Source: Kocuria sp. (GTDB lineage Bacteria; Actinomycetota; Actinomycetes; Actinomycetales; Micrococcaceae). From it: 40,542 bases of DNA. A program made the position numbers and the translations under genes. The stretch is taken from the NCBI RefSeq assembly GCF_030538595.1, contig NZ_JAUNTS010000019.1, forward strand, positions 1-40,542, written 5' to 3'. A model generated the notes under the pieces. That model was not told the origin of the DNA and did not search any database. It was given only the letters and a program-made list of their open reading frames with translations. Positions within the stretch are counted from its first letter, which is position 1, and every line of letters starts with the position of its first letter. Shown piece after piece: positions 1 through 40,542 of this stretch.

Positions 1-32
1 GGTGGGGCGCCGTCGTTGTCTGTGTGTGCCGA

Positions 33-824
33 TCAGGTGCCGATGAGGTCCAGGACTTGTTCGTGCAGCAGTCCATTGGTGGCCGCAGCATTTCCGCCGA
101 AGGGACCCGGCGCACCGTCCAGCGCGGTGAAGCGACCGCCTGCTTCCTCCACGATGGGCACCAGCGCGGCCATGTCATGCAAGTTCAGTTCAGGCTCAGC
201 GGCAATGTCCACAGCACCTTCTGCCAGCAGACAGTAGGACCAGAAGTCTCCATAGGCGCGGGTGCGCCACACCTGGTCCGTGAGATCCAGGAACCCTTCC
301 CGCAGCCCCAAGTCCTTCCAGCCGGACAGGGAGGAATAGGACAGGGAGGCATCGGACAGACGATCCACCTGGGACACCCGGATTTGCTCAGCCTTGGCCA
401 GTGATCGTCCGGTCCACGCCCCGGAGCCGCTGGCCGCCCACCAGCGGCGGTAGAGAGCTGGTGCGGAAACCAGGCCAACTGAGGGCTGACCGTTGTCGAT
501 CAGAGCGATCAGCGTGGCCCACACGGGCACCCCGCGGACAAAGTTCTTGGTGCCGTCGATCGGATCTATCACCCACTGGCGGGAACCGCCACCCGTGGTG
601 CCGAATTCTTCACCCACCACGCTGTCCCGGTTCCGGGCTCGGGCCAGCTGCGCGCGGATGATCTGCTCAGCTTCACGGTCTGCGTCTGTGACCGGAGTGA
701 GATCGGGTTTGGTCTCCACCTGCAGGTCCTGGGCCTTGAAGCGCCGCATGGTCAAGGCATCAACGGCATCCGCCAAGACGTGAGCCAGGCGCATGTCATC
801 CGTGTAAGTGCTGGGAGATCGCAT
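33..824 (-). CDS. hisN: Histidinol-phosphatase, inositol-monophosphatase family
   Basis: This is an inositol-monophosphatase-fold phosphatase. In actinobacteria the HisN branch removes phosphate from L-histidinol phosphate, the penultimate step of histidine synthesis, using Mg2+ in the cytoplasm. Visible motifs are the metal-binding GEEFG, the signature WVIDPIDGTKNF, and a C-terminal LHDMAAL that replaces the usual WDxAA. The size (263 residues) is normal. The start is uncertain. A GTG at 878 gives 18 extra low-complexity residues; the ATG at 824 has a GGAG just upstream and gives an N-terminus (MRSPSTYTDDMRLAHVLAD) like related proteins, so I chose it. The gene follows rsgA closely on the same strand and probably ends the doxX-aroA-rsgA-hisN transcript. 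The fold is certain; the choice of HisN over a generic inositol monophosphatase rests on recalled family resemblance and context. Confidence 0.88.
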   Translation of the reverse strand: MRSPSTYTDDMRLAHVLADAVDALTMRRFKAQDLQVETKPDLTPVTDADREAEQIIRAQLARARNRDSVVGEEFGTTGGGSRQWVIDPIDGTKNFVRGVPVWATLIALIDNGQPSVGLVSAPALYRRWWAASGSGAWTGRSLAKAEQIRVSQVDRLSDASLSYSSLSGWKDLGLREGFLDLTDQVWRTRAYGDFWSYCLLAEGAVDIAAEPELNLHDMAALVPIVEEAGGRFTALDGAPGPFGGNAAATNGLLHEQVLDLIGT

Positions 825-902
825 GGACTCCAGGCTAGTCGATGGGGCTTGACCAGTAGCCATTTGCGTCAGGCTCACGTCCCATTGATGGATCTGGTCA
901 GA

Positions 903-2015
903 TCAGTGGGAGGGGGCTGAGCTGCCCAAGTGTTTTTGGGACTGTTCTTCATCCCGCCCCGACCCCAGCAGGCGGCGCAGTGATTCCAATCTGGCAGCCC
1001 CGGCGGGGCCTGCGTGTCCGGCAGCCACCCAAGCATCCAGCGCACAGCCGGGAGCATCAGCCAGGTGTGTGCAGCCCTTGGGACAGTCGGCAATGGCCTC
1101 CCCGAGTTCGTCAAAGGACTCCACAATCCGGTCCGGGTCCACATGGGCCAGCCCAAAGGACCGCACGCCCGGGGTGTCAATGATCCACGTGCCCGGTCCG
1201 GTGTCCGGAACCCGCAGCGCCAGAGCCGACGACGACGTATGCCGTCCCCTTCCCGTGACCGCATTGACCCCACCTGTGGCCCGGTCCGCCCCAGTCAGGG
1301 CATTGACCAGTGTGGACTTTCCGACCCCGGAATGGCCCAGCATGGTGGAGACCTTGCCATCCAGATGGCTGCGCAGGTTCTCCACCAAGGCCGTGTCCAG
1401 TGGCAACGAGTCATCGGTGACAGCTGCCTCCGAAGGCTGCCCCGCGGAGGTCAGAATGGTCAGATCCAATTCCCGATAGTGCTCCATCAACCACGTGGGG
1501 TCTTTGAGATCCGTTTTGGTGATGCACAGGAGGGGGGTGATGCCGGAGTCATAGGCGGCAGCTAGGGAGCGGTCGATGAACCCGGTGCGCGGTTCGGGAT
1601 CAGCTGCTGCCACCACGATCACCAGCTGATCCGCGTTGGCCACCACCACGCGTTCCACGGGATCGGTGTCATCCGCGCTGCGGCGCAGCACCGTGGCGCG
1701 ATCCTGTACCAGCACCAGACGCGCCAGGGCATCTGGGGCGCCGGAGGTGTCACCCACCAGGCTCACCAGGTCTCCGGCCACAATCGGGGTGCGCCGCAGA
1801 GCTTTGGCTCTGACCGCAGTGACCAGACGTTCCTCCGCCGTGTCCTCAGCCACCACAGCGGTGTATCGCCCGCGATCCACGGTGACCACACGGCCCGTCA
1901 GGGCGTCGTCGTAATCCGGACGTTCCTTGGTGCGGGGCCGGGAGCCCTTTTTGTTGGCGCGGACCCGGACATCAGATTCGTCCCAGTCGTAGTCCACGGA
2001 CGTGCGTCTGCTCAT
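903..2015 (-). CDS. rsgA: Ribosome small-subunit-dependent GTPase A
   Basis: RsgA is a circularly permuted GTPase that acts in late maturation of the 30S subunit. The protein has 370 residues: a basic N-terminal extension, an OB-fold region (about 40-110), then the permuted G motifs in the order G4 (TKTD), G1 (GHSGVGKS) and G3 (DTPG), and a C-terminal zinc knuckle with C, GC, H and C residues in CPKGCTHLADAPGC. This permuted order is diagnostic. The ATG at 2015 overlaps the aroA stop by four bases, which implies translational coupling. The order aroA-rsgA-hisN is common in actinobacteria. The N-terminal arginine/lysine-rich segment (residues 1-35) is longer than in enterobacterial RsgA. Confidence 0.95.
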   Translation of the reverse strand: MSRRTSVDYDWDESDVRVRANKKGSRPRTKERPDYDDALTGRVVTVDRGRYTAVVAEDTAEERLVTAVRAKALRRTPIVAGDLVSLVGDTSGAPDALARLVLVQDRATVLRRSADDTDPVERVVVANADQLVIVVAAADPEPRTGFIDRSLAAAYDSGITPLLCITKTDLKDPTWLMEHYRELDLTILTSAGQPSEAAVTDDSLPLDTALVENLRSHLDGKVSTMLGHSGVGKSTLVNALTGADRATGGVNAVTGRGRHTSSSALALRVPDTGPGTWIIDTPGVRSFGLAHVDPDRIVESFDELGEAIADCPKGCTHLADAPGCALDAWVAAGHAGPAGAARLESLRRLLGSGRDEEQSQKHLGSSAPSH

Positions 2016-3421
2016 GCGGCCCCGCCGGAAGGATCAGTGGATGAATCGCTGACCAACTCCTGCCACATGGCGGGGAACTGTGGCAGTGTCTTGGCGGTGG
2101 TTTCCACGTTCTCCACCTGAACCCCCTCCACCACCAAGCCGATCACGGCTCCGGCGGTGGCCATGCGGTGGTCGTCGTAGGAGAAGAAGGTGCCTGCGTG
2201 CAGGGGTGCGGGATTGATGATCAGACCGTCATCCGTCTCAGCCGCATTGCCACCCAACCGGTTGATCTCCGCTGTCAGAGCGGCCAAGCGGTCCGTTTCA
2301 TGGCCACGCAGGTGGGCAATTCCGCGGAGTCGGGACGGTGAGGTGGCCAAGGCACAGATGCCGGCCACGGTGGGTGCCAGCTCCCCGGCCAGAGAAAGGT
2401 CCAGGTCCACGCCGTTGATCTCCCGCGGGCCGCGCACGGTGAAGGTGCCCTCCGTGAGCTCCACGGTGGCGCCGAACTGCGGCAGAATCTCCCGCCAGTG
2501 GGCACCGCCCTGTGTGGTGTGCTGCGGCCAATGGGCAATGGAGACCTCACCGCCGGTCACCACCGCCGCCGCCAGGAACGGACCCGCATTGGAAAGATCT
2601 TGTTCCACCCGGACATCAAAACCTCGAATGGGTCCGGGGGCGACCACCCAGCGCGCCGGTACCGAGTCATCCACCGTGACTCCCACGTGACGCAAGGTTT
2701 CCACGGTCATCTCCACATGCGGCATGGAGGGAACAGTGCCACCAGCTGGAGATTCATGGACCAACGTCAGACCGTCACGGAATTGTGAACTCACCAGCAG
2801 CATGGCGGTGACGAACTGCGAAGACTGCGTGGCGTCCACAACCAGTTGCCCGCCAGGCACCCCGGAATCTGCCTCCGGTCCATGCACCGTGAACGGCAGG
2901 GCGGGGGCACCGCCGGGGCTGTCTTCTTCAACGGTGATTCCCAGCGCGCGCAGGGCTTCCACCACGGGGCCCATGGGGCGCTTGCGGGCATGTGGGTCAC
3001 CGTCAAAACGGGTGGCACCTGGAATCAAGGCAGCCAACGGTGGGACAAACCGCATGACCGTTCCAGCCAAACCGCAGTCCACTTCCCGCAGGTGATCGGC
3101 CGCAGCGAACGGGCGCGGAATGGGTGTGATCACCAGGTCCGGGCCGAATGGCGAATCCCCGTCCACCTCAGTGATCGTGGCCCCCAGCTGCCGCAGTGCC
3201 TGGATCATGAGCTGGCTGTCACGCGAGTGCAACGGGGCGCGTAGCCTGCACGGACCATCCGCCAGCGCGGCCAGAACCAGCCAACGGTTGGTCAAAGACT
3301 TGGAACCGGGAACGGTCAGAGAAGCATGAACGGGGGCGGAACCTACAAACGGAGCCGACCACAGGGAATGATCTGTGGTCGGCTCCGTTGCCTGCGGTTG
3401 CCCGGCAACCGGGTGAGTCAC
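2012..3421 (-). CDS. aroA: 3-phosphoshikimate 1-carboxyvinyltransferase (EPSP synthase)
   Basis: AroA joins phosphoenolpyruvate to shikimate-3-phosphate, step six of the shikimate pathway to aromatic amino acids, in the cytoplasm. The 469-residue protein shows the N-terminal PGSKSLTNR substrate-binding motif (around residue 38), the DCGLAGTVMRF segment, LRGHETDRLAAL, and the C-terminal DDHRMATAGAVIGL motif. Start choice: a GTG preceded by TTGGAG with five bases of spacing. The 30-residue leader before the PGSKS motif is typical of actinobacterial versions. It lies 42 bp downstream of the DoxX gene on the same strand and overlaps rsgA by four bases. Confidence 0.96.
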   Translation of the reverse strand: MTHPVAGQPQATEPTTDHSLWSAPFVGSAPVHASLTVPGSKSLTNRWLVLAALADGPCRLRAPLHSRDSQLMIQALRQLGATITEVDGDSPFGPDLVITPIPRPFAAADHLREVDCGLAGTVMRFVPPLAALIPGATRFDGDPHARKRPMGPVVEALRALGITVEEDSPGGAPALPFTVHGPEADSGVPGGQLVVDATQSSQFVTAMLLVSSQFRDGLTLVHESPAGGTVPSMPHVEMTVETLRHVGVTVDDSVPARWVVAPGPIRGFDVRVEQDLSNAGPFLAAAVVTGGEVSIAHWPQHTTQGGAHWREILPQFGATVELTEGTFTVRGPREINGVDLDLSLAGELAPTVAGICALATSPSRLRGIAHLRGHETDRLAALTAEINRLGGNAAETDDGLIINPAPLHAGTFFSYDDHRMATAGAVIGLVVEGVQVENVETTAKTLPQFPAMWQELVSDSSTDPSGGAA

Positions 3422-3463
3422 AAAAACTCCAATTCAGGGCTGGTGATCGGTGGTGGGGTCAGG

Positions 3464-4021
3464 TCAGGAAGCAACTGACTTCTGTGCCTTCTTGGCTTTC
3501 TTGGCAGCCGTCTTCTGAGCTTTCTCCCAGCGCTTGGAGGCGTCCTTGCCCAGATCCTCGGCCTGCTTCTGGACATCGTTGACAAAGTGCTCAGCGCGCC
3601 ACATCAGGGAGGGGCTGCCATCCGTGTCCACGGCGGCCAGCATGGTGGCACCCACCAGGGAGATGTTCTTCAACCCGGAGTTGCGGCGGGCGGCACGCTG
3701 TTCCTTGGTGCCGTTGTCCGAAGCCCGGAAGTCCAGGTAAGCGTTCACCGCCGTGGTGGAAATCAGCACGGTGGAGGCCAGGCGGGGAGCCTTGCCCAGT
3801 GCGAACAGGGCTGCGGCACCCACCTGCGCGGCGGCCAAGCCCTGGGCCACCAGAGCGGAGTTCTGCAGCGCGGGAGCAGCTTGCGGCACAGCGCGGCGTA
3901 CGGTCTTCAGCGCCGGGTCCAGGTGTTCGGCCGCAGTTGATGAATTACGAAAGCTGTCGATGCCGTTGACAATGTAGCCGGTGGCCAGCAGCGGACGGGC
4001 GATACGGCGAACGATGCTCAT
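3464..4021 (-). CDS. DoxX-family membrane protein
   Basis: A DoxX-type protein of 185 residues. It begins MSIVRRIARPLLATGYIVNG, typical of DoxX, and carries several hydrophobic segments between about residues 5 and 130. The C-terminal 45 residues are a cytoplasmic-looking, strongly charged tail rich in Lys and Ala (repeated AKKAKKAQK pattern). DoxX proteins of mycobacteria have been linked to a membrane oxidoreductase complex used in oxidative stress, but the substrate of this one is unknown. The start has a good AGGAGG six bases upstream. It is divergent from the thiol-stress sigma factor sigR across a 316 bp gap, so a redox role fits, but that is inference. Confidence 0.85.
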   Translation of the reverse strand: MSIVRRIARPLLATGYIVNGIDSFRNSSTAAEHLDPALKTVRRAVPQAAPALQNSALVAQGLAAAQVGAAALFALGKAPRLASTVLISTTAVNAYLDFRASDNGTKEQRAARRNSGLKNISLVGATMLAAVDTDGSPSLMWRAEHFVNDVQKQAEDLGKDASKRWEKAQKTAAKKAKKAQKSVAS

Positions 4022-4122
4022 GAAGTCCTCCTAGACGTATGTGAGGGCCGGTGAAGACGGACTCACGTACAAACTGTTCAGCGCACAATGTGTGGTCCGG
4101 CTTACTGGCCTGTCCCATCCTA

Positions 4123-4152
4123 ACCAGGTGAACCAAGCGCTACCAGGTGAAC
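4123..4152. repeat. 11-bp direct repeat in the doxX-sigR intergenic region
   Basis: The sequence ACCAGGTGAAC occurs twice, at 4123-4133 and 4142-4152, with an 8 bp spacer (19 bp period, close to two helical turns). It lies in the 316 bp gap between the divergent doxX and sigR genes, about 75 bp upstream of the sigR promoter. Such spacing is typical of a direct-repeat operator, but no known consensus was recognised. Apart from this repeat and the SigR-type promoter, nothing else is evident in the gap 4022-4337. Confidence 0.45.
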
Positions 4153-4226
4153 TGCGCACCACCGCCGTGCGGGGTATCAACGTTGCCCTCAGTGAACTGA
4201 TTTTCTCCGCCATCCTCTTCCGGTGC

Positions 4227-4252
4227 GGAACATTCGTGGCCTCTACTCTGTT
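4227..4252 (+). promoter_or_regulatory. SigR/SigH-type promoter of sigR (autoregulation)
   Basis: GGAAC at 4227-4231 and GTT at 4250-4252 are separated by exactly 18 bp, matching the known SigR (Streptomyces) / SigH (Mycobacterium) consensus GGAAY-N16-18-GTT. Transcription would start near 4258, about 80 bp before the sigR start codon. This predicts positive autoregulation of sigR-rsrA, as known for the family. Confidence 0.8.
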
Positions 4253-4337
4253 GCGCCACACAGTAACCGTGATGACCAGCTGCCTGACACCCAGAGCGCA
4301 GCACATCACCACATCAGCAACGTAAGGCGGGAGGTGG

Positions 4338-5213
4338 GTGGCCGTGGAGGTGCTGGAACGGATACCCGCAGCACAGCTGATCCCGGATCAGGATGCGGAG
4401 GCGGACCTGGGCCTAGACTTGAACACGATGAACGACGACGACGCCACACGTGAGACTTTGCCCGAGCAGACCGCGGATTCGGATGCCGAGGTGTTCGTGG
4501 ACGTGGCCAATGAGACCCCGGCGCAACGCGCTGTGCGTTTTGAACGCGAGGCCATGGTCTACGTTGACCAGCTCTATGCGGCTGCACTGCGCATGGCGCG
4601 CAATCCAGCCGATGCCGAAGACCTGGTGCAGGAGGCCTACACCAAGGCATTTTCCTCCTACCACCAGTACCGCCCGGGCACCAATCTCAAGGCCTGGCTG
4701 TACCGCATTCTGACCAACACGTACATCAACCTGTACCGGAAGCGTCAGCGGGAACCACAGCAGTCCAACACGGACACGGTGGAAGACTGGCAACTGCACC
4801 GCGCCGAACAGCATTCCTCCACGGGATTGCGCTCGGCCGAAGTGGAGGCGCTGGACCACCTGCCGGATTCAGACGTCAAACGTGCCCTCCAGGAACTCCC
4901 GGAGGAGTTCCGCCTGGCCATCTATCTCTCCGATGTTGAAGGCTTTGCCTACAAGGAGATTGCCGAAATCATGGCCACGCCCATTGGCACGGTGATGTCT
5001 CGGTTGCACCGCGGCCGAAAGCTGCTGCGCGAAAAACTGGCCGACTACGCCGTCGACCGTGGAATTGACACCACGGGAACCGGGCGGCGAAAGACCTCAA
5101 CCACACAGGGCGCCACCACGGACGCCAAGGCCGCTGCCACGGCTGCAGCGGGGGAGAGCCCCGCAAATCACTCGGCAGGCAGCGCCGCAGACACCTCTGA
5201 GAAGCAAGCGTAA
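4338..5213 (+). CDS. sigR: RNA polymerase ECF sigma factor SigR/SigH (thiol-oxidative stress)
   Basis: This group-4 (ECF12-type) sigma factor directs RNA polymerase to thiol-homeostasis genes when its anti-sigma factor RsrA is oxidised. Region 2 spans about residues 60-130 ([38 protein letters not shown]) and region 4 about 175-235 ([35 protein letters not shown]). The match to SigR is very close. The protein has 291 residues against about 200-230 for most relatives. It has an N-terminal extension of roughly 50 acidic residues and a C-terminal Ala/Thr-rich tail of about 50. The GTG start at 4338 follows GGGAGG. An internal ATG at 4428 would give a shorter form; Streptomyces makes two SigR isoforms from alternative starts, and a parallel here is only inference. 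rsrA follows after 9 bp. Confidence 0.94.
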
Positions 5214-5222
5214 GGACCCGGC

Positions 5223-5522
5223 ATGACAGATCACGCCACACACACGGAGACCGAACCCGCCGCCAACACCCCATGTGGTTGCAGCGGCGAGCAGGTGGAG
5301 CGCATCTACCAGTACCTAGACGGTGCCCTCACGGTGGAGGACATCAAAAAGATTGCGGCGCACCTGGAAACCTGCGAGGACTGCACGCATGAAAGTGAGT
5401 TGGAGCAAGTCATTCGCACCGTGGTCAAGCGTTCCTGTAGCGAAACGGCCCCGGAGACACTGCGTTCAGCCATCATGGAGCGCATCCAGCAGGAGTGCGG
5501 TGAGGCACCCGCGCCACGCTGA
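5223..5522 (+). CDS. rsrA: Anti-sigma factor RsrA, zinc-binding (ZAS)
   Basis: RsrA binds and inhibits SigR in reducing conditions; disulfide formation releases zinc and the sigma factor. The 99-residue protein has the ZAS motif as HLETCEDC (H-x3-C-x2-C), further cysteines near the N-terminus (CGC) and towards the C-terminus (SCSE, QECGE), and no membrane segment. The ATG at 5223 is preceded by AAGGA at good spacing. It lies 9 bp after sigR in the same transcript, and a long perfect hairpin follows. Confidence 0.93.
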   Translation: MTDHATHTETEPAANTPCGCSGEQVERIYQYLDGALTVEDIKKIAAHLETCEDCTHESELEQVIRTVVKRSCSETAPETLRSAIMERIQQECGEAPAPR

Positions 5523-5559
5523 GCTGTCCAAAGTCTGAAGCCGGGGACTGATCCTCGGA

Positions 5560-5602
5560 ATGCACATGGCCACATTCCGTTACGGAATGTGGCCATGTGC
5601 AT
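5560..5602. terminator. Perfect 43-bp palindrome between rsrA and bL37
   Basis: Two 21-base arms (5560-5580 and 5582-5602) are exact reverse complements around a single central base. The arms begin ATGCACATGGCC. The element lies 37 bp after rsrA and 39 bp after the stop of the opposing bL37 gene, so a bidirectional transcription terminator is the simplest reading. There is no T-tract on either side, which is common in actinobacterial hairpin terminators. Confidence 0.75.
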
Positions 5603-5641
5603 GTCCCATCAGTCTGAGGGCAACACGCCGTGCGTGATGTC

Positions 5642-5716
5642 TCAGGCGTTGGGCCGCTTGCCGTGGTTCGCCTTGTTCTTGCGGCGATCCTTACGCTTAC
5701 GTCCGCGCTTGCTCAT
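5642..5716 (-). CDS. Ribosomal protein bL37 (24 residues)
   Basis: A 24-codon gene. The product starts MSKRGRKRKDRR and ends ANHGKRPNA; nearly half the residues are Arg or Lys. This matches the tiny actinobacterial large-subunit protein bL37 seen in mycobacterial ribosome structures, whose hallmark is the ANHGKRPN tail. A perfect AGGAGG lies five bases before the ATG. It is convergent with rsrA, with the 43-bp palindrome between them. It is often left out of annotations because of its length. Recognition rests on near-identity to the remembered family sequence over its whole length. Confidence 0.92.
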   Translation of the reverse strand: MSKRGRKRKDRRKNKANHGKRPNA

Positions 5717-5866
5717 GCGAACCTCCTGTGTACCGTGGATCGTGAATGACACTTCGGCTGGTTCGGGTTTCACCGCAGCCGAGGCACTGCCGATCATTGT
5801 CTCACAACTGCCACGCGGCCCACCACGGGCGCAACCGTGGCCGCTGGCCTCACTCGGCCGCCGGGC

Positions 5867-6466
5867 TCACTGGGGTTCGGGCAGGTCCAACCAGGAGTAC
5901 CAACCGCGGTGCAGTACCAACCACGCGATCAGGCCGTATCCGGCCTGGCCGGGTTGGCCATCATTGGCGGACAGGTCCTTGCGCCACTGTTCGTGATGCT
6001 GCAGGGGATTGAAAGTGTCCACGTAGATGTGGTTACGGCGGGTCACCACATCGGCATAGGCCGCCGAAAGATCGGCGATCTTGCGGTTGCGGTCTGCATC
6101 CAGGGTGGGTGGGGGGCCAACCACCAGGACCTTGATGTTGTTCTGGGAAGCCGTGTCCACAATGTTGGCCATGTTCAGCCGCGACCGTGCGGTGGTGATA
6201 CCCAGGTCAACATCCGCGGTGGACGGGGCAATCACCACGCGGTTGTCCGCTCCGCTGGAGAGACGGCGGGCGGCTTCTGCAAACCAGCGTTCGTTCAGGG
6301 TTTCGCTGCCTTCACCTGGTGCAGCCAGAACGTAGGAGGAGATGGGAACGACGTCGTGCGGGGTCCGGGCCAGGACGCGGCCGTACCAGCCCAGGGCGCG
6401 GGGGTCGCCCGTTCCGGCCAACAGTTCGTCACCAACGGCAACAATTCTGATCCTGCGTTGATCCAC
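5867..6466 (-). CDS. SGNH/GDSL-fold protein with replaced catalytic residues
   Basis: A 199-residue SGNH-hydrolase-like protein of unknown substrate. Block I reads IVAVGDELLAG, so the catalytic Ser of GDS is Glu14. Block III, normally GxND, reads STAD (residues 82-85). The C-terminal block with the catalytic His reads NDGQPGQAGYG (168-178) and has no His. The flanking structure (LGWYGRVLAR, PGEGSETL, DLSAAYADV, AGYGLIAWLVL) is intact and in the right order, so this is a folded family member rather than a decayed gene. Start: GTG at 6466 after AGAAGGA with five bases of spacing; an upstream in-frame ATG at 6574 lies inside the kgd terminator hairpin and is unlikely. I recall related actinobacterial proteins with GDE instead of GDS, which suggests a conserved non-classical subgroup. 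The gap to bL37 holds a short hairpin at 5823-5840. Confidence 0.8.
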   Translation of the reverse strand: MDQRRIRIVAVGDELLAGTGDPRALGWYGRVLARTPHDVVPISSYVLAAPGEGSETLNERWFAEAARRLSSGADNRVVIAPSTADVDLGITTARSRLNMANIVDTASQNNIKVLVVGPPPTLDADRNRKIADLSAAYADVVTRRNHIYVDTFNPLQHHEQWRKDLSANDGQPGQAGYGLIAWLVLHRGWYSWLDLPEPQ

Positions 6467-6558
6467 AGCTTTCCTTCTCTGATCTCTTGTGAAGTGGGGT
6501 GCGTGACGGGGGAGAGACAACCACGGCGTGCGGTGGCCGCAGTCCTGGGTGCAACGGT

Positions 6559-6596
6559 ACACGGCGCCGCGCACCGGTCAGTGCGCGGCGCCGTGT
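6559..6596 (-). terminator. Hairpin terminator downstream of kgd
   Basis: A perfect 16-bp GC-rich inverted repeat (6559-6574 and 6581-6596) around the 6-base loop CGGTCA begins 14 bp beyond the kgd stop codon on the minus strand. No T-tract follows, as is usual for strong hairpin terminators in this group. Confidence 0.75.
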
Positions 6597-6609
6597 GATC
6601 TCAGCGCGG

Positions 6610-9600
6610 TCAGCGGTTGTCGAACAACTCTTCCAGGAGAGTTTCGTTCTCCAGCGCATGCCGTTTGGCGGAGCCATTGGCCGGGGAGGCTGAGGCCGGG
6701 CGGGAGATCAACCGGATGCGGCGCTCCAGTTCGGGGGCCAGGTTGACGGCCATGAACGGCCACGCTCCCTGGTTGGCGGGCTCGTCCTGCGCCCACTCAA
6801 CATTGGCCTCCGGGTAACGGGCCACCTCAGCTTTGATCTCCTCCAGCGGGAGCGGGTAGAGCTGTTCCACGCGGATGATCGCCGTGGTCTTGTCCTCCCG
6901 CTTGGCGCGCTCGGCGGCAAGGTCGTAATACAACCGACCCGATACCAGGACGACGTCGGTGACCGCCTTGGGGTCCAAACCTGCCTGATCCTCAATCACC
7001 GGGCGGAAGGTGCCGGAGGTGAAGTCCTCGATGGGGGAGGCGGCTGCCTTGAGGCGCAACAGCTGCTTGGGGGAGGCCACGATCAGCGGCTTGCGCGGGC
7101 GGGAGTAGGCCTGACGGCGCAGCAGGTGGAAGTGGTTGGCCGGGGTGGAGGGCTGGGCCACAATCATGTTCTTCTCCGCGCACAGCGTCAGGAAACGCTC
7201 AATGCGGGCGGAGGAGTGATCCGGTCCCTGTCCTTCATAACCGTGCGGTAGCAGCATGACCAGGGAGGACCGCTGGCCCCATTTCTGCTCAGCAGAGGAG
7301 ACGAACTCGTCCACAATGGTCTGCGCGCCGTTGATGAAGTCACCAAACTGCGCTTCCCACACGGTCAGAGCATCCGGGCGTTCCACGGAGTAGCCGTATT
7401 CAAAGCCCAGCACACCGTATTCGGAGAGCAGGGAGTTGTAGATGGCCAGCGGAGCTTGATCGTCCATCAGATGATTCAGCGGGGTCCACTCATCACCGTT
7501 GACATTGTCAAAGAACACTGCGTGGCGCTGAGTGAAGGTACCGCGGCGGACATCCTGTCCCGTCATGCGGACGGGGATGCCCTCCATCATGAGGGAGGCG
7601 AAAGCCATGATTTCGCCCATGCCCCAGTCCACGCCGCCATCCACGGTCATCTTGGCGCGGCGTTCCAGCAGCTTGGTGAGCTTGCGGTGCACGGTGAAGC
7701 CTTCGGGTACGTCCGTGTGGGCCTCACCGATGCGCCGAGCCTTGTCCGCGGAGATGCCCGTGGAGCGGGGCACCGAAATCCCGGAGTCGGTCTGCTGGGC
7801 GGAGGGACGTTCAATGTTGGAGATGGCAGCCGCATCTCCGGTGACCAGCGGAACGTCTGAGGTTTGGGCCTCATGGGTTTCCGTGAACACCCGTTCCAGC
7901 CGTTCCTGGTAGTCCTTGAGCGCGCGATCCGCCTCTTCCTGGCTGATGTCACCACGGCCAACCAGGTTGGCGGTGTAGACCTTACGGGTGGAGCGCTTCT
8001 GCTCAATGGTGTGGTACATCAACGGCTGGGTCATGGAGGGGTCATCGCCCTCATTGTGACCGCGCCGGCGGTAGCACACCAGGTCGATCACCACGTCCTT
8101 GTTGAACCGCTGACGGTAAGCAAAAGCCAGCTGCCCCACGTGGGTCACAGCTTCCGGGTCATCGGCGTTGACGTGGAAGATCGGGGCTTGAATGGTGCGG
8201 GCAACGTCCGTTGCGTACGTGGAGGAACGGCCGGCCTCCGGCGCTGTGGTGAAGCCAATCTGGTTGTTGACCACCACGTGCACGGTGCCGCCAGTTTTGT
8301 AGGCCGGCAGCTGAGACATTTGCATGACTTCAAACACAATGCCCTGACCGGCCATGGCGGCGTCGCCGTGTACCTGAATGGGCAGCACCGGGTAGGTGCC
8401 GTCACCTTCGGGGCCGGCACCCAGGACGTCGGTCTTGGCGCGGGCCACGCCCTCGATCACGGGATCCACTGCTTCCAAGTGGGAGGGGTTGGCGCCCAGG
8501 TAAACCTGGGTCTGGTTGCCGGAATCTGAGGTGAAGGTACCTTCCGTGCCCAGGTGGTACTTGACGTCACCGGAGCCTTCGGCACCGCGTGGGTCTTGGC
8601 TACCTTCAAACTCCCGGAAAACCTGGGCGTAGGACTTACCGGCAATGTTGGTCAGCACGTTCAGACGCCCGCGGTGGGCCATGCCGATCACCACACCGGC
8701 CAGGTTGTCATCCGCAGCATCTGAGATCACCGCATCCAGCAGCGGAATCAGCGATTCCCCGCCTTCCAGGGAGAACCGCTTTTGGCCCACGTACTTGGTT
8801 TGCAGGAAGGTCTCAAATGCTTCCGCAGCATTCAGGCGGCTCAGAATGCGGAACTGCTCATCCCGGGAGGGCTTGGTGTAGCCCTTTTCCAGTTCGTTCT
8901 GGAACCATTCGCGTTCAGCGGGGGTGTCCAGGTGCATGTACTCCACACCCACGGTGCGGCAGTAGGCGTCACGCAGCAACCCCAGGATGGTGCGTAGAGT
9001 CAGCCGCGGAGCGCCACCGAATCCACCGGTGGGCCATTCCCGGTCCAAATCCCACAGGGAGAGCCCGTAGGTGCGGATGTCAAGGTCCGGGTGGGTGCGC
9101 ATGGTGTAACCCACGGGGTTCATGTCCGCCATCATGTGGCCGCGCACCCGGTAGGCGTGGATCAACTGCTGGATCCGGGCCACCTTGTTGACCTCGGTCT
9201 CCGGGTTGACCTGGTTGTCCAGGGCCCAGCGCACGGGTTCGTAGGGCACCTTCAAACCCTGGAAAATCTCATCCCAGAAGTCATCGCCCAGGAGATAGGA
9301 CTCCACCAGCTTCAGGAACTCACCGGAGCCAGCGCCCTGGATCACGCGGTGATCGTAGGTGGAGGTCAAGGTGATGATCTTGGAGATGGCGTTGTGGGAC
9401 AGCGTGCGGGGGGAGGAGCCGCGATATTCCGCCGGGTAGTCCAGGGCACCCACACCGATGATTGCAGCCTGGCCCTTGGACAAGCGCGGGACCGAGTGGA
9501 CCGTGCCGATGCCACCGGGGTTGGTCAGGGACACGGTGGTTCCGGCGTAATCCTCCATGGTCAGTTCGCCCTTGCGGGCGCGCTTGACCATGTCCTCATA

Positions 9601-10500
9601 ACCGTCCCAGAACTCGCGGAAATTCAGTTCCTCGGCACCCTTGATGTTGGGCACCACCAGGTTGCGGGAGCCATCCTTGTTGGGCAGGTCAATGGCCAGA
9701 CCAAAGTTGACGTGGGCCGGGTGAATGGCCACGGGCTTGCCGTCCTGAACGTCATAGGTCACGTTCATGGAGGGGAAGTTCTTGAGCGCCTTGACCACGG
9801 CATAGCCGATCAAATGCGTGAACGAAACCTTGCCACCGCGGTTACGGGCCAAGTGGGAGTTGATCACAATGCGGTTGTCGATCAGCAACTTGGCCGGTAC
9901 CGCACGGACGGTGGTGGCCGTGGGCACGGTCAGGGAGGCATCCATGTTGGCAGCCACGGCCTTGGCGGGGCCGCGCAGCTTGACAACCTGGTCCTGGGCT
10001 TGGCCCTCATCCTTGGCATCGCGCGCGGTGGATGCTGACGTGATGGATCCTGAGGTTGCGCTGTCCACGGCACCCTTCTTCTGCTGAGCGTCGGTCTTGG
10101 CTGCAGTGTTGCGCTGGTTTGCTGCTGGGGATTCCGCACGTGCTGCCTGCTGAGCTTCCTTGGGCGGCCCCGGCTTGGCCGTGGTGGCCTCATCTGTGCG
10201 GCGCGTGGTTTGGGAGGGGGCACCTGCATCCGCTACGGATCGCTGCTCCTTGGCGGCTCCGCCGTCGGAATCTGCCGCCTGGGGTTTGGCGGTCTTGGTT
10301 CCGGTGGAGGGGGCGGAGTCTGCTGCTGAGCCCGTGGAATCAGCCTCATCCATGGCCTCGAAAATGGACCACCAGTCCTTGTCCACCGTGTTCTTGTCAG
10401 CTCGGTACCTTTTGTAAAGGTCCTCGACGAGCCATTCGTTGCCCGCAAATTCTTCGGGGATCAGGTCTCGTGGTGTGCTCGGCACGTGCCTACGCCTCAT
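6610..10500 (-). CDS. kgd: Multifunctional 2-oxoglutarate metabolism enzyme (2-oxoglutarate dehydrogenase E1/decarboxylase with E2-type acyltransferase domain)
   Basis: This is the fused actinobacterial enzyme of the TCA cycle. It decarboxylates 2-oxoglutarate with thiamine diphosphate and can pass the succinyl group on within the OGDH complex. The 1,296 residues contain: an N-terminal segment (EEFAGNEWLVEDLYKRY, about 15-33) known to bind partners; a long Ala/Thr/Lys linker (about 50-170); an E2-like catalytic domain with DHRVIQG near residue 382; and an E1 part with RVRGHMMADMNPVG, HRGRLNVL near residue 608, and a C-terminal transketolase-like region ending LLEELFDNR. No lipoyl domain is present, as expected. 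The ATG at 10500 has a weak ribosome site; a GTG five codons inside is possible. The gene stands alone, with its own putative promoter at 10602-10631 and terminator at 6559-6596. In relatives the activity is controlled by the FHA protein GarA/OdhI, not seen here. Confidence 0.95.
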   Translation of the reverse strand: MRRRHVPSTPRDLIPEEFAGNEWLVEDLYKRYRADKNTVDKDWWSIFEAMDEADSTGSAADSAPSTGTKTAKPQAADSDGGAAKEQRSVADAGAPSQTTRRTDEATTAKPGPPKEAQQAARAESPAANQRNTAAKTDAQQKKGAVDSATSGSITSASTARDAKDEGQAQDQVVKLRGPAKAVAANMDASLTVPTATTVRAVPAKLLIDNRIVINSHLARNRGGKVSFTHLIGYAVVKALKNFPSMNVTYDVQDGKPVAIHPAHVNFGLAIDLPNKDGSRNLVVPNIKGAEELNFREFWDGYEDMVKRARKGELTMEDYAGTTVSLTNPGGIGTVHSVPRLSKGQAAIIGVGALDYPAEYRGSSPRTLSHNAISKIITLTSTYDHRVIQGAGSGEFLKLVESYLLGDDFWDEIFQGLKVPYEPVRWALDNQVNPETEVNKVARIQQLIHAYRVRGHMMADMNPVGYTMRTHPDLDIRTYGLSLWDLDREWPTGGFGGAPRLTLRTILGLLRDAYCRTVGVEYMHLDTPAEREWFQNELEKGYTKPSRDEQFRILSRLNAAEAFETFLQTKYVGQKRFSLEGGESLIPLLDAVISDAADDNLAGVVIGMAHRGRLNVLTNIAGKSYAQVFREFEGSQDPRGAEGSGDVKYHLGTEGTFTSDSGNQTQVYLGANPSHLEAVDPVIEGVARAKTDVLGAGPEGDGTYPVLPIQVHGDAAMAGQGIVFEVMQMSQLPAYKTGGTVHVVVNNQIGFTTAPEAGRSSTYATDVARTIQAPIFHVNADDPEAVTHVGQLAFAYRQRFNKDVVIDLVCYRRRGHNEGDDPSMTQPLMYHTIEQKRSTRKVYTANLVGRGDISQEEADRALKDYQERLERVFTETHEAQTSDVPLVTGDAAAISNIERPSAQQTDSGISVPRSTGISADKARRIGEAHTDVPEGFTVHRKLTKLLERRAKMTVDGGVDWGMGEIMAFASLMMEGIPVRMTGQDVRRGTFTQRHAVFFDNVNGDEWTPLNHLMDDQAPLAIYNSLLSEYGVLGFEYGYSVERPDALTVWEAQFGDFINGAQTIVDEFVSSAEQKWGQRSSLVMLLPHGYEGQGPDHSSARIERFLTLCAEKNMIVAQPSTPANHFHLLRRQAYSRPRKPLIVASPKQLLRLKAAASPIEDFTSGTFRPVIEDQAGLDPKAVTDVVLVSGRLYYDLAAERAKREDKTTAIIRVEQLYPLPLEEIKAEVARYPEANVEWAQDEPANQGAWPFMAVNLAPELERRIRLISRPASASPANGSAKRHALENETLLEELFDNR

Positions 10501-10601
10501 TCTCTCGTCGTGATCCGGTGACCGTCATTGGTCACTGCGCCCCAGGGTCTGCCGCGGAAAAATTTGCCCCCAGCGGTCAGCGCATGGTCGCACTCCGGGT
10601 C

Positions 10602-10631
10602 AGTCTAGTGTTCAGGGCAACAGACGGCCAA
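10602..10631 (-). promoter_or_regulatory. Putative housekeeping promoter of kgd
   Basis: On the minus strand a TTGGCC (-35; 10626-10631) and TAGACT (-10; 10602-10607) are separated by 18 bp. Both resemble actinobacterial SigA elements. Transcription would start near 10595, giving a leader of about 95 bases. A 6-bp inverted repeat (GTGACC/GGTCAC, 10518-10535) lies within that leader. Confidence 0.4.
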
Positions 10632-10772
10632 CAGGTGCACGGCGGCGGTTCGTCTAGGTTCCGGCCGGACTTGCTCCGCAGCTTGCCTGGAATCAGTACG
10701 ACGTCGCACCGCAGCTCGGCCTGCCACGCCAACGGCCCGTTGCGAACGCCACGAGCAGATGGGCAAGCCCTC

Positions 10773-10778
10773 TAAAAT
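10773..10778 (+). promoter_or_regulatory. -10 element of a near-leaderless guaB1 transcript
   Basis: TAAAAT matches the actinobacterial -10 consensus TANNNT. Its last base is seven positions upstream of 10785, so the transcript would begin within one base of the GTG at 10786. This supports that GTG as the start codon and implies leaderless translation. No convincing -35 was found. Confidence 0.45.
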
Positions 10779-10785
10779 GGGCGGC

Positions 10786-12354
10786 GTGCGTTTTCTCAAC
10801 ACCCCCGTGACTGATCTGACCTACAACGACGTCTTCCTGGTTCCCTCCTCCTCCAGGATCACCAGTCGGTTTGACGTGGATCTGCAGACCGGTGACCCCA
10901 CCGGGTCCACCACGCCGCTGGTGGCCGCCAACATGACTGCGGTGACGGGTAAGCGCATGGTGGAAACCATGGCTCGCCGCGGGGGGCTGGGCGTGCTCCC
11001 GCAGGACATTCCAGCTGACGTGGTGGCGCGGGAGACCGCTTGGGTCAAGAGCCGTTCACCGCATTACGAATCGGTGCGTTCCATGCGGCCCACGGACACG
11101 GTGCATGATGCCCTGGCCAAAATGCGCAGACATGCTCACGCATCTGTGGTGGTCACGGATGCGGACGGTGTTTTCCAAGGGCTGGTCCTGGACAGCGACT
11201 GCCGTGAAGTGGACCGCTTCACACAGCTGCACGTGGTGATGCGCCCGGAGGTTCCCGTGTTCACCACGGAGGAACTGCACTTTGCCCCCGCTTCAGGTCC
11301 AGCTTCAGACTCAGCTGCGCAGGCAGCAGTCAGCCGGGACGACCAGGCGTACTCACCGGCTGGACAGGCTCAATCGGCTGGACAGGCACAGTTGGCTGAG
11401 TTGCGCCACGCCATGGCTCAGGCCAGCATGCGCATGGAACGCGCCCGCGTGCATGTGGCCCCGGTGGTTGACGGTGAGCGCGTGGTGGGTGTGATCAGCC
11501 GTCAAGGTGCTGTCCGATCCACCATTTACGTCCCCAATCTGGATGCCCATGGTGCTCTCAAAGTGGGGGCTGCGGTCGGCATCAATGGTGATGTGGCGGG
11601 CAAGACTCAGCAGCTGATCGACGCCGGTGTGGATGTGCTGGTGGTGGACACCGCACACGGGCATCAGCGCAAAATGTTTGAGGCCCTGTCCACCGTCAGG
11701 GAGGTGGCACCCCACCATCCCATCGTGGCCGGCAATGTGGTGACTGCCGACGGCGTACGGGACCTGGTGGATGCCGGGGCAGATGTGATCAAAGTGGGTG
11801 TGGGGCCGGGGGCAATGTGCACCACCCGCATGATGACGGCTGTGGGGCGTCCGCAATTCTCCGCAGTGCTCGAATGCGCTGCCGCTGCGGCTGAGCTGGG
11901 TGCCCACGTGTGGGCCGACGGCGGAGTGAAGTACCCCCGTGACGTGGCCTTGGCGCTGGCCGCGGGAGCCAGCCAGGTCATGATCGGGTCTTGGTTTGCG
12001 GGCACGTGGGAAGGCCCGGGGGAGCTGAATCAAGACGCCAACGGCAGGTATTACAAGGAGAGCTTTGGCATGGCCTCCACCCGAGCTGTGCTCAATCGAA
12101 CCCAGGGGCAGGAAGCCTTTGAGCGGGCCCGCAAGGCAATCTTTGAGGAGGGCATCTCCAGCTCCAAGATGTACCTGGACCCCCGACGCCCCGGTGTGGA
12201 GGACCTGATCGACCACATCACGGCCGGGGTGCGCAGCTCCATGACCTACGCGGGGGCCACCAACACCCGCCAATTCGCGGATCGCGCCGTGGTGGGCGTG
12301 CAGAACAGCTCCGGATATGAGGAAGGTCGCGCTCGCGGGGAGAGTTGGGCCTGA
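10786..12354 (+). CDS. guaB1: GuaB1-family IMPDH/GMP reductase-related protein
   Basis: A TIM-barrel IMPDH/GMPR-family protein with inserted CBS domains. In mycobacteria the GuaB1 subgroup acts as a GMP reductase in purine salvage (GMP to IMP) rather than as IMP dehydrogenase; that role is carried over here by similarity. The N-terminus reads LTYNDVFLVPS, the CBS pair lies at about residues 85-240 and is split by a low-complexity Ala/Gln/Ser stretch, VVDTAHGH marks the barrel, and the catalytic loop is GVGPGAMCTTRM with Cys345. The C-terminus has SSKMYLDPRRPGVEDLIDHI. I chose the GTG at 10786 because it gives the family N-terminus (MRFLNTP) and fits a leaderless transcript; an ATG at 10759 is in frame but lies upstream of the -10. 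Alternative labels in databases are 'GuaB1 family IMP dehydrogenase-related protein'. Confidence 0.9.
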   Translation: MRFLNTPVTDLTYNDVFLVPSSSRITSRFDVDLQTGDPTGSTTPLVAANMTAVTGKRMVETMARRGGLGVLPQDIPADVVARETAWVKSRSPHYESVRSMRPTDTVHDALAKMRRHAHASVVVTDADGVFQGLVLDSDCREVDRFTQLHVVMRPEVPVFTTEELHFAPASGPASDSAAQAAVSRDDQAYSPAGQAQSAGQAQLAELRHAMAQASMRMERARVHVAPVVDGERVVGVISRQGAVRSTIYVPNLDAHGALKVGAAVGINGDVAGKTQQLIDAGVDVLVVDTAHGHQRKMFEALSTVREVAPHHPIVAGNVVTADGVRDLVDAGADVIKVGVGPGAMCTTRMMTAVGRPQFSAVLECAAAAAELGAHVWADGGVKYPRDVALALAAGASQVMIGSWFAGTWEGPGELNQDANGRYYKESFGMASTRAVLNRTQGQEAFERARKAIFEEGISSSKMYLDPRRPGVEDLIDHITAGVRSSMTYAGATNTRQFADRAVVGVQNSSGYEEGRARGESWA

Positions 12355-12392
12355 GATTTTGGCTCGATGCTCTGCTAGGCTCCCAACGCACA

Positions 12393-12407
12393 TGAAAATC
12401 ATTATCA
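12393..12407 (+). promoter_or_regulatory. Zur box upstream of znuA
   Basis: TGAAAATCATTATCA is a 7-1-7 inverted repeat with a single mismatch and differs by one base from the known actinobacterial Zur operator TGAAAATCATTTTCA. It lies 55 bp before znuA, just downstream of a possible -10 (TAGGCT, 12376-12381), so bound Zur would cover the transcription start. This predicts repression of zinc uptake when zinc is plentiful. A zur-like gene lies 4 kb away at 16226-16675. Confidence 0.88.
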
Positions 12408-12461
12408 AGAACAAATCCAGTTCTTGAGCTTCCGCGGCCCCGCCGCTTAGATCGGATCGCT

Positions 12462-13574
12462 GTGAGTTCACGCGTTGCTCGAATCCTCCCCGCCCGCAGG
12501 ACTGCGGGTGTACGCCGGCCAGGTGGCGGGCGTCGTCGTGTGGGTCTGGCAGGGAGAGTCACCTTGCCGGTGGCCCTGATGGGAGTGGGGGCACTTGCCC
12601 TTGCTGGATGTTCGGGGGGTTCCGGCCACGAGGACGACGGCGTACTCACCGTGGTGACCTCCACCTCCGTGTACGCGGATGTTGTGGAGCAGATTGTCAA
12701 CGATGCCGACAGTGCCGGTGGTGAGGGCATCACGGTGAAGGCCGTGATTGATTCACCCGCGCAAGACCCCCATTCCTATGAAGCCACACCGCAGGACCGG
12801 CTCACAGTTCAGGATGCTGACCTGATCGTCCTCAACGGCGGCGGCTATGACGCCTTCATGGAGGAATTGGCTGCTGAGACAGATGTACCGGTGGTGAACG
12901 CAGTGGATGTCTCCGGATTGGATGGCGCGGACAGCGCGGACTCTGACCATGACCATTCCCACGATGCTTCCGGTGCCGCCACCGCAGCAGATGATGACAG
13001 CGGTCAAGACAGCCATGACGGCCACGATCACGGGTCATTCAATGAGCACGTGTGGTACGACCCCGCCACCATGGGCAAAGTGGGAGAGGCTGTGGCCCAT
13101 GAACTGGGTTCGATGGATGCCAACCGCGCCCAGCTGTTCACCGACAATGCCGGGGAGTTCACCCGGGAAACGGACCAACTGCGTCAGCAAGTGGCTGAGC
13201 TGAAGTTGGAAGGTGACTACGTGGCCACCGAGCCCGTGGCGGACTACTTGCTGGAAGCCGCCGGCTTGCACAACGTGACCCCCACGGCCTTCACGGTGGC
13301 TGTGGAAGACGGCACGGACGCAGCACCGCTGGTGTACGACCAAGTGCGCAGTCTCTTGGAATCCGATACCGCTCTTCTGGTGTACAACGAACAGACCTCC
13401 ACGGGCCAAAGCCAAGATCTGCGCACGGTGGCCGAACGGGCCGATGTTCCGGTTCTGGCAGTCTCAGAAACGCTGCCGGACGGGCAGAGTTATGTGCAGT
13501 GGATGGAGCAGAACATCCAAGATGTGCAGAGCATTGAGGGGTTGGGACACACGACCGAAAGCCACGACCATTGA
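12462..13574 (+). CDS. znuA: Zinc ABC transporter substrate-binding lipoprotein
   Basis: A cluster-9 (A-1 type) metal-binding lipoprotein that captures Zn2+ outside the membrane for ZnuBC. It has an Arg-rich N-terminus, a hydrophobic stretch and the lipobox ALAGC with Cys50 as the lipidation site. Metal-site motifs are DPHSYEATPQD and EHVWYDPATM. Between them lies the His/Asp-rich loop typical of zinc-specific members (SDHDHSHD, then DSHDGHDHG, about residues 158-195). The usual third histidine appears absent, since the corresponding segment reads VATEPVADYLLEAAGL, as in other actinobacterial forms. The GTG start at 12462 gives a long positively charged n-region; a GTG at codon 27 is an alternative. 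The znuC start overlaps the stop by four bases. Confidence 0.93.
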   Translation: MSSRVARILPARRTAGVRRPGGGRRRVGLAGRVTLPVALMGVGALALAGCSGGSGHEDDGVLTVVTSTSVYADVVEQIVNDADSAGGEGITVKAVIDSPAQDPHSYEATPQDRLTVQDADLIVLNGGGYDAFMEELAAETDVPVVNAVDVSGLDGADSADSDHDHSHDASGAATAADDDSGQDSHDGHDHGSFNEHVWYDPATMGKVGEAVAHELGSMDANRAQLFTDNAGEFTRETDQLRQQVAELKLEGDYVATEPVADYLLEAAGLHNVTPTAFTVAVEDGTDAAPLVYDQVRSLLESDTALLVYNEQTSTGQSQDLRTVAERADVPVLAVSETLPDGQSYVQWMEQNIQDVQSIEGLGHTTESHDH

Positions 13575-14389
13575 GCGCTCAACCGGCAGCGTCCTTCCAC
13601 GACGCCAAACTGGCCTTTGGGCACCGCACACTGTGGTCCGGGCTGAACCTCCAGATCGAACCCGGGGAGTACGTGGCGGTGCTCGGCGGAAACGGAACGG
13701 GCAAAACCTCCCTGCTGAAAGTGTTGTTGGGCCTGCAATCCCTGAGCGCCGGGACAGTTCAGGTGGCGGGTGCGCCGGTGCGCCGAGGTTCACCCGCCAT
13801 CGGTTACGTACCGCAGCAGCGAGCTTTTGACGACCGCACGCCGTTGCGCGGTCGGGACCTGGTGGGTTTGGGGGTTGACGGGCACCGGTGGGGCCCGCGC
13901 ATTCTGGGCCGCCGGGCGCATCACCGGCGTGTGGATCAGCTGTTGGAACGTGTTGGAGCCCTGGACTACGCGGACGCACCCATCGGACAGCTCTCAGGTG
14001 GTGAACAGCAGCGATTGCGGGTGGCCCAGGCTTTGGCCACGGACCCCAGCCTGTTGCTCTTTGATGAAGCCCTGCTCTCCCTGGACCTGCACCGCCAGTC
14101 GCAACTGGCGCAGCTGGTGGCCGAGCAACGGGATCGCACCGGGGCCGCGGTGTTGTTCGTGACCCATGACGTGAACCCGATCATCGACGACGTCGACCGG
14201 GTGCTCTACCTGGCCAACGGATCGTTCCGCGTGGGGACACCCGCTGAGGTCTTGCGCTCCGACGTCCTCTCGGAGCTGTACGGGGCACGCGTGGAGGTCA
14301 TGACCGTGGCAGGGCGCGTGATGGTGGTGGGTGCCGAGATCGTGGACCATTGCCACCCACCCGCCACTCCGGAGGAGGTGACCAGATGA
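13571..14389 (+). CDS. znuC: Zinc ABC transporter ATP-binding protein
   Basis: The ATPase of the zinc importer, 272 residues, on the cytoplasmic face of ZnuB. Visible are Walker A GGNGTGKTS (around residue 39), the signature LSGGEQQR, Walker B LLLFDEALLSLD (an A where most transporters have P after DE), and the H-loop FVTHDVNP. The start is a TTG that overlaps the znuA stop (TTGA), which keeps the operon's coupled layout. The C-terminal tail (about 40 residues after PAEVLRSDVLSELYG) includes a HCHPP motif that may bind metal, but that is speculation. Confidence 0.93.
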   Translation: MSAQPAASFHDAKLAFGHRTLWSGLNLQIEPGEYVAVLGGNGTGKTSLLKVLLGLQSLSAGTVQVAGAPVRRGSPAIGYVPQQRAFDDRTPLRGRDLVGLGVDGHRWGPRILGRRAHHRRVDQLLERVGALDYADAPIGQLSGGEQQRLRVAQALATDPSLLLFDEALLSLDLHRQSQLAQLVAEQRDRTGAAVLFVTHDVNPIIDDVDRVLYLANGSFRVGTPAEVLRSDVLSELYGARVEVMTVAGRVMVVGAEIVDHCHPPATPEEVTR

Positions 14390-15315
14390 GCTGGCAGACC
14401 ATCCTGGGAGAAGTTTTCGTGTTCGAGCGTTACGGAGATCTACTGGTCCTGCTGCAGAACTCGATCTGGGCGGGGGCCCTGATCGGTCTGGTGGGAGGCT
14501 TGATCGGAACGTTCGTGATGATGCGGGACATGGCTTTCTCCGTCCACGGCATTGCCGAACTCTCCTTTGCAGGCGGAGCCATTGCCCTGTTGATCGGGGC
14601 GGACATTGTGACGGGCTCACTGATGGGCTCCATCATTGCTTCCGTGATCATCGGGATGGTGGGTGCCCAGTCCCGGGAGTCCAATTCCGTGGTGGGTGTG
14701 CTCATGCCCTTCGGCCTGGGCGTGGGCATTCTGGCGTTGGCGCTCTACCAGGGGCGCAGTTCCAACCGGTTTGCCCTGTTGACCGGGCAGATTGTCTCCG
14801 TCAATGACGTCCAGCTGGTGTCCATGGCGGTGCTGTCCGCCGTGGTCATTGCCGGGCTGCTGGTCATATGGCGTCCCCTGAGTTTTGCCAGTACGGCCCC
14901 GTTTGTGGCCCAGGCCCGCGGACTTCCGGTCCGGACCTTGTCCCTGGTGTTCATGCTCCTGCTGGGCGTGGCCGTTGCGCTGTCCGTGCAGATCATCGGC
15001 GCGCTGTTGGTGCTGGCGTTGCTGATTTCCCCGGCGGCGGCAGCCATGAACTTCAGCGCCTCACCCGTGAAGATTGTGCTGCTGTCGGTGATATTCGCAG
15101 AGACGGCCATGGTGGGCGGGATTTTGCTGGCACTGGGCGGAGCGCTGCCGATCAGTCCGTACGTGACCACCATTTCTTTCCTCATCTGGGTGGTGTCCTG
15201 GATCTTGCGTCGTCGTCGTCGCTCACATGGAGGGCACACGGCTCAGGGTGAGTCCGCAGATCACAACACCACGGGCAGTGCAGCGGGACGCACGGTGACC
15301 GTGGCGGGAAGCTGA
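14386..15315 (+). CDS. znuB: Zinc ABC transporter permease
   Basis: The membrane subunit of the zinc importer, 309 residues with about eight hydrophobic segments, of the ABC-3 family. Family features include GLIGTFVMMRDMAFSVHGIAE near residue 40 and the GALLVLALLISPAAAA region near residue 210. The ATG at 14386 follows GGAGGTGA and overlaps the znuC stop by four bases; the in-frame ATG at 14350 lies well inside znuC and is rejected. The last 18 codons overlap the 3' end of the convergent lipid kinase gene by 55 bp and encode a hydrophilic tail. Confidence 0.93.
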   Translation: MSWQTILGEVFVFERYGDLLVLLQNSIWAGALIGLVGGLIGTFVMMRDMAFSVHGIAELSFAGGAIALLIGADIVTGSLMGSIIASVIIGMVGAQSRESNSVVGVLMPFGLGVGILALALYQGRSSNRFALLTGQIVSVNDVQLVSMAVLSAVVIAGLLVIWRPLSFASTAPFVAQARGLPVRTLSLVFMLLLGVAVALSVQIIGALLVLALLISPAAAAMNFSASPVKIVLLSVIFAETAMVGGILLALGGALPISPYVTTISFLIWVVSWILRRRRRSHGGHTAQGESADHNTTGSAAGRTVTVAGS

Positions 15316-16229
15316 CCCAGCGGCTCTCCATCGGCAAAAACCACGTGCCGGCCGCGAATCCTGACCCGGGTGACCGGCTGGATGGCCACGGCCTTCAAAC
15401 GCACGTGAGCCCCGGTGTAGATGGAGGGGAACAGGCGGAGGAACCGCAACCGCGTCAGGGGGGCCACCACAAACAGCTCCAGGGCGGCGTCCGTGGCGTC
15501 TGCCCAGGGCACTATGCCCAGCCCACCACCGATCGACGACGAGTTGGCCACGTTGACCATCAGGGCCTGTAGCCCACGGTGGGTGGGGCCGGGGGAACCG
15601 GGTTCGGTGATCTCCAGACTGTAGTCCTGAGCGCGGTGCCGGAGCAGTTCAACGGCCAGCGCCACAATGTACTTGGCGGAGCCACGCGGCCAGCGGTACC
15701 GGTTGGCGCGTTGATTCACGGCGGCGTCAATCCCGGCGCACAGGGCGGTGGCAAACCAGGCGGTGGAGCCGTCCTCAAAATCCACCTGGCCCACGTCCAT
15801 CAAGATGGGGCCGTTGTCCAGACGCCGTAGGACCCGCCCGGCACTGCGTTCGGGATCATCTTGTGGGCTGTCCCAGTGGCGGGCCAGGTCATTGCCGGAA
15901 CCGCTGGCGATCAACCCGAAAGGAATGGACTGGTGGTGGCGCTCGCGGTGCTGCAGCAGCACGTTGAGGACCACGTGTGCCGTTCCGTCCCCGCCCACGG
16001 CCACCACCGCAGCCGGAGCCGGAGCGTGATGGGCGGCCAGGTGGCGGCGCAGGGAGGCACCCCATCCGTTGGGATCGCTGGAGCCATGATCCGGGGAGTC
16101 CGTGGAGAGCAGCACGGTGGGGTGGCCGTTGGCCTGGAAGACGGCGGCTGCGGCCTCAGCGGCCCGTTTGACCCGGCCGCGCCGGGCACTGAAGTGGCCC
16201 ACCAGGACCACGGTGCCGCCGGTGGTCAT
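15261..16229 (-). CDS. Diacylglycerol kinase catalytic-domain lipid kinase
   Basis: A 322-residue lipid kinase of the DAGK_cat/YegS/DgkB type, which phosphorylates a lipid alcohol such as diacylglycerol with ATP at the membrane. Key motifs are VAVGGDGTAHVVLN (nucleotide-binding GGDGT), IASGSGNDLARH, and the C-terminal FADGEPLG. Start choice: the ATG at 16229 overlaps the stop of the upstream regulator gene (ATGA); an in-frame upstream start at 16259 lies inside that gene. It is co-transcribed with the Fur-family gene. Its 3' end runs 55 bp into znuB on the opposite strand. The natural substrate is not evident. Confidence 0.88.
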   Translation of the reverse strand: MTTGGTVVLVGHFSARRGRVKRAAEAAAAVFQANGHPTVLLSTDSPDHGSSDPNGWGASLRRHLAAHHAPAPAAVVAVGGDGTAHVVLNVLLQHRERHHQSIPFGLIASGSGNDLARHWDSPQDDPERSAGRVLRRLDNGPILMDVGQVDFEDGSTAWFATALCAGIDAAVNQRANRYRWPRGSAKYIVALAVELLRHRAQDYSLEITEPGSPGPTHRGLQALMVNVANSSSIGGGLGIVPWADATDAALELFVVAPLTRLRFLRLFPSIYTGAHVRLKAVAIQPVTRVRIRGRHVVFADGEPLGQLPATVTVRPAALPVVL

Positions 16230-16675
16230 CCCTGCGTCTCCTGCCGGCACCGTGGGCACAGCCCCACGATTTCAATGGTGTGCTCCAGTTCTGAGTAGCC
16301 ATACGCGCTGGCGGTCTGCTCCGCCCAGGCCTCCACGGTGGGAGCTTCCAATTCAACGGTGGCGCCGCAGCGCCGGCAGACAAGATGGTGGTGGTGATGT
16401 TCGGCCTCGCACTGACGGTAGATGGCCTCGCCGTCGTCATTGCGCAGGGTGTCCACCTCTCCGACCTCAGCCATGGACTGCAACACCCGGTACGTGGTGG
16501 CCAGGGAAACCTTTTGACCGCTTTCCTGCAGGCGGGCGTACAACTCCTGGGTGGTCACAAAATCCGCCTGCGAGCGCAGTGCGGCACGGACGGCGCGCCG
16601 CTGTTTGGTGTTGCGGACCTCAGCTCGGGGCCCCGACGTGGGGGCCTGATCTGCGGGGGATCCTGCGGAACTCAC
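16226..16675 (-). CDS. zur: Fur-family zinc uptake regulator (Zur)
   Basis: A 149-residue Fur-family repressor. The winged helix covers about residues 15-90 (TKQRRAVRAAL, VSLATTYRVLQSMAEVGEVDTL). The metal/dimer domain has EHHHHHLVCRRCG and the terminal CPRC, giving the structural Cys4 zinc site. Assignment to Zur rather than Fur rests on the adjacent zinc transporter genes and a Zur box in front of znuA. The GTG start at 16675 is preceded by AGGAG; longer in-frame readings up to 16888 run through untranslated sequence. The ATGA overlap couples it to the lipid kinase downstream. Confidence 0.88.
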   Translation of the reverse strand: MSSAGSPADQAPTSGPRAEVRNTKQRRAVRAALRSQADFVTTQELYARLQESGQKVSLATTYRVLQSMAEVGEVDTLRNDDGEAIYRQCEAEHHHHHLVCRRCGATVELEAPTVEAWAEQTASAYGYSELEHTIEIVGLCPRCRQETQG

Positions 16676-16864
16676 GGACGTCACTCCTGAAACTGTGGCG
16701 GACTTGAGCACACCCGGCAGGCGCCGGGCTGAGACCTCCCCAGGGTATCGGCAATCGGCCACCTGGCGGGCCCGGGCTCGGTAGGGTGGACAGTAATGCA
16801 AGCCGACGGCGGGGCACACCGGGTCCGCGTTGGGCTGAAGACTCACAACCGGCAGGAGAACCGC

Positions 16865-17539
16865 GTGCAGCTGACCAAGTTCACCCACTCATGTGTTCGG
16901 GTGGTCTCCCAGGACACGGTGATCGTGATGGACCCCGGAAACTTCTCCGAGGTGGAGACAGCCATGGACGGGGCGGAGCACGTGCTGATCACCCACACTC
17001 ACCCCGATCACCTGGACCCGCAGAGAGTTCCGGAGCAACTGCGTTCCCAGCCGGACACCCACGTGTGGGCCCCGGCCAGCGTGGCCCAAGACCTGCGCGA
17101 AACCCTGGGGGAGGCCGCCTATGACTCTGAGGGCAAGGAGCGCATTCACGACGTCGAACCCGACTCCCAGCTCGATCTGAACGGTGTGCGGGTCCAGACG
17201 TTCGGGGGTCAGCACGCACTGATCCACCCGCTGGTCCGCACCGTGGACAATGTGGGCTATCTCCTGGAGGGCAAACTGTTTCACCCCGGTGACTCCTTTG
17301 TGGTGCCCCACGGGATTTCACCGACCACGGTGCTGGTCCCGCTGCACGCACCGTGGTCCAAGATGTCAGAGGTGATCGACTTCCTGATTGCCGTGGGGGC
17401 GCCCACGGCCTACCAGATCCACGATGCCTTGCTCTCCCAGAACGGACTGGGCATTGTGGAAAAGCAGGTCAAGAACTTTGCCGGAAAATATGGCACGGAG
17501 TACATCCACCTGGAGCCGGGCACCACTGTTGAGGTCTGA
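16865..17539 (+). CDS. Metallo-beta-lactamase-fold metal-dependent hydrolase
   Basis: A 224-residue hydrolase of the metallo-beta-lactamase superfamily, in the UlaG-like/Lactamase_B group. The metal-binding motif THTHPDHLD lies near residue 43; further candidate ligands are the His in GGQHALIHP, the Asp in FHPGDSF, and a later His in PLHAPW. The substrate is unknown. The GTG at 16865 follows CAGGAG at suitable spacing; the ATG at 16796 has no ribosome site. It is divergent from zur and precedes the HIT gene, with a 21-bp tandem repeat between them. Confidence 0.83.
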   Translation: MQLTKFTHSCVRVVSQDTVIVMDPGNFSEVETAMDGAEHVLITHTHPDHLDPQRVPEQLRSQPDTHVWAPASVAQDLRETLGEAAYDSEGKERIHDVEPDSQLDLNGVRVQTFGGQHALIHPLVRTVDNVGYLLEGKLFHPGDSFVVPHGISPTTVLVPLHAPWSKMSEVIDFLIAVGAPTAYQIHDALLSQNGLGIVEKQVKNFAGKYGTEYIHLEPGTTVEV

Positions 17540-17589
17540 GAAGTTCAGATTGAGGCTTGAGAAGTTCAGGATCAGGCTTGAGAAGTTCG
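17537..17589 (+). repeat. 21-bp tandem repeat, 2.5 copies
   Basis: Copies start at 17537, 17558 and 17579. The unit is TGAGAAGTTCAG followed by a variable AT/GA, then TGAGGCT or TCAGGCT; the third copy stops after 11 bases. The first copy begins with the TGA stop of the hydrolase gene, and the last runs up to the ribosome-binding site (AAAGGAG) of the HIT gene. The function is unknown. Confidence 0.85.
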
Positions 17590-17602
17590 TAAAGGAGCAC
17601 CC

Positions 17603-18031
17603 ATGAGCACCATTTTCACCAAGATCATTGACGGCCAGATCCCGGGCCGGTTTCTGTGGAAGGACGAACACTGCGTGGTGTTCCTCTCCATTGCACCCCT
17701 GTCCCAAGGTCACGCCTTGGTGGTGCCCAGAGTTGAGGTGGACCACTGGCTGGATCTGGATTCGGAGTTGGCGGCCCATCTGATGAAGGTCTCCCAGACC
17801 ATTGGGAAGGCACAGGCTGCGGTGTTCCAGCCCAAAAGGGTGGGACAAATGATCCAGGGCTTTGAAGTCCCGCACTGCCATATCCACGTGTGGCCCACCA
17901 ACTCCATCGAGGAGTTCGACTTTGCCAATGTGGACCAGAACCCGGACGACGCCGTCATGGAGGATTCCGCCCAGCGCATTCGTCAGGCCTTGATCGCCGA
18001 TGGCAATGAGCGGCACGTGCCGCAGGCGTGA
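17603..18031 (+). CDS. HIT-family protein (histidine-triad nucleotide-binding)
   Basis: A 142-residue HIT protein, a class of nucleoside phosphoramidate or dinucleotide hydrolases. The histidine triad appears as PHCHIHVWP (around residues 91-99); the N-terminus IFTKIIDGQIPGRFLWKDE and HALVVPRVEVDHW are classical. The ATG follows AAAGGAG. It probably shares a transcript with the upstream hydrolase, 63 bp away. The precise substrate is unknown. Confidence 0.92.
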   Translation: MSTIFTKIIDGQIPGRFLWKDEHCVVFLSIAPLSQGHALVVPRVEVDHWLDLDSELAAHLMKVSQTIGKAQAAVFQPKRVGQMIQGFEVPHCHIHVWPTNSIEEFDFANVDQNPDDAVMEDSAQRIRQALIADGNERHVPQA

Positions 18032-18037
18032 GCCGCA

Positions 18038-18095
18038 ACTTGGGCATGGCAAGTGCGTTTTGCCTCGGAAGAAAACGCATTCGCCATGCCCAAGT
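18038..18095. terminator. Long hairpin between the HIT gene and hrpA (bidirectional terminator)
   Basis: The 24-base arms 18038-18061 and 18072-18095 pair along their whole length apart from one A/C mismatch and one G/T wobble, around a 10-base loop. The arms begin ACTTGGGCATGGC. The element sits 6 bp past the HIT stop and 19 bp past the hrpA stop of the convergent gene. AAAA and TTTT at the loop base are inside the stem, so there is no true U-tract. Confidence 0.75.
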
Positions 18096-18114
18096 CTCTA
18101 GGATCAGCCGGGAG

Positions 18115-22323
<4,209 letters not shown>

Positions 22324-22332
22324 GACCGGCCC

Positions 22333-22338
22333 AGTCTA
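22333..22338 (-). promoter_or_regulatory. -10 element giving a near-leaderless hrpA mRNA
   Basis: TAGACT on the minus strand, with nine bases between it and the ATG at 22323. Transcription would begin about three bases before the start codon, and there is no Shine-Dalgarno sequence. No clear -35 is seen. Confidence 0.45.
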
Positions 22339-22441
22339 CGAAACCGCCGTGCTGTGTAATCCGTGCGGACGCAGGTTCAGCGCTGGGCGTGCTGGCAGGC
22401 CAGCCCTCCAGGCGTGCTGCTTCCGGCTGTGGTGCGACCCG

Positions 22442-22447
22442 TAGAAT
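22442..22447 (+). promoter_or_regulatory. Possible -10 of the small membrane protein gene
   Basis: TAGAAT fits TANNNT and would start transcription near 22454, nine bases before the ATG at 22463. No -35 is apparent. It diverges from the hrpA promoter about 110 bp away. Confidence 0.35.
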
Positions 22448-22462
22448 CGTGCCTCCAACCCC

Positions 22463-22900
22463 ATGGCCCAGATTGGATTGTTGCCCCTCATGCCCGCCAC
22501 GTCATCGCACCAACCAGACTCCTGTTCCGTGAGCCACGGTCCGGAACCGCAATCGGTGGACGATGAGCGCGAGCGCAGGCGCGCGCGCCGTCACCGTGCT
22601 GCTGGGGCCATGTTCGCGGTGGGAATAGTGCTGTTGTTCGTGGCCTCGTGGGCCTTTCCAGAGGGTCTGATTCACGTGGCCCGAGCATCTGCCGGTGAAT
22701 ACGCCATTCCCATGAGCACGCGCGGTTGGGTCACGGCCATCTTTGGCCCCATCGCCCTGGTGGCCAGTGGTGTTCTGCTGTTCGGTGGCTTTTGGATCCG
22801 CCAGCGCAACAAGGAAGCGGTCTCCCACGAGGACCGGGCGCTGGATGAAGCCTGGGGGGATGAAACCTTCACCGATTACAACCCCCAGGACTATCGCTGA
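22463..22900 (+). CDS. Small membrane protein of unknown function, two transmembrane segments
   Basis: A 145-residue protein I do not recognise. It has a hydrophilic N-terminus with a basic Arg cluster (ERERRRARRHR, about 36-46), a first hydrophobic segment (about 48-66), a short polar loop, a second hydrophobic segment (about 89-111), and an acidic cytoplasmic-looking tail ending DYNPQDYR. The Arg cluster predicts the N-terminus inside. Start is uncertain: ATG at 22463, or ATG at 22490; neither has a good ribosome site, and a -10-like motif at 22442 favours the first. Base use matches the neighbours, which supports it as real. Confidence 0.65.
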   Translation: MAQIGLLPLMPATSSHQPDSCSVSHGPEPQSVDDERERRRARRHRAAGAMFAVGIVLLFVASWAFPEGLIHVARASAGEYAIPMSTRGWVTAIFGPIALVASGVLLFGGFWIRQRNKEAVSHEDRALDEAWGDETFTDYNPQDYR

Positions 22901-22942
22901 GAGCTGTGGCGCGTTGTTTGACGGTGCCGGTTGAGGGGGCGC

Positions 22943-24427
22943 TCAGTAGGCGCCGTTGCTGGAGACCACAGCCCGCAAGGTCTTGGCCAAGATCAGCAGA
23001 TCCTGAGTCATGGACCAGTTCTCCACGTAGTAGAGATCAAGGCGCACGGACTCGTCCCAGGAGAGATCCGAGCGGCCGGAAACCTGCCACAGTCCGGTGA
23101 TTCCAGGTTGCACCATGAACCGGCGGTGTACGTGCTGTTCGTAGGTTGCCACCTCCGATTCCAGGGGTGGCCTGGGGCCCATCAAGCTCATCTCACCCTT
23201 GATCACATTGACCAGCTGAGGTAGCTCGTCAATGCTGGCCCGCCGGATGATCGCGCCCACGCGGGTCACCCGGGGATCTTTACGCATCTTGAACAAGACC
23301 GGGTTCCCGCGCTCATCGGCAGCCAGTGCGGCCTTGCGATCCTCGGCATCCACCACCATGGAACGGAACTTCAGCATGGAAAACTGCTTTCCGTCCTTTC
23401 CGATGCGCTGCTGGTGGAAGAACACCGGTCCGTGGCTGTCCAATTTGATGGCCACCGTTGTGAGGACCAGGAGTGGGAGGAGCACCAGTAACCCGGTAGC
23501 ACTCATCATCAGGTCGAAAGCGCGCTTGGCCACGGCCTGCGAACCTTCAAACTTGGGTGTGCTCACGTGGATCAGGGGCAAACCGGCCACCGGCTGAGTG
23601 TGGATGCGCGGCCCTGCGACGTCGGTCAGTGAAGGCGCCATGATCATGGACACGCGGCGTTCCTGAAGTTCCCAGCCCAACAACCGCGTTGCATGAGGGG
23701 ACAGGCGGGCGTCATGAGAGATTGCCACGGCATCCACCTGGTGTAGCTCCACAGCGTCCAGGATGGAGTCCAGGTCATGGGCGTGTTCGATCATCGGCAG
23801 GCTGGCCGTCTGAGGTCCACGTGCGGCGGCAGGAATGGTGGCCGCCACCGGGAGGTAGCCCGCATGAGGTGCGGATTTGAGGACCCCGCTCAGGTGTACG
23901 GCGGACTCCTGGTCTCCCACAATCAGAATGCGGCGGAGAAATGAACCTTTGGCCCGGCGTCGGGAAATGATCTGGCGAACCACCCTGCGGCCACACAGGA
24001 GGAACACCAATCCCAGCGGAAGGGCAAGACCAACGTATCCGCGGGCCGTCTCCACCGCACCCACGTAAGAGCCAATGGCAAGCAGTCCAAAGACCCACAG
24101 AGTTCCCCAGGCCAGCTTGCGGTACTCCTCGACGCCCACACCAAAGGAGCGAATGTCCCGGGAGCCGTTGAAATGCAAGGTCAGCCACCACAGCCCCAAC
24201 AGTCCCGCTGACAAGAGCGTGTAATTGAGAGCGCCTGCACCTTCCACGGCCGCATGGCTGTCACCGAACCGTACGATTTGCGCCGCTGTCAAAGCGATGA
24301 TGATGGCCACAGCATCCACCAGGCCCAGAAGCCGCGGGATTCCCTGCTCCCAGGTGACACCCAGCAAGCGCTGACCAGTCGCTGCGGGAATCAGGTGCGA
24401 TGATCGCGTCCGTTCGGCAAGGCTCAT
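22943..24427 (-). CDS. Polyprenyl-phosphate sugar-1-phosphate transferase (exopolysaccharide initiation)
   Basis: This WbaP/CpsE-type enzyme starts repeat-unit synthesis by moving a sugar-1-phosphate from a nucleotide sugar to undecaprenyl phosphate at the membrane. About four N-terminal transmembrane segments are followed by a CoA/NAD-binding-like domain (RRILIVGDQESA). A fifth segment then leads into the catalytic domain: KRAFDLMMSATGLL, FFHQQRIGKDGKQFSMLKFRSM, RRASIDELPQLVNVIKGEMSLMGPRP and the family's terminal SSNGAY. The start is uncertain: ATG at 24427 (chosen) or TTG at 24481, neither with a strong ribosome site. It is the first gene of the polysaccharide locus, transcribed away from the rest. 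The sugar transferred cannot be told from sequence. Confidence 0.9.
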   Translation of the reverse strand: MSLAERTRSSHLIPAATGQRLLGVTWEQGIPRLLGLVDAVAIIIALTAAQIVRFGDSHAAVEGAGALNYTLLSAGLLGLWWLTLHFNGSRDIRSFGVGVEEYRKLAWGTLWVFGLLAIGSYVGAVETARGYVGLALPLGLVFLLCGRRVVRQIISRRRAKGSFLRRILIVGDQESAVHLSGVLKSAPHAGYLPVAATIPAAARGPQTASLPMIEHAHDLDSILDAVELHQVDAVAISHDARLSPHATRLLGWELQERRVSMIMAPSLTDVAGPRIHTQPVAGLPLIHVSTPKFEGSQAVAKRAFDLMMSATGLLVLLPLLVLTTVAIKLDSHGPVFFHQQRIGKDGKQFSMLKFRSMVVDAEDRKAALAADERGNPVLFKMRKDPRVTRVGAIIRRASIDELPQLVNVIKGEMSLMGPRPPLESEVATYEQHVHRRFMVQPGITGLWQVSGRSDLSWDESVRLDLYYVENWSMTQDLLILAKTLRAVVSSNGAY

Positions 24428-24508
24428 GATGGCGTGCGGGATCCGTTCAGGGTGGGGGGAGCCTTTGACTGTGGAGGTCAAAGTGCATGATTAATCTACA
24501 TTCTGAAA

Positions 24509-24534
24509 TATGCAATGGGATGTGAATTTGCATA
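24509..24534. repeat. AT-rich inverted repeat in the sugar transferase / VanZ divergent region
   Basis: TATGCAA (24509-24515) and TTGCATA (24528-24534) are perfect inverted 7-mers 12 bp apart, inside a markedly AT-rich stretch (24482-24535) in otherwise GC-rich DNA. It lies 82 bp upstream of the transferase start and 158 bp upstream of VanZ. A dimeric regulator operator is possible. No known consensus was recognised. Confidence 0.5.
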
Positions 24535-24691
24535 CATGTGGGCCCAAGGGTGATGTGACGTCTGTCAGGTGCATTCGTCACGTGCTGGAATGGATCTCTG
24601 ATGGTGAAATTGTGGGCTGTTGTGGGGACTGAGTGCCTGGTATCCCTTGACTGTGCTCTGCACCGAACCAACTGGAAGGACCGAGAGGTGA

Positions 24692-25204
24692 GTGGCTGTG
24701 AGTGGTGAGGCTGAGGCGCGTACGCCGCGAGGACAGCGGCGGACCCTCGGTCGGAGCCGTGGATGGGTCAACCCCTGGGCGGGGGGCGTGTTGGCGGTCT
24801 GCTTGGCGGCGGGAGCCCTGTTGTTCCTGTGGCCGGCGGGAGCCCGTCTGCACAGGCTCAATCTGGACATCTGGCTGACCTTGCGTACATGGGGGTTGCC
24901 TGATGTGGTGGGTCCGGATCAGTTGGAGTTCCTGTTCAACGTTCTGGTCTTCGGGGGTCTTGTGGTTCTGCTCGCCTGGACGTTCCCAGTGGTTCGTTGG
25001 CGGTGGTGGTTGGTGATCGCGGTGGCAGCCTCCTTGATGATTGAAACCGTTCAAGGATTTGTGCTGCCTGACCGCAACATGGATTGGATTGACGTGATGG
25101 CAAACAGCACCGGAGCAGTTCTGGGGATCTTGGTCCTTGCGATTTGCCGCTTTGTGGGTACCCGCACCCGGCGGCGCATGAGTGAAGGGAAAGCGCGAGC
25201 ATGA
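24692..25204 (+). CDS. VanZ-family membrane protein
   Basis: A 170-residue VanZ-like protein with about four hydrophobic segments. The family signature is clear in the last third: FNVLVFGGLVVLL, then IETVQGFVLPDRNMDWIDVMANSTGAVLG, with the conserved E...Q, D and N...G pattern. VanZ proteins give low-level teicoplanin resistance in enterococci by an unknown mechanism, and homologues are widespread, often near cell-envelope genes. The GTG at 24692 sits three bases after AGAGG; a GTG at 24698 has better spacing. The ATGA overlap with the next gene indicates coupling. Confidence 0.82.
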   Translation: MAVSGEAEARTPRGQRRTLGRSRGWVNPWAGGVLAVCLAAGALLFLWPAGARLHRLNLDIWLTLRTWGLPDVVGPDQLEFLFNVLVFGGLVVLLAWTFPVVRWRWWLVIAVAASLMIETVQGFVLPDRNMDWIDVMANSTGAVLGILVLAICRFVGTRTRRRMSEGKARA

Positions 25205-26283
25205 TGTGGACAGGGATCTGGATAATGGCCACGGCTACCGTGGCTGTAGTGCTGGTGATCAGTGGATTGCTCAAGGTGCGGCAGCCGCAGGCAGTGGATC
25301 GTGCATTCGCAGACTTGCAGGTTCCATCCGTTCTGCAGGCCACCTGGCTTCGGCGCAGCTTTCCGTGGTTGGAAACTCTGCTGGGCGTGGCAATCCTGGT
25401 CCTCAGTGGCCCACTGTTGGTGTTTGCTGCCGTGATGACGGTGGCAGTGTTCAGTGCCTACATGGTGCTCATTGCCCGGGCAGCAGCATCGGAGCAGACC
25501 GTGGAGTGCAATTGCTTTGGGGCCGCAGGGCGAGCTGCAGTCACCGGATGGACGGTGCTGCGCAACATCGGCCTACTGGCTGTAGCAGTCGTGGTTCTGG
25601 CCGGGACGTTGACGCAGTTTGCCTCTTGGTCGGCCGCAGTGGGCTCGAATCCGGCACTGTTGATCGGGTGCGCTCCGGCCATTGGCATCATGGCGCTGAT
25701 CTGGAAAGACCAGACCACAACTTCCTCGGGTCTGGCCACCGGGCCGGCGCAAACTCCGGTGCCTGTCTCCGCGTCCAGGCAGGCAACAAACTCCCAGTCG
25801 GCCGAAGCGGCCGAAATCGGCGAGGACGAATACATCAGGGAACCCATTCCCCGCTACGTCCTACGTCAGGGCAGCGGCGAGCACGTCCCGGTGGTGACCC
25901 TGCGTCAGCTGGTGGCCCGCGGACCGGTGTTGTTGGTCCGGCTCAATCCGGGGTGCGGATCCTGTGAAGTGATGATGTCCCAGTGGCAGGACTACCAGAA
26001 CCGACTGGGCACAACAGTTCACATGCTGCCGGTGTTATCGGCCGGGACCACGCCTGGGCAGACACTGGGCGAGCTTGACCCGCAGCATTACCTCTACGAT
26101 CACCAGCTGGGACTGGATGCTCTGTTCGAGGTCGGGGGGACGCCGTGGGCGGTTCTGCTGGGTGCGGATGGCTGGTTGGCAGGTGGTCCAGAACTTGGCG
26201 TGGATGGGATTGAGCAGATGATTGCGGAAATCCAGGAGGTTCTTCAAGGAACACCCGAACCTGTTGCAGAGGATCACGCCTGA
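25201..26283 (+). CDS. MauE-like membrane domain fused to a thioredoxin-like domain
   Basis: A 360-residue fusion. The N-terminal half (about 1-170) is a MauE/DoxX-like four-to-five-helix membrane domain with the family motif ECNCFG (Cys103 and Cys105). After a Ser/Ala/Gln linker (about 172-205), a thioredoxin-like domain carries NPGCGSCEVM (Cys252, Cys255) and a cis-proline loop GGTPWAV (Pro315). MauE helps form disulfides in methylamine dehydrogenase; here the likely role is passing electrons between the membrane pair and the CGSC pair, for making or repairing disulfides. The topology, and so whether the thioredoxin domain is outside, cannot be settled by eye. It sits in an operon with VanZ and the tyrosine phosphatase, inside a polysaccharide locus. 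Confidence 0.85.
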   Translation: MMWTGIWIMATATVAVVLVISGLLKVRQPQAVDRAFADLQVPSVLQATWLRRSFPWLETLLGVAILVLSGPLLVFAAVMTVAVFSAYMVLIARAAASEQTVECNCFGAAGRAAVTGWTVLRNIGLLAVAVVVLAGTLTQFASWSAAVGSNPALLIGCAPAIGIMALIWKDQTTTSSGLATGPAQTPVPVSASRQATNSQSAEAAEIGEDEYIREPIPRYVLRQGSGEHVPVVTLRQLVARGPVLLVRLNPGCGSCEVMMSQWQDYQNRLGTTVHMLPVLSAGTTPGQTLGELDPQHYLYDHQLGLDALFEVGGTPWAVLLGADGWLAGGPELGVDGIEQMIAEIQEVLQGTPEPVAEDHA

Positions 26284-26298
26284 CCGGGAGGAGCCACC

Positions 26299-26898
26299 AT
26301 GACTGTGAACATTCTGACGGTGTGCACGGGCAATATTTGCCGCTCGCCGTGGGCAGAGCGCTATCTCCAGTTGCACCTGGATGACCTGGCGCCCACAACG
26401 TTTCAGGTCACCAGTGCTGGAACGTTTGCCCTCACCGGAGAACCCATGGATCCCTTGAGCGAGGGGGAGCTGATCCGCGTTGGCGGCACCGCCCAAGACT
26501 TCACCGCCAGACAACTGACCGAAAATGTGCTGGCAGAGGCTCACCTGGTACTGGGAATGACCACAGAGCACAGGGACCAGGTGCTTTCCATGACGCCGCG
26601 CCTGTTGAAACGGGCATTCACGGTCCGGGAGTTCGCCCACCTCCTGGCACAGCTGCCCGCAGACACGGAGAGAACCATCCCGCGGGGTGCGCAGCCGGAG
26701 ACCGTGACTCAGCGCTGGAAGACGGTTCCACGTTTGTTGAGCTCATTACGGGGCAGCGGGATGAACTCGGAGATGAATGTTGGGGACCCGTATCGGTTGG
26801 GTCCGGAGGCCTTTGCCTCCATGGTGGACCAACTCCGGCCGGCGTTGGATCAGCTGATCGACCACGAACGAAAGTGGCAGGCACCCCTCCAGGCCTGA
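26299..26898 (+). CDS. Low-molecular-weight protein tyrosine phosphatase (Wzb/CpsB role)
   Basis: The N-terminal P-loop CTGNICRS (Cys9, Arg15) is the catalytic C-x5-R of the family, and the general-acid Asp lies in GDPYR (Asp163). It probably dephosphorylates the tyrosine-rich tail of the BY-kinase encoded convergently next door, the usual pairing in capsule export. At 199 residues it is about 50 longer than typical relatives; the extra length is mainly around 120-158 (Thr/Gln/Arg-rich). The ATG follows GGGAGGAG, 15 bp after the MauE-thioredoxin gene. Confidence 0.92.
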   Translation: MTVNILTVCTGNICRSPWAERYLQLHLDDLAPTTFQVTSAGTFALTGEPMDPLSEGELIRVGGTAQDFTARQLTENVLAEAHLVLGMTTEHRDQVLSMTPRLLKRAFTVREFAHLLAQLPADTERTIPRGAQPETVTQRWKTVPRLLSSLRGSGMNSEMNVGDPYRLGPEAFASMVDQLRPALDQLIDHERKWQAPLQA

Positions 26899-26922
26899 AG
26901 GGCCCGAAACAGTGCCTGCCAC
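26874..26922. terminator. Inverted repeat between the phosphatase and BY-kinase genes
   Basis: GTGGCAGGCAC (26874-26884) and GTGCCTGCCAC (26912-26922) form an 11-bp perfect stem. The 27-base loop can form a small inner hairpin (CCCT/AGGG). It spans the end of the phosphatase gene and lies 15 bp past the stop of the convergent kinase gene, so it could terminate both. Confidence 0.55.
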
Positions 26923-26936
26923 AGATCGTCGGCGAA

Positions 26937-28718
26937 TCAGTCCTCGCGGCCCCAGGGAGAGCTGCGCTGTGCGGAGTCTTGGACGTCACCGGGTTCTTCC
27001 CCGCGCGGTTCCGGACCATCCGGCGTGGCGTCAGTGGATGTCCGCGGCGGTACGGCAGGCGTCAGCGCTGCGGAGGGAGTCTGCCCGGAAGAGGGGCGAT
27101 CGGCGGATTCCACGGTGGCCTCGGCATCCTGGGTGCGTCGCTTGCCACGCTTGGACTTTTTGCGACTGCGTGAATCCGTGGACGAGTAGTAATAACCATC
27201 CGAGTAGTAGCCGTACTCGTTGGCGCTCGATCCCCTCCGGGGCACGTGGTTCAGGACTGCACCCAGCACAGTGGCTTCGACCGTGCGCAGGCGACCCACG
27301 GCCTTGTTGAGGTCATCCAAGTTGGTGCGGTTGGCCTGGGCCACGATCACCACGCCATCGGCCGCCTTGGCCAACACGGATGGGTCGGTGACCGGCAGGG
27401 CCGGCGGGGAGTCCACAATCACCATGTAGTCCTGACCCATCCGTTCCAGGAGCTTACGCATGGTCTGAGAGCCCAACAGCTCGGAAGGATTGGGTGGGGT
27501 CCGTCCGGCACCCAGCACCTGAACATTGGATCCGGGGGCACCTTCCTGCAGGACATCATCCAACTCGGCTGAACCAGCCAGAACATCCGTGAGACCTGCA
27601 CCGGAGGGAAGACCGAACAGCTCGGTCTGGACCGGGCGGCGCAGATCCGCATCCACCAGAATGGTGGGCCGACCCGTGGCACCAATGGCAACCGCCAAGT
27701 TGGCGGCCAAGGAGGACTTACCCTCTCCGGCCACGGATGAGGTGATCACCAAGACGCGAGCAGGGTCATCCACATTGGCGAAGGTGAGGTTGGTGCGCAA
27801 CTGCCGGAAGGCTTCCGAAGTCGCCCAGCCCTCCCGATCTTTTCGGGCAGGTGTGGTGGGCAGCAGACTGCGCTTGTTGGACAAACGCTTGTCCAAGGGA
27901 ATGGTGCCCAGGATGGGAAGGCCGGTGAAGTTCTGCACCGCGTCAGAAGAACGGATCTTACGGTCGAACAGGCTCCGTCCCAGAATGTAGATAGCAGCCA
28001 GGATCAGACCGACTCCGAGCCCAATGAGCAGGTTGGTGCGCAAATTGGGAGACACGGGAGAGGCGGGCGGAGCCGCAGAGGACACGGGAACCAGCTGAAC
28101 CAGGTTGTTGCCGGGGGCAGCTTGAGTTTCCGAGTCAGTGGTGCCGTCCTCAGCAGGCGGAACATAATCTCCACCTTCGCTGGCAATGGATTCAATCCGG
28201 TCCACTTCCTGGGAAAGAGCCTCCGCGTAGGCATCGGCAACCTGCGCGGCACCTTCCGGGGTGTCAGATTCACCCGCCACACGGATCTGCGCAGTCCCCG
28301 GTGCCAGCGAATAACTGACGCCGTCAACGGGGGTGTCACCCAGGGACTCTGCGGCAATGGAGGCCACCTCAGGGGAGCCACCGATTTGCATGTAGGACTC
28401 AGCCTTGGAAATGGAGAGGCTGTCCGAGGTCATGTAATTGCCCAGGCTGGTGCCACCACCGGTGACCACCATCACTGTGTTGGTGGCCTGAAAAGTCTTG
28501 GGTGTCAAGAAGGTCACCAAGGCGGCCACTGCCAGGGACGCCACAATCAACGCCAGGGCCAGCTTCCAGTAGCGTCTGGCGGCTCTACCCACGGAACGGA
28601 GCCTGTGCGCCAAATTGGTGGGAGGGTCAAGGAGCTGTTCCGGAGCTCGGTCCTGTGCAGTCAAGGGCGGGACTTTCCGTTCGGGGGACGATGGAGCGGA
28701 GAAATTCGCGGTGCGCAA
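26937..28718 (-). CDS. Wzz-type chain-length regulator fused to bacterial tyrosine kinase
   Basis: A 593-residue polysaccharide co-polymerase with BY-kinase domain. The Wzz part has a first membrane segment (about 50-70), an extracellular region with a conserved Pro/Ala stretch, and a second segment (about 228-250). The kinase has Walker A SSVAGEGKSS (about 328-340), Walker A' ILVDADLRRP and Walker B VIVDSPP. The C-terminus holds a tyrosine cluster (EYGYYSDGYYYSS) for autophosphorylation, then a basic and a Pro/Thr-rich disordered tail of about 80 residues, longer than usual. It controls chain length and export of the glycan made by the adjacent genes. The start is a TTG with a weak ribosome site, so the N-terminus is uncertain. 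Confidence 0.93.
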   Translation of the reverse strand: MRTANFSAPSSPERKVPPLTAQDRAPEQLLDPPTNLAHRLRSVGRAARRYWKLALALIVASLAVAALVTFLTPKTFQATNTVMVVTGGGTSLGNYMTSDSLSISKAESYMQIGGSPEVASIAAESLGDTPVDGVSYSLAPGTAQIRVAGESDTPEGAAQVADAYAEALSQEVDRIESIASEGGDYVPPAEDGTTDSETQAAPGNNLVQLVPVSSAAPPASPVSPNLRTNLLIGLGVGLILAAIYILGRSLFDRKIRSSDAVQNFTGLPILGTIPLDKRLSNKRSLLPTTPARKDREGWATSEAFRQLRTNLTFANVDDPARVLVITSSVAGEGKSSLAANLAVAIGATGRPTILVDADLRRPVQTELFGLPSGAGLTDVLAGSAELDDVLQEGAPGSNVQVLGAGRTPPNPSELLGSQTMRKLLERMGQDYMVIVDSPPALPVTDPSVLAKAADGVVIVAQANRTNLDDLNKAVGRLRTVEATVLGAVLNHVPRRGSSANEYGYYSDGYYYSSTDSRSRKKSKRGKRRTQDAEATVESADRPSSGQTPSAALTPAVPPRTSTDATPDGPEPRGEEPGDVQDSAQRSSPWGRED

Positions 28719-28871
28719 TCTTACTTAACGGGTATCTGCGCTGGTGAGCACACTGAAACCGCCAATTACGGTAACGCAACGTTTGATGGGTGCGATGACT
28801 CAACGTTGTGGCCGAGTATGGACCACACTGAAGATCCCCGAATTCAATGCCTGATCCCCATACTGGAGGGA

Positions 28872-28905
28872 CTGCATTGATTTTCAAGTATATTAACCTG
28901 CATTG
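28872..28905. repeat. AT-rich element with 8-bp direct repeat before the glycan operon
   Basis: CTGCATTG occurs at 28872-28879 and 28898-28905 (26 bp period). Between them are the inverted repeat TTGATTTTCAA (28877-28887) and overlapping -10-like hexamers on both strands: TATATT (28889-28894, plus) and TATACT (28887-28892, minus). This lies in the 276 bp gap between the divergent kinase gene and the ten-gene glycosyltransferase operon. A second repeat of CAACGTT is at 28777-28783 and 28801-28807. Shared control of both transcripts is plausible. Confidence 0.5.
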
Positions 28906-28994
28906 GTTCGACTTGCGCTGTGTTGACCGCCACCTGTGGAGTGCTGCTTCTCCACATCACCTGGACAGCGCCCAAATCTTCCCGGGGGGACACG

Positions 28995-29921
28995 ATGGAG
29001 GCTGCGGCAGAATTGCCGGAGGTGACAGTCGTCATTCCCTTTTACGGCGATCCGGCCCCTGTTGTGGCGCTGGTGGATGAACTTCGGACGTCAGCCCCGT
29101 CCTGTCTGCAACACATTGTGATCAGTGATGACTGCTCACCGGTGCCGTATGAAGTCACTTTTCATCAACCCCAGGATTCTTTACCTCTTGTGACGGTGGT
29201 GCGCAGGGAACGCAACGGAGGTTTTGGGTCGGCGGTGAACACCGGGCTCAGCAGGGTAACCACGCCACTGGCGCTGGTGCTCAACTCGGACCTGGTCATC
29301 ACGGGGGAGCAGATCCGCCAGCTGTTGACTCATCTGCAGGGCTGGCACCCTGTGGTTGCCAGCCCTGCTGTGGCGCATCCGGACGGTACCGAACAATGGG
29401 TGGGTCGGGTATTTCCCACCGTGGGTCATCAGGTCATCGAGTGGCTTTCCCCGTTGGCGCGCTGGCGGCACCTGCCCGCCCTGCACCGAGCCGTTGGCCA
29501 TGACCTCCGGAGCGCCGTTGCCCGGGACGTGTGGGCCGTGGACTGGGTGATGGGAGCAGCCATGGTGTTACCCATGGAGCAGGTCCGTGCCGTGGGTGGT
29601 TTTGATCAGTCCTTCTACATGAATTGTGAGGAGGTTGATCTGCAGCGGCGTCTGCGCCGACTGGGGGTGGCCTCCGTCGTCGTACCTCAGGTGCAGGTCA
29701 CCCACATCGGTGGAGGGTCTTCAGAAAACTCCGTGCGCCGCCAGTGGCTGGTTGACGCACGGTTCCGTTATGCCCAGAAGTGGGGTTCACCTGGCGTCTT
29801 GAGACTTGCATTGCGCACAGCAACGGTCGTGAACTTTCTGGTCAACCAGGTGCGCAGCATTCGCAATGACGATGTTGACCCGCAAGCCATCCTGCGTAAA
29901 GAGTGGGTGCTGCTGCGATGA
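28995..29921 (+). CDS. Glycosyltransferase family 2
   Basis: A 308-residue GT-A enzyme. VTVVIPFYGDP starts the nucleotide-sugar domain, RNGGFGSAVNTGL and LVLNSDLVI (the metal-binding DxD replaced by NSD) follow, and GGFDQSFYMNCEEVDLQRRLRRLG is the acceptor-site region, as in rhamnosyltransferases such as WbbL. The ATG at 28995 after GGGGGG is the sensible start; the upstream in-frame ATG at 28920 adds residues with no family counterpart. First gene of the rightward operon, overlapping the next by four bases. Donor and acceptor sugars are unknown. Confidence 0.88.
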   Translation: MEAAAELPEVTVVIPFYGDPAPVVALVDELRTSAPSCLQHIVISDDCSPVPYEVTFHQPQDSLPLVTVVRRERNGGFGSAVNTGLSRVTTPLALVLNSDLVITGEQIRQLLTHLQGWHPVVASPAVAHPDGTEQWVGRVFPTVGHQVIEWLSPLARWRHLPALHRAVGHDLRSAVARDVWAVDWVMGAAMVLPMEQVRAVGGFDQSFYMNCEEVDLQRRLRRLGVASVVVPQVQVTHIGGGSSENSVRRQWLVDARFRYAQKWGSPGVLRLALRTATVVNFLVNQVRSIRNDDVDPQAILRKEWVLLR

Positions 29922-30940
29922 CCACTGTGCGCCCCGGCGAAAACCTGCTGCTGATTTCGCCTGCTTTCCACGGCTACCACAACTCCATAGCCGCTGGTTT
30001 CAGTCAACTGGGGTACAACGTCCAGACCTATTGCTACGACTCTTTTTCCACGCCAGGAATGAAGCTGCGCAACAAGGCGCTGCTGGAACTGCCTGCCCAA
30101 ATGGGTTTCTCCCGTCAGCAGGCGCGCACCGCATGGGACACCGAGCGTGCGATCAAGGCTCTGCGCGCGGCACGTCCCGATCGGGTGTTGTTGATCAAGG
30201 CCGACACCCTGGGGGAGGAGTTCTGGACTGAGCTCTTGGCATTGAACGTGCCGGTGATGCTGTGGCTCTACGACGATCTTTCACGGCACCACCACACCAT
30301 GGACTTCTTACGTGGAATCGGTCCCGTGATCAGTTACGCCAAGCAGGAGACGCAATTGCTGGCTGATCACGGTGTGGACGCTCACTATCTTCCCAATGGT
30401 TATGATCCCGCCTTGGTCACACCGGTGAAGTCCGTTGGCCAAGAAGTGGTGTTCGTGGGTTCCAGGTATCCCAATCGTGTGGACCTGATGGAGTATCTGT
30501 ACGCCAACGGGGTCCCGGTGAGGGCATACGGGCGGCAGTGGAGCCATCATCCGGTGGACAGGTTGCGGACTTGGGACTGGACCCGGCCGCAGGTTCCGTG
30601 GCACCGGGACATCTCTTTGCGCCAGGCTTATGCCGTTCAAGCACAGGCGGCGGCGGCCATCAATGTGCACGGATTGCAGGCTGGTTTGACCATGCGCACA
30701 TTTGAGGTACCGGGCAACGGTGGCCTGCAGCTGGTGGACCGGGAAGACGTCGCCGAATTCTACGAACCAGGCGCAGAGGTTCTGACTTTCTCCTCCCGGG
30801 AGGAACTGGCTGAACTGTGTCAGCGACTCATTGCAGACCCCCGGTGGGGCGCACAGATCCGCTCCGCGGGCCAACGGCGGTCCCTGGCCGAACACACTTT
30901 TGCCCACCGGGCTCGCACGGCGCAGGGGTGGTGGTCGTGA
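29918..30940 (+). CDS. CgeB-like glycosyltransferase (GT-B)
   Basis: A 340-residue GT-B protein of the CgeB/Glyco_trans_1_2 kind. The N-terminal domain reads LLLISPAFHGYHNSI; the middle has LPNGYDPALV and VVFVGSRYPNRVDL; the C-terminal donor-binding segment has MRTFEVPGNGGLQLVDR, EFYEPGAEVLTFSSREEL and EHTFAHRA, all typical of CgeB-like enzymes. The ATG overlaps the previous stop (ATGA). The sugar is unknown. In other bacteria such proteins decorate spores or capsules. Confidence 0.85.
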   Translation: MTTVRPGENLLLISPAFHGYHNSIAAGFSQLGYNVQTYCYDSFSTPGMKLRNKALLELPAQMGFSRQQARTAWDTERAIKALRAARPDRVLLIKADTLGEEFWTELLALNVPVMLWLYDDLSRHHHTMDFLRGIGPVISYAKQETQLLADHGVDAHYLPNGYDPALVTPVKSVGQEVVFVGSRYPNRVDLMEYLYANGVPVRAYGRQWSHHPVDRLRTWDWTRPQVPWHRDISLRQAYAVQAQAAAAINVHGLQAGLTMRTFEVPGNGGLQLVDREDVAEFYEPGAEVLTFSSREELAELCQRLIADPRWGAQIRSAGQRRSLAEHTFAHRARTAQGWWS

Positions 30941-32097
30941 CAACCACCGGACCGGCTTTCGGCGCGCCGGAAGATCTCCAGGCATGGCGTGCATGGCAGG
31001 CCCGCCAGCAACCACTGCTGCGCCGGGCGCGTCATGCAATCGGCACCTCCGCTGCACCCGTGGTGCACCTGCATCACGACGGCGGCCCCGTCCACACCTT
31101 GGTGGCCTTGGAATCCTTGGGGCCCACCCAACGTGCGGCATTGCTGGAACCCATGCGGTTTGCTCCTGAGGAAACTGGTGTGGCGTATGTGGTGCCGCCC
31201 CACGTGTCCCAGGAGCTCGTTCTGGGATTGGTCTCCAGCCACCATTCCGATTCGGTGCTGCCCACATGGGCGCGCGTGGTGGATTGCCTTCCGGCTGATG
31301 CACCTCTGCCGGCGGTGTTGCGCTCCATGACGGAGGTGTTGGCCGTTGGCAACTATCTGCCATCGGGCCAGGTGGCACATCGGTGGGCGGACGCTGCCGG
31401 CGTGCGGTTCAACGTTGTGCAACATGGATTGCTGGCACATCAAGCACCTCCACTGCCACGTGGATCACACCTGTTGGCCTTCACCGATCAGGACGCTGCG
31501 TGGTGGACCCACGGCCGCACCGACGTCACCACAGAGGTGGTTGGCTCACAACTTCTGTGGAGTGCAGCTGCACAGTCAGCGGTACGGGATGCCGGCCAGA
31601 ATGCGGACCGAAGGCCGGAGGGCCCCGGGGTGTTCTTGGGCCAGTTGCACGGGGCGGAGCTACCGCGCAAGGATTTTGCCGCAGCGGCCCTGCAGTACTG
31701 CCGAGAGACAGGGGCAATGTACCGCCCCCACCCGGCTGAAACGGACAAACTCTCCCGCGCCACGCATGAGCTGTGGCGGCGCAGGGGAGTGCGGATTGAC
31801 ACCTCCGGCCAGTCCTTGGCGGCTGCGATCGGGCCGGTGGCCTCCGTCTTTTCAACGGGAGTGTTGGAAGCAGCCTGTACGGGACGTGAAGCCTGGGTGG
31901 TGCATCCCGATCCGCCTGCATGGCTTCAGGAATTCTGGCTGCGCTACGGCATGAGCCGGTGGAGCCCCGGAACCCCTGTGGAACCAACTCCAGCGCTGGT
32001 GCAGCCCGAGACGGAGCCTGCACGGGCGGTGGCCCGCGCGATTTTTGGGTCCAGCAACGGATCGGCCCAGACCGATCAGAACCGGAAGGTTGGCTGA
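30937..32097 (+). CDS. Unassigned GT-B-like protein, possible nonulosonate transferase
   Basis: A 386-residue soluble protein I cannot place firmly. Features suggest a GT-B fold like capsule polymer transferases: VVQHGLLAHQ in the middle, GVFLGQLHG starting the second half, YRPHPAETD near residue 268, then SVFSTGVLEAACTGREAWVV and PPAWLQEFWLRYGMSRW. The R-x-HP-x-E motif recalls the HP motif of sialyl- and polysialyl-transferases, and the gene is coupled to CMP-sugar synthetase and NeuB genes, so transfer of the CMP-activated sugar is a reasonable hypothesis, not a demonstrated homology. Start: GTG at 30937 overlapping the previous stop (GTGA); the upstream ATG at 30817 lies inside the CgeB gene. 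The TGATG junction links it to neuA. Confidence 0.7.
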   Translation: MTTTGPAFGAPEDLQAWRAWQARQQPLLRRARHAIGTSAAPVVHLHHDGGPVHTLVALESLGPTQRAALLEPMRFAPEETGVAYVVPPHVSQELVLGLVSSHHSDSVLPTWARVVDCLPADAPLPAVLRSMTEVLAVGNYLPSGQVAHRWADAAGVRFNVVQHGLLAHQAPPLPRGSHLLAFTDQDAAWWTHGRTDVTTEVVGSQLLWSAAAQSAVRDAGQNADRRPEGPGVFLGQLHGAELPRKDFAAAALQYCRETGAMYRPHPAETDKLSRATHELWRRRGVRIDTSGQSLAAAIGPVASVFSTGVLEAACTGREAWVVHPDPPAWLQEFWLRYGMSRWSPGTPVEPTPALVQPETEPARAVARAIFGSSNGSAQTDQNRKVG

Positions 32098-32867
32098 TGA
32101 GCATTCTGTGTGTGATCCCGGTTCGTGGAGGGTCCAAGGGTGTGCCCGGGAAAAATATCCGCGATCTCGGGGGCTTGCCTTTGCTCGCCTGGAGCATCCG
32201 ATCCGCCCTGGCGGCAAACTCAGATTTGGACGTGGTGGTGTCCACCGATTCGCCGGAGATCGCCAGCGTGGCACGTGAGCATGGAGCCCAGGTGCCATAC
32301 CTTCGCCCGGCCCACCTGGCGCAGGATGAAACCCCCAGTGAACCTGTGATCGAACATGCCTTGCAGCACTACCGCAACGCGGTGGGTGAACCTGAGGGTG
32401 TGTTGTTTTTGCAGGCCACCAGTCCGTTGCGACTGCCCGGCACCGTGGACCGTGCCGTGGAACAGTTCCGGCGCACGCAGGTGGATTCCCTGGTGGGAGT
32501 TCTGCCGGTGACCCCGTTTTTCTGGCAGCTGCCGGATTCTTCGGCTGAGGGTCAGTCCGCAGACGGTGCGGAAATTGCGCACCGTCAACCCACGGCTGCC
32601 TACGACGTCGAGCATCGACTGCGCAGACAGGACATGACGCCTGCGGACCTGCGGTACCGGGAGAACGGCTCTCTGTATTTGACCCGCCCCGCGATCTACG
32701 ACCAGCACCACAACCGAATCGGGGGCCGGGTGGGCTTGTTCCATCTGCATGATCTGGAAGGTGTGGACATTGACACCGAGTTGGACTTCCGTCTGGCCGA
32801 ACAGATCGTGGCGGACCACGCAGTCACCCTGGACCACGTTCACCCCCACCCCGGAGGTCGCTTGTGA
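32097..32867 (+). CDS. neuA: CMP-N-acetylneuraminate (nonulosonate) cytidylyltransferase
   Basis: A 256-residue enzyme that activates a nonulosonic acid (sialic, legionaminic or pseudaminic type) with CTP. The CTP-binding motif IPVRGGSKGVPGKN starts at residue 7, VVVSTDSPEIA and LQATSPLR follow, and GVDIDTELDFRLAE closes the fold. The ATG shares one base with the upstream stop (TGATG); the longer in-frame reading from 31920 is inside the previous gene. Which nonulosonate it prefers is not readable from sequence. There is an extra loop (SSAEGQSADGAEIAH) around residues 145-165. Confidence 0.9.
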   Translation: MSILCVIPVRGGSKGVPGKNIRDLGGLPLLAWSIRSALAANSDLDVVVSTDSPEIASVAREHGAQVPYLRPAHLAQDETPSEPVIEHALQHYRNAVGEPEGVLFLQATSPLRLPGTVDRAVEQFRRTQVDSLVGVLPVTPFFWQLPDSSAEGQSADGAEIAHRQPTAAYDVEHRLRRQDMTPADLRYRENGSLYLTRPAIYDQHHNRIGGRVGLFHLHDLEGVDIDTELDFRLAEQIVADHAVTLDHVHPHPGGRL

Positions 32868-35119
32868 TGATTATTGAACGCAATCTGACTCCGTACCTGG
32901 TCTTCACCCAGGACTCCATCCTGGTGGCCCTGCGGAAGATGACCGAGAACACGGAACGCGTGGTGTTCTGTGTGGACACCCACGGGCACCTGCACGGATC
33001 CATTTCTGATGGAGATTTTCGCCGGTGGATCGTGGCCAATCCCAATGCGGATCTGGACGTCTCCGCAGCGGTGGTGGCAAACCGCCAAGTGGTCAGTCTG
33101 CCGCTGGGATCGCGGGCAGAGGAGATCGCAGCAGCGCTCCCGGCAGGCGCGTCACACCTGCCACTGCTGGATGAACGCGGCCGGTTGGTGGCACTTGCCA
33201 TCAACCGGGCAGCCGAACTGCGGATTGGCCAGCATGTGATCGGCGCAGGTCAGCCTGCCTTTGTGATCGCTGAAATCGGCAACAACCACAACGGTTCCGT
33301 GGAACTTGCCCGCGAGCTGGTGGACCTGGCGGCAGATGCCGGGGCCGATGCGGTCAAGTTCCAGCTGCGTGACATGGATGCCCTGTATCGGCAGAGGGGC
33401 ACAGCAGGCGAGGACTTGGGGGTTCAGTACACGCTGGACCTGTTGGCCAAGGTCTCCCTGAGCGCGGATCAGCTGATCCCGGTCTTTGACCATGCCAGGG
33501 ACCGCGGTGTAGCAGTGATGTGCACCCCCTGGGACGGCCCCAGCGTTCAAGTCCTGGCTGACTACGGGATTGACGGACTCAAAATTGCGTCCGCAGATCT
33601 CACCAACCATGAATTGCTGCGGGACGCAGGCTCCAGAGGTTTGCCCATGATCCTTTCCACCGGCATGAGCCGCGAGGAAGAGATCCGTGAGTCAGTCAGC
33701 CTGGTGCGATCACTCGGCGTGGCATTTGCGCTGCTGCACTGCCAGTCCACGTACCCAGCACCTTTCAAGGACATCAACCTGGCTTACCTGGACCGGCTGG
33801 CGTCCATCGGTGGGTGCCCGGCAGGCTACTCCGGGCACGAGCGTGGCATTCATGTGCCGGTGGCTGCTGTGGCTCGCGGCGCGGCGGTGGTTGAAAAACA
33901 CTTCACCGTGGATCGGCAGATGGAAGGCAATGACCACAAGGTCTCCTTGTTGCCGCAAGAGTTCGCGCAGATGGTCGCTCAGATCCGGGATGTTGAACTG
34001 GCCCTGGGACACGCGGGTGAACGTCAGGTTTCAACCGGCGAGGCCATGAACCGCATCACCTTGGCCAAGTCCTTGGTGGCGGCCCACGAATTGTCCGTGG
34101 GGGATGTCATCACCGATCAGGACGTGGCGGTCAAGAGCCCCGGGCGTGGACTGCAACCCAATGCCAGGGCGCAGTTGGTGGGCCGCACCCTGCACCGTGA
34201 CATGGCTGCCGGGGATTTCTTCTTTGAAGGTGACTTGCAGGAGAAGCTGCCGCAGGCAAGAGCATTCGACTTTGACCGCCCGTGGGGCTTGCCGGTGCGT
34301 TATCACGACATTGCCCCGCTGACCTCTGACACCCAACCCGATTTTCTGGAGTTCCACTTCTCCTACAAGGACTTGGAGATCCAACCTGACCAGGTCATGG
34401 GTGAACAGCTGACTGGGCGCAACATCAAAGCCTTCACCACGCACCTCCCTGACTTGTTCGCCGGTGACTTCCTGGTGGATCTGGCCTCAACGGATGAGGA
34501 CCACTGGCGGCGATCCATTGCAGAAGTCCAGCGCACCATTGATGTGACGCGGGATCTGGTCAAATGGTTCCCCCATGCCCAGGAGGATCCACTCATGGTG
34601 GTCACCATGGGCGGTTTCACCACGGACCGTCACGTCAGCGCACCTGAACGCGGCCCAAAGTACGAGCGGATTGCCCAGTCTCTGCAACACTTGGACACCT
34701 CTGGAGTGCGCCTGGCAGCGCAGACGTTGCCACCGTTCCCGTGGCTCATGGGTGGTCAGCAGTTCCACAACCTGTTCATGGATCCCACGGACACAGCTGA
34801 TTTTGTCCGGTCCACCGGCTTGGGGTTGTGCTTGGACGTGTCTCACTCCAAATTGGCAGCCACATTTCTGGGCATTCCGTTCTCCGAGTTGGTCCGCCAA
34901 CTGGCGCCGCTGACAACGCACTTGCATCTGGTGGATGCCGTGGGCGTTGACGGTGAGGGTGTTCAGGTGGGGGATGGGGACGTTGACTGGCCCGTGTTGG
35001 CCGAACAGCTCAATGAACTGGCCCCAGGTGTGCCGTTCATCCCAGAAATTTGGCAGGGCCACATCAACAGCGGTGCCGGGTTCTGGACCGCACTGGAGCG
35101 ACTGGAACAGTGGCTGTGA
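32864..35119 (+). CDS. Four-domain nonulosonate synthase: CBS pair, NeuB, SAF, xylose-isomerase-like TIM barrel
   Basis: A 751-residue fusion. Residues about 8-120 are a CBS pair (SDGDFRRWI). NeuB, which condenses phosphoenolpyruvate with an N-acyl-hexosamine to make the nine-carbon acid, spans about 130-390: AEIGNNHNG, DAVKFQLR, KIASADLTN, ILSTGMS, YSGHERG and EKHFTVD, including the metal-binding His residues. The SAF/antifreeze-like domain (about 395-465: LAKSLVAAHELSVGDVIT, SPGRGL) closes the active site in partner chains. Residues about 475-751 form an AP-endonuclease-2/xylose-isomerase-type barrel with putative metal residues in CLDVSHSKLA, HLHLVDAVG and IPEIWQGH. That last domain may be an isomerase or epimerase supplying the substrate. 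GTG at 32864 overlaps neuA (ATG at 32867 also possible); GGAGGT precedes both. Confidence 0.88.
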   Translation: MMIIERNLTPYLVFTQDSILVALRKMTENTERVVFCVDTHGHLHGSISDGDFRRWIVANPNADLDVSAAVVANRQVVSLPLGSRAEEIAAALPAGASHLPLLDERGRLVALAINRAAELRIGQHVIGAGQPAFVIAEIGNNHNGSVELARELVDLAADAGADAVKFQLRDMDALYRQRGTAGEDLGVQYTLDLLAKVSLSADQLIPVFDHARDRGVAVMCTPWDGPSVQVLADYGIDGLKIASADLTNHELLRDAGSRGLPMILSTGMSREEEIRESVSLVRSLGVAFALLHCQSTYPAPFKDINLAYLDRLASIGGCPAGYSGHERGIHVPVAAVARGAAVVEKHFTVDRQMEGNDHKVSLLPQEFAQMVAQIRDVELALGHAGERQVSTGEAMNRITLAKSLVAAHELSVGDVITDQDVAVKSPGRGLQPNARAQLVGRTLHRDMAAGDFFFEGDLQEKLPQARAFDFDRPWGLPVRYHDIAPLTSDTQPDFLEFHFSYKDLEIQPDQVMGEQLTGRNIKAFTTHLPDLFAGDFLVDLASTDEDHWRRSIAEVQRTIDVTRDLVKWFPHAQEDPLMVVTMGGFTTDRHVSAPERGPKYERIAQSLQHLDTSGVRLAAQTLPPFPWLMGGQQFHNLFMDPTDTADFVRSTGLGLCLDVSHSKLAATFLGIPFSELVRQLAPLTTHLHLVDAVGVDGEGVQVGDGDVDWPVLAEQLNELAPGVPFIPEIWQGHINSGAGFWTALERLEQWL

Positions 35120-36327
35120 ACATGACCGCCGATCCGCAACCACCTGGCCGCACTGCACACTCGGGTCCTGCGACGGCGCCGGGGCCCCCGGATCCGCTGG
35201 CCCTCTGGGTGGTCCCCGTGGGCGAGCTGGCAGGCGTGGGCCGTCATGTACTGGACGTGGCCACTGCTGGTTTACCAGGTCTGCGGTTGTTGGTGCTGTG
35301 TCCGGAAGGTCCGTTGGCACATGCCCTCCGTGACGTTGGGGTCGGCGTGATCGTGGCGCCATTCGGACCTGAGGCGGGGCTGCACCAATCCATCCGGCAG
35401 TTGCGATCTGTTGTCCACACCTTGCGTCCCGCTGTGGTCCACACCCATTTGGCTTATGCGGACCTGGTGGCTGCTGTGGCCTTTGCCGCCGACCGCCGGG
35501 TGAAATTGATCTCCACCGAACACGGGATCGCCCAGGACGATCTGGTGTATCACGGCAGTGCCTCACGATCCTGGGCCAGGGCCCGGTTGCATTCGCTGCG
35601 CCTACGCCGCTTTGATGCTCTCATTGCGGTTTCTGAATCAACCAGAGAAACCATGGAACACAAGTGGCGTCCGTCTCAGCCCATTCACGTGATCCGCAAC
35701 GCGGTGAACGTGGACGGCCTCACGTCCGTGGCGCAGCATCGCCTGGCCACCCGCAATCCAGCCGGACCGCGCATTCTCTCCCTTGCACGACTGGCCCCGG
35801 AGAAGCGGATTGATGCCCTGCTGCACGCAGTTCCGTTCATCGTGCAGCAATGCCCGGCAGCTACGGTCACGATTGCGGGAACCGGCCCAGACTTGGCTGT
35901 GCTTCAACGCCTCACAACGCACCTGGCGATTCAGGACGTGGTGCACTTTGTGGGCTTTGTGGACTCCCGAGAAGCCTTGGCGGAGAACGATGTTGTGGTG
36001 CAGCTGTCCACCTGGGAAAACCTCAGCTACACGCTGCTGGACGCGCAAGTCTCCGGCATGGAAGCGGTGGCCACCAACGTGGGTGGGAACGCAGAGATCT
36101 TGCCCCCGGACTCGCTCATATCGGACCTCAGCCCGCAGGCGGTGGCAGCTGCGGTGCTGGGCGCCTGGGAGCGGGCGCAGGACGGCCATTCGGCGCGGGG
36201 TGGCCACACAAAGCAGGACAGGCGACCGTTCGACGACGGCGGCGTGGCGTACATGACCGAACAGATCAGCTCAGTCGCTCTGGCACTGCTGCCGTCATCC
36301 AACACATTTCAGGAGGCGGGCGCATGA
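35116..36327 (+). CDS. Glycosyltransferase family 4
   Basis: A 403-residue GT-B enzyme. After a Pro-rich start, the N-domain has VGELAGVGRHVLDVA and VVHTHLAYADLV, STEHGIAQDD, and ALIAVSESTRETM. The C-domain has RILSLARLAPEKRIDALL, IAGTGPDL, VVHFVGFVDSREALAENDVVV and the retaining-GT motif SYTLLDAQVSGMEAVATNVGGNAEIL. In that motif a Gly-Met replaces the common G-x-PVVA. The start is the GTG overlapping the previous stop (GTGA). Coupled to the NeuB gene. Sugar unknown. Confidence 0.88.
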   Translation: MNMTADPQPPGRTAHSGPATAPGPPDPLALWVVPVGELAGVGRHVLDVATAGLPGLRLLVLCPEGPLAHALRDVGVGVIVAPFGPEAGLHQSIRQLRSVVHTLRPAVVHTHLAYADLVAAVAFAADRRVKLISTEHGIAQDDLVYHGSASRSWARARLHSLRLRRFDALIAVSESTRETMEHKWRPSQPIHVIRNAVNVDGLTSVAQHRLATRNPAGPRILSLARLAPEKRIDALLHAVPFIVQQCPAATVTIAGTGPDLAVLQRLTTHLAIQDVVHFVGFVDSREALAENDVVVQLSTWENLSYTLLDAQVSGMEAVATNVGGNAEILPPDSLISDLSPQAVAAAVLGAWERAQDGHSARGGHTKQDRRPFDDGGVAYMTEQISSVALALLPSSNTFQEAGA

Positions 36328-37574
36328 GCACGACTGTGTCTCAAGCCGCGGCACCTCGTGGTGCAGCCACGCTGACGGGGCGTTTCATGCCGGTGGGAAA
36401 GCACGCGTGGCTGGAAGCGGCCCGATCCGAGAGGACGCGGTGGATCACCGCGTTGCTGGGTTTCTTCCTGGTCATGGATGGCGGTGACATGTCGTGGTGG
36501 CCGCTGCAGCAACCGCCGGCCCAGTTCGCCCTGGCAGGGTTGGCTTTGATTGTGCTCCTGACGCTCGGTGCTCCGGCCCGCGGTACATGGCTCCTGGTGG
36601 TGGCACTGGGCGCCATCATGAGCGTGGTGCTGATTTCCACGGCGTTGTCGGGAAACTTCATATGGACACGGTTGGGCACCATCAGCGCCTGGATTCTGCT
36701 GATGTACGGCGTGGCCCGGGGGGCTCTGTCCATGGGATCGCTGGCACGCGGTATGGGCCTGGGCCTGTTTGTCAGTGTGATCTACGGCGTGGTGACGCTG
36801 GAATCGTCGTCGTACACGGGCCGTCTGACCGGTCTTCTGGGGGATCCGAACACCGCAGGGTTGGCGCTGGTGACCCTGGGCCTGATCGCCATGCTGTTCC
36901 TGCGCAGACGGTGGATTCGCTGGGTTCTGGCACTCACAGTGGTGGCCGGTGTGATCCTGACGGCTTCAAGAACTTCCATGCTGGCGCTGGGCATTGCCGC
37001 TGTGGTGATTCTCATCGGACATCGTCTGCACCCGTTGGTGGTCACTGCTCTGGTGTGGATCAGCGTTTGGTGGCTGTCCGAAACCACACAAACCGGGGCC
37101 AGCGCCGGCAGTGCATGGTATGAACGTGGATTCTTCCTGGACCGTGAAGGCAGTGACATCCTTCGGTCACAACTGGCGTCCTTGGAGGAACACAAACGCA
37201 TCACGGGCGGTCTTTTCGGACATGGTCCGGGTGAGGCCCATGTGATGCTGGATGACACCGTTCAGATGTTCTCCCACAACAGCTATTCGGCATTCCAACT
37301 GGAGTTCGGACAGTTGGGCATGGCCGCGCTGATGCTGTTGGGCTTGGTCCTGTTCTGGCGCTACACCCGGCGTAGCGTATACCGGGATCCGACCATGAGC
37401 TGGGCCGCAGCTGCAGTGGCCGCAGCGGTCGTGTGTTCCGCCAGTTTGGGAGAGTCGCTGCTCACGCCGTCGGGGGCAGTGGCTGCGGGAACCTTGATCT
37501 TGGTTTCACGTCACGCACGCATCCGTCCGGACCGGCCCACCCAACCTGGTGAGGGTCAGTGGGTGAGAGTGTGA
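36324..37574 (+). CDS. Wzy/O-antigen ligase-like polysaccharide polymerase
   Basis: A 416-residue integral membrane protein with about ten to eleven hydrophobic segments, of the Wzy_C/O-antigen ligase type. It would join lipid-linked repeat units on the outer face of the membrane. Features: GLLGDPNTAGLALV and ILTASRTSMLALG in the middle, then the large outer loop with GGLFGHGPGEAHVM and FSHNSYSAFQLEFGQLGM, where GxGxG and HNSY are family hallmarks. The ATG overlaps the previous stop (ATGA). Pairing with the Wzz-kinase marks a Wzy-dependent pathway. Confidence 0.88.
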   Translation: MSTTVSQAAAPRGAATLTGRFMPVGKHAWLEAARSERTRWITALLGFFLVMDGGDMSWWPLQQPPAQFALAGLALIVLLTLGAPARGTWLLVVALGAIMSVVLISTALSGNFIWTRLGTISAWILLMYGVARGALSMGSLARGMGLGLFVSVIYGVVTLESSSYTGRLTGLLGDPNTAGLALVTLGLIAMLFLRRRWIRWVLALTVVAGVILTASRTSMLALGIAAVVILIGHRLHPLVVTALVWISVWWLSETTQTGASAGSAWYERGFFLDREGSDILRSQLASLEEHKRITGGLFGHGPGEAHVMLDDTVQMFSHNSYSAFQLEFGQLGMAALMLLGLVLFWRYTRRSVYRDPTMSWAAAAVAAAVVCSASLGESLLTPSGAVAAGTLILVSRHARIRPDRPTQPGEGQWVRV

Positions 37575-38659
37575 AGGTCTACCTCTTGGCCAATCATGCC
37601 GTGATGGGCGGGGGCGAAGTCATGTTGCTCAACACAGCTGAAGCGTTGCGCGATTTGGGCCACGACCCCCACGTGGTGTGCCCAAGTGAACCATATGAAC
37701 TGGCGCAGGCGGCGCGTGTTGCTGGATTTGCTGTCACAGTGATTCCTGGCGGGGATGGTTGGGCTTACCTGGTGCGGCTGCGCCTGTGGGCGCTCCGGCA
37801 CCGCCACGAGCTCATGTGGTGCCACGGCTTGCGCCCCAGCCTGGCACTGGCCGGGCGCACGCATCGGTTTGTGCATCTGCACCAAATCCCCACCGGAGTT
37901 CAGCGCCGTATGGCCTCGGTGGCTCGGTGGCGTGCCTCACGGGTGTTACTCCCCTCAGAGTGTGCTGCGGCCCGAGTTCCAGGTGCTCAATCTTTTCGGA
38001 ACTGGACGACCTCACCTGCCCTGAGAGCAGCGGCGAAAGGGCCGAATTCAGAAACTAGCGCACGCATGACTCCACCTTTCACTTTCGGGTACCTGGGCCG
38101 CATCAGCGCCGATAAAGGAGTTGGAGTTCTGGTGGAGGCCTTTGCTGCGCTCCGTGGCGGTGTGGAGGACCGGCAGAACGTTCGCCTCATGGTGGCTGGG
38201 GAACCCAGGTTCACGAACGTTGATGAAGGCGCAGAGCTTCTTGCGTCACTGAAGTCAGAGCCAGGTCTCTCCGTAGTGGGTTGGGTGGAGGCAGGCCCTT
38301 TCCTGGAGTCCGTGGATGCAGTGGTGGTTCCATCTGTGGCTCCGGAGAGTTTCGGCCTGGTAGCAGCCGAGGCCATGGCTGCCGGAGTGCTGGTGATTGC
38401 CTCTGATGCGGGTGCGCTGCCGGAGGTTGTGGGTTCCGTTCACCCACTGTTGACTGCTGCTGGCGATGCCGGAGTGCTTGCCCACACCATGCAGAAGACC
38501 ATGGAGCTCTCTGACCAGGAGCGCACGAGGATTTCCGGCGAACAGTTGAAGAGGTGGCTCGCCCTGTGGTCCCCGCAGGCTGGGCGGCAGCGGGTAGCCG
38601 AGATCTTGGGCGTGCCGTTGGCAACACACGACTCCAATGGATACGAGATGCGGCTATGA
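37571..38659 (+). CDS. Glycosyltransferase family 4
   Basis: A 362-residue GT-B enzyme. N-domain: VYLLANHAVMGGGEVMLLNTAEAL, CHGLRPSLALAGRTHRFVHLHQ and VLLPSECAAARVPG. C-domain: FTFGYLGRISADKGVGVLVEAF, VVGWVEAGPFLESVDAVVVPS and the donor-binding APESFGLVAAEAMAAGVLVIASDAGALPEVV with two glutamates seven residues apart. The GTG at 37571 overlaps the previous stop (GTGA) and gives MKVYLLANH; a GTG at 37559 adds four residues. Sugar unknown. Confidence 0.88.
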   Translation: MKVYLLANHAVMGGGEVMLLNTAEALRDLGHDPHVVCPSEPYELAQAARVAGFAVTVIPGGDGWAYLVRLRLWALRHRHELMWCHGLRPSLALAGRTHRFVHLHQIPTGVQRRMASVARWRASRVLLPSECAAARVPGAQSFRNWTTSPALRAAAKGPNSETSARMTPPFTFGYLGRISADKGVGVLVEAFAALRGGVEDRQNVRLMVAGEPRFTNVDEGAELLASLKSEPGLSVVGWVEAGPFLESVDAVVVPSVAPESFGLVAAEAMAAGVLVIASDAGALPEVVGSVHPLLTAAGDAGVLAHTMQKTMELSDQERTRISGEQLKRWLALWSPQAGRQRVAEILGVPLATHDSNGYEMRL

Positions 38660-39645
38660 CCTCTACACAATCCGGAGAGCTAGAGGCACAGTCTCAAAAC
38701 CTGCCGAGGGTGGCCATCACGGTTCCATCGCGCGGGGGTGCCGATCATCTCCCCCGACTCCTGCAGGCTCTGGCCCATCAGCAAAATGCGCCTGCATTCC
38801 AGGTCCATGTTGTCCTGGACGGGGACATTGACAATTCCGAATCAGTGCTTGGCCAACAGGCCCAGAAGTGGCCGGAGCTTGATCTGAGCTGGACCGTGTT
38901 CCCGGAGAATCGGGGGAGGGTAGCTGCGCTCAATCACGCCGCCCAAGCAACCACCGGAACCATTCTTGTTCGCTGTGACGATGACCTGGAACCAGGTCCC
39001 GACTATGTGCGAGCCCATGCACAGGCCCACGCCCACGGTGAGCCACGGGGCGTCGTCGGGCTCTATCTCAACCGGTACCCGGACACCCACTACGCACGTG
39101 CTTACGGACGCACAGCAGACGTCAAATTCCGTAGCGAAGCCTATGACTCCACTGCTGCCACGCGATGGCGGTACTGGGCCGGCAATGTTTCCGTACCCCG
39201 CCAGGTGTTCGACCAGCTGGGTGGTTATGAATCCGCTTACCGGCGCTACGGCTGGGAAGACGTCGATTTTGGCTACCGACTGCACGCTGCAGGTTTCCCC
39301 GTAGTGGTATTGCCGGAACTTGAGACCCCGCATTATGTAGCAGCCACCACCACCCAGGTACGCACGGCCCGTGCATTGCACTCGGGTGCTGCACGGGACA
39401 CTTTCACCCGCATCCACGGCGAGCAGGCACACCCCCTGCGCCTGCCCCGTGGCCTGTGGGGCAGGGCAGTGCGCGTGGGTGCTGCCGTCCTCAACGTCCG
39501 CACCTTGGACGCAGTCAGCCGATGCGTTGACCGTGCCCTGCCGATCCTGCCTCCGTGGATTGGTACCAAAAGTGTGGCGTTCCTTGTGGAGTCGGCCGGG
39601 CTGGCCGGGTCCTTGCATCCGGAGAGAGCACGTGAGACCTTCTGA
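38656..39645 (+). CDS. Glycosyltransferase family 2
   Basis: A 329-residue GT-A protein. VAITVPSRGGADHLPRLLQAL begins the nucleotide domain (about residue 18), RGRVAALNHAAQATTGTILVRCDDD contains the DxD (CDDD), and GGYESAYRRYGWEDVDFGYRLHAAGF is the acceptor/galactosyltransferase-like C-domain. The last 60 residues are weakly hydrophobic and of unclear role. The ATG overlaps the previous stop (ATGA); the in-frame ATG at 38554 is inside the previous gene. Sugar unknown. Confidence 0.88.
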   Translation: MTSTQSGELEAQSQNLPRVAITVPSRGGADHLPRLLQALAHQQNAPAFQVHVVLDGDIDNSESVLGQQAQKWPELDLSWTVFPENRGRVAALNHAAQATTGTILVRCDDDLEPGPDYVRAHAQAHAHGEPRGVVGLYLNRYPDTHYARAYGRTADVKFRSEAYDSTAATRWRYWAGNVSVPRQVFDQLGGYESAYRRYGWEDVDFGYRLHAAGFPVVVLPELETPHYVAATTTQVRTARALHSGAARDTFTRIHGEQAHPLRLPRGLWGRAVRVGAAVLNVRTLDAVSRCVDRALPILPPWIGTKSVAFLVESAGLAGSLHPERARETF

Positions 39646-40542
39646 GAACCCCCCACAAGCGGATATCGTCATCGCGCACGACTACCTGACACAGAGAGGC
39701 GGTGCCGAGCGGGTGGTGCTTGCCCTGCACCGCATGTACCCGGAGGCACCTATCTACACCACGCTGTACGACCCCCAGGGGACGTTTCCGGAGTTCAACG
39801 ATGCCACGATCATCACGTCACCGCTGAACAAAATCGGATTGTTCCGCAAGAATCACCGGTTGGCATTGCCCCTGTTGCCGTTGGCCGCATGGATGGTGAA
39901 GGTCCCGACGGACACGGCGATCGTTTCCAGTTCCGGGTGGGCGCATGGTTTCAGGTTCACCGGCAAGACCGTGGTCTACTGTCACACTCCCGCTCGATGG
40001 ATCTACCTGCTGGAGGAATACCTGGGCAGCCACTGGTGGCGGGAGCCCCAAGGGGTGTTGGCCACAGCCATGCGTCCCTTCCTGCGAGCATGGGACTACC
40101 GCGCCATGGCGCGCAGGGAGATTTACCTGGGTAATTCCACGGTGGTCACGGAGCGCATTCGTCGCATCTACGGACGCGACGACGTCGGCCTGGTGCATCC
40201 GCCGCACGATGTTGACACTCTGGGCGCCATCCAACCGATCCCAGGTATTGAAGAGTGGGCAGACGGGCAGGGGTATTACCTGGTGGTCTCCAGATTGCTG
40301 CCTTACAAGAATGTTGATGCCGTGATCAAAGCAGCGGAAATGACTGGTCAACGGCTGTTGGTGGTGGGGCGTGGGCCGCATGAAACTCACCTGAAGGCTG
40401 TGGCTGGACCGAACGTGAAATTTGCCCAGGATCTGTCAGAACCACAGCTGCGCTGGGCCTATGCACACGCAACTTCCCTGGTTGCCGTCAGTTATGAGGA
40501 TTTTGGTATCACTCCTTTGGAAGCCTCCGCATGGGGTAAACC
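39632..40542 (+). CDS. Glycosyltransferase family 4, truncated by the window end
   Basis: The first 303 codons of a GT-B enzyme whose 3' end is outside the window. It starts at a GTG that overlaps the upstream GT2 gene by 14 bases, and no stop appears before 40542. Motifs: IVIAHDYLTQRGGAERVVLAL, VVYCHTPARWIYLLEEYLG, VVSRLLPYKNVDAVIKAA, LLVVGRGPH and the donor-site VAVSYEDFGITPLEASAWG, close to WbaZ-type mannosyltransferases. Roughly 60-90 residues should remain beyond the edge. It continues the coupled operon. Confidence 0.88.
   Translation, partial: MRPSENPPQADIVIAHDYLTQRGGAERVVLALHRMYPEAPIYTTLYDPQGTFPEFNDATIITSPLNKIGLFRKNHRLALPLLPLAAWMVKVPTDTAIVSSSGWAHGFRFTGKTVVYCHTPARWIYLLEEYLGSHWWREPQGVLATAMRPFLRAWDYRAMARREIYLGNSTVVTERIRRIYGRDDVGLVHPPHDVDTLGAIQPIPGIEEWADGQGYYLVVSRLLPYKNVDAVIKAAEMTGQRLLVVGRGPHETHLKAVAGPNVKFAQDLSEPQLRWAYAHATSLVAVSYEDFGITPLEASAWGK

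Follow-up and report, generated by a model that had tools for sequence, protein, structure and literature searches.

A NeuB-type synthase fused to a CBS pair and a xylose-isomerase-like barrel in Kocuria and its relatives

Gene organization of the locus

The window, the whole 40,542-nucleotide stretch of Kocuria sp. DNA that was analysed, carries on its forward strand a polysaccharide locus with a CBS-NeuB-SAF-barrel fusion gene (32867..35119). The frame, read from the window sequence, is open from GTG 32864 and runs through 751 codons without an inner stop (32864-35119). ATG 32867 is the likelier start, because it shares one base with the TGA of the upstream cytidylyltransferase gene (32865-32867) and is preceded by GGAGG at 32853-32857; the protein would then probably be 750 amino acids long. 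Pfam detected, all above cut-off, CBS (residues 13-57, E 1.5e-5), NeuB (152-384, E 2.9e-77, 259.8 bits), SAF (402-453, E 9.6e-9, 36.1 bits) and AP_endonuc_2 (PF01261; 496-743, E 1.7e-21). The open frame and these matches agree with an earlier, sequence-only reading, which had described one 751-codon frame joining a CBS pair, NeuB, SAF and a barrel. Its belief that similar long NeuB-family proteins exist was borne out by full-length homologues in other genomes. Since such homologues are found (57-80% identity over the best segment), an assembly artefact was rejected as the origin of the fusion.

Structural alignment of a full-length model returned, among the matches listed, only NeuB and related synthases, and the assignment of the enzyme type, a NeuB-type synthase, is secure by homology. 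The fusion is a real, conserved NeuB variant, uncharacterised as far as our searches reach; no description of a NeuB-isomerase fusion was found in the titles and abstract openings that our searches of open-licence PMC text brought up.

The cytidylyltransferase gene (32097..32867) overlaps the fusion gene by one base. Its product is PseF/KdsB-like, below the equivalog cut-offs, and is predicted to make a CMP-sugar. Its ATG (32097) shares one base with the stop TGA (32095-32097) of a gene for a predicted GT-B transferase (30937..32097), the start of which is uncertain, the longest frame beginning at 30817. On the other side, ATG 35122, a start of the directly downstream GT4 glycosyltransferase gene (35122..36327), lies two bases past the fusion stop. 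As judged from the sequence, the transferase, cytidylyltransferase, fusion and downstream glycosyltransferase genes form a tightly coupled string, to which a further glycosyltransferase gene (Glyco_trans_1_2; 29903..30940) also belongs. Pfam and locus comparison assign this gene and the downstream GT4 gene, together with GT4 (37559..38659) and GT2 (38554..39645) genes of the same conserved polysaccharide locus. Several glycosyltransferase genes and a gene resembling, by sequence, a chain-length kinase are shared by 13-15 of 21 compared loci.

The gene at 30937-32097 matched no Pfam or NCBIfam family above cut-off, and its YRPHP and FSTG motifs are kept in 14 of 14 homologues. The HP motif resembles that of bacterial CMP-sialic-acid transferases, and because of this resemblance we regard the gene as a candidate CMP-nonulosonate transferase. 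It may represent a new family of such enzymes.

The association with a cytidylyltransferase extends beyond the window. A PF02348 match lies at most about 1.1 kb from the fusion NeuB match in 19 of 20 records, and in the viral record G411 it lies about 6 kb from the fusion. Among five further genomes of the clade, the cytidylyltransferase gene directly precedes the fusion in three and lies about 2.4 kb before it in G670; none was found on the 6-kb contig of G745.

Distribution of the fusion

A single genome-contig scan, which used patterns from one protein and under-sampled the range outside Actinobacteria, yielded 16 loci from Kocuria, Microbacterium, Brachybacterium, Dermabacter, Helcobacillus, Janibacter and others (57-80% identity), one of them cut by a contig end and two with broken frames. 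G408 has a frame break within the barrel, and G409 has breaks in NeuB as well as in the barrel. An Ensifer canadensis plasmid encodes a protein of 784 residues with the same architecture. NeuB-SAF-barrel proteins without CBS occur on four IMG/VR contigs, three of them near copies, and in G341, where a cytidylyltransferase gene lies next door. A second alignment scan for relatives returned the same contigs again.

The alignment comprised 23 fusion proteins from Actinobacteria, an Ensifer plasmid and viral contigs. Left out were L014 and L016 (frame breaks), L015 (contig end), L017 (near copy of L005), L025 and L026 (near copies of L024), L021 (part-length, G338) and L022 (weak, 36 bits, G152).

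In a sample of 394 genomes of the class, a NeuB match reaching at least E 1e-30 is found in 117. NeuB identity drops from at least 62% in the home genome and five others to at most 46% in the rest. When the best 30 of these NeuB places were read with about 1.5 kb of flank each, the barrel lay beside NeuB in all five further genomes and was absent from 24 of 24 other loci. In a tree of NeuB domains from the 23 fusions and 24 non-fused proteins, a single branch separates the two groups (99/91; 98% of 200 bootstrap trees). Branches are long, above all that of G341, the placement of which is unsure.

A profile search for the barrel in 396 genomes of the phylum (E 1e-10) gave four matches, three in fusions and one part-length in G338, and did not find the barrel as a common stand-alone protein. 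In the G338 match (L028, 5595-6002), only the second half of the barrel is recognisable, with Glu at the position of Gln620 and in frame with unrelated sequence. In a plasmid set, the window barrel matched one record; the G341 fusion protein gave 98 matching records at E 1e-20, only one of them covering at least 80% of it. In a phage set, the window barrel matched no record, and three records matched the L027 protein, none covering 80%. No further relatives emerged when viral contigs were searched with the proteins of G341 and L027. On the viral contig L024, the gene directly after the NeuB-barrel gene (9829-10752), with overlapping frames, belongs to the dihydrodipicolinate-synthase/N-acetylneuraminate-lyase family (KdgD 5.5e-21, dapA 5.6e-20, both below cut-offs).

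The NeuB and SAF domains

The NeuB catalytic barrel (residues 133-384; 33260..34015) was delimited by Pfam, NCBIfam, and structural and sequence alignments, and the SAF (antifreeze-like) domain (34067..34222), with the motif KSPGRG, by Pfam and alignment. Active-site residues were mapped by hand from an alignment to Neisseria meningitidis NeuB. In its numbering, E137, Q167, K240, Y297, S323, H325, E344, H346 and D357 are identical in all 23 fusions, and T221 in 22. The PEP/metal set considered here consists of seven listed site residues plus two additional ones (23/23) and an eighth listed residue (22/23). As far as the alignment tells, the PEP/metal catalytic residues of NeuB are conserved in the fusions.

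Other site residues are changed. Arg314 corresponds to Ser425, Phe112 to Trp223 and Asn184 to Ser295 (each 23/23), while small or polar residues occupy the Phe288 position (residue 399 in the fusion); the placement of Asn74 is uncertain in the alignment. Since most of 24 non-fused NeuBs also have Trp at 223 (21) and Ser at 295 (22), the Ser425 change alone is peculiar to the fusions in this comparison. Three of the non-fused proteins have Arg at the 314 position, and the aligned stretch of the other 21 stops before it. These 21 (of the 24 actinobacterial loci L041-L064) may belong to a SAF-less clade, or their alignments may be short.

According to the available part of PMC6795526, Arg314 alone of the SAF residues takes a direct part in the NeuB active site, and its interactions with ManNAc might place the N-acetyl group; the reference list of that paper includes the title 'Arg314 Is Essential for Catalysis', on N-acetylneuraminate synthase. 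Because this residue is Ser in 23 of 23 fusions, ManNAc is unlikely to be the acceptor bound as in classical NeuB. Ser425 therefore makes it less likely that the barrel replaces NeuC by making ManNAc than that it makes a different aldose. The fusion scored 304.7 bits against the N-acetylneuraminate synthase equivalog (TIGR03569; cut-off 399.65) and 226.9 bits against the pseudaminate synthase equivalog (TIGR03586; cut-off 340.25); the NCBIfam ranking puts NeuB_NnaB first, below cut-off.

The C-terminal barrel

The xylose-isomerase-like barrel (residues 469-751; 34268..35116) was delimited by Pfam, sequence alignments and structural alignments. By sequence and fold, it is a member of the ketose-epimerase/aldose-isomerase superfamily; its fold resembles that of ketose 3-epimerases in structural alignments, and its PDB neighbours are such enzymes. 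In the 23 proteins, 45 of its 283 positions are invariant, 23 of them charged or polar. Its mean identity to the window protein is 0.595, as compared to 0.599 for SAF and 0.654 for NeuB.

Gln620, Asp658, His688 and Glu728 make up a candidate metal site, where Glu-Asp-His-Glu would be expected. Asp658, His688 and Glu728 are present in 23 of 23 proteins, and in 22 of them Gln620 replaces the Glu expected as first ligand; the G341 protein has the Glu. The nearest solved relative, MJ1311, has Glu at this position. In 3-epimerases, the Glu at this site serves as both ligand and base, and because it is replaced, the barrel may have impaired activity or catalyse a different reaction. The sequence-only reading had named the loss of metal ligands from the barrel in homologues as a finding that would refute it, and this applies in part: three of the ligands are invariant, but the expected first one has given way to Gln almost throughout. 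As compared to the D-tagatose/L-ketose 3-epimerases and MJ1311 (2zvr, 5h1w and 3wqo; 11-19% identity in structural alignments), the barrel thus has Gln for one ligand/base Glu and is fused to NeuB.

The CBS pair

The predicted CBS pair (residues 13-114; 32900..33205) carries the motif SDGDFRR. Pfam matches the first CBS motif only, and the second half was recognised by alignment to GutQ (residues 13-114, below cut-off) and to solved CBS pairs; these alignments span both halves of the tandem, with weak scores. The solved pairs are 2yvy (E 0.0032), 2rc3 (E 0.0041) and 4o9k (E 0.047), the top matches being MgtE and a CBS protein, and 4o9k an arabinose 5-phosphate isomerase, the structure of which presumably holds CMP-Kdo. 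GutQ is the best CBS-bearing NCBIfam match of the window pair (6e-5, far below cut-off), and in the Ensifer protein HhpR (2.4e-9) ranks ahead of KpsF and GutQ (about 4e-8). The CBS pair that had been read from the sequence is thus present, as a GutQ-like pair. It occurs in 18 of the 23 fusions, with the motif [ST]DGD[FV]RR[WY], and is absent in five; this absence and the HhpR match of the Ensifer protein tell against the proposal made below. By analogy, its ligand may be a CMP-nonulosonate.

Genes for acceptor supply

In the home genome, PF02350 (NeuC/WecB) matched once, on a different contig (C1) from that of the window (C17), in keeping with the earlier remark that the window holds no NeuC-like gene. 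This protein scored 455.6 bits as WecB (cut-off 210.15) versus 91.4 as NeuC (cut-off 235.9), and a NeuC elsewhere in the home genome was rejected on this ground. PF02350 above cut-off was absent from 7 of 17 related cellular genomes, one of these seven being only 77% complete and completeness being given for 2 of the 17. In the other ten, the match lies on another contig (seven) or at least 300 kb away (three); the WecB versus NeuC assignment was made for the home protein. The earlier expectation that the fusion has no NeuC partner was supported, in that neither the home genome nor the surroundings of the fusion in related genomes yielded one. The legionaminic (Leg) and pseudaminic (Pse) acid pathways make no comparable use of NeuC, so a missing nearby NeuC alone is weak evidence.

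No PF02719 dehydratase match of at least 40 bits was found within 5 kb of the non-viral fusions (G406 has one of 21.4 bits; the G341 and G404 contigs are too short). Of three stand-alone NeuBs in related genomes, those of G401 and G402 have a strong PF02719 dehydratase at a distance of about 2.5 kb, as the Leg and Pse pathways would lead one to expect; that of G398 has none near, and this neighbour control therefore stands at two of three. In the viral record G412, a PF02719 match of 147 bits lies 2.5 kb after the fusion, which counts against the proposal below.

Discussion

We tentatively favour, at somewhat less than even confidence, a feedback-regulated synthase of a Kdn-like nonulosonate, in which the barrel isomerises a ketose to the acceptor aldose within a single chain. 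The NeuB domain would condense PEP with an aldose, a step that is well supported by homology. The acceptor would be a simpler hexose-type aldose rather than ManNAc in its usual pose, and the product Kdn-like. The barrel may be a metal-dependent ketose-aldose isomerase that makes this acceptor, such as mannose or mannose 6-phosphate starting from the fructose form, the isomerisation being pulled by the PEP-driven condensation. The CMP-activated product, from the translationally coupled neighbour, could bind the CBS pair and throttle the enzyme, as has been suggested for the CBS pair of the KdsD/KpsF isomerases of the Kdo pathway. Two genes would then suffice to lead from a common ketose to a CMP-nonulosonate destined for surface polysaccharide, with the upstream HP-motif gene encoding the likely transferase.

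This proposal departs in part from the sequence-only reading, which had suggested a self-contained, allosterically controlled synthase with a barrel that supplies the hexosamine or acts on the product. The lack of NeuC, the superfamily of the barrel and the CBS pair stand, while ManNAc bound in the classical way is unlikely as acceptor in view of Ser425.

Among known systems, the KdsD/KpsF/GutQ arabinose-5-phosphate isomerases, to whose CBS pair that of the fusion is similar, likewise combine an isomerase with a CBS pair and feed a PEP-dependent keto-deoxy-sugar synthase, but their isomerase has the SIS fold and is separate from the synthase. As compared to N. meningitidis NeuB (1xuu/4ipi), the fusion has Arg314 changed to Ser, Phe112 to Trp, Asn184 to Ser and Phe288 to small or polar residues, gains the CBS pair and the barrel, and scores below the TIGR03569 cut-off. 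The Kdn-9-phosphate synthases (Bacteroides thetaiotaomicron BT1714 and P. parvum), likened to the fusion by description only, use PEP and a mannose-type acceptor, as proposed here; according to the available part of PMC6200933, this is Man-6-P, and a separate phosphatase dephosphorylates the product; a fusion is not mentioned there. Kdn is present in Streptomyces walls (available part of PMC11481543), yet 24 of 24 other NeuB loci read in the class sample lack the barrel, so that Kdn as such can probably be made without it.

A more specific joint reading, which we consider possible but doubtful, is a fused isomerase-synthase with CBS feedback by its own CMP-product, forming a two-gene route from a ketose of central metabolism to a CMP-nonulosonate without NeuC or Leg/Pse supply, in which the exchange of Glu for Gln would be the mark of a single-base isomerase that arose from a barrel of the 3-epimerase type. 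On its viral side, and with the same doubt, the hosts of some viral contigs would have this route without CBS.

Of the alternatives, action of the barrel after condensation survives best, although we consider it unlikely. The barrel would epimerise, isomerise or dehydrate the nonulosonate, giving a stereoisomer or deoxy variant before CMP activation. Its superfamily holds epimerases and also dehydratases, the PDB structures nearest to it are ketose 3-epimerases, the sugars that NeuB produces carry a 2-keto group, and the barrel accompanies NeuB in all five further sampled genomes of the clade. However, C3 of a nonulosonate is CH2, which leaves 3-epimerisation without a target, and Gln620 breaks the two-Glu set of epimerisation in 22 of 23 proteins. 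The same replacement, together with the broken frames of G408 and G409, could point to a non-catalytic remnant serving assembly or regulation. This is less likely still, as 45 of 283 positions, Asp658, His688 and Glu728 among them, do not vary across the viral, alphaproteobacterial and actinobacterial proteins, and the barrel is about as well conserved as SAF, though less so than NeuB.

It is improbable that the barrel stands in for NeuC, converting GlcNAc or a related compound to ManNAc, with ordinary Neu5Ac as the product. The lack of NeuC in the genome and locus and the first rank of NeuB_NnaB, below cut-off, would fit; we know of no precedent for 2-acetamido epimerisation by this fold, which speaks against it, as do the change at Phe288 and the Ser in 23 of 23 fusions at Arg314, said to contact ManNAc in the available part of PMC6795526. 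Equally remote is a sugar phosphate or pentose/heptose substrate with an arabinose-type isomerase barrel and another 3-deoxy-ulosonate (e.g. octulosonate) as product: the modules do parallel the Kdo pathway (CBS isomerase, PEP synthase and a cytidylyltransferase with KdsB-family similarity), but the synthase is of the NeuB, not the KdsA, family, and no HAD-type phosphatase was recognised among the partly annotated gene clusters of the locus.

The preferred reading, that of an isomerase-fed synthase of a Kdn-like sugar, bears on how nonulosonates are predicted from genomes, usually by the co-occurrence of NeuB with NeuC or with genes for Leg/Pse supply. Organisms of a clade with its own isomerase-like domain would escape this rule or be mis-annotated as having N-acetylneuraminate synthase. 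If true, the fusion would offer a compact path, under allosteric control of its own, to an acidic sugar of the cell surface, and a convenient enzyme for preparing Kdn-type sugars.
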